Shown one piece after another: positions 1 to 64,000 of a stretch of 64,000 nt of DNA. This DNA is from Catenisphaera adipataccumulans (lineage in GTDB: Bacteria; Bacillota_I; Bacilli_A; Erysipelotrichales; Erysipelotrichaceae). The notes beneath the pieces were generated by a model. It had not been told where the DNA came from and ran no database searches. It worked only from the letters and a program-made list of their open reading frames with translations. The stretch covers positions 1 through 64,000 of the forward strand of contig NZ_JACHHK010000007.1 of NCBI RefSeq assembly GCF_014202755.1, read 5' to 3'. Every line of letters starts with the position of its first letter. Position 1 is the first letter of the stretch. A program made the position numbers and the translations under genes.

Positions 1-111
1 AATTCCGCCTGATCAGCAAACCATTAAGATTCCCTTTAGGTAAAGACAAAATGAAGGGACAGAAAAATTTATGACCCCTTTACTAAAGTATAGAATGACC
101 CGGATTTTTTC

Positions 112-140
112 TTGCGCCGGCACCGCTGCAAGAGTATAAT
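112..140 (+). promoter_or_regulatory. Promoter of the ECF S-component gene
   Basis: A -35 box TTGCGC (112-117) and a perfect -10 box TATAAT (135-140) are 17 nt apart. Transcription would begin near 147 and give a leader of about 100 nt. Two short palindromes lie just upstream, CTTTAGGTAAAG at 34-45 and CTTTACTAAAG at 78-88, and could be operators. No gene is visible in positions 1-111. Confidence 0.6.
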
Positions 141-146
141 CAGAAC

Positions 147-247
147 AAGGCTGTTCATACAGATCCTAAGGACTGTAAGGAATCCAAGGCCCGATGTTTA
201 TTTATTTTTACATTGTATTCGTTTGAAACAAGAGTAAAGGAGACAAA
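147..247 (+). promoter_or_regulatory. Structured 5' leader of the ECF S-component gene
   Basis: The roughly 100-nt leader contains ACAG (159-162), which can pair with CTGT upstream (151-154) or, with added TCC/GGA pairs, with CTGT downstream (173-176). The two hairpins exclude each other. I do not recognise a known riboswitch class: the conserved THF and preQ1 cores are not evident. A clear ribosome binding site, AAAGGAG, precedes the ATG at 248. Confidence 0.3.
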
Positions 248-856
248 ATGAAACAAAATTCGAATGTACGCCGGATGACGGCGCTGGCATTATTGATTGC
301 CATTGTTGTGGTGATGTCGCTGACACCGCTTGGCTATCTGCAAGTCGGACCGCTTTCGATGAGCCTGCTGACGATCCCGGTTGCGGTCGCAGCCATGGTA
401 TTGGGACCGACAGACGGAGCCATTATTGGACTGGCTTTCGGTTTGACAAGCTTCTACAGTGCGGCTGTCGGCCGAAGTGCCATGGGGACTGCCTTATTTG
501 CGGTCAGCCCGGGCGGCATGTTTGTCGTCACGGTCGTAGCGCGTGTCCTGGAAGGCTGGCTGGCCGGTTTGATCTTCCAGGCGATGACCAAGAAAGGCAC
601 AAAAGACAGTAAACCGGCGTATTTTGTGACAGGCCTCATGACTGCCGTCTTGAATACGGTATTCTTTATGGGCTTTTTAGTGCTGTTCTTTTATAACTGC
701 GACTATGTGCAGAGTTTGGCAGCAACATTAAATGTCGATAATGCACTGATGTTCATCATCACTTTGGTTGGCGTCCAGGGTTTGATCGAAGCCGTCGTAT
801 GCTGCTTGGTTTCTTCGGCCGTCAGCATCCCGTTACGTAAGATCTGGGTGAAATAA
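248..856 (+). CDS. ECF transporter S component (PanT-like family)
   Basis: A 202-residue, strongly hydrophobic protein with about six membrane segments. It is probably the substrate-binding S subunit of an energy-coupling-factor vitamin transporter. The segment GYLQVGPLSMSLLTIPV followed by LGPTDGAIIGLAFGLTS resembles the N-terminal half of the ECF S-component family (PF12822) that includes pantothenate-type PanT proteins. The ATPase and T subunits are not in the window, so it would use a shared ECF module. The substrate cannot be read from sequence; pantothenate or another vitamin is only a guess. It is transcribed alone from the promoter at 112-140 and ends at a terminator. Confidence 0.8.
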   Translation: MKQNSNVRRMTALALLIAIVVVMSLTPLGYLQVGPLSMSLLTIPVAVAAMVLGPTDGAIIGLAFGLTSFYSAAVGRSAMGTALFAVSPGGMFVVTVVARVLEGWLAGLIFQAMTKKGTKDSKPAYFVTGLMTAVLNTVFFMGFLVLFFYNCDYVQSLAATLNVDNALMFIITLVGVQGLIEAVVCCLVSSAVSIPLRKIWVK

Positions 857-886
857 AATATATTTTTTATAAAAATAAATAAACAG

Positions 887-922
887 GAAATGCCGTTTTC
901 AGAAAAGAAAGCGGTATTTTTT
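887..922 (+). terminator. Intrinsic terminator after the ECF gene
   Basis: AAATGCCG at about 888-895 pairs with CGGTATTT (one G-U pair), and a run of T follows. It sits about 30 nt after the stop of the S-component gene. Confidence 0.75.
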
Positions 923-1000
923 ATAGGATCCGATTTTATGACCGGAATTGTTTTATGCAATGAAATCATGTTCTGGTCCATCCAATTTCATCGTTGAACA

Positions 1001-1029
1001 TTGAAGTGCATACTAAAAAGTGTTAAAAT
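1001..1029 (+). promoter_or_regulatory. Promoter of ptsI
   Basis: TTGAAG (1001-1006) and TAAAAT (1024-1029) are 17 nt apart. The ribosome binding site AGGAGG lies just before the ATG at 1081. Confidence 0.55.
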
Positions 1030-1080
1030 TTTATCGGATGAAAGCGATTTTTTCGCATAGAGTACATAGGAGGATTCATA

Positions 1081-2781
1081 ATGTTAAAAGGAATTGCGGC
1101 AAGTGCCGGAATTGCGGTAGCGAAAGCATATAAGCTGGAAACACCGAAAGTTGTAATCGAGAAAAAGTCCGCAAATGCAGACGAAGAAATCAAAAAATTT
1201 GAAGATGCTTTGGCAAAAACGACCAAAGATATCGAAGGTGTCAAAGAGCGTGCTTCGAAACGTCTGGCAGAAGAAGAACTGGCAGTTTTTGATGCTCACT
1301 TGATGATGGCCAATGACCCGGAATTAGCCGGACAGATCAAGACCATGATCCAGAACGACAGCGTCAATGCCGAATATGCAACGGATCAGGTTGCTACGCA
1401 GATGGTGCAGATGTTCGAAAGCATGGATAATGACTATTTCCGCGAAAGAGCAGCCGATGTCAAGGATGTGACATTCCGTTTGAAATGCAACCTGTTAGGC
1501 TTGGAAATTCCGGATCTGACGAGCATTTCCGAAGATTCGATCATTGTTGCTCATGATCTGACACCAAGTGATACGGCACAGCTGAATGAATACGTAAAAG
1601 GTTTCGCAACCGAGATCGGCGGTAAAACTTCGCATTCTGCCATCATGGCCAATAGTTTGGAGATCCCGGCTGTCGTCGGATGCCCGGGCCTGCTGGATGC
1701 CATCAAGACTGGTGATACCATTGCCCTGGATGCATTGGACGGTGTGGTAGAAGTCAATCCGGACGATGCGACGGTCGCAAAATATGAAGAAAAAGCAAAA
1801 GCTTATCTGAAAGAAAAAGAAGAACTGAAAGTTCTTGTCAATCAGGAAACGATCACACCGGACGGACACAAAGTTGACGTAGCCGGAAACATCGGCGGTT
1901 TCAAGGATGTAGAAGGCGTTCTGAAGAACGGCGGCGAAGGTGTCGGCCTGTTCCGTACGGAGTTCCTGTATATGGATTCCGATCACTTCCCGACAGAAGA
2001 TGAGCAGTTTGAAGCATATAAACAAGTTCTGGGAGGAATGAATGGCAAACGTGTCGTTGTCCGTACATTGGATATCGGCGGTGACAAGAAGTTGTCCTAT
2101 TATGAATTCCCGCAGGAAATGAACCCGTTCCTGGGTTATCGTGCGATCCGTCTGTGCTTAAAAGAACAGGATGTTTTCCGTACGCAGCTGCGTGCATTGT
2201 GCCGTGCATCTGTTTACGGTAAATTAGCCATTATGTTCCCGATGATCGCAACAGTGAAGGAATTCCGTGAAGCAAAATCGATTTACGAAGAAGTCAAAGC
2301 GGACCTGATCAAAGAAGGCGTTCAGGTTGCAGATGATATCGAAGTCGGCATGATGGTTGAGATCCCGGCTGCGGCTGTATTAGCCGATCAGTTTGCGAAA
2401 TATGCAGATTTCTTCTCCATCGGTACCAACGATCTGATCCAGTACTCGATGGCGGCAGACCGTATGTCTGAGTACGTATCGTACTTATATCAGCCAATGA
2501 ACCCGAGCATCCTGCGTCTGGTTGCCAATACGATCAAGGGCGCACATAAACACGGCCGCTGGGTCGGCATGTGCGGTGCGATGGCCGGTGATCCGGTATC
2601 GGCGCCGATCCTGCTGGGATTAGGTCTGGATGAATTCTCTATGAGTGCAACGCAGATCCTGAAGGCACGTAAGATCATCAACTCGACTTCATTTGAAAAA
2701 GCGCAGAAATTAGCTGCTGAATGTCTTGAAAAAGATACGATGGATGAAGTTGAAGCAACAGTAAAATCGTATTTAGGATAA
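1081..2781 (+). CDS. ptsI: Phosphoenolpyruvate-protein phosphotransferase, PTS enzyme I
   Basis: A 566-residue cytosolic enzyme that transfers phosphate from phosphoenolpyruvate to HPr, the first step of the sugar phosphotransferase system. The length is typical. The N-terminal segment binds HPr. The swivelling phosphohistidine domain carries GGKTSHSAIMA, with the catalytic His near residue 185. The C-terminal PEP-binding barrel is complete, including GEGVGLFRTEFLYM, GTNDLIQYSMAADR and a CGAMAGDP segment holding the catalytic Cys. It has its own promoter and terminator and no ptsH beside it, so HPr must be encoded elsewhere. Its presence implies carbohydrate fermentation through PTS uptake and carbon-catabolite control. 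Confidence 0.97.
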   Translation: MLKGIAASAGIAVAKAYKLETPKVVIEKKSANADEEIKKFEDALAKTTKDIEGVKERASKRLAEEELAVFDAHLMMANDPELAGQIKTMIQNDSVNAEYATDQVATQMVQMFESMDNDYFRERAADVKDVTFRLKCNLLGLEIPDLTSISEDSIIVAHDLTPSDTAQLNEYVKGFATEIGGKTSHSAIMANSLEIPAVVGCPGLLDAIKTGDTIALDALDGVVEVNPDDATVAKYEEKAKAYLKEKEELKVLVNQETITPDGHKVDVAGNIGGFKDVEGVLKNGGEGVGLFRTEFLYMDSDHFPTEDEQFEAYKQVLGGMNGKRVVVRTLDIGGDKKLSYYEFPQEMNPFLGYRAIRLCLKEQDVFRTQLRALCRASVYGKLAIMFPMIATVKEFREAKSIYEEVKADLIKEGVQVADDIEVGMMVEIPAAAVLADQFAKYADFFSIGTNDLIQYSMAADRMSEYVSYLYQPMNPSILRLVANTIKGAHKHGRWVGMCGAMAGDPVSAPILLGLGLDEFSMSATQILKARKIINSTSFEKAQKLAAECLEKDTMDEVEATVKSYLG

Positions 2782-2793
2782 AAGCGTGTGAGC

Positions 2794-2822
2794 AAAAGCA
2801 TATCTTCGGATATGCTTTTTAC
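2794..2822 (+). terminator. Terminator of ptsI
   Basis: A perfect 11-bp stem, AAAAGCATATC paired with GATATGCTTTT, is closed by a TTCG tetraloop and followed by T residues. Confidence 0.9.
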
Positions 2823-2879
2823 CATCCTGAATTTGCCGAAAAAGCCTTATAGGATGATATATAGGTAGGTGAGTTGATC

Positions 2880-3686
2880 ATGGCAAAAAAAATACTACTC
2901 ATTAGTGAATATGTAGGGGTCGGAAAAGTAGCATTATCAGTCTCAATGCCGGTACTTTCTCATTATGGGTATGATATCTATGCACTGCCGACTGCCATTA
3001 TGTCAAATACGATGGATTATGGAAAATTCACCAAAATGGACACGACGGAGTATATGGTCAATACAATGCGTGTCTGGAGAGAGCTGAACTTCTCGTTTGA
3101 CGCCGTCTGCATTGGATATGTTTCCAACGAAGATCAGCTGCGCCTGATCCTTCAGTTCTGCCGCAGCAGCAAGGCCCGGATCCTTTATGATCCGATCATG
3201 GCCAAATTGGGAAAACTGTACAACGGGATCTCCCGTGAAACAATTTCCATTATGACAAGACTGTCATCGGTTGCCGATATTGTCATTCCGAATTATACAG
3301 AAGCATGTTACATGACCTTCACACCATATTCGGAAAATGCAACCAAAGAAGATATGGCCGGCATTCTGAATCAGCTGCGTCAGTCAGGCTGCCGCACGGT
3401 CGTAGCGACCAGCGTTCCTTATGAGAACGGCTGGGCCAACGTTGTATACAACGGCAATGACAATGAAATTACAGCTGTCCCATATACCAAGATCCCGGTG
3501 AATATCCCAGGCGTAGGGGACATCTTTACTGCTGTATTCCTGGCACATGTGCTGGAAGACGGCAAGATCATTGATGGTGTCAGAGCAGCAACCGAAATTA
3601 CATACGAATTGATTGCAGAAAACCGCGACAATCTGGATCTGAACAAAGGTATCCGGATTGAATCGTGCATGCATTTATTAAAGTAA
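2880..3686 (+). CDS. PfkB-family kinase, probable pyridoxal/pyridoxamine kinase
   Basis: A 268-residue ribokinase-fold protein. The layout fits PdxK/PdxY-type pyridoxal kinases, which phosphorylate B6 vitamers: an N-terminal LLISEYVGVGKVALSVSMPVL segment, the ILYDPIMAKLGKLY stretch that fits the conserved DPVMGD-type region, IVIPNYTEACYMT, and the C-terminal GVGDIFTAVFLAHVL anion hole with the catalytic Asp. GVGD replaces the common GTGD. An upstream TTG at 2874 is in frame, but the ribosome binding site AGGTGAG at 2866-2872 fits the ATG at 2880 better. It is a single gene between ptsI and the valS T-box. Substrate assignment is by family only; a hydroxymethylpyrimidine kinase role is the main alternative. 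Confidence 0.75.
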   Translation: MAKKILLISEYVGVGKVALSVSMPVLSHYGYDIYALPTAIMSNTMDYGKFTKMDTTEYMVNTMRVWRELNFSFDAVCIGYVSNEDQLRLILQFCRSSKARILYDPIMAKLGKLYNGISRETISIMTRLSSVADIVIPNYTEACYMTFTPYSENATKEDMAGILNQLRQSGCRTVVATSVPYENGWANVVYNGNDNEITAVPYTKIPVNIPGVGDIFTAVFLAHVLEDGKIIDGVRAATEITYELIAENRDNLDLNKGIRIESCMHLLK

Positions 3687-3724
3687 AAGCTTGATATTTC
3701 GCGGCATTTTTTATAAACTGTTAT

Positions 3725-3950
3725 TAAATGTGGTGAAAAGAAGGAGTAACTTTTCTGAATGCTTCAAAGAGAGTTCTTGGCTGGTGAAAAAGAACAGATT
3801 CAAAAAGCGAAGGTAGTCTGGGAACAGGTTTTCTGAAAAGATCAGTAAGAAAACTCGCGGACACGGCGTTATGTGAATGAGGCTTTTTAAGCAAAGTTAG
3901 GTGGTACCACGTCAGAGCACGTCCTATATCGGATGTGCTCTTTTTCTTTG
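3725..3950 (+). promoter_or_regulatory. T-box leader (tRNA-sensing riboswitch) of valS
   Basis: The T-box sequence AGGTGGTACCACG is at 3899-3911. The stem I apex (AGAGAGTTCTT...GGTGAAAAAGAAC) is at about 3768-3795. A terminator hairpin GAGCACGTCC/GGATGTGCTC with a T-tract lies at 3915-3947. The likely specifier lies in GGTAGTCTGGG (3812-3822), where GTA and GTC, both valine codons, are adjacent and in the same register. Uncharged tRNA-Val is expected to stabilise the antiterminator and allow valS transcription. Confidence 0.93.
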
Positions 3951-3968
3951 AAAGGAAGGATGAATCGA

Positions 3969-6587
3969 ATGGGAAAACAAATGGCAGCTAAATATGATCA
4001 TTTAGCCGTAGAAAAAGACCGTTACCAAACGTGGATCGAGAAAGGATACTTTACGGCAGGGGACATGTCCAAAACACCGTACTGTGTGGTCATTCCGCCC
4101 CCGAACGTAACCGGAAAGCTGCATCTCGGCCATGCCTGGGATACAACGATCCAGGACATTTTATGCCGCTACAAACGCATGCGAGGCTATGACGTCCTCT
4201 GGCTGCCGGGCATGGATCATGCCGGTATTGCGACGCAGGCAAAAGTCGATGCGCGGTTAAAGGAAGAAGGCATTTCCCGCTATGATATCGGCCGTGAAAA
4301 ATTCCTTGAACGGGCCTGGGACTGGAAGGAAGAATATGCTTCAACGATCCGCCAGCAGTGGGGCAAGCTTGGTTTATCGCTGGATTATACACGGGAACGT
4401 TTTACATTGGATGATGGATTATCAAAAGCGGTCCGTAAAGTCTTTGTGGACCTCTATAACAAAGGCCTGATCTATCAGGGCGAGCGCATCATCAACTGGG
4501 ATCCGGAAGCCAAGACGGCGCTTTCGAATATCGAAGTCGAACATAAGGAAATCAAAGGCCACATGTTCTATTTCAAATATAAAATTGTCGAAAACGGCCG
4601 TGAGCTGGTCATTGCGACCACACGTCCGGAAACGATGTTTGCCGACCAGGCAATCTTTGTCCATCCGGATGATGACCGATACAAAGACATAGTCGGCATG
4701 CACGCCATCAACCCAGCCAACGGAGAAGCGCTGCCGATCATGGCCGATGATTATATTGATATGTCCTTTGGTACAGCCGTCATGAAATGTACACCGGCAC
4801 ATGATCCGAACGATTTCGCTTTAGCACAGAAATATCATTTGGATATGCCGATCTGCATGAACCCGGATGGTACGATGAACGAAATGTGCGGCAAGTATGC
4901 CGGTATGGATCGATTTGAATGCCGTGATGCCCTGGTCAAAGACTTTGAAGCAGCCGGTGTTGTCGATCATATTGAAGAACATATGCATCAGGTCGGTCAC
5001 TCACAGCGGACCGGTGTCATCGTTGAGCCTTATTTGAGCAAACAATGGTTTGTCAAGATGAAACCGTTGGCAGAAGAAGTGCTGGCTAATCAAAAGATCG
5101 AAGATCAGAAGATCCATTTCGTTCCGGAACGATTTGAAAAAACGTTTACACAATGGCTGGAAAATATTGAAGATTGGTGCATTTCCCGTCAATTATGGTG
5201 GGGCCACCGCATTCCGGCCTGGACAAACAAAGAGACCGGTGAGATTTATGTCGGCATGGAAGATCCAAAAGATCCGGAAAACTGGCAGCAGGATGAAGAT
5301 GTTTTGGATACTTGGTTCTCCAGCGGTCTGTGGGCTTTCTCAACATTGGGCTGGCCGGAAAAGACTGCCGATCTGGAACGATATTTCCCGACAGATACCT
5401 TAGTGACTGGTTACGATATTATTTTCTTCTGGGTTGCCCGTATGGCGTTCCAGACCCGTTTTGCGATGCATGACCGTCCGTTCAAAGACGTTTTGATCCA
5501 TGGACTGGTTCGTGATAATCAAGGACGGAAGATGTCCAAATCATTGGGCAACGGCATTGACCCGATGGATGTCATTCAGGAGAAGGGTGCCGATGCGCTG
5601 CGCTTCTTCCTGACGACGAACTCCACACCAGGACAGGATCTGCGCTACGATGAGACCAAGATCGATTCTTCCTGGAACTTCATCAACAAGATCTGGAATG
5701 CGGCGCGCTATGTTCAGATGCAAGTCGGTGATGAGCGTCCGACATTGGATACCAAAACATTAAGCAGTGCGGATAAATGGATCTTATCCCGCCGGAATGA
5801 AGTCCTTGAAAATGTGACCAAAAACATGGATCGTTATGAACTGGCCATGGTCGGCAACGAATTATACAGCTTTGTCTGGGACGACTTCTGCTCTTGGTAC
5901 ATTGAATTAAGTAAAGCGACTTTGTTCAGTGAAGATCCGAAGGTCGTTGCTTCCACGAAAGCCGTTCTGTATACGGTATTGATCGATATTTTGAAATTCC
6001 TTTCACCGTTCATGCCGTTCGTGACCGAGGAAATTTACCTCGATCTGCCGCATGACAAAGAAAGCCTGAATGTCGAGACATGGCCGGAGCACATCGATTT
6101 TGAAGTGACACAGGATGAAATCGAAGAAATGCAGATGGTGATGAGTGCCATTGAAGCAGTCCGCGAGATCAAATCCACCTATAACATCAAACCAGGAAAG
6201 GATATTGCCGTTTCGCTGCGGACCGATCAGAACGACTTCATCGCTTTATCTGATGATGCGCAGGCGATCCTGACAAAGATGTGCCATGCGCAGAATGAAG
6301 CCGAACTGCATTCCGATGATCTGCTTTCGCGCAACATTGAACATGCGGTACTGACATGTGCGATGAACGATTTGGTCGACTACAAAGAAGAGCAGACCAA
6401 ACTGTTGAAAGAAATCGACCGTTTGAATAAAGAAATTCAACGTGCTTCCGGCATGCTGAAGAATCCGGGCTTTGTCAATAAGGCACCAGCCCAAAAAGTA
6501 CAGCAGGAAAAAGATAAACTGGCTAAGTACCAGGAACAGCTGGCATTGACTCAGAAACAGCTGAGTGATGTAGAGCAGAAACTTTAA
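3969..6587 (+). CDS. valS: Valyl-tRNA synthetase
   Basis: An 872-residue class I aminoacyl-tRNA synthetase that charges tRNA-Val. The HIGH motif appears as HLGH (residues 52-55) after PPPNVTGK, and KMSKS is near residue 520. The CP1 editing domain lies between them, then the anticodon-binding domain, and finally a lysine/glutamine-rich C-terminal coiled coil of about 70 residues typical of ValRS. I chose the ATG at 3969 because GGAAGG at 3954-3959 is well spaced. The ATG at 3960 is too close to that site, and an in-frame ATG at 3933 lies inside the T-box terminator. It is controlled by that T-box. It is not followed by folC, its common partner in other Bacillota. Confidence 0.97.
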   Translation: MGKQMAAKYDHLAVEKDRYQTWIEKGYFTAGDMSKTPYCVVIPPPNVTGKLHLGHAWDTTIQDILCRYKRMRGYDVLWLPGMDHAGIATQAKVDARLKEEGISRYDIGREKFLERAWDWKEEYASTIRQQWGKLGLSLDYTRERFTLDDGLSKAVRKVFVDLYNKGLIYQGERIINWDPEAKTALSNIEVEHKEIKGHMFYFKYKIVENGRELVIATTRPETMFADQAIFVHPDDDRYKDIVGMHAINPANGEALPIMADDYIDMSFGTAVMKCTPAHDPNDFALAQKYHLDMPICMNPDGTMNEMCGKYAGMDRFECRDALVKDFEAAGVVDHIEEHMHQVGHSQRTGVIVEPYLSKQWFVKMKPLAEEVLANQKIEDQKIHFVPERFEKTFTQWLENIEDWCISRQLWWGHRIPAWTNKETGEIYVGMEDPKDPENWQQDEDVLDTWFSSGLWAFSTLGWPEKTADLERYFPTDTLVTGYDIIFFWVARMAFQTRFAMHDRPFKDVLIHGLVRDNQGRKMSKSLGNGIDPMDVIQEKGADALRFFLTTNSTPGQDLRYDETKIDSSWNFINKIWNAARYVQMQVGDERPTLDTKTLSSADKWILSRRNEVLENVTKNMDRYELAMVGNELYSFVWDDFCSWYIELSKATLFSEDPKVVASTKAVLYTVLIDILKFLSPFMPFVTEEIYLDLPHDKESLNVETWPEHIDFEVTQDEIEEMQMVMSAIEAVREIKSTYNIKPGKDIAVSLRTDQNDFIALSDDAQAILTKMCHAQNEAELHSDDLLSRNIEHAVLTCAMNDLVDYKEEQTKLLKEIDRLNKEIQRASGMLKNPGFVNKAPAQKVQQEKDKLAKYQEQLALTQKQLSDVEQKL

Positions 6588-6604
6588 TTGCTGGATCCAC
6601 CAAT

Positions 6605-6662
6605 CCTGCGGGACTGATGAAACAAACGCAATGCGATGTTTTTGAGGGTTTCGCAGGTTTTT
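6605..6662 (+). terminator. Possible terminator of valS
   Basis: CCTGCG (6605-6610) can pair with CGCAGG (6652-6657), and TTTTTCC follows. The loop is long and the stem only 6 bp, so this is weak. The rest of 6663-6803 shows nothing recognisable except the ribosome binding site AAGGAGG of the next gene. Confidence 0.35.
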
Positions 6663-6803
6663 CCTTTTATGGCGGAGATCGGGCAAACTTATGCTGATCA
6701 AATGGCATGCAGCACAGACGAATCCAGAAATTCTGTCTTTGTGATTGCTGTCAAAGAGAGGGTCAGGGCTCTGTGCTTATGCATATAGTCAAGGAGGTAC
6801 AGT

Positions 6804-7718
6804 ATGAAAGAGTTACAAGATCAAGATGTCGTGTATGAAATTTCTAGAAAAAATTCACCTGTAGTTCATGCCGACGACGGTGAATTGGTATTATTTCATA
6901 CACAAGATTGTTACAAGAACATGGTGACGAATGAGAATGCGGCTATGTCGGAACAGTTCCCGGATGAAACGCCGAACAATCCGGCAACGGGCCCCGTTTA
7001 TATCAATGGAGCTCAGCCGGGTGATGTCGTGGCGGTTGAGATCCTGGATATTCGGGTCCAGGATCACGGCGTGGTTGAAAATGGACACAACCATTATCCG
7101 CTGGCTGCAGATCAAGAGCGAATCCGTATTTTGCCGATCCACAATAACACCGTTACTTTTCACGATGTGACGTGGCGGCTGGAACCAATGATCGGCGTGA
7201 TCGGCATGCCGGCAGACAACGATGAACCCATGCCGACGATGTGTGTTTTTAACGGCGGCGGTAATATGGATAATCGCCGGATCACAAAAGGTGCAACGGT
7301 TTATTTACCGGTCCGTGTCGAGGGCGGCTTGCTGGCGCTGGGCGATCTGCATGCCACGATGGGCGACGGTGAAGTCTGCGGGACCGGACTTGAAGTTGCC
7401 GGCGAAGTCTTGGTTCGTCTGCATTTGATCAAAAACTTTGCCTTGAACTGGCCGGTCATCGAGACAAAAACACGTTGGTATGTCAACACCAATGGAAAAA
7501 CAACGGATGAGGCCATTCGTGCAGGCTATAAAGAAATGCGTCGTCTTCTGGCAAATGCATATGGCTGGGATGACGCAGACGCTGCGATCTATATGACTTT
7601 ACGTGGATATGTAGAAGCGTGTCAAGCTTGTCTGGTACCTGGCGCCGGCGGAAATTCGATGCGTATCGGTACCCCAAAACTGGCTGATCATAAGCCATTG
7701 ATCACAAAGGAGAATTAA
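6804..7718 (+). CDS. Acetamidase/formamidase family amidohydrolase
   Basis: A 304-residue protein of the FmdA/AmdA family (PF03069), metal-dependent enzymes that hydrolyse small amides to ammonia and an acid. Family features visible are the opening VYEISRKNSPVVHADDGELV, NPATGPVYINGAQPGDVVAVEI near residue 55, the glycine-rich PTMCVFNGGGNMDNRRITKGA, and GDLHATMGDGEVCGTGLEVAGEV with conserved acidic and His residues. The true substrate is unknown. It is followed after 4 nt by an amino acid permease, so enzyme and transporter are probably co-translated and may handle one imported nitrogen compound. The strong ribosome binding site AAGGAGG supports the ATG at 6804. Confidence 0.88.
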   Translation: MKELQDQDVVYEISRKNSPVVHADDGELVLFHTQDCYKNMVTNENAAMSEQFPDETPNNPATGPVYINGAQPGDVVAVEILDIRVQDHGVVENGHNHYPLAADQERIRILPIHNNTVTFHDVTWRLEPMIGVIGMPADNDEPMPTMCVFNGGGNMDNRRITKGATVYLPVRVEGGLLALGDLHATMGDGEVCGTGLEVAGEVLVRLHLIKNFALNWPVIETKTRWYVNTNGKTTDEAIRAGYKEMRRLLANAYGWDDADAAIYMTLRGYVEACQACLVPGAGGNSMRIGTPKLADHKPLITKEN

Positions 7719-7722
7719 GCAT

Positions 7723-9090
7723 ATGGAAGAAAAAGAAAATCAAGTCAGTGAAAACGGCTTTCGTAAGGAAATCGGTTTATTTGGCGGGATCAGTGTCATT
7801 GGCGGCATTGTCATTGGATCAGGAATTTTTTATTTAGGTTCTTATGTACTTCAGTATGTTGGCATGAGTGAAGGACTCGCTCTGCTCTGCTGGATCATCG
7901 GTGGCTTTCTTTCTTTGCTGGGCGGACTTTGCTATGCGGAATTGGGTGCCGCATTTCCTAAAGCAGGCGGCAACATCTATTATTTGTCTGAGGCCTTTCA
8001 TCCTCTGATTGGTTCACTGGACGGGTATAGTTTATTTCTGATTTCCGATCCGGCTTCTTCTGCGGCAATATCCATTGCGTTGATCACCGCTCTGTTTGGA
8101 AATACAATGTCGGATATGCAAATCAAGATCGCATCGATCATTTTGATCGTTGCCTTAAGCATTTACAACTGCTTTGGCGTGAAATTAAGCAATATCCTTC
8201 AAAATATTTCGATGGCTGCCAAATTGATCCCTTTGATCATCATCATCGTGCTGGGTCTGTTCATGGGCAATGTCCAGCCTGATTTGTCATTGGCGGTAAA
8301 AGAAGCTACCGGCGGAAATACCATTGGTATGATCGCCCTAGGCATCATGGCTTCTTTATGGGCTTATGAAGGATGGACCAATATCAACCTGGTATCGGAA
8401 GAAATGAAGAATCCGCAAAAGAATTTACCACGTGCGATCATCATTTCATTGACAGGTATTACCTTACTTTATACACTGTTCAACTTTGTCATTTACCGGA
8501 TCTTGCCGCTTGATGTGATCACAAAAGAATTAGCCGACGGCAATTTATATTTAGGAACATTGGCGACGAAAAACCTGTTGGGCAATTTAGGAAGCATTTT
8601 GGTTACCTTGTGCATGGTATTTGCGATGTTTGGTTCGTTAAACGGCTGCCTCTGGACACCACCGCGTACGTATTACGCTTTGGCACAAGAAAAACACTGG
8701 CCGAAAGCATTTGGAAAATTGAATCCGAAAACAGGCGTACCAGTCTTTGGATTTGTGATCGAGACGATCATGGCGATCATCTTTGTCTGCTTTAATACGC
8801 TGCAGGATCTAACAATTTTGGTTGCCTTTACGTCTTTGATTTTTAATTCTTTAACCGTTTTGGCCGTTCCTGTCTTCCGTAAAAAATTCCCGGATGTACA
8901 TCGGCCGTACCGTGTCTGGACACCAATTGTCTATATTTACTTAGCAGCTGAAATCATCTTGATTGCCTACACAATTGCGACGGATATGCGAAATTCATTT
9001 ATTTCACTCGGCGCTTTGGTGATCGGTGTGATCATTTATTATTTCTTTGAATGGAAATTAAAGAAGGAAAAAACTAAAGATGTCTCATAA
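7723..9090 (+). CDS. APC-family amino acid permease
   Basis: A 455-residue membrane protein with about 12 transmembrane segments. The first helix has GGIVIGSGIF, the classic substrate-site glycine motif of APC transporters such as the LAT/SteT group. GFLSLLGGLCYAELGAAFPKAGGNIYYLSEAF follows and is also diagnostic. The C-terminus is lysine-rich and cytosolic. It lies 4 nt after the amidohydrolase and overlaps the start of a small membrane-protein gene by 11 nt. The three are likely one transcript. Direction (uptake or exchange) and substrate are not resolved. Confidence 0.92.
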   Translation: MEEKENQVSENGFRKEIGLFGGISVIGGIVIGSGIFYLGSYVLQYVGMSEGLALLCWIIGGFLSLLGGLCYAELGAAFPKAGGNIYYLSEAFHPLIGSLDGYSLFLISDPASSAAISIALITALFGNTMSDMQIKIASIILIVALSIYNCFGVKLSNILQNISMAAKLIPLIIIIVLGLFMGNVQPDLSLAVKEATGGNTIGMIALGIMASLWAYEGWTNINLVSEEMKNPQKNLPRAIIISLTGITLLYTLFNFVIYRILPLDVITKELADGNLYLGTLATKNLLGNLGSILVTLCMVFAMFGSLNGCLWTPPRTYYALAQEKHWPKAFGKLNPKTGVPVFGFVIETIMAIIFVCFNTLQDLTILVAFTSLIFNSLTVLAVPVFRKKFPDVHRPYRVWTPIVYIYLAAEIILIAYTIATDMRNSFISLGALVIGVIIYYFFEWKLKKEKTKDVS

Positions 9091-9259
9091 TCGTACCTTT
9101 TGGATCACTGTCCTTTGGGTACTGGCCGCGCTTTGGCTCTGCAGCGGACTGCAGGACTGGAAAAAAGGGGCATCCCTTTGGTGGGTACACATATGTATTG
9201 CTTTGCTTTTTGCTGCTGCGGCGATTGTATGGACAAAAAAGAAATCCAAAGAAAAATAG
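9080..9259 (+). CDS. Small Trp-rich membrane protein (59 aa)
   Basis: An open frame from ATG 9080 to TAG 9259, overlapping the last 11 nt of the permease gene. The predicted product begins MSHNRTFWITVLWVLAALWL, has a second hydrophobic segment (WWVHICIALLFAAAAIVW) and ends in a lysine-rich tail. It would be a two-helix membrane protein with six tryptophans in 59 residues and a positively charged cytosolic C-terminus. No family is recognised. The overlap suggests translational coupling to the permease and perhaps an accessory subunit role; that is inference. No terminator is evident, but a 7-bp hairpin without a T-tract (TTACTGC/GCAGTAA) lies at 9319-9342. Confidence 0.6.
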   Translation: MSHNRTFWITVLWVLAALWLCSGLQDWKKGASLWWVHICIALLFAAAAIVWTKKKSKEK

Positions 9260-9447
9260 ACTGAAAGTATTTTGATGATGAGCATTAAACTCCATTTGAG
9301 ATACGGTTCAGACATATTTTACTGCTGAAAAATGGGCAGTAAGTCACTGAAATCTTTTATATTTTCATCTTTTCATCAAATACAAAAATAATTATCATTT
9401 ATCACGGATTCACTTTAGTTAAAAAGGATTTATAGACCATTGGCAAA

Positions 9448-9489
9448 TTGAAACACTTGGAATAGAGTGTAGATTGTTAAGGTACTTAA
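9448..9489 (+). promoter_or_regulatory. marR promoter with overlapping operator-like palindrome
   Basis: TTGAAA (9448-9453) and TAGATT (9470-9475) are 16 nt apart. Right at the expected transcription start is the inverted repeat TTAAG-GTA-CTTAA (9477-9489), placed where an autorepressing MarR dimer would bind. Confidence 0.5.
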
Positions 9490-9508
9490 ATGAGAGGCGA
9501 AGTAAACT

Positions 9509-9949
9509 ATGACTAGAGAAGACACATTAAAAGCAGTGGATGAATCTTTATTGGTTTTGATGGAATTTACCCGGGAGACGAGAAAACCCATCAAGAATAT
9601 TCACATCCGTGATTTACAGATCCTTTTGTATATTGATCAAAAACATGACAATCATCGCGTGACCGTTTCCGAGCTGGCTTATCACTTAAATATCACACCG
9701 GCCGCTGCCAGTCAGATCCTGACAGGGTATGAAAAAAAAGGCTGGATCCGCCGCATTCGTTCCGAACAGGATCGCCGGACCGTATATATTGAAATGACCG
9801 ATACGATGAAAAATCACTTTTACGATGAATTACAGATCCATCGTGAGCGGCTCAATAAATTGCTGGATAAAATCGGTGAAAAAGACTGTGAAGCATTGGT
9901 ACGTATTTTAAGTATCCTGAATGATTATGTCCGTGAAACCTACATCTGA
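9509..9949 (+). CDS. MarR-family transcriptional regulator
   Basis: A 146-residue winged-helix regulator. The helix-turn-helix is visible as VTVSELAYHLNITPAAASQILTGYEKKGWIRR, followed by the wing RSEQDRRTVYIEMTD, which contains the DRR motif typical of MarR. It probably binds DNA as a dimer through N- and C-terminal helices and may repress its own promoter at 9477-9489. The last 29 nt overlap a guanylate-kinase-like gene in another frame, so the two are co-expressed. The ligand is unknown. Confidence 0.88.
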   Translation: MTREDTLKAVDESLLVLMEFTRETRKPIKNIHIRDLQILLYIDQKHDNHRVTVSELAYHLNITPAAASQILTGYEKKGWIRRIRSEQDRRTVYIEMTDTMKNHFYDELQIHRERLNKLLDKIGEKDCEALVRILSILNDYVRETYI

Positions 9950-10451
9950 CTGCCTGATCTTGATCATGGGCCCGGCAGCATCCGGGAAAACAACGATCGC
10001 AAAAATCTTGGCAGAAGTCTACCACATTCCGCGCCTGATCACTTATACGACAAGGGCGCAAAGAGCAGGAGAAAAAGACGGTGCAGATTATCATTTTGTA
10101 TCGAAGGAAACCTTTCAAAAGATGATCGATGCACATGCGTTCGCCGAGTGGCAGTCGTTTGATTCAGCTTATTATGGATCCTGCATAGAACCAGGCACAC
10201 ATGTTTTAGTGATAACGCCGCAGGGATATCAGAAAATCAAAGATCAGGTATCCTGCCGCGGGTTCTATCTGGAAGTAGATCCGCAGCAGCAGTTCCAACG
10301 TCTGCACGACCGTGGTCTGACAGAGGTTCAGATTCATGAACGTATCGCTGAAGACCAGGCCGAGAAGAGATTTCTCGACGCATCCGTCCGGTATATCGAT
10401 ACTCATCAAAAAACACCGGCAGAAATTGCCGATGTCATCATGAAACAATAA
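9921..10451 (+). CDS. Guanylate-kinase-like nucleoside phosphate kinase
   Basis: A 176-residue P-loop protein. It has GPAASGKTT (Walker A) near the N-terminus, then TYTTRAQRAGEKDGADYHFVSKETF, which closely follows the GMP-binding TTR-x-x-R-x-GE-x-DG-x-DYHFV signature of guanylate kinase. The middle and C-terminal parts are shorter and more divergent than in true Gmk (about 190-205 residues). It may phosphorylate GMP or a related nucleotide, or be a divergent paralogue. The start overlaps marR: ATGs at 9921 and 9927 are in frame and neither has a clear ribosome binding site, which suggests translational coupling. The canonical gmk position upstream of priA is occupied by other genes in this window. 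Confidence 0.72.
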   Translation: MIMSVKPTSDCLILIMGPAASGKTTIAKILAEVYHIPRLITYTTRAQRAGEKDGADYHFVSKETFQKMIDAHAFAEWQSFDSAYYGSCIEPGTHVLVITPQGYQKIKDQVSCRGFYLEVDPQQQFQRLHDRGLTEVQIHERIAEDQAEKRFLDASVRYIDTHQKTPAEIADVIMKQ

Positions 10452-10477
10452 TGGAACCCATTCGGGGTCCATTTTTT
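10452..10477 (+). terminator. Terminator after the guanylate-kinase-like gene
   Basis: TGGAACCC and GGGGTCCA form an 8-position stem with one A/G mismatch and an ATTC loop, followed by TTTTTT. It lies just beyond the end of the converging typA gene. Confidence 0.75.
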
Positions 10478-12311
10478 ATTGATTTTTCTGGGCCATTTTC
10501 TGGCGGTATAAATTCCGACGGTCCATAGCAGTCAGACCTTTTTTCCGCAAACGGATCGCATCGGGTGTTACTTCGACCAGTTCATCATCGTTGATCCATT
10601 CCAGAGCTTCTTCCAAAGAGAAGACGCGCGGCGGTGTCAGCAGCATGGCTTCATCGCGGCCGGAGGAACGGATCGCGGTCAGTTTTTTGTTCTTCAGCGG
10701 GTTGACGTCCAAATCAATGTTTTTCGAACTTTCTCCGATGATCATTCCTTCATAGACTTCGGTCTGCGGTGAAATGAACAACGTACCGCGCTCCTGCAGA
10801 TTCCATAATGCGTATGTCATAGCGGTACCTGTTTCAGTTGAGATCATCGCACCCTGCATCCGCTGATGAATTTCGCCTTTATATGGTTCATAGCCCGAGA
10901 TCCGGCGGACCAGCGTGCCTTCGCCGTGGGTGTCATTGATGAATTCGGTCCGGAAACCCAGCAGACCGCGGGTCGGTGCCAGATACGTGATCCGGACATA
11001 TCCGTTTTCTTCCGACATATCCTGCATGACACCTTTCCGTAAATTCAGCTTATTGATGATCGTACCTTGGTATTCTTCCGGAGCAAGGCAGACGACCTCT
11101 TCGACCGGCTCAACTTTTTTGCCGTTTTCATCGACATGCAGGATGACTTCCGGTTTTGAAACCGCCAGTTCATATCCTTCACGGCGCATGTTTTCGATCA
11201 GGATCGAGATATGCAGCTCACCGCGGCCGCTGACTTTAAAGCAGTCCGCACTGTCAGTCGGCTCGACGCGCAGCCCAACATTGACTTCCAGTTCGCGTTC
11301 CAGACGTTCTTTGATATTTCGGCTGGTGACGTATTTGCCGCTTTGGCCGGCAAACGGGGACGTGTTGACATGGAAGTTCATCGATAAGGTCGGTTCCTCG
11401 ATCGGGATGTGCTCCATCGGTTCGATGGCCTCCGGATCACAGATCGTATCACCAATACTGATATCCGGCATTCCCGCGATCACGACGATATCACCGCTGT
11501 GCGCTTCTTTGACATTGGTCCGGGATAAACCTTTGTAGACAAACAAATTAGAAATGGTTTCTTTTTCTTCCAGGCCCTGCTGATTGCAGCGGATATACGT
11601 CTGTCCTTGTTTCAGAACACCTTTGTATAATCGGCCGATGCCCAGACGTCCGATGTACTCATCGTAGGCCAGGGCGCTGACTTGCATCTGTACTGGTTCG
11701 TCATCTAAATCTGGATAAACATCACAGTGTTTCAGGATGGTATCAAACAGCGGATCGATGTTGTCACTTGGTGTGTCGAGATCGTACTGAACGATGCCGT
11801 CGCGGGCCACACCATATAAGATCGGGAAGTCCAGCTGCTCATCCGTGGCATTCAGATCCAGGAACAGCTGATAGACTTCGTCGACGACTTCTTCGGCGCG
11901 CTGATCTTTTTTATCGATCTTATTGATCAAAAGGATCGGGCGTAAGCCGATTTCCAATGCTTTGGACAGCACGAAACGGGTCTGTGGCATCGGGCCTTCA
12001 CTGGCATCGACCAGCAGAATGACCGTATCGACGGTGCGGATGATGCGTTCGACTTCACTGGAGAAGTCCGCATGGCCTGGGGTGTCGACGATATTGATCT
12101 TTACACCGTTGTGAATAACGGAGCAATTTTTTGAATAAATCGTAATACCGCGTTCACGTTCCAGATCGTTGGAATCCATGACACAGTCAACGACTTCTTC
12201 GTTATCGCGGAAAACATCGCTTTGACGCAGGAATGCATCAACCAGAGTACTTTTTCCGGCATCAACATGGGCGATAACGGCAATGTTTAAGATCTTTTCT
12301 TTTTCTGACAT
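10476..12311 (-). CDS. typA: Ribosome-associated GTPase TypA/BipA
   Basis: A 611-residue translational GTPase of the EF-G superfamily involved in ribosome assembly and stress or low-temperature growth. G1 is [11 protein letters not shown]2 lies in [13 protein letters not shown]3 is [13 protein letters not shown] and G4 is NKIDK. Domain II, two ferredoxin-like domains and the BipA-specific C-terminal domain ([23 protein letters not shown]) follow; the length is typical. I chose the ATG at 12311 because GAGAGTGAC lies just upstream of it; an earlier in-frame start would add an atypical hydrophobic extension. It is monocistronic and diverges from the esterase gene. Confidence 0.96.
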
Positions 12312-12348
12312 ATTGTCACTCTCTTTCTTTGCACAGAAAATCGTTATA

Positions 12349-12377
12349 ATTATAAGGCAAATCAGTTTCTTATACAA
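12349..12377 (-). promoter_or_regulatory. Promoter of typA
   Basis: On the minus strand, TTGTAT (12377-12372) and TATAAT (12354-12349) are 17 nt apart. A divergent -10 box, TATAAT at 12396-12401 on the plus strand, probably serves the esterase gene. Confidence 0.6.
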
Positions 12378-12433
12378 TAATTATAAAAAATATTTTATAA
12401 TACGGTAAGAGGAAAGTAGAATGAGGTAAGAGC

Positions 12434-13183
12434 ATGCAAATTCGCTATTTTAGAGAGTATTCAGAAAATCTGAATCGTTATATGGAATTTAAGATGTACG
12501 GACATGCCGGAAAAATATGTATGGTCGTTCCGACCCAGAATAATCGGTTTTATGAATGGGAAGACCACGGCATGTTTGATCCAGTGCGTGATGTGATCGA
12601 GGACGGCGAAATACAGTTTATCGCCTGCGACAGCATCGATCCGGAAACATGGTCCAATCAATATGAACCAACCAAGGATTGGATCCGCAAGCATGAAAAC
12701 TGGATCAATTATATTATCTATGAATTGGTGCCGAGCGTTTTAGAAAAAGCAGGTAAACCAAAAGAGGAAAAACTGATGGTAACGGGCGCAAGCATGGGCG
12801 CAACGCATGCCGCCAATTTGATGCTTCGCTATCCGGATACGTTTGATACCTTGTTGGCGTTATCCGGCATTTATGAGATGGAACCGTACTATCGCGGCTA
12901 TCATGACGATTACACGTATTTCAACAATCCGATGGCGTATTTATCCAATATGCCGGCCGAACATCCATATATTGAAAAATACAATCAGTCGCGTCTTATT
13001 TTCTGCGTCGGCCAAGGACAATGGGAAGAGCAAACCCAGGAAGAACTGCGGCATTTGGCGGATATTCTATATAAAAAAGGCATCCATGCCTGGACGGATT
13101 TCTGGGGACCGGATGTTTATCATGACTGGCCATGGTGGCAGGTCCAGCTGCCGTATTTCATTGATGTGATCCTGCATCGATAA
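12434..13183 (+). CDS. Alpha/beta-hydrolase, putative esterase (esterase D-like)
   Basis: A 249-residue cytosolic alpha/beta-hydrolase of the putative esterase family (PF00756-like). The nucleophile elbow GASMGA places the catalytic Ser at residue 120, and His230 in DVYHDWPWW is the probable catalytic His. The acid residue was not assigned. There is no signal peptide. The natural ester substrate is unknown; members include S-formylglutathione hydrolases and enterochelin or trehalose esterases. It is transcribed alone, with ribosome binding site GAGGTAAG, and ends at a bidirectional terminator. Confidence 0.8.
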   Translation: MQIRYFREYSENLNRYMEFKMYGHAGKICMVVPTQNNRFYEWEDHGMFDPVRDVIEDGEIQFIACDSIDPETWSNQYEPTKDWIRKHENWINYIIYELVPSVLEKAGKPKEEKLMVTGASMGATHAANLMLRYPDTFDTLLALSGIYEMEPYYRGYHDDYTYFNNPMAYLSNMPAEHPYIEKYNQSRLIFCVGQGQWEEQTQEELRHLADILYKKGIHAWTDFWGPDVYHDWPWWQVQLPYFIDVILHR

Positions 13184-13186
13184 AAA

Positions 13187-13227
13187 AAGCCCGAAACCGG
13201 AACTTCCGATTTCGGGTTATTTTTTAC
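13187..13227. terminator. Bidirectional terminator
   Basis: AAGCCCGAAACCGGAA pairs with the following TTCCGATTTCGGGTT, with small mismatches. T-runs on both strands serve both the esterase gene and the converging nifU-like gene. Confidence 0.88.
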
Positions 13228-13481
13228 TGCACCAACATGACGTCTTTGACGCCCGGTACTTCATCCAGGATCAATGCTTTGATCCCGCCGGAGAAGTCGG
13301 CCGCTGCCATCATACAGCCGGCACAGGCACCGCGGAAGGCGACATATACGACCGCATTTTCGTCGATTCCCAACAAGGCGATATCACCGCCGTCCTGTTG
13401 TATATACGGACGTATTTTTTCAATGCATGCTTCTACATCATCTTTGTCTGGAAGCTGGAATTCTTTTTTTTCTTCTGCCAT
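13224..13481 (-). CDS. NifU-like iron-sulfur scaffold/carrier domain protein
   Basis: An 85-residue protein made only of the NifU C-terminal (Nfu) domain. It contains QQDGGDIALLGI and the cluster-binding FRGACAGCMMAAADFSGG, with the CxxC cysteines that hold a [4Fe-4S] cluster in a dimer. It probably carries clusters to apo-proteins; this window contains many possible clients such as nifJ, rlmN, trhP2 and the TtcA-like protein. A strong ribosome binding site (AGGAGG on the minus strand) precedes the start. It is 12 nt downstream of the DUF212 gene on the same strand, so they are probably co-transcribed. Confidence 0.9.
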   Translation of the reverse strand: MAEEKKEFQLPDKDDVEACIEKIRPYIQQDGGDIALLGIDENAVVYVAFRGACAGCMMAAADFSGGIKALILDEVPGVKDVMLVQ

Positions 13482-13493
13482 ATAAATCCTCCT

Positions 13494-13958
13494 TTATCCC
13501 AAAAATAAGGGTGTTAAGATCAAGGGAATGATCAAGCCGAGCACAAAACCGCCGGCTACTTCACCAAATTTATGTCCGAGTATGGTTTTCAGCTGTTCTT
13601 TATAGATCGGCTGATCGAATTGAATGCCGGAAACTTCCTGCAGGCCTTTGACGAGCTGTTTGGTCAATTCGATGTTTTTGCCGGAATAGTAACGGACGTG
13701 ACAGGCATCATACATAACGATGAATGCGAAGACGGCCGTGACCGCAAATAAGGCTGAATTGAATCCTTCCTGTATACCGATGGCCATGGCCAGACCGGTC
13801 ACAGTGGATGAGTGCGAACTCGGAAAACCGCCGCTGGCAATCACCCAATGCAGATCCCAATGTCCGGACTTATAATAATAATGAATGGTTTTAGCACATT
13901 GTGCAACGATATTGCACAGCAGCGCCGTGACTAACGGATAAAGGGACGCTGAAAACAT
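13494..13958 (-). CDS. Divergent PAP2-family membrane protein (DUF212)
   Basis: A 154-residue membrane protein of the YuiD/DUF212 family (PF02681), related to the acid-phosphatase PAP2 superfamily. GGFPSSHSSTVTGLA corresponds to the SGH-type phosphatase motif, and VMYDACHVRYYSGK to a second one. There are about four hydrophobic segments. The function in bacteria is unknown; a lipid phosphatase role is an inference. An extended -10 promoter (TGTTATAAT) lies on the minus strand at about 13981-13989, with a GAGGTGGAG ribosome binding site. Confidence 0.85.
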   Translation of the reverse strand: MFSASLYPLVTALLCNIVAQCAKTIHYYYKSGHWDLHWVIASGGFPSSHSSTVTGLAMAIGIQEGFNSALFAVTAVFAFIVMYDACHVRYYSGKNIELTKQLVKGLQEVSGIQFDQPIYKEQLKTILGHKFGEVAGGFVLGLIIPLILTPLFLG

Positions 13959-14074
13959 GAAATCTCCACCTCAATTCCATAGTATTATAACATACTATTC
14001 ACATTTGTTGAGTGATTTGAATTTCTTGAAAACCGCCGAAAAGGCACAAAGTGAAAAAAATCACATGAAAGGCC

Positions 14075-14103
14075 TTTAAAAAGTTCGATATTCCTCGTAT
14101 AAT
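14075..14103 (+). promoter_or_regulatory. Promoter of nifJ
   Basis: TTTAAA (14075-14080) and a consensus TATAAT (14098-14103) are separated by 17 nt. AAGGAGGAATTT upstream of the ATG is a near-perfect ribosome binding site, fitting a highly expressed gene. Confidence 0.65.
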
Positions 14104-14145
14104 TATTACGGTATGAATGACCATATTTAAGGAGGAATTTAAAAA

Positions 14146-17100
14146 ATGGCAAAAAAATTTATGTCCATGGATGGTAATACTGCCGCCGCCCATAACGCCT
14201 ATGCGCTGACGGAAATGAGCTGTATTTACCCGATCACGCCGTCGTCTCCGATGGCGGAATCAATGGATGCTTGGGCCAGCCAGGGCCGTAAGAACGTTTT
14301 CGGCAACGTCGTAAAGATCGCCGAAATGGAATCTGAGGCCGGTGCTGCCGGTGCCGTTCACGGTGCTTCCCAAGGCGGAACATTAGCAACGACATTCACT
14401 GCCAGCCAAGGTTTGCTGTTGATGATCCCGAACATTTACAAGTGGGTCGGAGAAAACCTGCCGGCAGTTGTTCATGTTGCTGCACGTTCTTTGGCAAGCC
14501 GTTCGCTGAACATCTTCGGTGACCACGAAGACGTTTATGCTGTGCGTCAGACCGGCATCTGCATGCTGTCGAGCCACTCGGTTCAGGAAGCAATGGATCT
14601 GGCCGGTGTTGCTCACTTAGCAGCAATCAAATGTCAGGTACCGTTCCTGCATTTCTTCGATGGTTTCCGTACGAGCCACGAAGTGCACAAAGTCGAAGTC
14701 TTTGATACAGATCTGTACAAGGATATGATCGACTATGACGCTTTGGAATCTTTCCGTAAGCGTGCTATGGGACCGCATACGAACCCGGTTACTCGCGGTA
14801 CCAACGAAAACGATGACATCTTCTTCCAGGGCGTGGAAGCAAGAAACCTGCATTATGCAGCTGTACCGGATGTTGTCGCTGACTACATGAAGAAAATCAG
14901 CGAGATCACAGGCCGTGAGTATGCACCGTTCACTTATGTTGGTGATCCGGATGCAGAGCGTGTGATCGTTGTGATGGGTTCTGCCAGCGAATGTGCCGGT
15001 GAAGTCATCAAAGATCTGACCGCAAAAGGCGAGAAGATCGGTATGATCAAAGTTCATTTGTATCGTCCGTTCTCCGTTAAATACTTGAAGGCTGTGCTGC
15101 CGAAGAGCGTAAAACGCATCGCAGTTCTGGACCGCACAAAAGAAACCGGATCCATCGGCGAGCCGCTGTACTTAGATGTATTGGCTGCTTTGAACGGAAG
15201 CGGTATCGAAATCGTCGGCGGACGCTATGGTTTAGGTTCTCACGATACACAGCCGAACCAGATCAAGGCCGTATTTGATTATCTGAAAGAAGACGAGATC
15301 AAGAGCGGATTCACGATCGGTATCAATGATGATGTTACACATACATCGCTGCCGGTCGATCCGAACTACGAGATCGAAAGCGATGCAACTTCCTGCCTGT
15401 TCTGGGGTCTGGGATCCGATGGTACCGTCGGTGCCAACAAGAACACCATCAAGATCATTGGTGATAACACGGATCAGTATGCACAGGGTTACTTTGCTTA
15501 TGATTCCAAGAAGGCCGGCGGCGTTACCCGCAGCCACTTGCGTTTCGGTAAATCACCGATCCATGCAACCTACTATGTAAACAACGCGGACTTCATTTCC
15601 GTTTCGTTGGATACATATATGTTCAAATATGATGTTGCCCGCGGCTTGAAGGAAGGCGGCACGTTCTTACTGAACACGACATTCAGCAAAGACGAAATCG
15701 TTGATCATATGCCGAACCGTCTGAAAGCACGTCTGGCTCAGCAGCATGCAAAATTCTATATCATCAACGCGACGAAGATCGCTCAGGAAATCGGTATGGG
15801 CCGTCGTACCAACACGATCCTGCAGTCGGCATTCTTCGCATTGAACGAGCAGATCATGCCGTTGGATACATCGGTTGATTTGATGAAGAAATTCGCGAAG
15901 AAGTCTTATGGCTCCAAGGGCGATGCGATCGTAGAGTTAAACTACAAAGCGATTGATGCCGGAAAAGATGGAATTGTCGAAGTTCCGGTCGATCCGGCTT
16001 GGGCAGATCTGCCGTTTGGTCAGCTGCGTGAAATGACCGGCGATCCGTACTGGGATGAATATGCTGGCCGTATCAATGCACTGGAAGGCTACGATATGCC
16101 AGTATCCGCCTTTACGAAGTTTGATGTACTGGATGGTACGATGCATCCGAATGCTTCCTTTAAGGAACACCGTACGATTGCGACCATGGTTCCGCAGTGG
16201 AATCCGGATAACTGTATCCAATGCGGTTTCTGCTCGTTCGTATGTCCGCATGCAACGATCCGTACATTCGCTTTGACGGATGAAGAAGTTGCCAACGCAC
16301 CGAAGGAATTCGAAACAGTTCCAGTTATGGGCGTAAAAGATAAGAAGCTGAACTTCCGTGTTCAGGTTTCGCCGTCGAACTGTGTCGGCTGCGGCCTGTG
16401 TGCAACCGAATGTCCGGGCAAGAAGGGGGAGAAGGCTTTGAAGATGGTCGATGTTCACTCGATGCTTGATCAGGATGATTTGGCAAACTACTTATTCAAA
16501 GAAACAGAATACAAGAAAGATCTGTTCCCGAAAACAACGATCAAGGGAAGCCAGATGCTGATGCCGTACTTTGAAGTTTCGGGTTCCTGCCCGGGCTGCG
16601 GCGAAGCTCCGTACTATCGTCTGGCATCTCAGCTGTTCGGTAAAGATATGATGATCGCCAACGCAACCGGATGCTCTTCCATTTACTGCGGTGCAACGCC
16701 AAGTACACCGTTCGTAACGGATAAAGACGGCGAAGGTGTTGCCTGGGATAACTCCTTGTTCGAGGATAACGCTGAATTCGGTTATGGTATGGCTTTGGCT
16801 CAGAACTACAAGATGGCTGAAATCTATAAGACCATCGAAGATAACATGGATACGGTTGCTCCGGAACTGAAAGCCGCATTTGAAAAATATCTGGCTGCTA
16901 AGGGCAATCGTGATGCAGAGCGTGAGATCGCTCCGACGATCCGTGAATTAGCCGCAAAAGAATCCAACGCGGATGTACAGGCTTTGGCAAAAGCCGACCT
17001 GGTAGAGCGTTCCGTATGGATCATCGGCGGTGACGGATGGGCATACGATATCGGTTACGGCGGACTGGATCACGTATTGGCAAACGATGTCAACGTCAAT

Positions 17101-17655
17101 GTCCTGGTACTGGATACCGAAGTTTACTCCAACACCGGCGGACAGTCGAGTAAGTCCAGCCAGCGTGCTTCGATCGCGAAGTTTGCGGCCGGCGGTAAAT
17201 CGACTGCGAAGAAAGACCTGGGTCAGATTGCCATGACATATGGTCATGTATATGTTGCCAGCGTCTGCATGGGTGCCAACAAGATGCAGACTCTGAAGGC
17301 ATTCCAGGAAGCAGAAAGCTATGACGGACCTTCGTTGATCATCGCTTATGCACCATGTGCTGAGCACCACATCAAGGGCGGTCTGGGAATCCATCAGATC
17401 GTACAGAAGGAAGCCGTTGCCTGCGGTTATGTAGATCTGTATCGTTACGATCCGCGCAAGGAACAGCACCTGACGATCGATTCTGCAGAACCTGACTACA
17501 GCAAGATGGAAGCCTTCATGAAACGTGAAGCACGTTTCGCTCAGTTGGTTAAGTTAAAAGGAGCCGAAGGAGCAGAAGCTCTGTATGAAGAGGCAAAACA
17601 GGATGCGATGCGCCGTCATCACAGACTGCAGAGCCTGGCAAAAGAAGACGAATAA
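14146..17655 (+). CDS. nifJ: Pyruvate:ferredoxin (flavodoxin) oxidoreductase
   Basis: A 1169-residue single-chain enzyme that oxidises pyruvate with CoA to acetyl-CoA and CO2 while reducing ferredoxin or flavodoxin, the key step of anaerobic fermentation. It has the fused alpha-gamma-delta-beta order. An N-terminal pyrimidine-binding domain is followed by the domain with GPHTNPVTRGTNEND. A ferredoxin-like domain has two CxxCxxCxxxC clusters (CIQCGFCSFVC near residue 690 and CVGCGLCATEC near 746). The C-terminal thiamine-diphosphate domain has CPGCGEAPYY near 815 and GGDGWAYDIGYGG. All cluster cysteines are present. It is monocistronic with strong signals. Confidence 0.97.
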   Translation: MAKKFMSMDGNTAAAHNAYALTEMSCIYPITPSSPMAESMDAWASQGRKNVFGNVVKIAEMESEAGAAGAVHGASQGGTLATTFTASQGLLLMIPNIYKWVGENLPAVVHVAARSLASRSLNIFGDHEDVYAVRQTGICMLSSHSVQEAMDLAGVAHLAAIKCQVPFLHFFDGFRTSHEVHKVEVFDTDLYKDMIDYDALESFRKRAMGPHTNPVTRGTNENDDIFFQGVEARNLHYAAVPDVVADYMKKISEITGREYAPFTYVGDPDAERVIVVMGSASECAGEVIKDLTAKGEKIGMIKVHLYRPFSVKYLKAVLPKSVKRIAVLDRTKETGSIGEPLYLDVLAALNGSGIEIVGGRYGLGSHDTQPNQIKAVFDYLKEDEIKSGFTIGINDDVTHTSLPVDPNYEIESDATSCLFWGLGSDGTVGANKNTIKIIGDNTDQYAQGYFAYDSKKAGGVTRSHLRFGKSPIHATYYVNNADFISVSLDTYMFKYDVARGLKEGGTFLLNTTFSKDEIVDHMPNRLKARLAQQHAKFYIINATKIAQEIGMGRRTNTILQSAFFALNEQIMPLDTSVDLMKKFAKKSYGSKGDAIVELNYKAIDAGKDGIVEVPVDPAWADLPFGQLREMTGDPYWDEYAGRINALEGYDMPVSAFTKFDVLDGTMHPNASFKEHRTIATMVPQWNPDNCIQCGFCSFVCPHATIRTFALTDEEVANAPKEFETVPVMGVKDKKLNFRVQVSPSNCVGCGLCATECPGKKGEKALKMVDVHSMLDQDDLANYLFKETEYKKDLFPKTTIKGSQMLMPYFEVSGSCPGCGEAPYYRLASQLFGKDMMIANATGCSSIYCGATPSTPFVTDKDGEGVAWDNSLFEDNAEFGYGMALAQNYKMAEIYKTIEDNMDTVAPELKAAFEKYLAAKGNRDAEREIAPTIRELAAKESNADVQALAKADLVERSVWIIGGDGWAYDIGYGGLDHVLANDVNVNVLVLDTEVYSNTGGQSSKSSQRASIAKFAAGGKSTAKKDLGQIAMTYGHVYVASVCMGANKMQTLKAFQEAESYDGPSLIIAYAPCAEHHIKGGLGIHQIVQKEAVACGYVDLYRYDPRKEQHLTIDSAEPDYSKMEAFMKREARFAQLVKLKGAEGAEALYEEAKQDAMRRHHRLQSLAKEDE

Positions 17656-17674
17656 TTCTCTTCGTTCCTTTTTG

Positions 17675-17710
17675 GGAATCGTGTTGCGATCGCAATGCGA
17701 TTCCTTTTTT
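17675..17710 (+). terminator. Terminator of nifJ
   Basis: GGAATCG...TTGC pairs with GCAA...CGATTCC around GATC; a TG/TG mismatch interrupts the stem. TTTTTT follows. Confidence 0.88.
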
Positions 17711-17736
17711 GTTACAATAAGAACGGGGGAACCAAC

Positions 17737-18435
17737 ATGAAATTCTGTTTTGATTGTGACGATACATTGTATGATCTGCAGGAACCCTTTCTGCGCACGG
17801 TCCGGCATGAACTGCCGAATATTGGTAAAATCGATCTATCCGCATTTTATCAATGTTATCGCGGCTACGGCGATGAGGTCTATCAATTGCTGCAGGACGG
17901 CATCATTACTGTGGATGACAGCGGCATTTACCGCGCCTATAAAGCAGCGGAAGAATTCGGCATTCCGATGACGTTGGAGAAAGCCTGTGATTTCCAGGAG
18001 CGTTATGGATATGAGCAGCATCATATCCAACTGAGCGACATCTATAAAAAATACTTTTCGGATACGAACTCTGAATTGGCCATTCTGACCAATGGAGAAG
18101 ACAGTCATCAGCGCATGAAATTGAATGCCTTGGGCGTGTTTGATTACTTTGCACCGGACCATGTCTTTACCAGCGGCGAGATCGGTGCGGCCAAACCGGA
18201 AGCTGAAGCCTTCCAGATCGTCTGTCACCGGATGCAGACAGAGCCGGAAGAATGGTTCTATATTGGGGATAATTATGTCAATGATATGGAAGGGGCCAAG
18301 TCTGCCGGCATGCATACGATCCATTTCAATCGGCACCATGCCCATGAAGGACCGGCAAGCGATCATGTAGTTTATACGGAAGAAGAATTGATACGATACT
18401 TAAGAAAGTTGGAAGAGAATGAAAGCAGCCTTTGA
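17737..18435 (+). CDS. HAD-superfamily phosphatase, pyrimidine 5'-nucleotidase-like (copy 1)
   Basis: A 232-residue haloacid-dehalogenase-fold hydrolase. Motif I is FDCDDTLYD with the nucleophile Asp, motif II is AILTNGED, motif III is the Lys in GAAKPEAEAF, and motif IV is IGDNYVNDMEGAKSAG. The overall layout resembles the pyrimidine 5'-nucleotidase/SDT1 subgroup, so a small phosphorylated metabolite is the likely substrate, but this is not proven. The ATG at 17737 follows the ribosome binding site GGGGGAA. Its last 17 nt overlap the start of a clear paralogue, so the pair arose by tandem duplication and is co-translated. Confidence 0.87.
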   Translation: MKFCFDCDDTLYDLQEPFLRTVRHELPNIGKIDLSAFYQCYRGYGDEVYQLLQDGIITVDDSGIYRAYKAAEEFGIPMTLEKACDFQERYGYEQHHIQLSDIYKKYFSDTNSELAILTNGEDSHQRMKLNALGVFDYFAPDHVFTSGEIGAAKPEAEAFQIVCHRMQTEPEEWFYIGDNYVNDMEGAKSAGMHTIHFNRHHAHEGPASDHVVYTEEELIRYLRKLEENESSL

Positions 18436-19093
18436 TTTTGACAACACCTTATATAATTTACAGACACCGTTGGATGTTTGTGTCGATGAACTGATCGAAG
18501 AACCGATCGATAAAGATCAGTTCTATTTACTGACACGAAAATACAATGAAGAACTGTTTCCGCTCCAGCAAGCCGGCAAGATCACGTATGATGAGATCAT
18601 GCGCCGCCGTTTACGTTTGGCGATGGAAGATCTGCATGTCGATGTCAGCCGCATTGACCTTGATCAATTTATTCGCCGATATAAAGAAGCCCAGGATCAC
18701 ATCCAGATCAGTGATCTCTATCGGACCTATTTCATGACTACGACCGATGAGATCGCCATCCTGACCAATGGTGACAATACTCGCCAGCGTGAGAAACTGG
18801 CAGCGGCCGGATTAACCGAATTAATACCGGCAGATCATATCTTTACCAGTACACAGCTGGGATATGCAAAACCGGATCCGCGCGTATTCTTAAAAATGCT
18901 GGAACTACTAGGAGACAAGGCAGAAAACTGGTATTATATCGGTGACAATTATGATATTGATATGGTCGGTGCAAAGTCGGCCGGCCTGCATACGATCCAT
19001 TTGAACCGACATCGGCAAAACGAAGGACCGTGCAGCGATCATACCGTTTATACAGAAGCAGAATGCATTGATTTGTTAAAGAAATTGGCATAA
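18419..19093 (+). CDS. HAD-superfamily phosphatase, pyrimidine 5'-nucleotidase-like (copy 2)
   Basis: A 224-residue paralogue of the preceding gene. Motif I is FDFDNTLYN, motif II is AILTNGDN, the motif III Lys is in GYAKPDPRVF, and motif IV is IGDNYDIDMVGAKSAG. The C-terminal halves are very alike (KSAG[ML]HTIH[FL]NRH, EGP[AC]SDH[VT]VYTE), while the cap regions, which choose substrate in HAD enzymes, differ more. The two may have divided substrate ranges. The ribosome binding site GGAAGAG lies inside the end of copy 1. Confidence 0.87.
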   Translation: MKAAFDFDNTLYNLQTPLDVCVDELIEEPIDKDQFYLLTRKYNEELFPLQQAGKITYDEIMRRRLRLAMEDLHVDVSRIDLDQFIRRYKEAQDHIQISDLYRTYFMTTTDEIAILTNGDNTRQREKLAAAGLTELIPADHIFTSTQLGYAKPDPRVFLKMLELLGDKAENWYYIGDNYDIDMVGAKSAGLHTIHLNRHRQNEGPCSDHTVYTEAECIDLLKKLA

Positions 19094-19094
19094 G

Positions 19095-19119
19095 AAAAGC
19101 GAGCTGAGCTCGCTTTTTC
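19095..19119. terminator. Bidirectional terminator
   Basis: A perfect 10-bp stem, AAAAGCGAGC/GCTCGCTTTT, with a TGA loop lies between the HAD pair and the converging aldolase gene. Confidence 0.9.
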
Positions 19120-19125
19120 TGTTGA

Positions 19126-20013
19126 TCAGCTGATCGAAGCATCATAGATCAGATCGGCTGCTTTTTTTACTTCAGCATCAAATTCTGCATCTGTCTGATT
19201 GTAACGCAGATTTTGGGCAAAGGCCCGTGAGAAGCTGGCGATCATACCATGGTTTTGTTTCAATAATTCGCAGGCTTCCTTCTGTGAATATCCGCCTGAC
19301 AAGGCAACGACCCGGACAACATGCGGATCGGCGATCACATCGGTATATAAATCTGCCTGAGTTGGAATGGTCAGTTTAAACATGATCTTTTCATCGCCGA
19401 GCGTTCCAAGTTTTTTCATGATCAAATCATGCAGCAGTTTTTCACATTCTGCTTTATGCGGACTGTGAATGTCAACTTCTGGCTCCAGGATCGGAACCAA
19501 GCCGTGTGCGCATACTTTCATTCCCAGTTCAAACTGCTGATCGACGATGGCAGCAATGCCTTTTTCATCATAGTCGAGAATGACTGAACGTTCCTTGGTG
19601 CCAAAAATGTGGCGGTCCTTGACGGCATGTTCCAATGTCGCATCGAGACCAGGGATCGGTTTCATCAAACGAACATGATTTTCCTCATCTTTCAGGCCTT
19701 TATCGATCTTTAAGATCGGGATGATGCCTTTGGTGTTCCATAAATAATCCGCTGTGTACTGACCCTCAACTTTCCGATCCATGGTATTTTCGAATAAGAT
19801 AGCTGCGAGGATCCGGTCGCTCGTGAATGAAGGAGATGTCATGATTCGGGTGCGCATCTGGTGGACCAAATCAAACATTTCATCATCATTGTGCCAAGCA
19901 TCATCGCTTAAGCCATAGGCGCGCAGTGCTTTCGGGGTCGATCCGCCGCTTTGATCCAATGCGGCAATAAACCCTTTGCCGGTGTGCATTCTGTCAAATT
20001 GTTTTTGATTCAT
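19126..20013 (-). CDS. fda: Fructose-bisphosphate aldolase, class I
   Basis: A 295-residue Schiff-base aldolase of the bacterial class I type, as in Staphylococcus. It cleaves fructose 1,6-bisphosphate into dihydroxyacetone phosphate and glyceraldehyde 3-phosphate. Diagnostic segments are GKGFIAALDQSGGSTPKAL near the N-terminus, ILFENTMDRKVEGQ, GIIPILKIDKGL, and IMFKLTIPTQADLY holding the probable Schiff-base Lys. VVALSGGYSQKEACELL forms a phosphate-binding loop. The ATG at 20013 has an AGGAGGAG ribosome binding site; a longer in-frame start would bury it. It is monocistronic and likely glycolytic. Confidence 0.94.
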   Translation of the reverse strand: MNQKQFDRMHTGKGFIAALDQSGGSTPKALRAYGLSDDAWHNDDEMFDLVHQMRTRIMTSPSFTSDRILAAILFENTMDRKVEGQYTADYLWNTKGIIPILKIDKGLKDEENHVRLMKPIPGLDATLEHAVKDRHIFGTKERSVILDYDEKGIAAIVDQQFELGMKVCAHGLVPILEPEVDIHSPHKAECEKLLHDLIMKKLGTLGDEKIMFKLTIPTQADLYTDVIADPHVVRVVALSGGYSQKEACELLKQNHGMIASFSRAFAQNLRYNQTDAEFDAEVKKAADLIYDASIS

Positions 20014-20137
20014 TGCTTTCTCCTCCTTCTCTTCTATCTTCATTATAGTGCATGAACATCATTTCGGCCAGAAATAAATTATATAAAAGTTAAAATTGAC
20101 CGATTAAAAACACGCGTGTAGAAAATAATTAAAAATA

Positions 20138-20154
20138 TTGACATTGATATCAAT
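20138..20154 (+). promoter_or_regulatory. TTGACA box with overlapping 12-bp palindrome
   Basis: A consensus TTGACA (20138-20143) overlaps the perfect palindrome ATTGATATCAAT (20143-20154). No convincing -10 lies 17 nt downstream (the hexamer there is CAATTT). A further candidate -10, TAGAAT at 20251-20256, lies nearer the trhP1 start. The rest of 20014-20278 is AT-rich with nothing else recognised. Confidence 0.3.
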
Positions 20155-20278
20155 AATAATCAATTTATTGCTTGATGAATTGCTGAATTTCAATATGATG
20201 AAGAAATTAAGAACGACTCGAATCGAATCGCTATTCTGCGGCATCTATGATAGAATAATAAAGCTAATGAGGAATTAT

Positions 20279-21115
20279 ATGATATTGACAACAATTCATT
20301 CGATCGACCGGCTGAATGACTTGAAAAAAGCCGGTGCCGATGCGGTGATCATCGGTGTACAGGATCTTTCGATCCGCAGTCTGCAGTACGCTCCATTCGA
20401 GCAGATTCCAAAATGGAAACAGGCATGTGATTCGGCCGGTCTAAAATTGTATATCAACGCATTAAAATTATGTATGGATGAAGACCTGGAAAATGTCCGT
20501 AAGCTTCTGAAAATTTGTCAGGAGCAGGAAATTGACGGTGTCTATTTTGCCGACGAGGGCATTCTTTACGAGGCAAAACAACGGCAGCTGGAACACTTGC
20601 TGATTTATCAGCCGGAAACCCTGATCACCAATCATTTGGATGTGCAGTTTTACTTAAAACAAGGCATACAGGCCGTCAGCCTGGCTCATGAGCTTTCATT
20701 GGATGAGATCGGCAAAATGGCAGTCCCAGGAGCTGAGGTCCTGCTTTCCGGTTACTATTCGCTGCTGTATTCAAGAAGACCGCTGGTTTCCAATTACTTC
20801 GATTTCATGCACAAAGATGTGGATGTCAATGGCCGCCGCTTTGATTTGATCGAACAGACACGGACCGATCGGATGCCGATCGTGCAGGATGAAACCGGCA
20901 CACATATCTTCAGTGAAGTGCCGATCGCCAGCTTTCAAGAATTTGAACAGTTGAAACAAATGGGCATTCAGCGTTTCCGAATCGATTCCATGTTTTTTGA
21001 TGATGGCTGGACCGTTCAGACCTTGAAGGCATATACGCAGCACGGCCGTCCGACTGCCGGCAGTGATCAATGGTACTACCAGAAATCCGGCAAGACCAAG
21101 GAGGACGTGTCATGA
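20279..21115 (+). CDS. trhP1: tRNA 5-hydroxyuridine biosynthesis U32-family protein TrhP1
   Basis: A 278-residue member of the peptidase U32 family. In Bacillus the paired proteins YrrN/YrrO (TrhP1/TrhP2) are needed for prephenate-dependent hydroxylation of U34 in tRNA; they are not proteases. This first protein has the barrel start TTIHSIDRLNDLKKAGADAVIIG and EVLLSGYYSLLYSRRPLVSNYF, which aligns with the cluster region of TrhP2 but lacks the cysteines. I chose the ATG at 20279 because GAGGA lies 5 nt upstream and homology begins there; an in-frame TTG at 20138 would add about 47 unsupported residues. It shares an ATGA overlap with trhP2. Confidence 0.85.
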   Translation: MILTTIHSIDRLNDLKKAGADAVIIGVQDLSIRSLQYAPFEQIPKWKQACDSAGLKLYINALKLCMDEDLENVRKLLKICQEQEIDGVYFADEGILYEAKQRQLEHLLIYQPETLITNHLDVQFYLKQGIQAVSLAHELSLDEIGKMAVPGAEVLLSGYYSLLYSRRPLVSNYFDFMHKDVDVNGRRFDLIEQTRTDRMPIVQDETGTHIFSEVPIASFQEFEQLKQMGIQRFRIDSMFFDDGWTVQTLKAYTQHGRPTAGSDQWYYQKSGKTKEDVS

Positions 21116-22323
21116 AACCCATTGAATTATTAGCACCGGCTGGGAACTTAGAAAAAGCGAAGATCGCAGTTCTGTATGGCGCGGACGCGGTCTATGTCGG
21201 CGGCAAACAATTTTCTCTGCGCTCACGTGCCAGCAACTTTTCATTATCTGAAATCGATGAATTGGTGAAATTCGCAGCGGCTCATGATGCACATGTGCAT
21301 GTAACTGTAAACATGCTGCCGCACGAAGAAGATCTAGAAGGTTTGGATACCTATCTGAAGGATCTGGATGATATCGGGATCCGGGCCATCATCGCGGCCA
21401 GTCCGTATGTGATGTCCCGCGCCAAGGCCCTAGGCTGCCGCTTTGAAGTGCACGTCTCCACCCAGCATTCCACCACAAATACATCGGCTATTCGATTCTG
21501 GAAAGAGCAGGGGATGGATCGTGCAGTGCTGGCCAGAGAATGCGGCATGGATCAGATCCGTTCCATGACCGCTGCTGATGTTCTGCCGGTCGAGGTCTTT
21601 ATCCACGGCGGCATGTGCATCTCATATTCCGGCCGCTGCGTGTTAAGCAATCATATGACCTTGCGCGATGCCAATCGGGGCGGCTGTGCCCAAAGCTGCC
21701 GTTGGAAATATCATCTGATGGACGGGAACAAAGAATTAAGTGATCCTGAACGGCTGTTTTCTATGTCCTCCAAAGATCTGCAGGCCGTCGATGAGATCGA
21801 AGCGTTCATGAAGATGGGCGTGGCTTCGCTGAAGATCGAAGGACGGATGAAATCAGCATATTATTTAGCAACGATTGTTTCGGCCTATCGCCATTTGATC
21901 GATGAAATCATGAAAAATGGAACAGCCAGTGAAGCGCTGATCGCTAAAACGAAGACCGAGATCGCCAAAGCTGAAAATCGAATGACCGGTCCGGGTTTTT
22001 ATCAGGGGATCCCTGGCTGTGATGTACAGCTGTACCAAGATCATGATGAGACAGTGACGCAGGAATATGTGGCATATGTCATTGACTGCGAACTGGAGCA
22101 GCATCGGGCAACGATACAGGTCAAGAATAAATTTTATAAAGAGGAAGCATTTGAGATTTTTGGTCCGTCATTGTATAGTACGGAAGGAAAGATGCTTAAG
22201 ATCCTGGATGAAGACGGCAACGAACTGACGATGTGCAACCGACCGATGCAGGTGGTACATATACGTTGGGAAGGACCGTTGGAAAAGAATGCGATGATAC
22301 GAAAAAAGGAGAACAGACAATGA
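21112..22323 (+). CDS. trhP2: tRNA 5-hydroxyuridine biosynthesis U32-family protein TrhP2
   Basis: A 403-residue U32-family protein corresponding to YrrO/TrhP2 (YegQ/TrhP in E. coli). It opens with KPIELLAPAGNLEKAKIAVLYGADAVYVGG. The cluster region HGGMCISYSGRCVLSNHM followed by NRGGCAQSCRWKY supplies four cysteines expected to bind an iron-sulfur cluster. MSSKDLQAVDEI and SLKIEGRMKSAYYLA are conserved family segments. A C-terminal beta-barrel-like domain follows. AAGGAGG precedes the ATG at 21112, which overlaps the trhP1 stop (ATGA). It also shares an ATGA overlap with proS, so wobble modification and proline charging are co-expressed. Confidence 0.92.
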   Translation: MKPIELLAPAGNLEKAKIAVLYGADAVYVGGKQFSLRSRASNFSLSEIDELVKFAAAHDAHVHVTVNMLPHEEDLEGLDTYLKDLDDIGIRAIIAASPYVMSRAKALGCRFEVHVSTQHSTTNTSAIRFWKEQGMDRAVLARECGMDQIRSMTAADVLPVEVFIHGGMCISYSGRCVLSNHMTLRDANRGGCAQSCRWKYHLMDGNKELSDPERLFSMSSKDLQAVDEIEAFMKMGVASLKIEGRMKSAYYLATIVSAYRHLIDEIMKNGTASEALIAKTKTEIAKAENRMTGPGFYQGIPGCDVQLYQDHDETVTQEYVAYVIDCELEQHRATIQVKNKFYKEEAFEIFGPSLYSTEGKMLKILDEDGNELTMCNRPMQVVHIRWEGPLEKNAMIRKKENRQ

Positions 22324-24014
22324 GATTAAGTGAAAGTTTCTTTTATACACTGCGGGAAGACGCAAAAGATGAAGACAGCGTTTCCAGCAATCTGCTTGTA
22401 CGTGCTGGTATGATCAAAAAAAGCAGTACCGGCATTTATATGATCATGCCGATGGGCAAGAAAGTTCTGTCCAAGATCGAAAATATCATTCGTGAAGAGA
22501 TGGATGCCAAGGGAGCACAGGAACTGCTGATGCCGGCATTGATCAGTGAAGATGTCTATGTGAGATCCGGCCGGCGGGATGCATTTGGTTCCAATATGTT
22601 CAGCTTGAAAGACCGTTACAATCGTCCGTATGTGCTCGGTCCGACACATGAAGAATTATTTGCGGTCGCAGCCAGCATGCACGGCGGCAGTTATAAAGAC
22701 TTTCCGTATAATCTCTACCAGATCCAGACCAAGTACCGTGATGAAACACGGCCGCGTTTTGGCCTGATCCGGGTGCGCGAGTTCATCATGAAAGATGCGT
22801 ACACATTTGATATCGATGAAGCCGGGCTGGATGTCGCATATGATAAAATGTACGATGCCTATTGCCGGATCTTTGACCGCCTGGATTTAAACTATAAAAT
22901 CGTCAAGGCCGATACCGGTGCCATGGGCGGCCTGCTCTCCGAAGAGTACCAAGCCATCAGCTCGATCGGTGAAGATACCGTCGTAGGCTGTGAGGCTTGT
23001 GATTTCTCCAGTAACTTAGAGATTACTGAAGTCGTTGATACATTGATTGACAGCACCGAGGAAAAGAAAACGATGCGCGTGGTAGAAACGCCGAATGCCA
23101 AGACCATCGAAGAAGTGGCAGCTTTCTTTGGCAAGTCGCCGAAGGATTTTGTGAAGACGCTGCTTTATAATGTCGACGGCCGGATCGTTGCTTTCTGTAT
23201 CCCGGGTGATCGTGAACTGAATGAAACGAAAGCGCTGAAACTTCTGCAGGCCAATGAAATGGAACTGGCCTCGTTTGAAGACGTGGAACGTGTGACCCAT
23301 GCGAAAGTCGGATTCGCCGGTCCGGTCGGTTTGGATTGTCCGGTCTATTTGGACCGTCAGATCCTGCATATGCGCAACTTCATCGTTGGAGCCAATCAAA
23401 CCGATCACCATATTGAAAATGTAAATCTTGAAGATTTTGAACCGGAAGCTGTCGCTGATCTCTGCCAGGTCAAAGAAGGCGATTTATGTCCGAAGTGCGG
23501 TAAGAAACTGACTTTTGAACACGGCATTGAAGTCGGCAACTTATTTAAGCTGGGAACCAAATACGCCCGCAGCATGAACTTGTTCTATACCGATGCAAAC
23601 AACCAGCTGCAGCCAGTCTGGATGGGCAGCTACGGCATCGGTCTGGAACGCTGTATGGCAGCGGTCGCTGATCAGCATCGGGATGAGCATGGTTTGATCT
23701 GGCCGCTGGAGATCGCACCGTTCCGTCTGGCCATTGTGCTGATCAATAAGAAAGATGAAGAACAGGTAAAATTGGCGGATCAGCTGTATGAATTCTGCCA
23801 GTCAAAACACTTCGATGTCTTGCTGGATGATCGGAAAGAACGCCCGGGCGTGAAGTTCAAGGATATGGAATTGATCGGTATTCCGTATCGGATCACAGTC
23901 GGGCGCGGGGTCAAAGACGGCCAGGTCGAGTGGACAGAGCGGGCCACCGGTGCTAAAGAAAATGTAGCCATCGAGGACATCGAAGAAAAAATCATGGACA
24001 TTTATCAACATTAA
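22320..24014 (+). CDS. proS: Prolyl-tRNA synthetase (bacterial type)
   Basis: A 564-residue class II synthetase that charges tRNA-Pro. Motif 1 and motif 2 regions are visible (LLMPALISEDVYVRSGR; RDETRPRFGLIRVREFIMKDAYTFD). The bacterial INS editing domain follows, with PKDFVKTLLYNVDGRIVAF and KVGFAGPVGL. Motif 3 is GSYGIGLERCMAAV, and the anticodon-binding domain ends the protein. GEVGNLFKLG-type sequence (GIEVGNLFKLGTKYA) confirms the bacterial class. The ATG at 22320 follows AAAAGGAG and overlaps the trhP2 stop by 4 nt. No T-box precedes it, so control must act at the head of the trhP operon. Confidence 0.96.
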   Translation: MRLSESFFYTLREDAKDEDSVSSNLLVRAGMIKKSSTGIYMIMPMGKKVLSKIENIIREEMDAKGAQELLMPALISEDVYVRSGRRDAFGSNMFSLKDRYNRPYVLGPTHEELFAVAASMHGGSYKDFPYNLYQIQTKYRDETRPRFGLIRVREFIMKDAYTFDIDEAGLDVAYDKMYDAYCRIFDRLDLNYKIVKADTGAMGGLLSEEYQAISSIGEDTVVGCEACDFSSNLEITEVVDTLIDSTEEKKTMRVVETPNAKTIEEVAAFFGKSPKDFVKTLLYNVDGRIVAFCIPGDRELNETKALKLLQANEMELASFEDVERVTHAKVGFAGPVGLDCPVYLDRQILHMRNFIVGANQTDHHIENVNLEDFEPEAVADLCQVKEGDLCPKCGKKLTFEHGIEVGNLFKLGTKYARSMNLFYTDANNQLQPVWMGSYGIGLERCMAAVADQHRDEHGLIWPLEIAPFRLAIVLINKKDEEQVKLADQLYEFCQSKHFDVLLDDRKERPGVKFKDMELIGIPYRITVGRGVKDGQVEWTERATGAKENVAIEDIEEKIMDIYQH

Positions 24015-24056
24015 TTGTAAGATATGCAAAACCGAAATAAGGAAGGTGAATAAAGA

Positions 24057-24749
24057 ATGAGTCAAATTACGAATTACTTTTCGCAGGATGATACACACCA
24101 AGCGCTGCTGAGCATGTATTCCTGGCTGGGAATCGGTCTATTGGTCACGGCAGTGACATCGGCTGTGATGTATAGCTCCGGCGCATTTATTACGATGTTG
24201 GCAATGGCCCCAAGCATGGCCTGGATCCTGGCATTGGTGCAGATCGGCGTGGTCGTCGCATTTTCTGCACTGATCAACCGGGCTTCTGCTTCCACGTTAA
24301 AAGTGCTGTATATTGTTTATGCGCTGACACTGGGCGTTTCATTAACATCGTTGTGCTATGTCTATGATTTAGGATCGATCGCGATCGCTTTTCTGGTCAG
24401 CGCAGTCTACTACGGCAGTCTGGTCGTGATCGGACATACGACAAAGCGCAATTTAGCCGGCATTGGTACATTGTGTCTGGGTGCCTTGGTCGCCTTGATC
24501 ATTTGTGAGATCGTGATGATGATCTTCGGTGTATCTGCTTCGACCCAGCTGCTGAGCATCATTGGACTGTTGATCTTTACTGGTTTGACGGCTTACGATG
24601 TGCAGCGTGCAGAACGTCTGCTGAGCCTGCCGGACGGCACCATGATCTCGCGTGAGAAGATGACAATTTATATGGCTTTGGAGCTGTATTTAGACTTCAT
24701 CAACATTTTCTTGTATATTCTGCGGATCATTGGCCGCAATCGCGATTAA
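24057..24749 (+). CDS. Bax inhibitor-1/YccA-family membrane protein
   Basis: A 230-residue protein with seven hydrophobic segments, fitting the BI-1/YccA (PF01027) family. YSWLGIGLLVTAVTSAVMY opens the first helix, and the C-terminal signature IGLLIFTGLTAYDVQRAERL followed by ALELYLDFINIFLYILRI is diagnostic. In Bacillus, YetJ of this family is a pH-sensitive calcium leak channel; whether this one leaks calcium is inferred from family only. The ribosome binding site AAGGAAGGTG lies 42 nt after proS, so it may also be read from the trhP-proS transcript. A terminator follows directly. Confidence 0.93.
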   Translation: MSQITNYFSQDDTHQALLSMYSWLGIGLLVTAVTSAVMYSSGAFITMLAMAPSMAWILALVQIGVVVAFSALINRASASTLKVLYIVYALTLGVSLTSLCYVYDLGSIAIAFLVSAVYYGSLVVIGHTTKRNLAGIGTLCLGALVALIICEIVMMIFGVSASTQLLSIIGLLIFTGLTAYDVQRAERLLSLPDGTMISREKMTIYMALELYLDFINIFLYILRIIGRNRD

Positions 24750-24772
24750 GAGTTCGAAAGAACTCTTTTTTC
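24748..24772 (+). terminator. Terminator after the BI-1-like gene
   Basis: AAGAGTTC and GAACTCTT form an 8-bp stem around a GAAA tetraloop, followed by TTTTTT. Confidence 0.9.
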
Positions 24773-24841
24773 TTGCTTAATGGATAAAAAACATTCTGAG
24801 GAAATCAGGACGTTTTTTCAGATCTGCGGTTCATCTTTCTC

Positions 24842-24870
24842 TTGCAACCGTGTTTGAATTTATGTATAAT
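24842..24870 (+). promoter_or_regulatory. Promoter of the tRNA-Cys/tRNA-Leu pair
   Basis: TTGCAA (24842-24847) and consensus TATAAT (24865-24870) are exactly 17 nt apart, about 20 nt before the first tRNA. Confidence 0.75.
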
Positions 24871-24889
24871 AAATAAGCACATGAAAAAT

Positions 24890-24963
24890 GGTTCCGTAGC
24901 CAAGTGGTAAGGCAATAGACTGCAACTCTGTGATCACCGGTTCAAATCCGGTCGGAACCTCCA
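24890..24963 (+). tRNA. tRNA-Cys (GCA)
   Basis: A complete cloverleaf: acceptor GGTTCCG/CGGAACC, anticodon stem ATAGA/TCTGT around the loop CTGCAAC with anticodon GCA at 24922-24924, a T-arm with GGTTCAAATCC, discriminator T and an encoded CCA. Confidence 0.96.
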
Positions 24964-24967
24964 TTTT

Positions 24968-25055
24968 GGGGTCGTGGCGAAATCGGCAGACGCAACGGAC
25001 TTAAAATCCGTTGGGAGTTAATCCCGTGTGGGTTCAAGTCCCACCGTCCCCACCA
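24968..25055 (+). tRNA. tRNA-Leu (TAA)
   Basis: An 88-nt class II tRNA with a long variable arm (TTGGGAGTTAATCCCGT region). The anticodon stem is ACGGA/TCCGT with anticodon TAA at 25002-25004. The T-stem is GTGGG/CCCAC and CCA is encoded. The acceptor stem GGGGTCG/CGTCCCC has a T-T mismatch at pair 5-68 (24972 and 25047). It lies only 4 nt after tRNA-Cys, so both come from one transcript. Confidence 0.95.
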
Positions 25056-25159
25056 CTTGAAAGAGACATCGCAAAACGATGTTTTTTTTTCATATTCTTT
25101 ACAATGAATGTAACCTTTTCTTGCGTTACAATACGTTTAGTCACGGAAGGGGAATTATT

Positions 25160-26041
25160 ATGATCGAAGTTTGGAAAGATATGCAGAAAGACAAAAAAAT
25201 ACGGCTGGTGATTTCTGTTGTGGTCGTGATCATCAGCGCTTTTCTGCAAGTTGTCATCATGGAAGTGTTCATGGATCCATGCAACTTGATTTCCGGCGGT
25301 TTTACGGGCATCTCTTTGATGCTGAATAAAATCATGAAACTCTTTGGGATCAACTTCTCAACATCGGCCGGCATCCTGCTGTTGAATATTCCGGCAGCTG
25401 TATTATGCTACCGCTATGTTTCACCGCGATTTACTTTTTTAAGCTGTCTGCAGTTTACATTGGTATCCTTGTTCCTGGAAGTGTTTCATTTCGAACCATT
25501 CATTTCTGATCAGACATTGAACGTTTTGTTCGGTGGTCTGTGCTGGGGATTTACGATCTCTATCGCGCTGCGGGCCGGCGGCAGTACCGGCGGCACCGAT
25601 TTCATCGCACAGTATGTTTCCAGTAAGATCCACAAAGGAATCTGGGAATATGTCTTTGCCGGCAATTGTGTCATGTACGTGATCTTCGGCTCGATCTTCG
25701 GCTGGACCCATGCAGGCTATTCCATCGTCTTCCAGTTTTTATCGACCAAGACGATTTCCAGCATGTATCATCAGTATTCGCAGACGACATTGGAAATCAC
25801 GACTTCTCATCCGCAGGCAGTCATCGATGCGTTCATGACGACCACCAAGCACGGCATGAGCGTACTGCCGGGCTTCGGCGGCTACAGCCATCGCCGCATC
25901 TATATCTGCAAGGCGGTGGTCAGCAGCTATGAATGCTCGGATATCATTGACAATATCCGCCGGGTCGATCCGAAAGTGATCATCAACACATATCCAACTT
26001 CAAACTTCTATGGCAGTTTCTATCAAAAACCGATCGAATAA
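25160..26041 (+). CDS. YitT-family membrane protein (DUF161 + DUF2179)
   Basis: A 293-residue membrane protein. About six N-terminal hydrophobic segments make the YitT domain, with DPCNLISGGFTGISLMLNK and the glycine-rich LRAGGSTGGTDFIAQY. A soluble C-terminal DUF2179 domain follows, with HGMSVLPGFGGYSHRRIYICKAVVSSYE. This is a very common but poorly understood family in Bacillota. The ATG at 25160 follows GGAAGGGGA. It is a single gene ending at a hairpin shared with the converging transporter gene. Confidence 0.92.
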   Translation: MIEVWKDMQKDKKIRLVISVVVVIISAFLQVVIMEVFMDPCNLISGGFTGISLMLNKIMKLFGINFSTSAGILLLNIPAAVLCYRYVSPRFTFLSCLQFTLVSLFLEVFHFEPFISDQTLNVLFGGLCWGFTISIALRAGGSTGGTDFIAQYVSSKIHKGIWEYVFAGNCVMYVIFGSIFGWTHAGYSIVFQFLSTKTISSMYHQYSQTTLEITTSHPQAVIDAFMTTTKHGMSVLPGFGGYSHRRIYICKAVVSSYECSDIIDNIRRVDPKVIINTYPTSNFYGSFYQKPIE

Positions 26042-26044
26042 CAA

Positions 26045-26071
26045 CAAGCCCTGACATTATGCCAGGGCTTG
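26045..26071. terminator. Terminator hairpin between converging genes
   Basis: CAAGCCCTG and CAGGGCTTG form a perfect 9-bp stem with a 9-nt loop. The T-rich side is better on the minus strand. The stop codon of the minus-strand gene lies inside the loop. Confidence 0.75.
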
Positions 26072-26944
26072 AATAATAATACCGGAAAGTATAGCAGTGA
26101 TCAGCAGGATCGTGATGATCCGCAGAATATTTCGACGGCGTTCACCGTAGCGGATCAAGACCAACATGCCCAGTCCCGAATTGGTGATCAGCCCGGAGAG
26201 CAGGGAACCTGATGAGATGCTGCCGGTCGCATACAACTGGGCCAAGATCACGGTTGCGGCACAATTTGGGATCAAACCGATCACGGCGGCCAGCACGGGC
26301 TGAAATACGGTATTGGAAAGCAGGATCGTCCGTAAGGCTTGTTCACCGAACGTTTGGATGATTGCAGTGAGGATCAGCGTGGTCACAAACAAGAAGATCC
26401 AGATCTTGGCCGAACGCAGCAGAACACTGACGGCCATAGGCTTATCTGTATAACAGCACGGACACTGCATGGCCGATCCTTCATAGTCGTCGAATTCATC
26501 GTATTCTTCACCGTTTTCTTCCGGCATATCTTCAAAACGAATAATGTGCTGGCGTTTGCGCAGCAGGAAATCGATCAAATATCCGACGCTGATGCCGAGA
26601 ATGAACTTCATGATCAGCACCCAGCCCAGCGTGGTATACATCGAAGGATTGCTCAGCAAGATGGGGATGGCTTCATCGCTGGTCGAAATCATGACGGCCA
26701 GCAGCGTTCCCATTGTGATGCTGCGCTGTACAAACAACATCGCAGCCAGGACGCTGAACCCGCACTGCGGCAGCAGACCGACCAAGGCACCGATCAAGGG
26801 GCCGAATTTCTGCAGACCGACAAAGATCTTATCATCGGTCTTTGCATTTTGACGGCGTTCGAAATGCTCAATGATCACATAGGTCACAATGAGCAGCGGG
26901 AACATCGTCCATGTATCGTGAAAGCTATCAAGCAGAATGTTCAT
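26057..26944 (-). CDS. Putative ten-TM heavy-metal exporter (ArsP_2/DUF2899; 'putative manganese transporter')
   Basis: A 295-residue membrane protein with two similar halves. Each half has a signature, GLLPQCGFSVLAAMLF in the first and GLIPNCAATVILAQLY in the second, which suggests an internal inverted duplication. A central hydrophilic loop is rich in acidic residues and holds CPCCYTDKP, a possible metal-binding site. The family (PF11449) is annotated as a heavy-metal or manganese exporter on limited evidence. No yybP-ykoY manganese riboswitch was recognised upstream. The ATG at 26944 has an AGGAG site, and the gene follows the terminator of the upstream AI-2E-type gene. Confidence 0.8.
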   Translation of the reverse strand: MNILLDSFHDTWTMFPLLIVTYVIIEHFERRQNAKTDDKIFVGLQKFGPLIGALVGLLPQCGFSVLAAMLFVQRSITMGTLLAVMISTSDEAIPILLSNPSMYTTLGWVLIMKFILGISVGYLIDFLLRKRQHIIRFEDMPEENGEEYDEFDDYEGSAMQCPCCYTDKPMAVSVLLRSAKIWIFLFVTTLILTAIIQTFGEQALRTILLSNTVFQPVLAAVIGLIPNCAATVILAQLYATGSISSGSLLSGLITNSGLGMLVLIRYGERRRNILRIITILLITAILSGIIIQALA

Positions 26945-26982
26945 TTCTTACTCCTCTCAAACCGATACTATACACAAAAACA

Positions 26983-27012
26983 GAAAAAAAGTCACGTCAT
27001 TCAATACGTGAC
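26983..27012 (-). terminator. Terminator of the AI-2E-family gene
   Basis: On the minus strand GTCACGT...ACGTGAC forms a 7-bp stem, followed by seven T. It overlaps the stop codon of the gene. Confidence 0.85.
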
Positions 27013-28128
27013 ATCTTCATCTAAATCGATCTTTTTATCCTTGATCCGTTTGGTAAATAACTGATCCAGTTCGCGATAGCAGAAGGCAAAGATCGGTACG
27101 CCCAGGAACATGCCCAGGATGCCGCCTAGGTTGCCGCCGACGGTGACCGAGAACAAGATCCAGAAACCGGAGAGACCCAGCTGATCGCCCAATACGATCG
27201 GTTTGAGGATATTGCCGTCAAATTGCTGGAGGGCCAGGATGAAGATCAAAAAGAACAACGCATACCAAGGATTGATCAATACCAGAATGATCGCCACCGG
27301 AATGGCTCCCAGGAACGGGCCGAACATCGGGATGACGTTGGTCAGTCCGACAATGAATGCGATCATCGGTGCATACGGCAGTTTCATCAGGGTGACGCCG
27401 ATAAAACATAAGACACCAATGATGATCGAATCCAGAATGGTCCCGACAATGTATTTATCAAAGATATCCAGTGCATCGCGGAACAGGCCGGCCACCACAT
27501 CCGCCGTACGGACCGGGAACGTGCCGTAATTCATTTTCACCAGCACTTTTTTCAGCTTTTCCTTATCCAGGATCATATAGAAGGCTGCTACAGAAGCAAT
27601 GATGAAATTGATCAGACCGCGGATGAACGAAATTGAGAACGATGCGATCTTATCTGCATATTTGGCGATGAACTTCGCAAATGTATGATCCATGCGGCCG
27701 GATTCCAGCAGCGGCACCGAAATGCCGAATTGTTTGTTCAAATGTTTCATATAAGCTGAAAGCTTGTCGGCGTATTTGGCATTGTCGCTGATAAATGTAT
27801 TCAGCGAATCAGCGATGCTCGGGATGATCGCAATGCCCAGCAGGATCAAAAGCAGAAAGAAGACAACGAATACAATAACCAAAGACCACATTCGTTTATG
27901 CTTTGAATTTTTGAAAGCGTGCGCTTCCAGCCACCGTGCCGGCACACGCAGAACGATTGCCATCAGCAGGCCGAAGAAGAAGGCTTTCGCTGCCGAAACG
28001 ATCGTCTTGATCGTCATCCAGAGAATATCCAAATGCCCCAGCAGCAAGCCGACCGCAATGACGATAATAAACGAGACGGAAAGCACGAAGATCCACTTGC
28101 GCATTTCCGAATCCACTTTAATGTGCAT
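27001..28128 (-). CDS. AI-2E-family transporter
   Basis: A 375-residue membrane protein of the AI-2E/TqsA/YdiK family (PF01594). Two N-terminal helices, a long soluble stretch (about residues 100-160) and then five or so helices are visible. Conserved family segments include GLTNVIPMFGPFLGAIPVA and a C-terminal PKIVG-like stretch, here ILKPIVLGDQLGLSGFWI. Members export small molecules or act as Na+/H+ antiporters; the name does not prove an AI-2 role. I chose the ATG at 28128, preceded by GGAGTGA; an in-frame ATG 15 codons upstream lacks such a site. It diverges from the TrmH-like gene. Confidence 0.9.
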   Translation of the reverse strand: MHIKVDSEMRKWIFVLSVSFIIVIAVGLLLGHLDILWMTIKTIVSAAKAFFFGLLMAIVLRVPARWLEAHAFKNSKHKRMWSLVIVFVVFFLLLILLGIAIIPSIADSLNTFISDNAKYADKLSAYMKHLNKQFGISVPLLESGRMDHTFAKFIAKYADKIASFSISFIRGLINFIIASVAAFYMILDKEKLKKVLVKMNYGTFPVRTADVVAGLFRDALDIFDKYIVGTILDSIIIGVLCFIGVTLMKLPYAPMIAFIVGLTNVIPMFGPFLGAIPVAIILVLINPWYALFFLIFILALQQFDGNILKPIVLGDQLGLSGFWILFSVTVGGNLGGILGMFLGVPIFAFCYRELDQLFTKRIKDKKIDLDEDVTY

Positions 28129-28155
28129 ATCAATCACTCCATAACTCCCATATAT

Positions 28156-28194
28156 CTGGCACATAAAATGCAAATTCGCTATAATAATAACATG
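28156..28194 (+). promoter_or_regulatory. Leaderless promoter of the TrmH-family gene
   Basis: CTGGCA (28156-28161), an 18-nt spacer, TATAAT (28180-28185), six nucleotides, then the ATG at 28192. No Shine-Dalgarno sequence is present. Transcription would start at or next to the A of ATG. Confidence 0.55.
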
Positions 28195-28914
28195 AAAAAG
28201 ATATTTATTGGTACAATTTCGTGCAAATCCGTATTAGAGGCTGAAAAACGCCCGGCGATCTGTCTTTATGTCGATTCTAAAAAACGCACTCGTGATATCC
28301 GCTATATCTGCCGGCTGGCTGAGAAAAAAGCCGTACCGGTCGAAAAAACGAACCGTGAAGCACTGGATCGATTGACGGGATCCAAACGGCATGGCGGCAT
28401 CGCGCTAAGTGCCGGACGGCGTATGATTCCATCTGTTTCTGCGGGAATGTCTGGTTTTTTATGCCTGATCGACGGGGTGGAAGATCCATACAATCTCGGC
28501 AGTATCTGCCGGACTTTGTATGCCGCCGGATGCAGTACATTGATCCTGCCGCGGCGCAGCTGGGAGAATGCGGAAAGCACGATCCAGAAAGCGAGCGCCG
28601 GCGCCTATGAGCGCCTGGATATCCGTATGTATGAGGATGCATCGTTGTTGGTGAAACAACTGCAGGCGGATGCGGTCCCGCTGTATTGTGCCTATCGCAA
28701 AGACGCTGTTGAACTGCCTTCGTTCCAATTCCCAGAAACATTTTGTCTGGCGATCGGCGGGGCCCTGCGCGGTCTGCAGGCCGATCTGATCGCCGCTTCC
28801 GCGAAGAATCTTGTCATTCCGTATGAACGGGATTTCCGGAATGCGTTGGATACACCGAGCGCAGCGGCTGTCTTTGCGTATGAATATATTCGACAGAAAA
28901 AGGAGCAATCATGA
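28192..28914 (+). CDS. TrmH/SpoU-family RNA 2'-O-methyltransferase
   Basis: A 240-residue SAM-dependent RNA ribose methyltransferase of the SPOUT class. It has a short N-terminal substrate-binding part, with SKRHGGIALSAGRR, and the knotted catalytic domain. Motif 1 is DGVEDPYNLGSICRTLYAAG, motif 2 is LAIGGALRGL, and motif 3 is NALDTPSAAAVFAYE. Motif 2 carries GGALRGL instead of the more usual GGEGRGL, and motif 3 lacks the common SLN(V/I)S form, so the enzyme is somewhat divergent. The RNA target is unknown. An upstream in-frame ATG at 28168 has no ribosome binding site and overlaps the promoter, so 28192 is preferred. It shares an ATGA overlap with the DUF4438 gene. Confidence 0.85.
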   Translation: MKKIFIGTISCKSVLEAEKRPAICLYVDSKKRTRDIRYICRLAEKKAVPVEKTNREALDRLTGSKRHGGIALSAGRRMIPSVSAGMSGFLCLIDGVEDPYNLGSICRTLYAAGCSTLILPRRSWENAESTIQKASAGAYERLDIRMYEDASLLVKQLQADAVPLYCAYRKDAVELPSFQFPETFCLAIGGALRGLQADLIAASAKNLVIPYERDFRNALDTPSAAAVFAYEYIRQKKEQS

Positions 28915-29780
28915 TGAATATCAATAAGGAACAATTAATAAAAATGGCCGTGAACGGTCAGGTCGATCATCCCCGTATGGGGCATTTCTATGTCGGCTGC
29001 GACGGTAAGGGAAGACTGCCGGTCGGCACCGGCGGCATCGTTTACAACCGTGAGATCGGAGATCCATGCATGAACCTTGCCGGCGATCATGTCGAACCTG
29101 GTGTCACCATTGCCAATCCTTCAGACCGTGAGAATCATGCCTTGGAGACGCTGGCCTGCATCGGCAACGAAGCGATCGTATTGAACGGACCGGCGGAAGG
29201 GGCGGTCGGCTATGTGACGGGGACCCATGGCGGTGTCGATCATACAATGCTTTATTTTCCGCATGAAGAGATCGAAAAAATGACGGGACATGAACAGTTT
29301 CTGGTCAAAGCATATGGTCAGGGCCTGAAACTGCTCGATTATCCGGAGATTTATATGATGAATATCGATCCGGATCTTCTGCTCAGCATGCCGATCAAGG
29401 AGCATGAACTATATCTTGAATTTCCGGTGGTGACGATCCTGCCGCCTTATTTGATGGGTGCCGGATTGGGACAATCTACCATGATGGAAGGCGATTATGA
29501 CATCATGACCCAGGATGAAGAGAGTGTTTATAAGTATGGGATCCATGAGCTTCGTTTCGGCGATTTTGTCGCTGTACAGGATCACGAAACAACTTATGGA
29601 CCGCATTATCAGAAAGGCTCCTGCACCATCGGTGTCGTCGTACACAGCGACTCCTTTACCAGCGGACATGGTCCGGGCTTGACCGTCGTGGCAACATGTG
29701 AAAGCCGGATCTTGATGCCGTATATTGACAAAAATGCAAACATAAAAACATACATGGAAGGAATGCAGCGTAAACTATGA
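28911..29780 (+). CDS. DUF4438 domain protein
   Basis: A 289-residue protein matching the DUF4438 family (PF14505, with the Thermotoga TM1086 structure). Segments that support this are GIVYNREIGDPC, AGDHVEPGVTIANP, AIVLNGPAEGAVGYVTGTHGGVDH and DFVAVQDHETTYGPHYQKGSCTIGVVVH. Several His and Asp residues are conserved, but no catalytic role is established. It overlaps the TrmH-like gene and priA by 4 nt each (ATGA), so it is tightly locked in an information-processing operon. A role in nucleic acid metabolism is only a guess from context. Confidence 0.82.
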   Translation: MMNINKEQLIKMAVNGQVDHPRMGHFYVGCDGKGRLPVGTGGIVYNREIGDPCMNLAGDHVEPGVTIANPSDRENHALETLACIGNEAIVLNGPAEGAVGYVTGTHGGVDHTMLYFPHEEIEKMTGHEQFLVKAYGQGLKLLDYPEIYMMNIDPDLLLSMPIKEHELYLEFPVVTILPPYLMGAGLGQSTMMEGDYDIMTQDEESVYKYGIHELRFGDFVAVQDHETTYGPHYQKGSCTIGVVVHSDSFTSGHGPGLTVVATCESRILMPYIDKNANIKTYMEGMQRKL

Positions 29781-31894
29781 TCTATATCGATGTGCTGGTC
29801 GAATACGATGTGCTGAAACTGAACCGGCCGTTTACGTATGCCTGCCGTCAGCCGGTCGAACCGGGCTGCCGCGTACGTGTCCTGTTCCGCAATCGGGAAG
29901 TCATCGGTTATGTGACCGCAGTACATGAACAGACACATCTGCAAAAAGTCAGCGAAGTGCTCGAAGTAGTCGATCCCAAACCGCTGCTCAATGAAGAGCT
30001 CTCAGAACTCTCGGAATGGATGAGTCATACGTATGTCTGTCCGCGGATCTCCTGTCTGAAGACCATGCTGCCGCCGGCTTTGAAACCCGAGAAAACACAT
30101 TCAAAAGTCATCATGGAAGACTGGGCTGAGCTTGGCGATCCTGTTGAATTGACGGAAAAACAACGGGCGTACCGCGATGCTTTTGAATATCCTTTACCAG
30201 CGCGTGAATTCCGCCGTCAGTCTGCCGGTCTGGCGCGCACATTGATCAAAAAAGGTGCAGTTCGTCTCTTTAAAAAAGAAAAAGAATCAAAGCCAGTTAT
30301 GCCGGTCGGAACGGATACCAATTTTACGCTGACCGAGGAACAAAAAGCGGCTGTTCAGACCATTGCCGAAGGCAGTGATTCACTTTATCTTCTGCACGGC
30401 GTGACGGGATCCGGCAAAACGGAAGTCTTTTTGCAGCTGGCACAGAAAACACTTGATGCCGGACGTCAAGTGCTTTTTCTCGTACCGGAGATTGGTCTGA
30501 CCCCGTTGATGATCGAACGTGTTACAGCCCGTTTCGGTGCCAATATCGCGATTTATCATTCACGGCTGACCGCACAAGAAAAATATCGTCAATACCGTGC
30601 CGTGCAGGAAGGAAAGACCGCGATCGTTGTCGGTACGCGGTCGGCCGTGTTCATGCCGTTTTCTAAACTGGGTTTGATCTTGATGGACGAAGAACACGAC
30701 GGCAGTTATAAGCAGGACAATCTGCCGCGTTATCAAACCCGCGACATCGTCCGCTGGCGGGCAGCGTATCATACATGCAAAGCCGTATTTGCTTCGGCAA
30801 CGCCCGCTTTGGAATCGTACAGCCGTGCCTTGAATCAAACCTATCACCTGGTCGAACTTAAGCATCGCATTTATCAGAACCTGCCGGAAATCCGCCTGCT
30901 GGATATGCGCAGGGAACCGCGTCAGGATGCTTTGGCAAAAACGTTGATCGATGCGATCCGCCAGCGCCTGGCGGATCATGAACAGACAATATTATTGCTC
31001 AACCGCCGCGGATATTTACCCATTGTCCGCTGTGCAGAATGCGGCACGGTGCTGACATGTCCGGACTGTGGCATCGCACTGACCTATCATAAACGCGAGG
31101 ATGTTTTAAAATGTCATAGCTGCGGACGAATTTTTGCGTTTGATCATATTTGTCCCACATGCGGCAGCACACATTTTTTTCAAGCTTCGCTGGGCACAGA
31201 AAAACTGGAAGAACAGGTCCGCCAGTTGTTTCCGACCGCCTCGATCCTGCGCATGGATGCCGACAGCACTCGAAAAAAACACGCCCATGAAAAGATCCTC
31301 AGCGAATTCCAGGCACATGGAGATATCCTGCTGGGGACCCAGATGGTTGCCAAAGGTCTGGATTTTGAACGCGTCACGCTGGTTGGTATTTTACAGGCGG
31401 ATGCATCATTGGCACGAATGGACTATCGTTCGGCAGAAACAGCGTATGAAATGTTGGAACAGGCGGCCGGCCGCAGCGGACGCGGGACACGTGCCGGCAT
31501 CGTGATGATCCAGACATTTGATCCGGATCATTATGTGATGCAGGCTGTGGTGAAGCACGATTATCAACAATTTTTCCGCAAAGAAATGAAGTACCGCCGT
31601 TTAGGCGTCTATCCGCCGTTTGTCTTTTTGTGTTCTGTCTTGTTCAGCGCCGGCAATGCGCAGAAAGCGCTGCAGGCAGCCAGTGATGCGAAAGCATTTT
31701 GTGCAGGATTTGACGTCATTGGTCCGACGGAGATCTCCATGCGGCAGCGCCGTCCGCGTTTTCGCATCGTGATCAAATCATCATCAAAACAAAAACTGGT
31801 GAAAATGGTACAGGAACTGGCAGACCGCCACCAGAGATTATTTTCAACGGTATCCATCAGCATCAATATGGATCCGTATATGTTGGAGGAGTAA
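29777..31894 (+). CDS. priA: Primosomal replication-restart helicase PriA
   Basis: A 705-residue DNA helicase that reloads the replisome at collapsed forks. It has an N-terminal 3'-DNA-binding domain, Walker A GVTGSGKTE at about 208-216, a DEEH box near residue 300, and zinc-binding cysteines in CAECGTVLTCPDCG, CHSCG and CPTCGS. The helicase motifs GTQMVAKGLDFERVTLVG and EQAAGRSGRG are complete. It shares an ATGA overlap with the DUF4438 gene and lies 1 nt from rsmB. In most Bacillota def and fmt follow priA; here they are absent from this position. Confidence 0.96.
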   Translation: MIYIDVLVEYDVLKLNRPFTYACRQPVEPGCRVRVLFRNREVIGYVTAVHEQTHLQKVSEVLEVVDPKPLLNEELSELSEWMSHTYVCPRISCLKTMLPPALKPEKTHSKVIMEDWAELGDPVELTEKQRAYRDAFEYPLPAREFRRQSAGLARTLIKKGAVRLFKKEKESKPVMPVGTDTNFTLTEEQKAAVQTIAEGSDSLYLLHGVTGSGKTEVFLQLAQKTLDAGRQVLFLVPEIGLTPLMIERVTARFGANIAIYHSRLTAQEKYRQYRAVQEGKTAIVVGTRSAVFMPFSKLGLILMDEEHDGSYKQDNLPRYQTRDIVRWRAAYHTCKAVFASATPALESYSRALNQTYHLVELKHRIYQNLPEIRLLDMRREPRQDALAKTLIDAIRQRLADHEQTILLLNRRGYLPIVRCAECGTVLTCPDCGIALTYHKREDVLKCHSCGRIFAFDHICPTCGSTHFFQASLGTEKLEEQVRQLFPTASILRMDADSTRKKHAHEKILSEFQAHGDILLGTQMVAKGLDFERVTLVGILQADASLARMDYRSAETAYEMLEQAAGRSGRGTRAGIVMIQTFDPDHYVMQAVVKHDYQQFFRKEMKYRRLGVYPPFVFLCSVLFSAGNAQKALQAASDAKAFCAGFDVIGPTEISMRQRRPRFRIVIKSSSKQKLVKMVQELADRHQRLFSTVSISINMDPYMLEE

Positions 31895-31895
31895 T

Positions 31896-33116
31896 ATGCG
31901 GCAATGGATCTATCAAGCTTTATGCGCCATCGTATTGGATGGACAATATTCCAATCTCTATATTCGAAAGCATCTGAACGAGCTGGATCAGAAAGATCAG
32001 GCGCTGGCCACCCGGATCGTCTATGGGACCCTTCAGAACCTGCTTTTCTGCGAGGCGCTTTGGCAGCCGTATGTTAAACGTGTACAGCCTAAGCTCGGCG
32101 TCTTATTGTCCATGAGCGCCTATCAGCTCTATTTTCTCGATGCGGTGCCGGCGTATGCGGTCATTGATGAGGCAGTGAACATCGCCCGCAAAACTGCCCC
32201 CAAAAGTGCCGGTTTCATCAATGCCGTTCTGCGGAAAGTGGACCGAAGGGAATTTCGTATGCCGGATGATCCAATAGAAGCCCTGTCGCTGAAGAGTTCC
32301 GTGCCGCTGTGGCTGATTCGTTTATGGACTGCGCAGTATGGTGCAAAAAAAGCCGAACAATGTACCATGGCAACAACGGCCATCCTGCCGGTCTATGTAC
32401 GGCGGAATCCGCTGCGTATTTCCAAAGCAGCTTTTGAAAATGCCCCACACATCCAAAGAATTGGAGATGACTGGATCTACATAGGACATGATCTGGCTTC
32501 TGACTTGTTGTATCAAGAAGGAAAGCTTACTGTTCAGGAAACTGGATCGTATCAAATCAGTCAGTTTGTCGGACCGAAGGCCGGGGACCGCATTCTCGAT
32601 GCCTGCGCGGCACCGGGCACCAAAACCACGGCCATGGCAGAATGCATGAATGATCAAGGATGGATCGATGCGCTGGATCTGCATGCGCATCGGGTCAAAC
32701 TGATCCAAAAGGACTGCCGACGGCTGCATCTGGCCTGTATTCATCCCCGTGTCATGGACGCCTGTGCCATCGATGATCTGGGTCTGTATGACCGCATTTT
32801 GTGCGATGTGCCATGCACCGGTTTCGGCGTGATGGCCCGCAAACCGGATATCAAGTGCCGTTTAAAACCGGAAAACATTGATGAGATCCTGCCGGTACAG
32901 AAAGCAATACTGTCATCGTGCAGCCAGCATCTGAAAGCCGGCGGCACATTGGTCTATTCAACTTGTACGATCAATAAAAAGGAAAACGAGCGACAGATCG
33001 AAAGTTTTCTTGATGCTCATCCGGATTTCAGGCTGGAAGCAATGCAGACCCTGTTTCCGGATCAACAGCACGACGGCTTCTTTATGGCCCGCTTAAAACG
33101 TGTGGCATCCAAATAA
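31896..33116 (+). CDS. rsmB: 16S rRNA (cytosine-967 C5)-methyltransferase RsmB
   Basis: A 406-residue SAM-dependent methyltransferase that makes m5C967 in 16S rRNA. The N-terminal 130 or so residues form a NusB-like RNA-binding domain (LYIRKHLNELDQKDQALATRIVYGTLQ). The catalytic domain has the SAM motif DACAAPGTKTTAMAE near residue 234, VPCTGFGVMARKPDIK near 305, and the second catalytic Cys in YSTCTINKKENE. It is translated immediately after priA. The stop is followed by an extended -10 promoter for rlmN, but readthrough is likely because no terminator is seen. Confidence 0.95.
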   Translation: MRQWIYQALCAIVLDGQYSNLYIRKHLNELDQKDQALATRIVYGTLQNLLFCEALWQPYVKRVQPKLGVLLSMSAYQLYFLDAVPAYAVIDEAVNIARKTAPKSAGFINAVLRKVDRREFRMPDDPIEALSLKSSVPLWLIRLWTAQYGAKKAEQCTMATTAILPVYVRRNPLRISKAAFENAPHIQRIGDDWIYIGHDLASDLLYQEGKLTVQETGSYQISQFVGPKAGDRILDACAAPGTKTTAMAECMNDQGWIDALDLHAHRVKLIQKDCRRLHLACIHPRVMDACAIDDLGLYDRILCDVPCTGFGVMARKPDIKCRLKPENIDEILPVQKAILSSCSQHLKAGGTLVYSTCTINKKENERQIESFLDAHPDFRLEAMQTLFPDQQHDGFFMARLKRVASK

Positions 33117-33122
33117 GAATCT

Positions 33123-33130
33123 GTTATAAT
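33123..33130 (+). promoter_or_regulatory. Extended -10 promoter of rlmN
   Basis: TGTTATAAT at 33122-33130 is an extended -10 element without a convincing -35 box. It would start transcription near 33137, just before the GGGGG ribosome binding site of rlmN. Confidence 0.45.
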
Positions 33131-33156
33131 AGGAACATACAGAATGGGGGTACTTT

Positions 33157-34203
33157 GTGCAAAGTTTGTTTGACTTCAATTTTGAGCAAATGAAAGAAAT
33201 GGCGGAAGATCATGGCTGGAAAGGTTACCGCGGACAGCAGATCTTTGAATGGCTGTACCGCCATCGGGCCTGTTCCATCGACGAGATGACCACGCTGAGC
33301 AAAGAAACACGCGAAGTGCTCAAGGACCAATATGCACTGAATCCGCTGGAATTGGTCAAACAGCAAGTATCCCGTGACGGCACGACCAAATTTCTGTTCC
33401 GTACGCATGACGGTGCGTTATTGGAAAGTGTTTTGATGGTCTTTGATTACGGCAACAGCATCTGTGTTTCCAGTCAGGTCGGCTGCAATATGGGCTGTGC
33501 GTTCTGTGCCAGCGGTCTGACCAAGAAGATCCGCAATCTGACATCTGGTGAAATGGTCGGTCAGGTGATGTACGTGCAGAATGAATTGGATAAGCGGCAG
33601 GAACGGCTTTCTCATGTGGTCGTGATGGGCACCGGGGAGCCGTTTGATAATTATGAAAATGTGATGAACTTTACGTCGACGGTCAACCATGACCGCGGTC
33701 TGGCCATCAGCAGCCGGCACATCACGATTTCCACCTGCGGCATCGTTCCGCGCATTTACGATTTTGCGGATGCACATACACAGTACAATCTGGCGGTCAG
33801 TCTGCATGCGCCCAACGATAAGCTGCGCAGTCAGCTGATGCCGGTCAACCGTGCTTATCCGCTGGCGGAACTGATGAAGGCCATTGACTACTACACGAAG
33901 ACCAACAATCGTCGTCTGACGTTTGAATATATTTTACTGGATGGGGTGAACAACCGTCCGGAACATGCGCGTCAGCTGGCGCGTTTATTAAAGGGGCTGA
34001 ATGCGTACGTGAATTTAATTCCGTACAATGCGGTGGAAGAAAATCAATTCCGCAGCGTCAGCCGTCAAAAAGCGATGGTGTTTTACGACTTGCTCATGAA
34101 ACAAAACATTCGCTGTACGATTCGTAAGGAACACGGCAATGACATTGATGCGGCATGCGGTCAGTTACGGATCAAAGAGATGAAGAAAGGGAACGGACAA
34201 TGA
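33157..34203 (+). CDS. rlmN: Dual-specificity 23S rRNA/tRNA (adenine C2) methyltransferase RlmN
   Basis: A 348-residue radical-SAM enzyme that methylates C2 of A2503 in 23S rRNA and A37 of some tRNAs. The cluster motif is CNMGCAFCASG (CxxxCxxC), preceded by GNSICVSSQVG. MGTGEPFDNYENV and SISTCGIVPRI-type sequence (ITISTCGIVPRIYDFA) follow. The C-terminal Cys that forms the methyl-carrying thioether pair is in DAACGQLR. The start is GTG at 33157, preceded by GGGGG at 33146-33150. No other start gives the full N-terminal domain. It shares an ATGA overlap with stp. Confidence 0.96.
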   Translation: MQSLFDFNFEQMKEMAEDHGWKGYRGQQIFEWLYRHRACSIDEMTTLSKETREVLKDQYALNPLELVKQQVSRDGTTKFLFRTHDGALLESVLMVFDYGNSICVSSQVGCNMGCAFCASGLTKKIRNLTSGEMVGQVMYVQNELDKRQERLSHVVVMGTGEPFDNYENVMNFTSTVNHDRGLAISSRHITISTCGIVPRIYDFADAHTQYNLAVSLHAPNDKLRSQLMPVNRAYPLAELMKAIDYYTKTNNRRLTFEYILLDGVNNRPEHARQLARLLKGLNAYVNLIPYNAVEENQFRSVSRQKAMVFYDLLMKQNIRCTIRKEHGNDIDAACGQLRIKEMKKGNGQ

Positions 34204-34940
34204 TCAAAGCTTTCGGACAAACAGACATCGGCTGTGTGAGAAAAGAAAACGAAGATGACTTCTGCGTCTTTTCGAATGCGCACGAAGACTGGATCGCAGC
34301 AGTCTGTGACGGCATCGGCGGCAGTGCCGGCGGAGAGGTTGCCAGCAAGATCGCCGTGCGGACCTTGAAGGAAGCGTTTGAAAAAGCGCCGGAATTCATG
34401 AAAGATTCGCAGGTCAACGACTGGATCCAGTCGACATTGAACAAAGCTAACGATGCCATCTACTATAAGGGTCTGCATTCAGACGATGAAAAGGGAATGG
34501 GCACAACTTGTGTCGGTGCCATCATCACCGGGGATTCGACCTATATTTTTAATGTCGGCGATTCCCGCATCTATGCGGACTACACCGAAGGTCTGGTGCA
34601 GATGAGCGAAGACCATAGTGTGGTCGCACGTCTTTTGCGCAGCGGACAGATCACTCCTGAGGAAGCCAAAACACATGTGCAGCGCAATACGCTGACCAAC
34701 GCCTTGGGAATCTGGCGTGTTTTTCAAATTGATATTCATAAAATCGATCCGGGATACCAGTATTTATTGATCTCCAGTGATGGGCTGCATGGCTATGTTG
34801 CACATGATGATATACAAGCCATTGTTGAAAATCAAGACCTCGATGTCAAGACTAAGACCGAGGCGCTGATTGCCCGCGCCAACAATGCCGGCGGCTATGA
34901 CAACTGTACCGTGATCGTCTTGGAAAATGTTAAGGAGTAA
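34200..34940 (+). CDS. stp: PP2C-type serine/threonine phosphatase (Stp/PrpC)
   Basis: A 246-residue metal-dependent protein phosphatase that reverses PrkC phosphorylation. It has the PP2C motifs: QTDIGCVRKENEDDF at the N-terminus, VCDGIGGSAGGEVAS with metal-binding Asp and Gly, GTTCVGAII, NVGDSRIY, SEDHSVVARLL, LISSDGLHGYV and the final GGYDNCTVIVL. It is complete. The ATG at 34200 follows AAAGGGAACGG and overlaps the rlmN stop. It forms the usual phosphatase-kinase pair with prkC 3 nt downstream. Confidence 0.96.
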   Translation: MIKAFGQTDIGCVRKENEDDFCVFSNAHEDWIAAVCDGIGGSAGGEVASKIAVRTLKEAFEKAPEFMKDSQVNDWIQSTLNKANDAIYYKGLHSDDEKGMGTTCVGAIITGDSTYIFNVGDSRIYADYTEGLVQMSEDHSVVARLLRSGQITPEEAKTHVQRNTLTNALGIWRVFQIDIHKIDPGYQYLLISSDGLHGYVAHDDIQAIVENQDLDVKTKTEALIARANNAGGYDNCTVIVLENVKE

Positions 34941-34943
34941 CGA

Positions 34944-36605
34944 ATGGATTCGGAAATCAAAATCGTCGCCAACCGTTATGAGATCCTTTCATTGATCGGA
35001 CAAGGCGGTATGGCGGATGTTTATCAAGCGCGCGATACGATTTTGAATCGTGTCGTTGCGATAAAAATTCTGCGCGACAGCATGAGCGAAGACCCGATGA
35101 CCTTGGTGCGGTTCCAGCGGGAAGCCAGTGCTGCCAGCCGTTTATCACATCCCAACGTCGTCGATATCTATGATGTCGGCGAATACAAAGGCATGCATTA
35201 CATCGTGATGGAATATATCCGCGGCCGGACATTGAAACAGATGATCAAACGGCGCGGCTCCATCGATCTGCACGAATCGCTGAATATTATGATCCAGCTG
35301 ACCAGTGCGATCAAAGATGCGCATTCCCACAATATTATTCACCGTGATATCAAACCGCAGAATGTGCTGGTAAAGGATGACGGTACGGTCAAGATCACGG
35401 ATTTTGGCATCGCGATCGCCAATGACAATGTCCAGCTGACCATGAACAATGCGGTCATGGGTTCTGCGCATTATTTGGCGCCGGAAACGGCCCAGGGCAA
35501 AGAAGCGACGCCGCAGGTGGATATCTATTCATTGGGCATCGTTTTTTATGAATTGCTCACCGGCAGCGTGCCTTTTCAAGGACATACGCCGACAGAAATC
35601 GCTGTCAAACATCTGCGGGAACCGATGCCTTTTGTGCGCGATTATAACCCGGAGATCCCGCAGTCCGTGGAAAACATCATTCTGAAAGCGACTGCCAAAA
35701 ACCCGGCGGACCGGTATGAAAACGCCGGCTTGATGCTTTATGATCTGGAACATTGTCTGGATCCGGAATATATGAATATGCAGCGGCTGACGTTCGATGA
35801 TCGGCCGATCGCCAATGTCGATGTTTCGCACGGGCATGTGGAAGTGGAGTACGATGATCGGCCCGTAAGCAAACCGAAAAAGCAGCGGAACTGGGCGACG
35901 ATCCTTACGATATCGATCTGCGCTATCATCATTGCGGTCATCTTATTCTTGATGGCCTGGGTGACCGGTCTGGTGCGGTTCAGCGGCATGCTCGGGTATG
36001 AAACCATGCCGGATGTGACCGAGATGAAAGTGGCAGATGCCGAAGAAAAACTTGAAGCATCCGACTTCACGCACTATAAGATCAAACGCAAAGTCAGCGA
36101 CAGTGTCAAAAAAGGTTATGTGATCGAAACCAATTACGATGCCGGTGACGTGGTCTCTACCGAAGACACGGTCGTATTGACGGTCAGTAAAGGACCAAGT
36201 TATTTGATCAAAGATTATACCGGACTATATTTAGCTGACGTCAAACAGGAATTTGAAGATGACGACGTCAATGTAAAGATCAAAGTAAAGTATAAGAATG
36301 CCTCGGATACCAATCCTGGCGTGATCCTGAAACAGTCAAAACTGGAAGCAGGCGATCGGATCGATCCGGATGCCGGTGAAACCATTCAGTTTACGGTTTC
36401 GCGTTATCCGACCATCACGATCCCGGAGAAGATCATCGGAATGGATGTCACAAAAGCGAAGAAACTGCTGAATGACAAAGGCGTTGCAGTCGTGACGGAA
36501 CAGGTCGGCAGCGGATCCGGCGAAGTCCTTTACAGCAGCCCGTCGGTCGGCAGTACGTATACACAGGAAGGATCGGACAGCGTTGTCACGCTGTATTATG
36601 ACTGA
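34944..36605 (+). CDS. prkC: PASTA-domain serine/threonine protein kinase
   Basis: A 553-residue membrane kinase that senses cell-wall precursors or muropeptides. The kinase domain has GQGGMADVYQAR (residues 20-30), Lys41, HRDIKPQN with catalytic Asp135, and DFGIA (153-157). An APE-type segment (YLAPETAQGKE) follows. One transmembrane helix lies near 320-345. The extracellular part carries three PASTA repeats, from about residues 355-425, 426-490 and 491-553. Many homologues have three or four. It is followed by rsgA, a combination conserved across Bacillota that links kinase signalling to ribosome assembly. Confidence 0.96.
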   Translation: MDSEIKIVANRYEILSLIGQGGMADVYQARDTILNRVVAIKILRDSMSEDPMTLVRFQREASAASRLSHPNVVDIYDVGEYKGMHYIVMEYIRGRTLKQMIKRRGSIDLHESLNIMIQLTSAIKDAHSHNIIHRDIKPQNVLVKDDGTVKITDFGIAIANDNVQLTMNNAVMGSAHYLAPETAQGKEATPQVDIYSLGIVFYELLTGSVPFQGHTPTEIAVKHLREPMPFVRDYNPEIPQSVENIILKATAKNPADRYENAGLMLYDLEHCLDPEYMNMQRLTFDDRPIANVDVSHGHVEVEYDDRPVSKPKKQRNWATILTISICAIIIAVILFLMAWVTGLVRFSGMLGYETMPDVTEMKVADAEEKLEASDFTHYKIKRKVSDSVKKGYVIETNYDAGDVVSTEDTVVLTVSKGPSYLIKDYTGLYLADVKQEFEDDDVNVKIKVKYKNASDTNPGVILKQSKLEAGDRIDPDAGETIQFTVSRYPTITIPEKIIGMDVTKAKKLLNDKGVAVVTEQVGSGSGEVLYSSPSVGSTYTQEGSDSVVTLYYD

Positions 36606-36606
36606 T

Positions 36607-37446
36607 ATGAAACAAGGAACGATCATAAAAATTATTTCTAACCAGTATACGATCCATTCGGCGGAAGAAGAAATCATCGCCACGCCGCGCGGTAAAATGC
36701 GCCGGGACGGTGCGCCGGTCGTCGGCGATCACGTTGAGTATGAATATATCGAAGGCTCGTACCGCATCCATCGTGTGCTGCCGCGGCAAAATCGGCTGCT
36801 GCGGCCGGCGATGGCAAATGTCGATCAGGCGCTGATCGTTACCAGTATGAAAGATCCGGATTTTTCGGAGCACCTGCTCAACCGCCTGATCTTTCTGATT
36901 TCTCTGGCCCATGTAGAGCCGATCATCTGCGTGACAAAAGTCGATCTCTATGACAAAGATGCCGAAAAGCAGTTTACCTGGTATGAAAAAGCAGGATATA
37001 CAGTTGTCTATTCCTATCCGGGCAGTGATGATGAAGATCTGAAAACGATCTTATCCGGAAAGATCAGCGTTTTATGCGGTCAGTCAGGAGCCGGGAAAAG
37101 CTCGCTGCTCAATCGGCTGGATCCGGATTTCCAGCTGCAGACGCAGGAAATCTCCAAAGCGTTAGGCCGCGGAAAACACACGACCCGCTATTGTCAGCTG
37201 CATCCGATCCTGGATGGCTGGGTCGGGGATACACCAGGCTTTTCCAGCTTGGATTTTTCCAGGCTGGATCTTTCAGAGATGGATAAGGTCATCAAAGATT
37301 TTCAGCCCTATCTGGGCAAGTGCCGGTTTTCCGACTGCCGGCATTTGAAGGAACCGGACTGTGCTGTCAAACAAGCGGTAGAAAACGGTGAAATCAATCC
37401 GGTCTTATATGAAGATTATCGTCAAATTAGGGAGGAATTTTCATGA
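36607..37446 (+). CDS. rsgA: Small-ribosomal-subunit biogenesis GTPase RsgA
   Basis: A 279-residue circularly permuted GTPase that acts in late 30S maturation. It has an N-terminal OB domain (PVVGDHVEYEY), then G4 VTKVDL before G1 GQSGAGKSSLLN, with G3 DTPGF after it. The zinc-binding C-terminus has CRFSDCRHLKEPDCAVKQAV. I prefer the ATG at 36607 because the N-terminus then matches Bacillus RsgA. An ATG at 36598 is in frame and overlaps prkC; neither has a clear ribosome binding site, so translation is probably coupled. It shares an ATGA overlap with rpe. Confidence 0.95.
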   Translation: MKQGTIIKIISNQYTIHSAEEEIIATPRGKMRRDGAPVVGDHVEYEYIEGSYRIHRVLPRQNRLLRPAMANVDQALIVTSMKDPDFSEHLLNRLIFLISLAHVEPIICVTKVDLYDKDAEKQFTWYEKAGYTVVYSYPGSDDEDLKTILSGKISVLCGQSGAGKSSLLNRLDPDFQLQTQEISKALGRGKHTTRYCQLHPILDGWVGDTPGFSSLDFSRLDLSEMDKVIKDFQPYLGKCRFSDCRHLKEPDCAVKQAVENGEINPVLYEDYRQIREEFS

Positions 37447-38099
37447 ATGAACATATCGTAGCACCATCGGTCCTTTCCTTGGATTATACACATTTGAAGG
37501 AACAAGTCCGCGGATTGAATGAATCCAATGCCAAGTGGCTGCATTTTGATGTGATGGACGGTCACTTTGTTCCCAATATCACGTTTGGTCCGATCATCCT
37601 GCATACTTTTGATCAGATGTCGGATTTATTTATGGACGTCCACCTGATGATCTCGGATCCGGAAAAATATATTCCGGATTTCATCAAGGCCGGTGCCGAC
37701 GGGATCACGTTCCATACAGAAGCCGTCGGAAATGACATTGAACACATCCGGAAGATCATCGATGATCTGCATGCACAGTCGATCAAGGCGGGTTTTGTGG
37801 TCAAACCGAAAACGGATATCAAGCAGTTTGAACCGTTGCTGCCGATCGTGGATTACATTTTGATCATGAGCGTGGAACCGGGATTCGGCGGTCAGAAATT
37901 TATGCCGGATCAGCTGGAAAAAGTGCGCTGGCTGGATGCCAAACGGCAGGAAAAAGGATTGTCCTTCCGCATTGAGATCGACGGCGGCATCAATGAAACA
38001 ACCGCAAAAGAAGCGTATGCAGCCGGCTGTGATACATTGGTCGCCGGCAGTTACGTTTTCAAGGCAGATATTGCCAAACAAGTTGATTCGATCTTATGA
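37443..38099 (+). CDS. rpe: Ribulose-phosphate 3-epimerase
   Basis: A 218-residue TIM-barrel enzyme that interconverts ribulose 5-phosphate and xylulose 5-phosphate in the pentose phosphate pathway. It has the expected SVLSLDYTHL, the metal-site HFDVMDGHFVPNITFGP, MDVHLMI, MSVEPGFGGQKF and IEIDGGINETTA; the acidic and His metal ligands are all present. It has the ribosome binding site GGGAGGAA and an ATGA overlap with rsgA on one side and thiN on the other. Confidence 0.96.
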   Translation: MNEHIVAPSVLSLDYTHLKEQVRGLNESNAKWLHFDVMDGHFVPNITFGPIILHTFDQMSDLFMDVHLMISDPEKYIPDFIKAGADGITFHTEAVGNDIEHIRKIIDDLHAQSIKAGFVVKPKTDIKQFEPLLPIVDYILIMSVEPGFGGQKFMPDQLEKVRWLDAKRQEKGLSFRIEIDGGINETTAKEAYAAGCDTLVAGSYVFKADIAKQVDSIL

Positions 38100-38701
38100 A
38101 ACGTGCTGTTTTGATCACGCCGATGGTCTCTGAGATCGTACCGTTTGATGAGGCAGATTATATCGGAGTTGATGCCGGTGCCCTGCTGCTGCTTCATAAG
38201 AGAATGCCGATGAAATGTGCTGTCGGGGATTTTGATTCAATGGATGAAACACAGTTTAAAATGCTCGAAGCGGCAGTCAAGATCTACCAGCATCCGGTCA
38301 TGAAAAATGAAACTGACAGTGAACTGGCGATCCGTCTGTGCATCGAAAACGGTTATGACGATGTGATCCTGGAAGGCGGTCTGAACGGCCGCATCGATCA
38401 TACGATCGCCAACCTGCGTTTATTGATGTATCGCTATCCGCAGGTGACCATTTTGGATGGGGACCAAATGGTACGTATACTGCGACCAGGTACGTATAGG
38501 GTCGATACGCCCGTCAAGCACGTTTCCTTTTTTGCGGTCGAACCATCCGTGCTTACGCTGCGGGGCTTTCTCTATCCGCTTGAACATCGATCGATCGTCC
38601 CTTCGGATATTTTTACGGTTTCCAACTCATTGGATGGCAAAGAAGGGCAGATCATCGTAGAAGCGGGCAAGGTATTGTATATTTGTTCGAATGAAAGGTA
38701 G
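38096..38701 (+). CDS. thiN: Thiamine pyrophosphokinase
   Basis: A 201-residue enzyme that converts thiamine and ATP to thiamine pyrophosphate. The N-terminal catalytic domain contains GVDAGALLLL, the acidic CAVGDFDSMDE, and NETDSELAI followed by LEGGLNGRIDHTIANL. The C-terminal beta-domain binds thiamine. It completes the canonical rpe-thiN pair at the end of the Bacillota priA series. The product is the cofactor of nifJ and dxs, both encoded in this window. It overlaps rpe by 4 nt. Confidence 0.93.
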   Translation: MKRAVLITPMVSEIVPFDEADYIGVDAGALLLLHKRMPMKCAVGDFDSMDETQFKMLEAAVKIYQHPVMKNETDSELAIRLCIENGYDDVILEGGLNGRIDHTIANLRLLMYRYPQVTILDGDQMVRILRPGTYRVDTPVKHVSFFAVEPSVLTLRGFLYPLEHRSIVPSDIFTVSNSLDGKEGQIIVEAGKVLYICSNER

Positions 38702-38707
38702 CTCGGT

Positions 38708-39946
38708 ATGACATTCTTTTTATCCGGTCTTTTATTTCTCTTATTGGGGATGTTTATGATTTTTATTCCGACGATGGTGTTTCGCTGGTTCAGTGAAGCA
38801 CTCTTTTTCGGCCTGATCGTACATGCCTGTCTGCAGGGACAGCGTTTTTTCCGCGGGCAGGGAAGCGGCCATTTTGTCGGTGCCGCTGTTTCTGCCGCAT
38901 TCGCCGTGTTTATTTTGTTTCATCAGCAGTTTCCTGCCTGCTTGCTGCACTTTTTATTCGGGTGCTATTGTTTATTCAGCGGTCTGCTTTCAGCCGTCCA
39001 GTTTTTGATCAACCGGAAGAATCATGCAGACGGCGGGCTGTTCTTTTTCTTCCATACGGCAGCGGCCTTCAGCATCGGTGTGTTCGCACTGACGCATCCC
39101 AATACAGCGGATGAAGTGCTGCAGATCTACGGTCTATATTTTATCTTGCTGGGGATCCGTTATCTGCACGATGCCCGTCAAAGTAAGATCTTTGAATCGG
39201 CCTATCATTGGCATCGGAAACTGCGGATCGCCATGCCGGCTTTGGCGGCTGCCTGGCTGCCGAGCTGGTTTATTCATCATTTTATCCGGACCCGATCGGA
39301 TGCCGACCGCCGCAAGAGTGACGAACAACCAGATCTAAAGATCATGGTCCATGTCGGCGAAAAAGGCATTCAAAAAATCGGGCACATTACATTCTGTCTG
39401 GACAATATAGTCTACAGTTTTGGAAATTATGATCGATCGGCTTCAAAACTGGGATCGATTCTTGGTGACGGCATCTTTTTTACGGCCCCGTATCGAGCGT
39501 ATATGAAAAATATAATCGTTGGAGAGAAGAATACCATCGTAGAGTTCGGCATCCGGATCACGGCCGCTCAGAAAAAGGCCATCCAGACAGAAATCGAAAA
39601 GCTCAAAACGGCTGCCGTCCGGTGGCACTGTCCGCTTGAAACAGATGCCTCCGGCCGGGAACAAAAACTGAAAGAAGACTATGCCTGCCGCGTCTATGCG
39701 CGGACCGGGGCGCAGTTTTATAAATTTACGCAGGGAATTTTTAAAAAATACTGGGCCTTCGGCGGCAATTGTGCCTTGTTTGTCGATCAGGCATTAAAAA
39801 AGCTGCAGGCTTCGATCCTGGATTTCCGTCTGATCATGTCGCCGGGAATTTATTTTGACTGGCTGGAGAGTGAATTCGCAAAGAAAAACAGCCCGGTCAT
39901 TTCACGGACTGTCTATTTGGCAGAAGATTTCCAGAGCTCGATTTGA
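38708..39946 (+). CDS. DUF308-like membrane protein fused to a permuted papain/NlpC-P60-like domain
   Basis: A 412-residue protein of no recognised overall family. Residues 1-155 hold six or so hydrophobic segments with HdeD/DUF308-like spacing, and another hydrophobic stretch is near 173-193. The C-terminal half (about 208-400) is soluble. It has KIMVHVGEKG...KIGHITFCLDNIVYSFGNYD with His226, and later WAFGGNCALFVDQALKKL with Cys355. A His motif before an N-C-x-x-[FY]-V motif is the order seen in permuted papain-like amidases and LRAT/YiiX-type proteins, so a membrane-anchored peptidase, amidase or acyltransferase is possible. It starts 6 nt after thiN and ends overlapping the converging TtcA-like gene by 34 nt. 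Confidence 0.6.
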   Translation: MTFFLSGLLFLLLGMFMIFIPTMVFRWFSEALFFGLIVHACLQGQRFFRGQGSGHFVGAAVSAAFAVFILFHQQFPACLLHFLFGCYCLFSGLLSAVQFLINRKNHADGGLFFFFHTAAAFSIGVFALTHPNTADEVLQIYGLYFILLGIRYLHDARQSKIFESAYHWHRKLRIAMPALAAAWLPSWFIHHFIRTRSDADRRKSDEQPDLKIMVHVGEKGIQKIGHITFCLDNIVYSFGNYDRSASKLGSILGDGIFFTAPYRAYMKNIIVGEKNTIVEFGIRITAAQKKAIQTEIEKLKTAAVRWHCPLETDASGREQKLKEDYACRVYARTGAQFYKFTQGIFKKYWAFGGNCALFVDQALKKLQASILDFRLIMSPGIYFDWLESEFAKKNSPVISRTVYLAEDFQSSI

Positions 39947-40647
39947 TCGATATTGGATAAACTGGAAATAAAGTTATCATGCGCTTCAGGATTCTCGGCA
40001 TAGAATGCATTCAATTTTTCTTTGATGTACTGCCGGCGCGTAAAGCCGTCATTGGGACAGACGCGGCGTACACCGGTGATGTGATTTTTGCGGCAGGCTT
40101 CGATAATGTCCTGCTCTTTTAAATAGATCATCGGCCGGATCAGATCCATCTGCTGCCGGGACATATATTGCTTCGGCTGAAAGGTGGCGATCCTCGAGCC
40201 ATACATCATATTCATGAACAGGGTCTCTACGGCATCATCGCCGTGATGGCCGAAGGCAACCTTATTGCACCCATTCGCTTTAGCGGCCCGGAACAGGTCG
40301 CCTTTTTTTAAATTGGAGCACAGGCTGCATTGGATCTGTCCGCGGGGGTTGGGATGTTTTTTTAAAATTTCATAGATACGGGTTTGATCAATGATCAAAT
40401 CTAAATTGTATTGTTCCGCAAAATCGATCATCGGCTGGTGATCAAAGTTTTCAAAGCCAACATCGACATGGATCCCGCAGAGAGAAAAGTGTTTCGTTTT
40501 GTATTTTTGATAGATACTTAAAGCCAGAAACAGAAGCATGGAATCTTTGCCGCCGGAAAAAGCGACCGCGATCTTATCACCATCTTCGATCATGCCGAAA
40601 TCCGTATCTGCTTTTTGGATAGCGCCTAAAATATGTCTAAGTTTCAT
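39913..40647 (-). CDS. TtcA-like tRNA 2-thiolation / PP-loop ATPase
   Basis: A 244-residue PP-loop protein of the TtcA/TtuA group, which adenylates and thiolates cytidine 32 or another tRNA position using an iron-sulfur cluster. The PP-loop SGGKDS is at residues 31-36. CSLC and a later Cys in RRVCPND fit the three cysteines that hold the [4Fe-4S] cluster in TtcA. GHHGDDAVETLFMNM is a conserved family segment. The ATG at 40647 lies 7 nt after an extended -10 box and has no ribosome binding site; an upstream in-frame start would run through the truB promoter. The 3' end overlaps the converging membrane-protein gene. Confidence 0.85.
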   Translation of the reverse strand: MKLRHILGAIQKADTDFGMIEDGDKIAVAFSGGKDSMLLFLALSIYQKYKTKHFSLCGIHVDVGFENFDHQPMIDFAEQYNLDLIIDQTRIYEILKKHPNPRGQIQCSLCSNLKKGDLFRAAKANGCNKVAFGHHGDDAVETLFMNMMYGSRIATFQPKQYMSRQQMDLIRPMIYLKEQDIIEACRKNHITGVRRVCPNDGFTRRQYIKEKLNAFYAENPEAHDNFISSLSNIDQIELWKSSAK

Positions 40648-40707
40648 GGTTCGATTATAACACATTGGTTGCCTAATCGTAGAAAGACCGATAAAATAGA
40701 AACTATG
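40645..40707. promoter_or_regulatory. Divergent leaderless promoters of the TtcA-like gene and truB
   Basis: On the minus strand, extended -10 TG-T-TATAAT (-10 at 40659-40654) is followed by six nucleotides and the ATG at 40647. On the plus strand, TTGCCT (40669-40674), a 17-nt spacer, TAAAAT (40692-40697), seven nucleotides, then the ATG of truB at 40705. Neither start has a Shine-Dalgarno sequence. Confidence 0.6.
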
Positions 40708-41517
40708 GATGGAATTTTGATCATTGACAAACCCCAGGGCATGACCAGTCATGATGTGATCAATGCCCTGCGGCGGAAATACGGACAAAAAAAATTCGGT
40801 CATACCGGCACACTGGATCCGGAAGCAACTGGCGTATTGGTCGTGTTATGCGGCAAAGCGACCAAAGCGCTGCAGTTTCTGACCGATACCGATAAAACCT
40901 ATATCGCTCAATTTGAGTTAGGAAAACGCACTGATACGGATGACATTTGGGGCAATGTGATCGAAACCAAGCCTGTTCGTACCGATTTTGACTTAAATGA
41001 AGTCCTGCAGTCTTTTGTCGGGCCGCTGCATCAGAAGGTTCCGATGACATCCAATAAGCGGTATAAAGGCCGCAAACTGCTTGAATATCAACGGAAAGGT
41101 ATTACCGTGCCGGATGTTTATCAGGATGTGACAGTTTACAGTGTGCAGGCGCTGAACGATGATACTTTCCGTATCCATTGTTCTTCCGGAACGTATGTCC
41201 GCAGCATCTGCCGCGATTTGGGCGAAAAAACCGGTAATGCGGCATGCATGAAAAGTCTGCGGCGGGTGCAGGTAGGACGTTTTACGATTGATCAGGCGCA
41301 GACCATTGAAGAGGAACCAAAGCTGTATTCTATGGCTCAGGTACTTGACCATTTGCCGAAGATCGAACCAGAAGATTGTCAGCCCGTCTATCAGGGTAAG
41401 CGCCTGTATTTGGATCGGGAAGAGCCGTTGGTCTGCATCTATGAGAACGGCGAACCGATCGCTGTGTATGAAAAAGAGGCACCCGGACAATATCACAGTA
41501 AGAGGGGGTTGTGGTAA
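40705..41517 (+). CDS. truB: tRNA pseudouridine(55) synthase TruB
   Basis: A 270-residue pseudouridine synthase that modifies U55 in the T-loop of all tRNAs. It opens with DGILIIDKPQGMTSHDVINALRRKYG. The catalytic Asp is residue 38 in HTGTLDPEATGVL. KRTDTDDIWG, MTSNKRYKGRKLLEYQRKG and CSSGTYVRSICRDLG are conserved segments, and a C-terminal PUA-like region follows. I chose the ATG at 40705 from homology; it is only 7 nt after the -10 box. The stop overlaps the ribF start (TAATG). The usual upstream partners infB and rbfA are not here. Confidence 0.95.
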   Translation: MDGILIIDKPQGMTSHDVINALRRKYGQKKFGHTGTLDPEATGVLVVLCGKATKALQFLTDTDKTYIAQFELGKRTDTDDIWGNVIETKPVRTDFDLNEVLQSFVGPLHQKVPMTSNKRYKGRKLLEYQRKGITVPDVYQDVTVYSVQALNDDTFRIHCSSGTYVRSICRDLGEKTGNAACMKSLRRVQVGRFTIDQAQTIEEEPKLYSMAQVLDHLPKIEPEDCQPVYQGKRLYLDREEPLVCIYENGEPIAVYEKEAPGQYHSKRGLW

Positions 41518-42500
41518 TGGAAGTTGTTCATATCAATTATAAGCATGTGCCCGCGCTGCCGGGCAGCGTAGGATGCATCGGTTATTTTGACGGTATCCAT
41601 AAAGGTCATCAGACACTGATGAAAAAAGCAGCGGCACTGGCTGAGGAAAAGAATATCGCTTCTTCCATCGTGACATTTGATCCCGATCCATGGAAGGTAT
41701 TTTATCCGGATCGGAAGATCACTCATTTGACCACATTGAGCGACCGGATCAAGATCGCCGAGCACATGAATATTGACTTGTTTTATATTCTGACATTCAG
41801 TCGAGAATTTGCGGCGCTGCCGGTCGATGCTTTTCATGAAGTCCTGCACACCATGAAGATCCGTTCTCTGGTCTGCGGATTTGATTTCCATTACGCTGTG
41901 CACAATTCTGGGAACACGGATACCCTAATCCAACAGCCTTATTTCGATGTGCATGTGATCGACAGTATCAATGAAGGCAATCGGAAGATCGCCTCCAGCC
42001 GGATCGAACCGCTGGTAATGGCCGGAGATGTCGAGCAGGCAGCCCGTTTATTGGGCTATGTCTATTCGATACGCGGTCATGTGGCGCACGGCTATAAACG
42101 GGGGACGAATCTGCTGAAGATCCCGACCGCAAATTTAAATATGCATCCGGAATACGCATTGCCCGCTGTTGGTGTTTATGCCGGTATGGTCAAAGTGGGA
42201 ACGAGGCTGTTCGGTGCAATGATCAACATCGGCAGCAATCCTACGTTCGAAAATGAAACCGTCACGATCGAAGCCCACTTGCATGATTTTAATGAGGATA
42301 TCTATGGTGAGGAAGTACGCTTCTACTTTTTGAAAAAGATGCGAGATGAAATTAAATTTGACAGTTTTTCTGCGCTGCAGAAGCAATTGTTCTATGATAT
42401 TGATCACTCACGTATCGTGCTGAAACAAAATGATGATCTGGTTCGGACCACAGCACGGTTATGGGATGTCAAACAAAATTTTGTGAATGTGCAAAGATAA
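41517..42500 (+). CDS. ribF: Bifunctional riboflavin kinase / FAD synthetase
   Basis: A 327-residue enzyme that phosphorylates riboflavin to FMN and adenylates it to FAD. The N-terminal nucleotidyltransferase half has CIGYFDGIHKGHQTLM (GxFDGxHxGH). The C-terminal flavokinase half has GHVAHGYKRGTNLLKIPTANL and GAMINIGSNPTF with EAHLHDF. AGAGGGGG sits 8 nt before the ATG at 41517, which overlaps the truB stop by one base. truB-ribF is a widely conserved pair. Confidence 0.96.
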   Translation: MEVVHINYKHVPALPGSVGCIGYFDGIHKGHQTLMKKAAALAEEKNIASSIVTFDPDPWKVFYPDRKITHLTTLSDRIKIAEHMNIDLFYILTFSREFAALPVDAFHEVLHTMKIRSLVCGFDFHYAVHNSGNTDTLIQQPYFDVHVIDSINEGNRKIASSRIEPLVMAGDVEQAARLLGYVYSIRGHVAHGYKRGTNLLKIPTANLNMHPEYALPAVGVYAGMVKVGTRLFGAMINIGSNPTFENETVTIEAHLHDFNEDIYGEEVRFYFLKKMRDEIKFDSFSALQKQLFYDIDHSRIVLKQNDDLVRTTARLWDVKQNFVNVQR

Positions 42501-42525
42501 AAAACTTTCCCAAATAACAAGGGTT

Positions 42526-42534
42526 TGTTATAAT
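42526..42534 (+). promoter_or_regulatory. Extended -10 promoter of the Asp23-like gene
   Basis: TG-T-TATAAT with the hexamer at 42529-42534, a weak TTTCCC -35 17 nt upstream, and the ribosome binding site TAGGTG before ATG 42561. Confidence 0.5.
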
Positions 42535-42560
42535 AGAAGCAAGAATTGTAGGTGAAAAAA

Positions 42561-42890
42561 ATGGCTGAGGAATATGTAGTAATGGAACCGCAGAACAAGT
42601 ACGGTACGGTTCGATTGAATAAATCGGTATTTTCGAGCATAGCGCTCAATGCCATGCAGGAGGAAGAAAATATCCAGCTGGTGGAAGGGACCAAGCCGTT
42701 CCGGGGCGGTATTGCCACGGAGATCAAGGACAACCAGCTGACGATCCGCATTCCGGTGAAAGTACACTATAAAGCGAATGTAGCGGATACCTGCACGAAA
42801 CTGCAGAACAAGATCTTTGAAAGTATTTCTTATATGACCGGTTTCAAGCCCCAGGCAATTGAAGTCGAAGTCGTCAGTTTCATTTTCTAG
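42561..42890 (+). CDS. Asp23/Gls24-family envelope stress protein
   Basis: A 109-residue protein of the Asp23/YloU/YqhY family (PF03780). VRLNKSVFSSIALNAMQEE, then TEIKDNQLTIRIPVKVHYKANV and the amphipathic VADTCTKLQNKIFESISYMTGF helix match the family. YqhY, which lies next to nusB in Bacillus, is the likely counterpart and is linked to acetyl-CoA carboxylase control; here the gene also lies upstream of nusB. The ATG at 42561 is preferred over an in-frame GTG at 42552, which lies on the ribosome binding site. Confidence 0.88.
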   Translation: MAEEYVVMEPQNKYGTVRLNKSVFSSIALNAMQEEENIQLVEGTKPFRGGIATEIKDNQLTIRIPVKVHYKANVADTCTKLQNKIFESISYMTGFKPQAIEVEVVSFIF

Positions 42891-42916
42891 GAAATCTTTT
42901 AAGATTTCCTTTTTTT
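42890..42916 (+). terminator. Terminator/attenuator after the Asp23-like gene
   Basis: GGAAATC and GATTTCC form a stem around TTTTAA, followed by seven T. The next gene starts only 13 nt later, so partial readthrough may feed the downstream operon. Confidence 0.8.
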
Positions 42917-42928
42917 AAGGAGGAAACG

Positions 42929-43816
42929 ATGAGCGTATCATTTGATCAAATGTTGGTGGTGGGTATTTCATCACGGGCGCTTTTTAATTTAGAGAAAGAA
43001 AATCAGATTTTCGAAAAGGAAGGACTGGAAGCCTACCGCAATTATCAGTTTGAACACGAAGAGGATATCCTCGAGCCGGGGGCTGGTTTTCCGCTGGTGA
43101 AAAAGCTGCTTGCCGTCAATGAAAAAATGCAGAAAAAAATGGTTGAAGTGATCGTCATGTCGCGCAATTCCGCGGAGACATCCTTGCGGATGATCAATTC
43201 GATCGATCATTACGGATTGGATATCAATCGCATGGCCATGAGCGGAGGGGAAGCAATCGACCGATATCTGGAGCCGTTTGGCGTCGACCTGTTTCTTTCC
43301 CGCAAGGAAGAAGATGTCAACCGGGCTTTGAAAAGCGGCTTTCCGGCCGGTTTGATCTATCCGCACGACAGCTATCAGGCCAACGCAGACGATCCGATCC
43401 GGATCGCGTTTGATGCCGATGCCGTCTTGTTTTCCGGTGATTCGGAGAATATCTACCAGCAGCACGGACTGGATGCTTTCCGTGAAAACGAAGTCAAAAA
43501 CGAAAACAATGCCATGAAAAAAGGTCCGATGGCCAAGTTCCTCTTTCAGCTTTCGCATCTGCAGAAAGAGTGTGCCGGCCACAACGTTCTTCGTACGGCC
43601 ATCGTCACTGCCCGTGACAAAGACTCCGGCAAACGGGTCATCAAAACACTGCGTCAGTGGAACGTGATCGTGGATGAGGTCTTCTTTTTACAAGGGGCAA
43701 AAAAAGCCGATGTCCTGAAAAGTTTTCAGGCGGACATCTTCTTCGATGATCAGGATGTGCACGCAAAACCGGCCAGTGAGGTCGTGCCGAGCGCGCGGGT
43801 GCTGAACACCGATTAG
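42929..43816 (+). CDS. 5'-nucleotidase (PF06189, cN-I-like)
   Basis: A 295-residue HAD-related 5'-nucleotidase of the family that includes cytosolic cN-I, hydrolysing nucleoside 5'-monophosphates. It has VVGISSRALFNLEKENQIFE near the N-terminus, VIVMSRNSAETSLRMINSI, GLDINRMAMSGGE, and the core RIAFDADAVLFSGDSE with the nucleophile Asp. TARDKDSGKRVIKTLRQWNV and DIFFDDQDVH complete the site. It lies between the Asp23-like gene and nusB, with AAGGAGG before the ATG. Its link to the downstream replication and isoprenoid genes is not obvious. Confidence 0.9.
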   Translation: MSVSFDQMLVVGISSRALFNLEKENQIFEKEGLEAYRNYQFEHEEDILEPGAGFPLVKKLLAVNEKMQKKMVEVIVMSRNSAETSLRMINSIDHYGLDINRMAMSGGEAIDRYLEPFGVDLFLSRKEEDVNRALKSGFPAGLIYPHDSYQANADDPIRIAFDADAVLFSGDSENIYQQHGLDAFRENEVKNENNAMKKGPMAKFLFQLSHLQKECAGHNVLRTAIVTARDKDSGKRVIKTLRQWNVIVDEVFFLQGAKKADVLKSFQADIFFDDQDVHAKPASEVVPSARVLNTD

Positions 43817-43826
43817 AAAGGAACGT

Positions 43827-44201
43827 ATGAACAGACATGAAATGAGAAAAACGGCCATGGAGTGCATGTACCAACATTTATTGCTGAATAGGGATATTCG
43901 CAAATGTGTCTTTGAAGCGGTCGGTTCCAATAAGATCGATTCCTTCCTCTATGCATTGACCATGGGTACGGTCGAGAACGAATACGCGTTTATTCGGGCC
44001 ATCAACCAATATTTACGCGAAGATTGGGAATTCAGCCGGCTGAGCGTGCTGGAACAGGCCATCCTGCTGATTTCTTTTGAAGAGATACTAGCTGTGGAAA
44101 CGCCGAAAGCCGTCGTCATCAATGAAGCTGTGACTTTGGCAAAGCAATATTGTGATGATGATTCGTATAAATTGATCAACGGCGTTTTGGATCGTCTATG
44201 A
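43827..44201 (+). CDS. nusB: Transcription antitermination factor NusB
   Basis: A 124-residue RNA-binding protein that binds boxA with NusE and prevents early termination on rRNA operons. It is short but complete: RHEMRKTAMECMYQHLL at the start, then YLREDWEFSRLSVLEQAILLISFEEILAVETPKAVVINEAVTLAKQY, the conserved core with the dimer and RNA-binding surface. It shares an ATGA overlap with xseA. In Bacillus folD normally lies between nusB and xseA; here it is missing. Confidence 0.93.
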   Translation: MNRHEMRKTAMECMYQHLLLNRDIRKCVFEAVGSNKIDSFLYALTMGTVENEYAFIRAINQYLREDWEFSRLSVLEQAILLISFEEILAVETPKAVVINEAVTLAKQYCDDDSYKLINGVLDRL

Positions 44202-45520
44202 GCGAGAATCTGCCGGTCGTTTCGGTCAGCTCGGTTTTACGGCGGCTGGATAAGGTGCTGGAAAAAACCATGCCGCTGGATACCGTCTGGATCGAAGGTG
44301 AAATTTCCGGCTTAAAAAAATACAAACATTATTATTTTTCATTAAAAGATGAACAAGGCATGATGGCGTGCATCATGTATGAATGGAATGCACGGCGTCT
44401 TGATTTTGATCTGAAAGACGGCATGAAAGTGCTGGTCCGAGCCGATATCAGTGTGTATCATCCCAACGGCAAACTGCAGCTGGTCATTAAATCGGTCCGG
44501 CAGAGCGGTTTGGGCCAATTGTATCTGGAGTTTGAAAGGCGCAAAAAGAAATTGACGGAAGCCGGTTATTTCGATGATGCCCATAAAAAGCCGAAGCCGG
44601 ACTACATGGAAAACATTGCGGTGATCACATCTGCCAACGGGGAAGTGATCCATGATGTACGCAAAACCATTGCCAAACGCTGGCCGATGATGAAGATCAC
44701 TTTATATCCTGCGGCTGTGCAAGGCGATAAAGCGGCACCGGAAATCATCCGCCAGCTGAAAAAAGCTGATCCAGTGGGGTATGATGCGATCTTGATCGTG
44801 CGCGGCGGCGGCAGTTTTGAAGACTTGTTCTGTTTTAATGATGAACAATTGGTCAAAGCTATCTATGATACAAAAACCTATACGGTCAGCGGCGTCGGAC
44901 ATGAACCAGATTTTACACTATGTGACATGGTCTGTGATGTCCGGTGTGCAACACCGACAGCGGCGGCGGAATTCGTGTCGTGGAATCAATATGAAGTGCT
45001 TGCCGGACTGGAAAAAAGCCGGCAGTCGATGGTCCATGCGATGCGCAGCCGGCTTGGACAAGGAAGACGTCAGCTGGAACAATATAAAAATAACCCTTAT
45101 ATACGTGATCCGATGAAATGGGCGGCCGATAAACAGCTGCATCTGGCTGCCCTGCAGACACAGATGGAGCAGGAATACGAACATATTCTCGATAAACGCA
45201 TCGATATCGTCCGCAAACAGGAACTGATGAGCGAACAAATCCGCCGGTTCCTGCAGGGAAGAAAGATGGATCTGGCGCAAGGTCAACAGCGGATCCCTGA
45301 AGCGATGAAAAATTACCGCCGACAGCAGCGCGATACTCTGAAACATTATGCCGCTCTGTTGGATGCGTATTCACCGCTGAAAACGATCAGCCGCGGTTAT
45401 ACGATCACGGCCAAAAACGGGCAGTACATCCGATCTATTCAGGATGTCGATCCCGGTGATTCGATGGAAACCAAAGTAAAGGATGGTACGATTCTTTCGA
45501 CTGTCATCAAGAAAGGATAA
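44198..45520 (+). CDS. xseA: Exodeoxyribonuclease VII large subunit
   Basis: A 440-residue nuclease subunit that degrades single-stranded DNA in both directions. An N-terminal OB-fold (VWIEGEISGLKKYKHYYFSLKDE) is followed by the catalytic domain with VITSANGEVIHDVRKTI, LIVRGGGSFEDLFCFNDE and SGVGHEPDFTLCDMVCDVRCATPTAAAE. A long coiled coil and a C-terminal SRGYTI segment follow. It forms a complex with several XseB copies, encoded 2 nt downstream. Confidence 0.96.
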   Translation: MSENLPVVSVSSVLRRLDKVLEKTMPLDTVWIEGEISGLKKYKHYYFSLKDEQGMMACIMYEWNARRLDFDLKDGMKVLVRADISVYHPNGKLQLVIKSVRQSGLGQLYLEFERRKKKLTEAGYFDDAHKKPKPDYMENIAVITSANGEVIHDVRKTIAKRWPMMKITLYPAAVQGDKAAPEIIRQLKKADPVGYDAILIVRGGGSFEDLFCFNDEQLVKAIYDTKTYTVSGVGHEPDFTLCDMVCDVRCATPTAAAEFVSWNQYEVLAGLEKSRQSMVHAMRSRLGQGRRQLEQYKNNPYIRDPMKWAADKQLHLAALQTQMEQEYEHILDKRIDIVRKQELMSEQIRRFLQGRKMDLAQGQQRIPEAMKNYRRQQRDTLKHYAALLDAYSPLKTISRGYTITAKNGQYIRSIQDVDPGDSMETKVKDGTILSTVIKKG

Positions 45521-45522
45521 AC

Positions 45523-45741
45523 ATGGAAGAAAAAGAATATACATTTCAGGAAGCAATGAAACGATTGGATGAAATCGTGACGCAGCTGAATGCCGGCGAT
45601 CTGGAACTGGAAAAAGCAATGGATTTATTTACCGAAGGCATGAAGCTGTCCGCCCGCTGTGAAAAACAGCTGACAGAATTTGAAAAGAAAATGAATGATT
45701 TGATGAAAGAGAACGGTGAGGCCGATGATCCTGAAAAATGA
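45523..45741 (+). CDS. xseB: Exodeoxyribonuclease VII small subunit
   Basis: A 72-residue helical subunit that binds the XseA coiled coil. FQEAMKRLDEIVTQLNAGDLELEKAMDLFTEGMKL is the family signature. It lies 2 nt after xseA and overlaps the ispA start by 17 nt, which implies coupled translation. Confidence 0.94.
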   Translation: MEEKEYTFQEAMKRLDEIVTQLNAGDLELEKAMDLFTEGMKLSARCEKQLTEFEKKMNDLMKENGEADDPEK

Positions 45742-46567
45742 ATTTGAGGCGTATCTAAAAGCTAAAATGGATGAAAATATTCAGGGACGAGTCAACGCAG
45801 CCATGAGCTATTCTTTATTTGCCGGCGGCAAACGCGTGCGTCCGCAGCTGTTGTTTGCGGCCCTGCAGGACTATGGTGCCGATCCTGCTGTCGGTCTGCC
45901 GGCCGCAGCGGCCCTTGAAATGATCCAGACCTATTCATTGATCCATGATGACCTGCCGGCCATGGATGATGATGATCTGCGGCGCGGGAAACCAAGCTGT
46001 CATGTGGCCTTTGATGAAGCAACTGCGATCCTGGCCGGTGACGGCCTGCTGACATTGGCCTTCCGGGTCCTCTGCGAATCACCGAAAGAGAAAGTGCCGG
46101 AGTTGGTCGCTGCCTTCAGTGATCATGCCGGCGCCAACGGCATGGTATACGGACAAGAACTGGATCTGAAAGCGGAAGCGGATCCTCAGCCGACCATTGA
46201 AAAACTATATACAATTGATCAGTATAAGACCGCAAAGCTGCTGACGCTGCCGCTGTTATCTGCAGCCATTCTGACAGATCATAGGGAAGATCAGGAAACC
46301 ATGAAAACGATCGGTTATGATATCGGCATTCAGTTCCAAGTGCTTGATGATATTTTAGATGTGACACAAAGCAGTGAAGCATTAGGAAAAAGCACCAGTG
46401 ATGCCGAAAACAATAAAATGACAGCCGTGTCCCTGTTAGGGCTGGAAAAAGCCAAGCAGACCGTAGCCGATCTGGAACAGGAAATCAATACAGCTATTGA
46501 TTCCTTGCACAGCGACGGCCGGGCCTTGAAAGAATGGATCGCTTTTTTGACTAACCGGACATATTGA
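45725..46567 (+). CDS. ispA: Polyprenyl (farnesyl/geranylgeranyl) diphosphate synthase
   Basis: A 280-residue trans-prenyltransferase that condenses isopentenyl diphosphate with allylic diphosphates to make short-chain prenyl diphosphates. The first Asp-rich motif is DDLPAMDDDDLRRGKP and the second is QVLDDILDV. GGKRVRPQLLFAA and GQELDL are conserved. I chose the ATG at 45725 (an in-frame GTG at 45716 is the alternative). Together with dxs downstream it supplies precursors for undecaprenyl phosphate and thus the cell wall. Confidence 0.94.
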   Translation: MILKNEFEAYLKAKMDENIQGRVNAAMSYSLFAGGKRVRPQLLFAALQDYGADPAVGLPAAAALEMIQTYSLIHDDLPAMDDDDLRRGKPSCHVAFDEATAILAGDGLLTLAFRVLCESPKEKVPELVAAFSDHAGANGMVYGQELDLKAEADPQPTIEKLYTIDQYKTAKLLTLPLLSAAILTDHREDQETMKTIGYDIGIQFQVLDDILDVTQSSEALGKSTSDAENNKMTAVSLLGLEKAKQTVADLEQEINTAIDSLHSDGRALKEWIAFLTNRTY

Positions 46568-46580
46568 AAGGAAGGTGCCT

Positions 46581-48434
46581 ATGCGCGTAACGGATATTCA
46601 ATCTCCGAAAGACATCAAATCGATGAATGTCCGCCAGCTGGAAAATCTGGCAGATCAGATCCGCACGTTTTTGATCGAATCGATCGCGCGGACCGGCGGA
46701 CATCTTTCCAGCAATCTCGGTGTCGTAGAACTGACGCTGGCGATGCATTATGTTTTCAATGCGCCGAAAGATAAACTGATCTTTGACGTCGGCCATCAGT
46801 GCTATACGCACAAGATCCTAACTGGAAGGGCCCAGATGTTTCCGCTGCTGCGGCAGCGCAACGGCTTATCCGGTTATCAGCGGATGCATGAAAGTCCGTA
46901 TGACTGCTGGGAAGCCGGTCATTCATCGACTTCCTTGAGCGCTGCACTGGGTTTTGCGACCGCACGGGACTTGCTGAAACAGAACTATGAAGTTGTGGCT
47001 TTGATCGGCGATGGTTCACTGACTGGCGGTATGGCGATGGAAGCATTGAATGATATTGGCTCGAAGCAAAAGAAGCTGATCATTATTTTCAACGACAACA
47101 ATATGTCGATTTCCCGCAATCATGCCGGCTTTGAAGAACGGATCACTGCGCTGCGTGCCAGCAAGGTTTACCGCAGTACGAAACAAGGCATGAAATCCAA
47201 TTTAAAGAATAATAAAATGGGTCAGAATGTCTTAAAACAAGTGACCAAGGTCAAGGATCATATCAAAGATGGGGTGATTGATGCGCCGTTGTTCCGGGAA
47301 TTTAATCTGGATTATATTGGTCCGGTCGACGGTCATAATTTAAATGAATTGATCAATGTTTTGGAAACGGCCAAAGAGCATGACGGACCGATCGTCGTGC
47401 ATGTTCTGACCCGAAAAGGGAAAGGCTATCCGTATGCTGAACAGGATCAAACCGGCAAATGGCACGGCGTTTCACCGTTTGACGTAAAAACCGGCGAACC
47501 GCTCATGAAACTGCCGTATGATCATTTGACCTGGTCCGAAGTCATCAGCCGGACTTTGATGCGCTTTGCCAAAAAAGACAAGAAGCTGGTTGTTTTAACA
47601 CCAGCCATGGCACAAGGTTCGAAACTGCTGGAATTCAGTAAAGCATATCCAGACCGGTTCTTTGACTGCGGCATTGCCGAGCAGCACACCGTCACGATGG
47701 CCGGGGCGATGGCGCTGGGCGGTCTGCATCCGTTCGTGAGCGTCTATTCAACGTTTCTGCAACGGGCATACGATCAGATGAATCATGATATCGGCCGGAT
47801 GAAACTGCCGGTCGTCATCGGCATTGACCGGGCAGGCCTGGTCGGGCAGGACGGTGATACACATCAAGGTGTCTTTGATATCGCCATGCTGCGCAGCATT
47901 CCGAATCTGATCCTCTCACAGCCGCAGGATGCCGCAGAGGCACAGAATCTGCTCTATACGGCGTTTCGATCAGGTAAACCATTCTGTATCCGTTATCCGC
48001 GGGGCAACGTAAAATACGAGGAAGTGACTGATCTGCAGGATATCGAAATTGGCAGCTGGACCAAAACGACGGTCGGTACGCATCCGAAATCGATCGTCAT
48101 CACATATGGGCCGGATGTTGACCATGTGATTGCCAAAGCGAAAACGAACAATATGGATCTGATCGTCGTCAATGCCCGGTTCTTTAAACCGGTCGATGGT
48201 ACGATGATCGATGAATTGTATGAAACCGGTCTGCCGATCCATGTGTTTGAGACCGACTGCCGTATCGGGTCACTGAGCACAGCCATTCTTGAATACCGAA
48301 ACCGTGTTGCACCGCAGTTTCAGACATTCGGTATTGATGATCATTTTGTCGAACAAGGTTCGGTGCGCTCTTTGCGGATCCAGGAACACATCGGCCTGGA
48401 AGATTTGTTTGAGGAACTGGAGCAGGATGTATAA
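46581..48434 (+). CDS. dxs: 1-deoxy-D-xylulose-5-phosphate synthase
   Basis: A 617-residue thiamine-diphosphate enzyme that condenses pyruvate and glyceraldehyde 3-phosphate, the first step of the MEP isoprenoid pathway. It has HLSSNLGVVELTLAMHYVF, the cofactor-binding GDGSLTGGMAMEALN, NDNNMSISRN, and the transketolase-like second half with DCGIAEQHTVTMAGAMA and GIDRAGLVGQDGDTHQG. It ends in a C-terminal transketolase domain. The ATG at 46581 follows AAGGAAGGTG. Dxs implies the MEP route rather than mevalonate. It overlaps tlyA by 8 nt. Confidence 0.96.
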   Translation: MRVTDIQSPKDIKSMNVRQLENLADQIRTFLIESIARTGGHLSSNLGVVELTLAMHYVFNAPKDKLIFDVGHQCYTHKILTGRAQMFPLLRQRNGLSGYQRMHESPYDCWEAGHSSTSLSAALGFATARDLLKQNYEVVALIGDGSLTGGMAMEALNDIGSKQKKLIIIFNDNNMSISRNHAGFEERITALRASKVYRSTKQGMKSNLKNNKMGQNVLKQVTKVKDHIKDGVIDAPLFREFNLDYIGPVDGHNLNELINVLETAKEHDGPIVVHVLTRKGKGYPYAEQDQTGKWHGVSPFDVKTGEPLMKLPYDHLTWSEVISRTLMRFAKKDKKLVVLTPAMAQGSKLLEFSKAYPDRFFDCGIAEQHTVTMAGAMALGGLHPFVSVYSTFLQRAYDQMNHDIGRMKLPVVIGIDRAGLVGQDGDTHQGVFDIAMLRSIPNLILSQPQDAAEAQNLLYTAFRSGKPFCIRYPRGNVKYEEVTDLQDIEIGSWTKTTVGTHPKSIVITYGPDVDHVIAKAKTNNMDLIVVNARFFKPVDGTMIDELYETGLPIHVFETDCRIGSLSTAILEYRNRVAPQFQTFGIDDHFVEQGSVRSLRIQEHIGLEDLFEELEQDV

Positions 48435-49152
48435 AGAGCGGCTGGATATTGTCTGCAGCAGACAGCTTGCTTCCCGTGCCAAAGCGCAGGATGCGATCCA
48501 GGAAGGTCGCGTGAAAGTCAACGGGTGCACGATCAAGAAAAACAGCTTTGCGGTCAGTGAAGAGGATACCATCGAGATTCAGCCGAGAGAAAAGGAATTC
48601 GTTTCGCGCGGCGGTTATAAACTGAAAATTATTTTCGACCGGTTTTCGGTTTCGGTGGACGATCAAATCGTACTAGATATCGGAGCCAGTACCGGCGGAT
48701 TTACGGATGTCTGCCTGCGGCACGGTGCCAGAAAGGTGTACGCACTGGATGTCGGGCATTTGCAGCTGGATGCTCGGTTGGATCAAGATCCGGCCGTGGT
48801 CAAAATGGAAGGGCGCAACGCCCGGGATATTCAGCCGGACTGGTTTGAGGAGCCAATCGATTTCATCTGCATGGATGTGAGCTTTATTTCCTGCCGGACG
48901 ATCTTGTCGCATTTGTTTCAAGTACTGCCGGTGCCGCATCTGGCGGTGCTGATCAAACCGCAGGTTGAATGTGGACCGGCAGCTTTGAATAAACACGGCG
49001 TCCTGAAAGATAAAAAACTGCAGATGAAAATTGTCAATGAAATAAAAAGAGAAGTCTTAACGAAGTATCGCATTGTCGAGGTGATTCCTTCGCCAATCGA
49101 AGGACGCGGCGGCAATCAGGAATTTGTATTGTATGCCGAAGATTTGAGGTGA
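48427..49152 (+). CDS. tlyA: TlyA-family rRNA 2'-O-methyltransferase / hemolysin-like protein
   Basis: A 241-residue protein with an N-terminal S4 RNA-binding domain (RLDIVCSRQLASRAKAQDAIQEGRVKVNG) and a C-terminal FtsJ-like Rossmann methyltransferase domain (VLDIGASTGGFTDVCLRHGARKVYALDVG). TlyA methylates ribose in 16S and 23S rRNA. The catalytic K-D-K region and GRGGNQEFVLYAE end are visible. The ATG at 48427 lies inside the end of dxs. In Bacillus argR/ahrC separates tlyA from recN; it is absent here. Confidence 0.93.
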   Translation: MYKERLDIVCSRQLASRAKAQDAIQEGRVKVNGCTIKKNSFAVSEEDTIEIQPREKEFVSRGGYKLKIIFDRFSVSVDDQIVLDIGASTGGFTDVCLRHGARKVYALDVGHLQLDARLDQDPAVVKMEGRNARDIQPDWFEEPIDFICMDVSFISCRTILSHLFQVLPVPHLAVLIKPQVECGPAALNKHGVLKDKKLQMKIVNEIKREVLTKYRIVEVIPSPIEGRGGNQEFVLYAEDLR

Positions 49153-49156
49153 TCTG

Positions 49157-50797
49157 ATGATTGAACAATTGATGGTCCGAGATTATATCTTGTTTAAATA
49201 TGCCGTTGTTGATTTTACCGACGGAATGACGGCGATCACCGGTGAAACCGGAGCCGGCAAGAGCTTGTTGATCGATGCGATCGGATATGTCAGCGGCCGC
49301 CGGATCACTTCCAATGTGGTGCGAAAAGGTGCGAAAAAAGCTGTGATCCAAATGGTCATCAGTTGTGAGGATCCGTCTCTACGGGAATATCTGGAAGAGA
49401 ATGGATTCGAAGCTGATGAGCATTTGATCATTCAGCGGACGATCACCGATAATCAGAAATCGACGATCCGCGTCAATCAGCAGATCACAACTTTAGCTTT
49501 TGTCCGTTCGTTGACCGCGCGCTGCATTGATGTTCATTCTCAGATGGATACCTATCAGCTGATGCGGCCGGATGTTCAGCTGAATTTACTGGATCAGTAT
49601 TGTCAGACGCAGGAACTGCGCCGGCAGGTGCAGGCGGCTTATCAACGTCTTCGTTCTGTGCAGGACCATCTCCGTCAGTTGGAAAACGAGACCTTGTCCG
49701 ATGATGAATTGGATTATATCAATACACGGTACAATGAAATCGTGGATGCTGAGATCGGGGAACAGGAAGCGGAAGAGCTGGATGAAAAGATCCGTACGAT
49801 CACGGAAGCGGAAAAGAATTCTGAGCAGATCAGGGATGCGCTGTATCGTCTGGAAGGAGAAGGAAATGTTTCCGATCAGTTATTTGATGCCGCAAAAGAA
49901 CTGGAAAAGAGTGAAATCACTGAATCAGAAGCAGAGAAACTGAACGATTTGTATTACGATGTACAAGAAATGATCGAGCAGCTGAAAGAAAAAATGGAAA
50001 GTTTCCAGAATGAAGCGCAGGATCTGAATGCACTCCAGGAACGGCGCTATTTGATTCGTTCGCTGATCCGAAAAAACGGGGGCAGCTACGAGGCGATGAT
50101 GGCGCAGAAGGAAGCCTATCTACAGAAAATCGATGCGATCATTCATCGGGATGATGTTCTTCGGAAAGTGAAAAAGGAATTGGCACAGGCGGAAGCGGAA
50201 TACAAAAAGCTCGCCGGCGAACTTTCCCAGAAGCGGCAGGCCCGCTTTGCGGAACTGCAGACGGCAGTGGAACATCATTGTCATGATATTATGTTGGAGC
50301 ATGCCCGTTTTGCGATCCGGCGAACGGAAAAACCGGCTTCTGCCGATGGCATCGATGATCTGGAATTTGTTGTTTCTATGAATCCAGGGCAGGATTTTTC
50401 GCCGCTGAAGGAAAGTGCATCAGGCGGTGAATTATCGCGGCTGATGTTGGCGCTGAAAGTGGTGTTCCAGTCCGAGAGCGGTGTGCAGACGATCATTTTT
50501 GATGAAATTGATACAGGGGTCAGCGGCAAGGTCGCATTTGCGATGGGGCAGAAAATGAAACAGCTGTCTCGATCGTACCAGGTTTTATGCATCACGCATT
50601 TGGCCAGTATCGCAGCATGGGCGGATACGCATTTCAAAGTGGAAAAATCGAGCAGCGATCGTTCAACCGTTACGGAAGTCCATCGGCTGGATGAATCGGA
50701 AAGTCTGGAAGAATTAGCGATCATGTCTTCCGGCAAGGCCAGTGCCATCGGTATCAAAGCGGCCCGGGAACTGAAAGCGAGGGTGAAAAATGGCTAG
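49157..50797 (+). CDS. recN: DNA repair protein RecN
   Basis: A 546-residue SMC-like ATPase that acts early in double-strand-break repair. Walker A is GETGAGKS near residue 33. A long coiled coil spans about residues 150-370. The ABC signature is ASGGELSRLMLALK and Walker B is TIIFDEIDTGVSG, followed by LCITHLASIAAWAD. It is complete. It starts 4 nt after tlyA and overlaps dinB by 8 nt, so the DNA repair genes are joined to the isoprenoid/rRNA-methylation operon. Confidence 0.96.
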   Translation: MIEQLMVRDYILFKYAVVDFTDGMTAITGETGAGKSLLIDAIGYVSGRRITSNVVRKGAKKAVIQMVISCEDPSLREYLEENGFEADEHLIIQRTITDNQKSTIRVNQQITTLAFVRSLTARCIDVHSQMDTYQLMRPDVQLNLLDQYCQTQELRRQVQAAYQRLRSVQDHLRQLENETLSDDELDYINTRYNEIVDAEIGEQEAEELDEKIRTITEAEKNSEQIRDALYRLEGEGNVSDQLFDAAKELEKSEITESEAEKLNDLYYDVQEMIEQLKEKMESFQNEAQDLNALQERRYLIRSLIRKNGGSYEAMMAQKEAYLQKIDAIIHRDDVLRKVKKELAQAEAEYKKLAGELSQKRQARFAELQTAVEHHCHDIMLEHARFAIRRTEKPASADGIDDLEFVVSMNPGQDFSPLKESASGGELSRLMLALKVVFQSESGVQTIIFDEIDTGVSGKVAFAMGQKMKQLSRSYQVLCITHLASIAAWADTHFKVEKSSSDRSTVTEVHRLDESESLEELAIMSSGKASAIGIKAARELKARVKNG

Positions 50798-51959
50798 AGT
50801 CATCTTTCATGTCGACATCAATGCTTTCTTTGCTTCAGCTGAAGAAATGCGCAAGCCGGCTTTGCATGGCAAGCCGGTCGCGGTCGGATCAAACAGCCGG
50901 CGCGGTGTCGTTTCGACCGCCAACTACAAGGCGCGTGAATATGGTGTGCACAGCGCACAGCCAATGTACGAAGCCAAAAAGCTCTGCCCTGACCTTGTGA
51001 TCGTCCCGGCCGATTTTGCTTATTATCGGGCGCTGAGTGCCCGCTTTTTCGCCTATTTAAAGAAATTTACGCCCTATATTGAGCCAGCCAGCATCGATGA
51101 GGGATACATGGATGTGACTGAGACGATCCGTCATTATCATCGGCCGCTGGACCTGGCATATCAGATCCAGAACGGCTTGTTGGAAACATTGGGGCTTCAT
51201 GTTTCTATTGGCGTGGCACCGACAAAATTTCTGGCGAAAATGGCCAGTGATATGCGCAAACCTATGGGGATCACGGTACTGCGGCGCAGTGAGCTGAAAC
51301 AGAAATTATGGCCGCTGCCGATCGAATCGATCCATGGTTTAGGTAAAAAGAGCGCGGCGCTGCTGCGCAAAGAAGGGATCGAAACCATCGGGGATTTTGC
51401 CGATCCGGACAATGAACAGCTGATCATCGGTAAACTGAAGAAAAATGGCTATCAGTTGATCCGCAAAGTCCGCGGCCGAAGCACCGACCGACTGGATGTT
51501 TCAACGACTCGTAAAAGCATCTCGGCGAGCCGTACTTATGATTACGATTTAACGACTCTGGAAGAGACCGGCCGGAAAGTACAGGAATTGTGCCGGGAAG
51601 TTGTAAACAAGATGCATCAGGAGCATCAGATGGGTAAAATGGTATCGCTCTCGCTGCGGGATACGGAATTTCATACTATCGTTCGTTCAACGACATTTTC
51701 GAACTATATCGATGCCTATCCGGTACTGTACCAGGCGCTGATGAATTTACTGGAAGAAAATTTTGAGCCGATCGGCTATCGTTACGTCGGTGTCCATATC
51801 GGATCTTTGAAGTATGCCGAAAAAGTGATCGTACAGCCTTCATTATTTGAAAAGCCGGTAGAAGATACCGGTGACATCGTGACACAGCTGAATAAACGCA
51901 TCGACGGGATTCATTTGATGAAAGCCAGTGACTTGCTGAAGGGAGAAGGGCATGAGTAA
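50790..51959 (+). CDS. dinB: DNA polymerase IV (Y-family)
   Basis: A 389-residue translesion polymerase. The palm motifs are HVDINAFFASAEE and SIDEGYMDVTE, both with catalytic carboxylates. GVAPTKFLAKMASDMRKP, the HhH-like WPLPIESIHGLGKKSAALLRKEGIETIGD and a little-finger domain follow. A beta-clamp-binding peptide may be near QPSLFE toward the C-terminus. There is a GAGGGTG site upstream, and an 8-nt overlap with recN and with the next methyltransferase gene. No LexA box was recognised upstream of recN-dinB. Confidence 0.95.
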   Translation: MARVIFHVDINAFFASAEEMRKPALHGKPVAVGSNSRRGVVSTANYKAREYGVHSAQPMYEAKKLCPDLVIVPADFAYYRALSARFFAYLKKFTPYIEPASIDEGYMDVTETIRHYHRPLDLAYQIQNGLLETLGLHVSIGVAPTKFLAKMASDMRKPMGITVLRRSELKQKLWPLPIESIHGLGKKSAALLRKEGIETIGDFADPDNEQLIIGKLKKNGYQLIRKVRGRSTDRLDVSTTRKSISASRTYDYDLTTLEETGRKVQELCREVVNKMHQEHQMGKMVSLSLRDTEFHTIVRSTTFSNYIDAYPVLYQALMNLLEENFEPIGYRYVGVHIGSLKYAEKVIVQPSLFEKPVEDTGDIVTQLNKRIDGIHLMKASDLLKGEGHE

Positions 51960-52614
51960 CCTAGAATTGGATTATTTCATCGATCGGGATCTGCCGATTT
52001 ATCAAAATCGGGAGCATTTTCGTTTTAACACCGATTCAAAGCTGCTTGCGCAGTTTGCTCATGTCCGACGGGATGATGTCGTGCTCGATATCGGCACGAA
52101 CAACGGTGCGATTTTACGTTATTTGGATACCTTTCCGATCGAAAAGAGTTACGGCGTAGAGATCATTCCGGAAGCATGTGAACTGGCGCAGCTGAATGCC
52201 GACACGTTTTTCCGGCATCCCTGCACGATCCTCAATGCCCGTATTCAGGATGTGCAGATCGATCCGGTGGATGTGATCGTCAGCAATCCGCCGTATTTTA
52301 CGCTGAGTGAGACGCATCCGGAAACGAAGATGGATCTGCGGCAAATGGGACGAATCGAAAAGAACCTGACCTTGCAGGAATTGATCTTTCATGCATCCCG
52401 GCTGCTGAAAAGCAATGGACGTTTTTATTTTATTCATCGGCCGGAGCGTCTGAACGATATTCTGAAATTATTATATGCGCATCGTTTTCAGCTGAAGACC
52501 ATGCAGATCGCTTATCATCATCAAATGGCTAAATCGGTTTTGTTTGAGGCAGTTAAAGAAGGAACCTGCAACTGTACCGTTGGCAAACCAATTGATTTAG
52601 ATCGATTGGGATAG
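51952..52614 (+). CDS. tRNA1(Val) (adenine-37 N6)-methyltransferase-like protein (TrmN6 family)
   Basis: A 220-residue Rossmann methyltransferase. It opens LDYFIDRDLPIYQNREHFRFNTDSKLLAQFA, has the SAM motif DVVLDIGTNNGAILRYL, and the adenine-N6 catalytic motif NPPYF. KMDLRQMGRIEKNLTLQELIFHASRLLKSNG is typical of the YfiC/TrmN6 group. The exact RNA target is inferred from the family. It overlaps dinB by 8 nt; the promoter of the next gene lies within its end. Confidence 0.85.
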   Translation: MSNLELDYFIDRDLPIYQNREHFRFNTDSKLLAQFAHVRRDDVVLDIGTNNGAILRYLDTFPIEKSYGVEIIPEACELAQLNADTFFRHPCTILNARIQDVQIDPVDVIVSNPPYFTLSETHPETKMDLRQMGRIEKNLTLQELIFHASRLLKSNGRFYFIHRPERLNDILKLLYAHRFQLKTMQIAYHHQMAKSVLFEAVKEGTCNCTVGKPIDLDRLG

Positions 52615-52629
52615 TAGAATAATGTTATG
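52592..52629 (+). promoter_or_regulatory. Leaderless promoter of the tyrosine recombinase gene
   Basis: TTGATT (52592-52597), a 17-nt spacer, TAGAAT (52615-52620), six nucleotides, then the ATG at 52627. No Shine-Dalgarno sequence is present. The -35 lies inside the preceding gene. Confidence 0.6.
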
Positions 52630-53529
52630 AATATATCGGAAGCGGTCGATGATTATATAATGAACATCACCGTGATCGAAAACAAAAGCAAGCAGACATC
52701 CCAAGCTTATCGGCGTGATCTGAATGCCTATACCCAATATTTATCAGCGCATCACATTGACAAAATGGAATCAGTAACGACTGCTGATGTGGATGCGTTT
52801 TTAAATGCGTATGCGGAAAATCATGCAGCGGCAAGCGTCAATCGCATACTTTCAGCGCTGCATTCTTTTCATCGGTTCACTTCACTGAATCATCCGGAAA
52901 TTGATGATCCGTCCAAAGTGATCCGCGGCATCGCAAAATCACGTCATCTGCCGGTCTATTTTTCCTACGAGGATGTGACAAAAATGTTAAGCTCTTTTGG
53001 CAGCAGCGACAAAGAAGTCTATCAGAAAACCATTCTGGAAACGTTGTATGCCTGCGGGCTGCGTGTCAGTGAATTGTGCGGCCTGCAGCTGAATCAAGTA
53101 CATCTGTCGCAGGGAATGATGAAAGTCAAAGGCAAGGGCGGCAAGGAACGGATGATCCCGATTGCTGAACCTTGTGTTCAGCAGATGCAGCTGTATCTGG
53201 ATGTGATCCGGCCGCAGTGGGATAAAAACAAGCTGCCCAATTTTTTCATCAATCAACTGGGTCATGTCTGTACGCGCCAGTATATTCATGTGCTGATCAA
53301 GAAAAAAATCAACGCTTTACATCTCAATCCGGCGATTTCTGCACATAGTTTCCGGCATAGTTTTGCGACTCAGCTGCTGGCCGGACAGGCAGATATCCGT
53401 GTGGTCCAGGAACTGCTCGGTCACCGGGATATACAGACGACCCAGATTTATACGCATGTCCAGGATGAGCGGCTGCGTCAGGCGTATGATGATTTTTTTC
53501 AAAGTTTTAATAAAAAGGAGGACGCATAA
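52627..53529 (+). CDS. Tyrosine recombinase of the XerC/XerD family
   Basis: A 300-residue site-specific recombinase. The N-terminal SAM-like core-binding domain covers residues 1-95. The catalytic pentad is visible as Arg146 (CGLRVSEL), Lys in VKGKGGKERMIP, His240 and Arg243 (HSFRHSF), His in LGHRDIQTT and Tyr275 (IYTHV). The length and lack of extra domains fit a chromosomal XerD that resolves chromosome dimers at dif, rather than a phage integrase. No integrated element flanks it. The stop overlaps the mrp start (TAATG). Confidence 0.9.
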   Translation: MNISEAVDDYIMNITVIENKSKQTSQAYRRDLNAYTQYLSAHHIDKMESVTTADVDAFLNAYAENHAAASVNRILSALHSFHRFTSLNHPEIDDPSKVIRGIAKSRHLPVYFSYEDVTKMLSSFGSSDKEVYQKTILETLYACGLRVSELCGLQLNQVHLSQGMMKVKGKGGKERMIPIAEPCVQQMQLYLDVIRPQWDKNKLPNFFINQLGHVCTRQYIHVLIKKKINALHLNPAISAHSFRHSFATQLLAGQADIRVVQELLGHRDIQTTQIYTHVQDERLRQAYDDFFQSFNKKEDA

Positions 53530-54362
53530 TGTCGTGTGAAGGATGCCCGAATGAGGGAAACTGCAATAAAGATGCTGCATCTTGTCAGATCGTCACCAAT
53601 CCCAAAAATCACATTGCCAAGATCGTAGCCGTGATGAGCGGCAAAGGCGGTGTCGGTAAATCAACGATGACGGTGATGCTGGCGAAATCTTTGGCAAAAC
53701 AGGGAAAGAAAGTCGGAATTATGGACGCGGACATCACTGGTCCGAGCATTCCGCGTTTGATGGATGCACAGAATGAGCATGCCATGGGAACGGCAGAAAA
53801 CGAAATTCTGCCGATCGTGGTTGACGGCATCAAATTGATTTCTTTGAACTTTATGATGGAGACGGAAAGCACGCCGGTCATCTGGCGCGGTCCGATCATC
53901 GGTAATGTTGTGAAACAGTTTTATACCGATGTTTTGTGGGGCAATCTGGATGTACTGCTGGTGGATATGCCGCCGGGAACCGGTGATGTTGCTTTGACCG
54001 TGATGCAGTCGCTGCCGGTCAGCGGTGTGATCATGGTTTCTACGCCGCAGCCGATGGTTTCGATGATCGTTGCCAAAGCCGTACATATGTGCGAGAAAAT
54101 GAATATTCCGGTCCTGGGCGTGATCGAAAATATGGCGTATCTGGAATGTCCGCACTGTCATGAGAAGATCAACTTCTACAATGACGAAGAGCTGGATGCA
54201 TTCTTTGATGATACCAAGATCAAATGCTACGGCACACTGCCAATGGTCGATCTGATCCGCGATATTCATGCGTATGATACGTATAATCTGGAACAGCAGG
54301 AAAAGACATTGCAGTTTATCGATGATATTGCAGACCAGGTGGTCCAGGATCTGAATCAATGA
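53529..54362 (+). CDS. mrp: Mrp/NBP35-family iron-sulfur carrier ATPase
   Basis: A 277-residue P-loop ATPase that holds and delivers [4Fe-4S] clusters. The N-terminus has CEGCPNEGNC plus a further Cys at residue 19, a short Cys cluster reminiscent of NBP35. The deviant Walker A is GKGGVGKSTMT, then MDADITGPSIPRL, WGNLDVLLVDMPPGTGD and the C-terminal CPHCHEK cluster motif. It overlaps the recombinase stop by one base and the metallopeptidase start by 4 nt. Confidence 0.93.
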   Translation: MSCEGCPNEGNCNKDAASCQIVTNPKNHIAKIVAVMSGKGGVGKSTMTVMLAKSLAKQGKKVGIMDADITGPSIPRLMDAQNEHAMGTAENEILPIVVDGIKLISLNFMMETESTPVIWRGPIIGNVVKQFYTDVLWGNLDVLLVDMPPGTGDVALTVMQSLPVSGVIMVSTPQPMVSMIVAKAVHMCEKMNIPVLGVIENMAYLECPHCHEKINFYNDEELDAFFDDTKIKCYGTLPMVDLIRDIHAYDTYNLEQQEKTLQFIDDIADQVVQDLNQ

Positions 54363-54967
54363 ACGTAACGGTCATTCGCAAACGCCGAAATAAACGAATG
54401 TATTTACGAGTAAAAGACGGGGAAGTTGTCGTAACGGCCCCGGCTTTTGTTTCAGATCAGGAAATTGAAGCTTTTGTACATTCACGGTCGGATTGGATCG
54501 CTTTACAGCTGGAGAAAAACCGCCCGCTGCAGACCGGAGATGAGCTGAATATTTTACAGGAAACGTACACGGTCATTCGGGATGACAAAACGTATGTGGA
54601 TGGTCATCGGCTCCATCTCTCGGATCAAAAAGCCCTGCAGGCTTTGATCCTCGAAAAGTCAGAAGCCTATCTCCGTAAGCGGTTTGCCGATTGGCAGGAT
54701 CGCATGGGCTATGCGGATCTGACGCTGAAATTTGGATTTTATACGTCCAAGTGGGGCAGCTGTCAACCGGCGAAACGACTGATCCGCCTCAATGGTTATT
54801 TAGCATTGTGTGATCCGGAAGGCATTGATGCTGTCATCGTACATGAGCTGTGCCATTTAAAAGTACTTGGACATTCACAGCGATTCTATCAGGAAATCAG
54901 TAAATGGCTGCCGGATTACAAACAGGCGATGGCATCCGTTAAACGGATCCGGATTCCAAGGGTATAA
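54359..54967 (+). CDS. YgjP-like (DUF45) zinc metallopeptidase
   Basis: A 202-residue protein of the YgjP/DUF45 family (M48-related). The zinc motif HELCHLKVLGHS (HExxH with a further conserved His) is at about residues 161-172, preceded by the family segment FGFYTSKWGSCQPAKRLIRLNGYLALC. The N-terminal half is the typical beta-rich YgjP region (VTVIRKRRNKRMYLRVKDGEVVVTAP). There is no signal peptide, so it is cytosolic. The substrate is unknown. It is the last gene of the operon. Confidence 0.92.
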   Translation: MNVTVIRKRRNKRMYLRVKDGEVVVTAPAFVSDQEIEAFVHSRSDWIALQLEKNRPLQTGDELNILQETYTVIRDDKTYVDGHRLHLSDQKALQALILEKSEAYLRKRFADWQDRMGYADLTLKFGFYTSKWGSCQPAKRLIRLNGYLALCDPEGIDAVIVHELCHLKVLGHSQRFYQEISKWLPDYKQAMASVKRIRIPRV

Positions 54968-54990
54968 AAAAAGGGCATAAGCCCTTTTTT
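54965..54990. terminator. Bidirectional terminator
   Basis: A GGGC-ATAA-GCCC hairpin is flanked by A and T runs on both sides. It serves the YgjP-like gene and the converging purB. Confidence 0.85.
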
Positions 54991-56419
54991 ATACATTAAT
55001 TTCTGCTTTTACGCCCAGATCTTTCTTGTGTGCTTCCAGGATCGGATCGATATAGTCAGCGAAGAACTCTTCGGTCTGCTGCACGGAGCGGCCGACAAAG
55101 TTGATCGGTTTCATGATCGCTTCGATCTGTTCCTTGGTCATTCCAAACCTTGGATCTGCGGCAATGCGGTCGATCAAATCATTTGGTCTGCCTTCTTTTT
55201 TCACGACATTTCCCGCGGCCATCGAGTGCTGACGGATCGCTTCATGCAGTTCCTGGCGGTCTCCGCCGGCTTTGACGGCATCCATCAATATGTTTTCGGT
55301 TGCCATGAACGGCAGTTCTTTCTGCAGATCGGCTTCCACGACTTTCGGATAGACCACCAATCCGGATGAGATATTCAAATACAAATCAAGAATACCATCG
55401 ATGGCCAGGAAGGCTTCAGCAATGCTGATGCGTTTATTTGCACTGTCGTCCAGCGTACGTTCAAACCATTGCGTACTAGCAGTAATTGCCGGATTCAGGC
55501 TGTCGCAGATCACATAGCGGGCCAGGGAATCCATACGTTCCGAGCGCATTGGATTGCGTTTGTACGCCATGGCGCTTGAACCGATCTGTGTCTTTTCAAA
55601 CGGCTCTTCGACTTCTTTCATATGCTGCAGCATGCGGATATCGTTGCTGAATTTCGATGCGCTCTGCGCGATACCGACCAGTGCTGATAACACTTGCGTA
55701 TCATACTTTCTTGTATATGTCTGACCGCTGACCGGAAAATAATGTTCATAGCCCATTTTTTCGCAGATCTTCTGATCTAAGGCTTTGACCTTGTCGGTAT
55801 CTCCGTTGAACAGTTCCATGAAACTGGCTTGTGTGCCGGTAGTGCCTTTGCAGCCTAACAGCCGTTTGTTTTTCAGCAGATGTTCAATTTCCAGATAATC
55901 AAGATACAGATCCTGTGCCCACAAACTGGCCCGTTTGCCGATGGTGGTCGGCTGTGCCGGCTGGAAATGAGTAAACGCCAGACATGGCATGTCTTTATAT
56001 TCCAGCGCAAAATCTTTTAATTGTGCCAGGACGTTGATCACTTTTTTCTGTACCAGTTCCAAGGCTTCGTGCATGATGATCAGATCAGTGTTGTCACCGA
56101 CGTAGCAGGATGTTGCGCCCAAGTGAATGATGCCTTTGGCTTTCGGACATTGGACGCCGTATGCATAGACATGGCTCATGACATCATGACGGACGACTTT
56201 TTCACGCGCCTGCGCAACATCGTAATTGATGTCGTCTTTGTGCGCGATCATTTCGTCAATTTGTTCATCGGTGATATCCAAGCCGAGTTCTTGTTCAGCT
56301 TGTGCCAGCGCGATCCAGAGACGGCGCCAGGTACGGAATTTTTTATCGTTGGAAAACAACGCCTGCATCTCCTTGGATGCGTATCGTTGAGATAACGGGG
56401 ATTGATAATATTCGTTCAT
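54989..56419 (-). CDS. purB: Adenylosuccinate lyase
   Basis: A 476-residue enzyme of the fumarase/aspartase superfamily, acting twice in purine synthesis (SAICAR to AICAR, and adenylosuccinate to AMP). The signature GSSAMAYKRNPMRSER is intact, with HLGATSCYVGDNTDL and TGTQASFMELF near the active site. The C-terminal ADSL domain is present. The length fits the longer, eukaryote-like PurB clade found in some Bacillota rather than the 430-residue Bacillus form. The ATG at 56419 has a GGAGG site. It stands apart from any pur operon. Confidence 0.94.
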   Translation of the reverse strand: MNEYYQSPLSQRYASKEMQALFSNDKKFRTWRRLWIALAQAEQELGLDITDEQIDEMIAHKDDINYDVAQAREKVVRHDVMSHVYAYGVQCPKAKGIIHLGATSCYVGDNTDLIIMHEALELVQKKVINVLAQLKDFALEYKDMPCLAFTHFQPAQPTTIGKRASLWAQDLYLDYLEIEHLLKNKRLLGCKGTTGTQASFMELFNGDTDKVKALDQKICEKMGYEHYFPVSGQTYTRKYDTQVLSALVGIAQSASKFSNDIRMLQHMKEVEEPFEKTQIGSSAMAYKRNPMRSERMDSLARYVICDSLNPAITASTQWFERTLDDSANKRISIAEAFLAIDGILDLYLNISSGLVVYPKVVEADLQKELPFMATENILMDAVKAGGDRQELHEAIRQHSMAAGNVVKKEGRPNDLIDRIAADPRFGMTKEQIEAIMKPINFVGRSVQQTEEFFADYIDPILEAHKKDLGVKAEINV

Positions 56420-56534
56420 TTTATGCCTCCTGCTGATATTATATAAGAAACGCGGCAGGATTGACAATTAGGATGGAATATTTCTTCAGGCGTGGTAAAA
56501 TAAAACATATTGAAAACTAAGAGGAGTGTTCGGG

Positions 56535-57851
56535 ATGAAGGGAATTTCTATCTTCGCAACAAAAGTAAGTGCATCTTTGCTTCACCGGATCGGACGGGGC
56601 GGTTCCTTGCCGGGTTCGATCGGGCTGAAGCTGGATTCCGATATATTCAGTAAATTACGGATCAACGGTCCGGTGATCCTCGTGACGGGGACCAACGGGA
56701 AAACCAGTACAGCCAATATGATCACTGACCTAATGGAACAGGACGGCTATCATGTGATTTCCAACCGGCGCGGGGACAATCTGCGGGAAGGGATCGCGAC
56801 CACGTTGCTGTCCCACAGTACGCTGTCAGGCCGGATCAAAGCCGATGCGGTGGTGCTGGAAGTCGATGAATTGAATGTACGGCATGTGCTGCCGAAACTG
56901 CCGGTACAGTTGTTGGTCGTGAATAACTTTTTCCGCGATCAGCTGGATCGGGCCCGGGAGATGGAACAACTGATTGATTCAATCGAGGGCGTACTGCCAA
57001 ATTTCAACGGAACGTTGGTATTGAATGCCAACGATCCCAATGTCGTGCGTCTGTCGCTGAAAGCCCCGCAGGCGGACTGCCTGTATTTTGGCTTGGCAAA
57101 AAATAAATATTCTGTTGCTTCGACCAATGAAGCCAGTGAAGGAAAATTCTGTCCGAAATGCGGCGCCCGCTTGGTTTACGATTATTATCAGTACAGCCAC
57201 ATCGGCAAATTTCATTGTTCAAAGTGTGATTTTCAGACGCCTCCCATGGATGTGGAACTGACCGACATCGATTTGGAAACCGAAACATTCCGCTATAAGG
57301 ACAAGCTTTATCGCTCGCCGTATGAAGGAATGTATTCGATGTATAACTGTGCAGCCGTGCTTGCGGTCTCAGCTTTTTATCGAATGAAAGAATCGGCTGC
57401 CCGCGCTGTCTTTGCGCATGCTCCGCAGCCAAAAGGCCGGAATGAGCGATTTGAAAAAGACGGCAGGACCGTAATTTTGAATCTGGTCAAGAATCCAACC
57501 GGTGCCAACGAAGTCATGAAGGTCATTGAGCGGGATGAACGGCCAAAATCTGTCTGTATCGTTTTGAATGACCGTGAACAGGACGGCACCGATGTCAGCT
57601 GGATCTATGATACGTTCTTTGAGAAGCTGATGAAAGATACCACAAAAGCGGTGGTCTGTACGGGTCTTCGGGCGTATGATATGGCGCTGCGCATGTATTA
57701 CGGCGGTTATCAAGGAAAAATCGCCGTGAAAAACAATGTGACGGAAGCTGTGGATCTGGCGATGAAAGAATGTGATCGGGTATATGTAGTGGCTACGTAT
57801 ACAGCACTGCTGCCGACAAGAAATATCATCGTGAAGGAGATGGGGTTATGA
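56535..57851 (+). CDS. murT: Lipid II isoglutaminyl synthase, MurT subunit
   Basis: A 438-residue Mur-ligase-like protein. With GatD it amidates the alpha-carboxyl of D-Glu in lipid II, giving D-isoglutamine in the peptidoglycan stem. The P-loop is GTNGKTSTANM, with the Mur ligase region NNFFRDQLDRARE. The MurT-specific zinc ribbon CPKCGARL...CSKCDF is within residues 204-237. The DUF1727 C-terminus has LNLVKNPTGANEV and VLNDREQDGTDVSWIYD. The ATG at 56535 follows GAGGAG. It shares an ATGA overlap with gatD. Confidence 0.96.
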   Translation: MKGISIFATKVSASLLHRIGRGGSLPGSIGLKLDSDIFSKLRINGPVILVTGTNGKTSTANMITDLMEQDGYHVISNRRGDNLREGIATTLLSHSTLSGRIKADAVVLEVDELNVRHVLPKLPVQLLVVNNFFRDQLDRAREMEQLIDSIEGVLPNFNGTLVLNANDPNVVRLSLKAPQADCLYFGLAKNKYSVASTNEASEGKFCPKCGARLVYDYYQYSHIGKFHCSKCDFQTPPMDVELTDIDLETETFRYKDKLYRSPYEGMYSMYNCAAVLAVSAFYRMKESAARAVFAHAPQPKGRNERFEKDGRTVILNLVKNPTGANEVMKVIERDERPKSVCIVLNDREQDGTDVSWIYDTFFEKLMKDTTKAVVCTGLRAYDMALRMYYGGYQGKIAVKNNVTEAVDLAMKECDRVYVVATYTALLPTRNIIVKEMGL

Positions 57852-58600
57852 CAATGAAAATGAAAGTGTGTTGGATGTATCATGACATCATGGATCTTTA
57901 CGGCGATAAAGGCAATATCCTGACGCTGCAGAAACGGTGCGAAGACCGTGGTATAGAGTTTGAACTGGAGACCTGCGGGATCGGAGAAAATAAAGAACTA
58001 TCGGATTTTGATTTGATGTTTTTGGGCGGCGGTGCCGACAAGGAACAAATCAGTTTGATCCCGGATCTGCGCAGCCGGCGTGAAAATATAAAAAAAGCAT
58101 TGGATGAAAAGACTTTTGTGCTGCTGATCTGCGGCGGCTATCAGTTGTTTGGACAATATTATACTGCGGCAGACGGCTCCAGGATCGACGGTCTATGTTT
58201 CAACGATTATTATACGGAAACCGGCAAAGCGGGAAGCCGCTGTATCGGCAACATCATCTTGGATGCTCAATTAGAGGATCTTCACACCAAGATCGTCGGA
58301 TTCGAGAATCATGGCGGTCAGACATTGAACGTTGCACATCCACTAGGAAAAGTACTGGTCGGTGAGGGCAATGCGTTTGGTGCCGGTTATGAAGGGTATT
58401 ACGACGGCAGGATGCTGGGGACTTATCTGCATGGTCCGCTGCTGCCGAAGAATCCGGATGTAGCGGATTTTGTGATCATGAAAGCACTGCAGAAACGACA
58501 TCCAGACTTTACCTATAAAGATTTAAAACCCCTGACCAATCCATTTGATCAGGGGGCAAGAAAAGCTTTATTTGAGCGTTTTCACATTGAGGCAGACTGA
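57848..58600 (+). CDS. gatD: Lipid II isoglutaminyl synthase, GatD glutaminase subunit
   Basis: A 250-residue CobB/CobQ-like class I glutamine amidotransferase that feeds ammonia to MurT. The nucleophile Cys is in LLICGGYQLFG and the catalytic His in GTYLHGPLLPKNP. WMYHDIMDLYGDKGNILTL and the GFENHGGQT segment are typical of GatD. In-frame ATGs at 57848, 57854 and 57860 are possible; the first overlaps the murT stop. The 3' end overlaps the converging DUF1836 gene by 19 nt, with no terminator visible between them. Confidence 0.95.
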   Translation: MTMKMKVCWMYHDIMDLYGDKGNILTLQKRCEDRGIEFELETCGIGENKELSDFDLMFLGGGADKEQISLIPDLRSRRENIKKALDEKTFVLLICGGYQLFGQYYTAADGSRIDGLCFNDYYTETGKAGSRCIGNIILDAQLEDLHTKIVGFENHGGQTLNVAHPLGKVLVGEGNAFGAGYEGYYDGRMLGTYLHGPLLPKNPDVADFVIMKALQKRHPDFTYKDLKPLTNPFDQGARKALFERFHIEAD

Positions 58601-59148
58601 ACGGCTGCCTTTTCTTTTGCTTTTTTCTCTTTGTAGGCGAGAATGTCCAGTTCGGAATACATTTTATAAACCACAGTTTTGATCACATTGACCATAAGGT
58701 GATGTTCTTTTGTATCATTTTCCGGCTGGATCATTTCCGATGCGTTCTGATCGGACATGATCGCATGCAGATAGGTATCAAAACAAGTGCTGAAAGAATC
58801 GTAGAGTTCCGGGATATGCATGGATCTTTCGGTCTCACGGACAATTTTGATCAGCTGTGTGATCTCGTCCAGCGAGTAGCATCGTTTCAGGATGCACACC
58901 GCAATTAAAAAGGCCATGTGGTATTGTTTGTAGTGTTTTTTGATCGGCGGATCGACGATGCTGTTTTTTACATAGTTATTGACCATGTTGGATGTGATGA
59001 TTTTATCGCTTTCGTTAAAATATAAAGGGGCCAATCGATCGTTGATAAAATAAATGACTTGATCCATGTATACGTCAAAATCCGGCAATGCTTCCCATTT
59101 TGGACAGGAATAGGCACACAATTGTTTTTTGATTTCTTCTTTGCTCAT
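58582..59148 (-). CDS. DUF1836 domain protein
   Basis: A 188-residue protein of the DUF1836 family (PF08876), common in Bacillota. WEALPDFDVYMDQVIYFINDRL and KIITSNMVNNYVKNSIVDPPIKKHYKQYHMAFLIAVCILKRCYSLDEI are the family core. The helical N-terminal part resembles a MerR-like DNA-binding region, so a regulatory role is possible but not shown. The C-terminus is rich in Lys and Glu. The start has no ribosome binding site and sits 6 nt after a -10 box. Confidence 0.88.
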   Translation of the reverse strand: MSKEEIKKQLCAYSCPKWEALPDFDVYMDQVIYFINDRLAPLYFNESDKIITSNMVNNYVKNSIVDPPIKKHYKQYHMAFLIAVCILKRCYSLDEITQLIKIVRETERSMHIPELYDSFSTCFDTYLHAIMSDQNASEMIQPENDTKEHHLMVNVIKTVVYKMYSELDILAYKEKKAKEKAAVQSASM

Positions 59149-59183
59149 GCTTTAAAATTAACATAATTTTCATCTCTTTTCAA
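59146..59183 (-). promoter_or_regulatory. Leaderless promoter of the DUF1836 gene
   Basis: On the minus strand, TTGAAA (59183-59178), a 17-nt spacer, TAATTT (59160-59155), six nucleotides, then the ATG at 59148. There is no Shine-Dalgarno sequence. Confidence 0.5.
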
Positions 59184-59207
59184 TATGGTTTTTAAAACTA
59201 GTTTATA

Positions 59208-59235
59208 TTGACATTGAAAAATATTTTGGTAAACT
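59208..59235 (+). promoter_or_regulatory. Promoter of the first degV gene
   Basis: Consensus TTGACA (59208-59213), a 16-nt spacer and TAAACT (59230-59235). A GAGGTG ribosome binding site precedes the ATG at 59259. Confidence 0.45.
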
Positions 59236-59258
59236 AAAATAAAATATGAGGTGCTTCT

Positions 59259-60113
59259 ATGGTTAAAATTGTTACAGATTCAGCAAGCCACTATTCTCGC
59301 CAGCAGGCAGCGGACAGCGGCATGTATGCCGTCCCTTTGATGGTTACCATTGATCATCAGAGCTACCGAGATTACGAAGAAATTACAGATGTCCAGTTAT
59401 TAAAGAAAATCAATGAAGGTAAAGTACCGAGCACATCACAGCCGTCAATTGGCGAAAAAGTCGATATATACAATGAAATCACTGAACAGGGAAACGAAGT
59501 GATCGATATTACGATGGCCGACGGTCTGAGCGGCACGTATCAGTCTGCTTTGATTGCCAGAGAAAGCTGCGATCATCCGGAGATGGTGACGGTATTCAAT
59601 TCGAAGACATTGTGTGTGCCGGAACATATTCTGGTTGCCCATGCGAATCAAATGGCACAGGCAGGAAGATCGAAAGAAGAAATCATGACCATGTTGGAGA
59701 AATCGATCGCAACCGATGATTCATTCATGATCCCAATTGATTTCCAGTTCTTGCTCAGAGGCGGCCGAACAAATAATGCCTCGGCGTTCTTAGGCGGTTT
59801 GTTAAAGTTGATTCCGATCATCCGCCGGACCGATGATGCAAAACGTCTGGAAAAATATGCGATTGCACGAACCTATAAGCGTGCATTCGGAATGATGATG
59901 GATCATTTTGAAAAGCGGGGCGTCGATTCGACATATACGTTTTGTCTGGCGCATGCCCAGAATGAAGAGCTGGCGGCCAAGGCGGCACAAAGTATCTGCC
60001 GTCGGTTTGGCGCATCCGTAAAGATCGTTGTCATGCCGCTGTGTCCTTCTTTTATTGTTCAAGGCGGTCCGGGCTGCCTGGCTTTTCAGACAATTAAAAT
60101 TATCGAAAAATAA
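59259..60113 (+). CDS. DegV-family fatty-acid-binding protein (copy 1)
   Basis: A 284-residue DegV/FakB-type protein. These bind a fatty acid and, in some species, present it to the fatty acid kinase FakA. The N-terminus VKIVTDSASHYSRQQAADSGMYAVPLMVTID, the ITMADGLSGTYQSA loop, and FLLRGGRTNNASAFLGGLLKLIPI are the family signatures. The lipid is not predictable. No fakA lies nearby. It faces a second degV gene across a shared terminator. Confidence 0.9.
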   Translation: MVKIVTDSASHYSRQQAADSGMYAVPLMVTIDHQSYRDYEEITDVQLLKKINEGKVPSTSQPSIGEKVDIYNEITEQGNEVIDITMADGLSGTYQSALIARESCDHPEMVTVFNSKTLCVPEHILVAHANQMAQAGRSKEEIMTMLEKSIATDDSFMIPIDFQFLLRGGRTNNASAFLGGLLKLIPIIRRTDDAKRLEKYAIARTYKRAFGMMMDHFEKRGVDSTYTFCLAHAQNEELAAKAAQSICRRFGASVKIVVMPLCPSFIVQGGPGCLAFQTIKIIEK

Positions 60114-60148
60114 AAATGCAGGATCGATCGATCTTGCATTCTTTTTTT
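60113..60148. terminator. Bidirectional terminator between two degV genes
   Basis: AATGCAGGATC pairs with GATCTTGCATT (one G-T pair) around GATC. T-runs follow on both strands. Confidence 0.88.
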
Positions 60149-61049
60149 ATTCATAATCTTCTGGTTGTACGATGCGTGCTGCACCGATTCCTAATACGCC
60201 TGGACCTGTATGGCAGGAGATAAATAAAGGCAGCGGATCATGCATGACCGTGTGTCCTGGGAAGGCTTGTTCTACTTCATGGATCCAACTATCGATGATG
60301 GATTGATCCTGGTGGGTATAAGAAACCATCAGCTGCATCTGACCTTTGGCCTCGTACTCTTTGAAACGAGTATCCAGGTCCTTGCGCAGTGCTTCCAGCA
60401 TGGTCTTTTTCGCAGATTTTACACTGCGTGCTTTCGCAAACGCATCGAGCTTTTCACCTTGGATCTGCAGGACTGGCTTAATGCGCAGAAAGCCCCCGAG
60501 CAATGCAGCTGCCGGCGTGACTCGGCCGCCGCGTTTTAAGAATTCCAGCGTATCAACCATTAAGTAGATCGTGTTGTCGTGTTTTTGTTCCAATAGGATC
60601 TCTTTGGTTTCCTTTGCTGTTTTGCCGGCATTTTTCAAGTGGATCGCATCCAGGATCGCCTGACGCAGAGGAACAGAGATCCGTTGGTTATCAACTACTT
60701 GAACTTTGCCTTCAAAATCCTGTGCCAAGGATTCCGCAGTCTGTGTAGAATTTGACAAACCGCTGGAGATCGGCATGTATAATATAGCATCATAGGTTTT
60801 CAACAGACGTTTCCATTCATTTAAGATATCGCCTGGTGTCGGCATGGAGGTGGAAAAATGCATATCCGGATGATCTTCCATGCGTTCAAAGAATTCTTTT
60901 GCGGTGATATCGATTCCTTCATGGTATAATTTTCCATCTATATAAAAAGGAATAGAAATAATTTCAATTCCGAGTTTTTTTGCTTCTTCCAATGGAATAC
61001 CGCAACTGTCATCGGTCATGATCACAAAGTTTTCAGTTTTGTTGCCCAT
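60147..61049 (-). CDS. DegV-family fatty-acid-binding protein (copy 2)
   Basis: A 300-residue DegV/FakB-type protein, paralogous to the one it converges on. Signatures are VIMTDDSCGIPLEEAKKLGIEIISIPFYIDG, FSTSMPTPGDIL, MPISSGLSNSTQTAESL and EFLKRGGRVTPAAALLGGFLRIKP. Its lipid pocket residues differ from copy 1, so the two may bind different acyl chains, as with Staphylococcus FakB1 and FakB2; this is inference. A GGAAGTG site precedes the ATG. Confidence 0.9.
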   Translation of the reverse strand: MGNKTENFVIMTDDSCGIPLEEAKKLGIEIISIPFYIDGKLYHEGIDITAKEFFERMEDHPDMHFSTSMPTPGDILNEWKRLLKTYDAILYMPISSGLSNSTQTAESLAQDFEGKVQVVDNQRISVPLRQAILDAIHLKNAGKTAKETKEILLEQKHDNTIYLMVDTLEFLKRGGRVTPAAALLGGFLRIKPVLQIQGEKLDAFAKARSVKSAKKTMLEALRKDLDTRFKEYEAKGQMQLMVSYTHQDQSIIDSWIHEVEQAFPGHTVMHDPLPLFISCHTGPGVLGIGAARIVQPEDYE

Positions 61050-61237
61050 AGTACACTTCCTTTACATCCTTCAATCATTTTATAAAGTTTAAGGACATTA
61101 TGCAAGTTGATTTATTATGTAATAAGATAAGATGAGTCTTGTTTTTATACATGAATCGGTTTTTGCATAACAGATTTAAGAAGAAAATTCAGCTCTGTTT
61201 CAGGAATAAAACGTATAGTAAATGAGACAGGAGATGA

Positions 61238-62764
61238 ATGAAAATGAATCAAAAAAAATGGGTCCAAATGATGACGGCAGCGATGCTGTCTTTGAGCATG
61301 GCTTCCGCACCGATTTATGCGCAAGATACGCAGGCGGAACCATCTTCCCAGGGGCAGGATCAGGCACCCAGTCAGGCGGGCGGCGGTGCAGATACAATGT
61401 CTTATGACTATACAGGCAGTTACAGTGCCTCTTTAACAGCGGACGGAGAAAAAACCAAAAGCAGCAATGATACGATTTCTTCCGATCAAGCGGATGTCAA
61501 TGCGGCTTTAGCTGAAAACGGCGGTACATTGGCGATAAAAAAAGGAACATTGACCAAGTCCGGGGATGATACAGACGGCGATAATTGTAATTTCTATGGC
61601 GTCAATTCAATCTTACTGAGTGTCGGTGATGGTTCCAAAGCATATATTTCCGGCAGCAAGCTGACGGCAGACAGTGCCGGATCGAACGCGTTGTTTGCGA
61701 CAGATGAAGCATTGATCTATGCCAATTCCGATACCATTCAGACCGCAGCGGATAATTCACGCGGTTTGGATGCTACATACGGCGGTACGATCATTGGCAA
61801 TAAATTAAATATCTCTACAAAGGGCGATCACAGTGCTGCCTTGGCAACTGACCGCGGCGGCGGGAATATTTCGGTGACAAATAGTAAGCTGAAAACATCC
61901 GGATCCGGATCTCCGCTGCTTTACTCGACTGGAGATATTGAAGTTGAAAATGTGACCGGTACGGCTTCTGGTTCACAGATTGCGGGCATGGAAGGATTGA
62001 ATACCATCTATATAAAGAATTCCAATTTAAAATCAACGAATACATCAACAACCGGCAGCGATCCTGTGGCCAATGGTGTGATTCTCTATCAGTCGACATC
62101 GGGCGATGCAGAATCTACGACCGGTGATACAGCGTCATTCTATGCATCGAATTCCACATTATCCAGTGACATCGAATCTGGCTCAATGTTTTATGTCACA
62201 AATACAACAGCAAATATCGTTCTATCAAAAACAAAGCTGAAATTCGATTCTTCAAAAGCCAATTTGCTGCAGATCGAAGGAAATGATTCCAATAATTGGG
62301 GTACAGCAGGTTCCAACGGCGGTACGGTCACATTTACCGCAACAAATGATACGCTGAAAGGAAATATTTCCGTGGATTCCATCAGTTCCTTGGATTTCTA
62401 TGTGATCAATGATTCGAAATATATTGGTGCCGCAAGCATTACAGAAAATGCCACAAATACGGATGCCAAGGATTCGAATATCACGATGAATGTCGATGAG
62501 GACTCTACCTGGGTCGTAACGAAAGATAGTACCGTTTCAAATCTGAATGTGGAAAACGGTGCGAAAATCGTTGATTCCGAAGGTAAAGATGTAACGATCG
62601 TTGTTAATGGTAAGACAAAGATCAAAGGGGATAGTGATATCACAGTGACAGTAACGGGTTCTTACTCAACAAAGGTCAATACAAGTAAAACCAATGAAAT
62701 CTCTTCAGATACGATCGATCGTTCGGATTTCGATTCCTATTACGATACGGATACAAAATTTTAA
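61238..62764 (+). CDS. Secreted beta-helix-like surface protein of unknown function
   Basis: A 508-residue exported protein. A signal peptide (KKWVQMMTAAMLSLSMASAPIYAQ) with a probable cut after AQ is followed by a Gln/Ser/Pro-rich linker. The long body is rich in Ser, Thr, Asp, Asn and Gly. Repeating short strands such as ITNSKL- or NSTLSS-like units (VTNSKLKTSG, IKNSNLKSTN, ASNSTLSS, NTTANIVLSKTKL) suggest a right-handed parallel beta-helix. There is no LPxTG anchor, SLH domain or catalytic motif, so it may be released or bound non-covalently. A single Cys is present. I have no established function for the family. The start may be 61238 or 61244; CAGGAGA lies upstream. Confidence 0.7.
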   Translation: MKMNQKKWVQMMTAAMLSLSMASAPIYAQDTQAEPSSQGQDQAPSQAGGGADTMSYDYTGSYSASLTADGEKTKSSNDTISSDQADVNAALAENGGTLAIKKGTLTKSGDDTDGDNCNFYGVNSILLSVGDGSKAYISGSKLTADSAGSNALFATDEALIYANSDTIQTAADNSRGLDATYGGTIIGNKLNISTKGDHSAALATDRGGGNISVTNSKLKTSGSGSPLLYSTGDIEVENVTGTASGSQIAGMEGLNTIYIKNSNLKSTNTSTTGSDPVANGVILYQSTSGDAESTTGDTASFYASNSTLSSDIESGSMFYVTNTTANIVLSKTKLKFDSSKANLLQIEGNDSNNWGTAGSNGGTVTFTATNDTLKGNISVDSISSLDFYVINDSKYIGAASITENATNTDAKDSNITMNVDEDSTWVVTKDSTVSNLNVENGAKIVDSEGKDVTIVVNGKTKIKGDSDITVTVTGSYSTKVNTSKTNEISSDTIDRSDFDSYYDTDTKF

Positions 62765-62770
62765 AGAATG

Positions 62771-62795
62771 GCCTCGATGAAAATCGAGGCTTTTC
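62771..62795 (+). terminator. Terminator of the secreted protein gene
   Basis: A perfect 8-bp stem GCCTCGAT/ATCGAGGC with a GAAA loop, followed by TTTT. Confidence 0.88.
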
Positions 62796-63900
62796 TATGA
62801 TTTATATTTAAGATACTTAAATATATAGGAACAGGACAGGGAAAATTGTTTTTTAAATATGAGAAAAATCTGTCGTGTGAATAAATAGTCTACGTAGTTA
62901 CTCATGAAATCAAAATTAAACGGATGATCATCCGTTCGTCTGCAGCAATAATATCTAAACTAAATATACGTTAACAAGACTGATTTCAATAAAGAATGAA
63001 TTGTTTGCGTATCTTTAAAGATCAGTAAAATCATGAAAAAAAGCAGATTCAAATTTGCATCGAGCTGTATAGTCGATCGTAAAAAAGAGTTTCGATGCAA
63101 ATGAGAGGATCGATCAATCGATCATTTAATTTATTTTGAAGTTTTATAGGTACTTATTAATAGAAAAGAATGATCAGATGAAATTTAATGAAATAAACAA
63201 ATCATCATTAAAGAAAAGTGTCATTCAATAGATTTTATTAAAGAGAGGATACCTAAATATTCAGAAAATAAAGAAAACATGCGTAGAATCGTTATCGATT
63301 CGTATAAAATGCAATGTTCTAAAAAATAACATAATATATATTATGCGAAGTAATGCTAATACACGAAAGTGTCAATATAGGCGAATACCCCCGAATTTAA
63401 AGGATATTCCCTGTTTGTTGCTCTATAATTGGAAATCGCTCTCGATCTGCCATCGGATCAAAGCTACCATGCTTGAGGCGGAATTATTCTCTAAATACTG
63501 TCGCTCCAAAAAAAGAACCATGCTTACGACATTGCTTTTAAGCGTCTGTATTTATTATTGATGATTATCTGAGCGTATTATACATTGAAATTGTGATGAA
63601 AAAAGTTTATGACAAAAATAAATAGCCTCGTTCTGCTCTTTCACTTGCTTTATATGCTGCTGAAGCCGTCTGTGTTTTGTGTCCCCTTTCCTCTTGGGTA
63701 GCTTACTTCAGTTATCAGTTGTATATGATTTTACTAGGAATATTAATATAAGCATCAATCATTATCCCGTTTTTATTTGATGCTGTTCATTCAGTCAAAG
63801 TATCAACGACTATATACGATGGCTTCCTGTTGATTATTCATGCTTATACTTTCCTTTTGGATAGTATCTAACAAAATAGTGCGTTCTTCCCATTTTTATC
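62796..63900. other. AT-rich, gene-poor region with many inverted repeats
   Basis: About 1.1 kb with no convincing gene. It holds perfect inverted repeats at 62803-62825 (10-bp arms), 62919-62936 (18-bp palindrome), 63053-63102 (11-bp arms), 63108-63123 (7-bp arms), 63286-63301 (6-bp arms) and 63330-63345 (16-bp palindrome). A 72-codon open frame at 63343-63561 has no ribosome binding site and no family resemblance. Base composition is clearly lower in GC than the neighbours. Confidence 0.7.
63361..63560 (-). pseudogene. Possible decayed transposase fragment
   Basis: Read on the minus strand, one frame gives ALIRWQIESDFQL, a stop, then SNKQGISFKFGGIR. The R-x(3)-E spacing in RWQIE and the following aromatic and Lys residues resemble the C-terminal YREK region of IS4-type transposases. 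Stops and the lack of upstream homology suggest a remnant only. The resemblance is short and could be chance. Confidence 0.25.
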
Positions 63901-63923
63901 TTTTCATTTTATGATAATGAAAA
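63901..63923. promoter_or_regulatory. Operator-like inverted repeat before the last gene
   Basis: TTTTCATT (63901-63908) and AATGAAAA (63916-63923) are perfect arms around a 7-nt spacer. The segment TATGATAATGA within it resembles half of a Fur/PerR-type box. It lies 27 nt before the start of the flavoprotein gene. Confidence 0.4.
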
Positions 63924-63949
63924 CGAATCAAATAAAAGGAGGATACCTT

Positions 63950-64000
63950 ATGAAAGTACTACTCGTTAATGGCAGCAGCCATCCGGCTGGCACTACAATG
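63950..64000 (+). CDS. Flavodoxin-fold NAD(P)H-dependent oxidoreductase (partial, cut by window end)
   Basis: Only the first 17 codons are present: MKVLLVNGSSHPAGTTM. The N-terminal beta-strand followed by NGSSHPAGTT is the phosphate-binding loop of NADPH-dependent FMN reductases and related iron-sulfur flavoproteins. A near-perfect ribosome binding site, AAAGGAGG, lies at 63937-63944. The operator-like repeat upstream suggests redox or metal control. Confidence 0.65.
   Translation, partial: MKVLLVNGSSHPAGTTM

Follow-up and report, generated by a model that had tools for sequence, protein, structure and literature searches.

We report a fusion protein that joins a DUF308-type module of six membrane helices to a permuted NlpC/P60 domain carrying an invariant His226/Cys355 dyad. 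The gene, found in the first 64,000 nucleotides of contig NZ_JACHHK010000007.1 of Catenisphaera adipataccumulans (hereafter the window), runs from an ATG start to a TGA stop (38708..39946, plus strand) and encodes this membrane-anchored protein of 412 aa (residues 1-412), exactly where an earlier note, made from the sequence alone, had placed the open reading frame. By analogy with characterized relatives, from which the putative substrate and acceptor are taken, we favor, with moderate confidence, a membrane-integral thiol acyl-enzyme that would act on the acyl ester of a membrane lipid at the cytoplasmic leaflet.

Domain architecture, topology and predicted fold

The membrane module spans residues 2-161 (38711..39190, plus strand). 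Its description as DUF308/HdeD-like in the earlier note was supported by Pfam, since DUF308 (PF03729) scored 27.2 bits against a cut-off of 25; the same family was matched at E up to 1 by 25 of 32 relatives. AlphaFold2 (AF2) placed six transmembrane helices in this region, at residues 2-19, 21-48, 54-71, 75-104, 110-129 and 134-161, and the charge pattern of the module corresponds to an N-terminus inside the cell. Structural matches returned by VIA-align for this half of the protein were dismissed as generic helix matches.

Between the two halves there is a conserved segment, LPxxxxAxxPxxxLxxIN (residues 177-194; 39236..39289, plus strand), modeled by AF2 as a helix from 178 to 194. Its best 17-mer hydrophobicity is 1.46, versus 1.86-2.58 for helices 1 to 6; it contains about two prolines, and 88% of the members have a charged residue in it, so that it is probably an interfacial or re-entrant helix lying by the membrane and not a seventh span. 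The distribution of positive charges was strongly asymmetric among 46 relatives, with a mean K+R of 10.5 for the even loops (2, 4 and 6) versus 2.0 for the odd ones (1, 3 and 5), the excess per residue having the same sign in 45 of the 46; under the positive-inside rule, both the N-terminus and the loop that follows helix 6 would then lie inside. As reading segment 177-194 as an interfacial helix leaves the active site on that side, the most likely orientation of the catalytic domain is toward the cytoplasmic leaflet, the reverse of that of Lnb, a prediction that combines the charge bias with the reading of the segment; if the segment were to cross the membrane, the domain would be outside.

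The C-terminal half (residues 204-412; 39317..39943, plus strand) gave no match when the window protein was compared with Pfam, NCBIfam and PHROGs. AF2 predicted the whole protein, using the family alignment, with a pLDDT of 82.6, and the domain alone with a pLDDT of 87.3 and a pTM of 0.86. When PDB structures were re-ranked with VIA-align against the domain model, TseH (6v98) came first (Z 10.4, 151/183 residues, rmsd 4.1) and YiiX (2if6) second (Z 8.4, 130/180 residues, rmsd 3.3), with a third row at Z 2.7; the full-length model again had TseH as its first match (Z 10.7 over residues 204-409). Both are solved permuted NlpC/P60 structures. Thus the structural comparison proposed in the earlier note was positive with VIA-align and negative with Foldseek, which found no significant match in the PDB for either the full-length or the domain model (for the domain, none at E<=0.001). 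In the Foldseek viral library the first-ranked match was a cysteine peptidase (E 2e-3, probability 0.99), with a PPPDE protein also among the best rows. When PDB sequences were searched using the profile of the domain, R699 was the sole match under 0.1 (E 0.004), a partial one judged to be chance, having only an NC pair in common. The fold assignment rests on the VIA-align re-ranking and the similarity to Lnb_N described below; on these grounds the models agree with the permuted papain-like fold (NlpC/P60, of YiiX/LRAT/DUF4105 type) that had been suggested for this half.

His226 (codon 39383..39385, plus strand), the predicted catalytic base, opens a core strand of the AF2 model (227-231 by DSSP), while Cys355 (codon 39770..39772, plus strand), the predicted nucleophile, sits at the N-terminal end of core helix 354-366. 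A cysteine at the start of a helix and a histidine at the start of a strand are the arrangement of papain-like (PMC10318531) and permuted NlpC/P60 enzymes (PMC3142127). The histidine precedes the cysteine by 129 residues, matching the GHIT-type His226 followed by Cys355 about 130 residues later that the sequence had first suggested. Conservation, which had been singled out as the check on these two residues, was evaluated on 68 non-redundant domains, each pair less than 90% identical, and both residues were invariant (68/68), together with Gly225, Gly239, Gly255, Asn354, Pro379, Gly380 and Tyr382, making nine invariant columns. Lys339 was kept in 67 of the 68 domains, as was Tyr238, the window protein alone having Phe. 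Asp242 (codon 39431..39433, plus strand; 66/68), located at His +16, is a candidate third catalytic residue in a position comparable to Glu64 of YiiX, found at His +15 (PMC3142127); likewise Tyr348 (codon 39749..39751, plus strand; 58 Tyr and 10 Phe of 68) is a candidate for the NlpC/P60 signature tyrosine, located at Cys -7 as in PPPDE1 (PMC3142127).

The window copy differs from the other 67 relatives at two sites, Phe238 (codon 39419-39421) and Leu375 (codon 39830-39832), where they have Tyr and Gly, respectively. It also sits on a long branch of the tree (1.09), which makes it an unusual member of the family, though its catalytic dyad is intact.

Sequence relatives, distribution and gene neighborhood

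As judged by profile comparison, the nearest named family is Lnb_N/DUF4105 (PF13387). Of 32 relatives, 16 matched this profile at E up to 1, over the same region in those inspected; a single relative, one Ileibacterium copy, passed the cut-off (7.3e-5; 22.8 versus 22.2 bits), the others falling below it, and the window protein itself gave no match. Since no Lnb_N protein over the cut-off was found in 392 genomes of the phylum, the family appears to be a separate branch beside Lnb and not Lnb itself. DUF4105 has been grouped with Tox-Act1 (a phospholipase), TseH, YiiX and LRAT, all of them permuted and acting on lipids, and a Gram-positive branch has been reported within DUF4105 (PMC12994826); the same source cites Lnb as the Bacteroides lipoprotein N-acyltransferase. 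A hydrophobic pocket for the acyl group is a feature of permuted NlpC/P60 enzymes, and a fatty acid was found bound to YiiX (PMC3142127). The YiiX-like family Peptidase_C92 (PF05708) had no match in the whole genome, and LRAT (PF04970) had none in the window protein, one relative matching it at E 0.19, far below the cut-off.

Homologues with the same two-part layout were present in 25 of 60 relatives, with identities of 21-39%, mostly over the full length. Scanning genome contigs yielded 30 named loci in Faecalicoccus, Holdemanella, Faecalitalea, Ileibacterium, Allobaculum and Merdibacter and, outside the class, in Acetobacterium; in addition, a plasmid record of Monoglobus pectinilyticus bears one relative, labeled in RefSeq as a DUF308 domain-containing protein. 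A profile of the C-terminal domain detected it in 31 of the 392 genomes, and the full-domain matches listed in that search were all part of long open frames (345-481 aa, the majority 400 aa or longer), so that the domain was not seen there without its membrane part. Two stand-alone DUF308-type proteins are encoded elsewhere in the window's own genome. Relatives of the window protein were also searched for in viral contigs and none were found.

Two tandem copies of the gene were observed in Ileibacterium (L046:5971-8611; L042:5941-8820). Together with relatives from Allobaculum and RD49, the second copies form a clade of their own (support 100/100), indicating the existence of a diverged paralogue, and it is one of these diverged Ileibacterium sequences that scores above the Lnb_N cut-off. 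In Allobaculum sp. Allo2, the copy at the prkC position (L054:5770-7220) is split over two reading frames, so it is either broken or affected by a sequencing error.

The genes upstream form a probable operon, stp, prkC (encoding the PASTA kinase), rsgA, rpe and thiN (34203..38701, plus strand), and the thiN stop codon is separated from the gene by a gap of 6 bp. NCBIfam equivalog matches above cut-off identified the upstream products as RlmN, a Stp1-type PP2C, a PASTA Ser/Thr kinase, RsgA, ribulose-phosphate 3-epimerase and thiamine diphosphokinase, and the location of the gene immediately after prkC-rsgA-rpe-thiN, as first noted, was thus upheld. A TtcA-like gene on the minus strand lies tail to tail with it, overlapping its 3' end by 34 bp (window 39913-39946).

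The link to PASTA-kinase signalling proposed on the basis of this location was not supported as a general feature, because only one clade has the gene at the prkC position: the order from prkC through rsgA, rpe and thiN to the gene was seen in about 20 loci, all in one well-supported clade (100/98) which also holds later duplicates, and it does not occur elsewhere in the family. Within the same clade, after a gap of about 300 bp downstream, mraY-murD-uppP follows in Faecalitalea and a PBP gene in Merdibacter. In other clades the gene comes after those for an O-methyltransferase and an RraB-like protein and before a recurrent gene pair, or lies among unrelated genes. Given such heterogeneous contexts, neighborhood was rejected as a guide to function; the kinase genes represent an inherited position in one clade, which does not by itself demonstrate a functional link, and in that clade such a link may exist. 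In two separate lineages the family gene has a rubrerythrin gene next to it in the same orientation, and in Acetobacterium the gene is preceded by a different, ferritin-like rubrerythrin (neighbors at L095:1918-2559, L055:7358-7894, L061:7274-7810 and L057:4891-5373); this adjacency may be due to chance or may hint at oxidative stress.

Proposed activity and competing explanations

In the mechanism we propose, the six spans, with the N-terminus inside, and the short proline-containing interfacial helix would position the active site at the cytoplasmic leaflet. With His226, and perhaps also Asp242, as its activator, Cys355 would attack the acyl ester of a membrane lipid to give an acyl-thioester. 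The enzyme would be an acyltransferase if the acyl chain then passed to an amine or a hydroxyl, and a phospholipase if it passed to water; LRAT/HRASLS, Lnb and Tox-Act1 provide the precedents. Transfer of a lipid acyl group or lipolysis, in either case by way of a cysteine thioester, is the most likely chemistry, rather than peptidoglycan cleavage; by analogy, a lipid is preferred over peptidoglycan because of the hydrophobic acyl pocket of the permuted branch, the fatty acid of YiiX and the nearest family being one of lipid acyltransferases. More tentatively, the family as a whole could comprise hitherto unrecognized six-helix membrane enzymes of Firmicutes that use a permuted NlpC/P60 Cys-His site to remodel or transfer acyl chains on the cytoplasmic side of the membrane; they would correspond in bacteria to LRAT/HRASLS, with a topology opposite to that of Lnb.

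The main rival to this proposal is a lipoprotein N-acyltransferase like Lnb or LnsA, in which segment 177-194 would be a seventh helix, leaving the domain at the outer face to N-acylate diacyl lipoproteins. Lnb_N being the closest named family by sequence, LnsA of S. aureus being also a permuted NlpC/P60 protein (PMC7387801) and Lgt being present in the genome are all consistent with this role. Nevertheless, we regard it as unlikely, since it is weakened by the topology and by a Lit-family protein encoded in the same genome: the loop before segment 177-194 is placed inside by the charge bias (K+R 4.6), the segment has low hydrophobicity and contains two prolines as well as charged residues, and the genome already has Lit (PF07314, E 5.8e-40). 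Lit N-acylates lipoproteins by another route. The patchy occurrence of the family, in 25 of 60 relatives, also argues against such a role.

A use of the fold on proteins instead of lipids, with fatty-acyl groups being removed from or added to cytoplasmic or membrane proteins in the manner of PPPDE/YiiX deacylases and desumoylases, seems less probable still. We know of no acylated cytoplasmic protein targets in these bacteria. The proposal that YiiX cleaves fatty acid-amino acid amides (PMC3142127), the PPPDE protein in the viral fold search and the cytoplasmic placement are compatible with this explanation, but the nearest sequence family, Lnb_N, is a phospholipid-using acyltransferase. The least probable explanation, to which we give very little credence, is an envelope peptidoglycan or peptide amidase with canonical NlpC/P60-like activity under control of the PASTA kinase. 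The superfamily fold, the adjoining prkC and, in relatives, the mraY-murD-uppP or PBP genes could be taken in its favor, yet the circular permutation (His before Cys) characterizes the lipid-acting branch (PMC3142127, PMC12994826), the catalytic domain is predicted on the cytoplasmic side, and neighbors outside the one clade with the prkC position are unrelated. Therefore, between the two options raised in the earlier note, an acyltransferase appears the better one, whereas an envelope amidase is not favored, given a permuted branch that acts on lipids and a domain predicted to be cytoplasmic.

If the acyl-enzyme proposal is right, gut and environmental Firmicutes have a family of membrane-lipid-modifying enzymes that probably has so far been undescribed: the catalytic half of the window protein goes unnoticed in Pfam and NCBIfam, and a relative is named in RefSeq for its DUF308 domain only. 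For gut Erysipelotrichaceae and their relatives (Faecalicoccus, Holdemanella, Faecalitalea, Ileibacterium and Allobaculum), as well as for Acetobacterium and Monoglobus, the family offers a testable candidate for a lipid- or lipoprotein-acyl enzyme. Moreover, the permuted NlpC/P60 acyltransferase group, lately tied to lipoprotein maturation and interbacterial toxins, gains a polytopic membrane form.

Comparison with known systems

LRAT/HRASLS proteins are permuted NlpC/P60 acyl-enzymes tethered to the membrane, on whose surface their active site lies; their anchor is C-terminal, while the window protein has six N-terminal helices instead. Lnb from Bacteroides shares the permuted NlpC/P60 domain and the His...Cys order, and many relatives match its profile partially (about positions 54-135 of 175). 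In contrast to Lnb, the family has an N-terminal membrane module of DUF308 type, the window protein lacks a PF13387 match, and the catalytic domain is predicted to be cytoplasmic, the Lnb_N domain being periplasmic according to its Pfam description.

YiiX/YaeF (Peptidase C92, 2if6) is similar in fold (Z 8.4), in the order of His and Cys and probably in an acyl-type substrate, but these enzymes are devoid of the six-helix membrane module. TseH (6v98, DUF6695), a type VI effector, is the best solved match to the fold (Z 10.4, 151 residues); it is a secreted protein of a different organism, whereas the window protein is a chromosomally encoded membrane protein in a housekeeping operon, without a secretion or toxin context. 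LnsA from Staphylococcus aureus is, as here, a permuted NlpC/P60 protein of a Firmicute and takes part in lipoprotein acyl transfer, but it is only 189 aa long, is secreted via a signal peptide and needs LnsB (PMC7387801). Finally, while stand-alone DUF308-type proteins are without the catalytic domain, the window protein has in common with HdeD/DUF308 proteins its N-terminal six-helix module, with DUF308 scoring over the cut-off.
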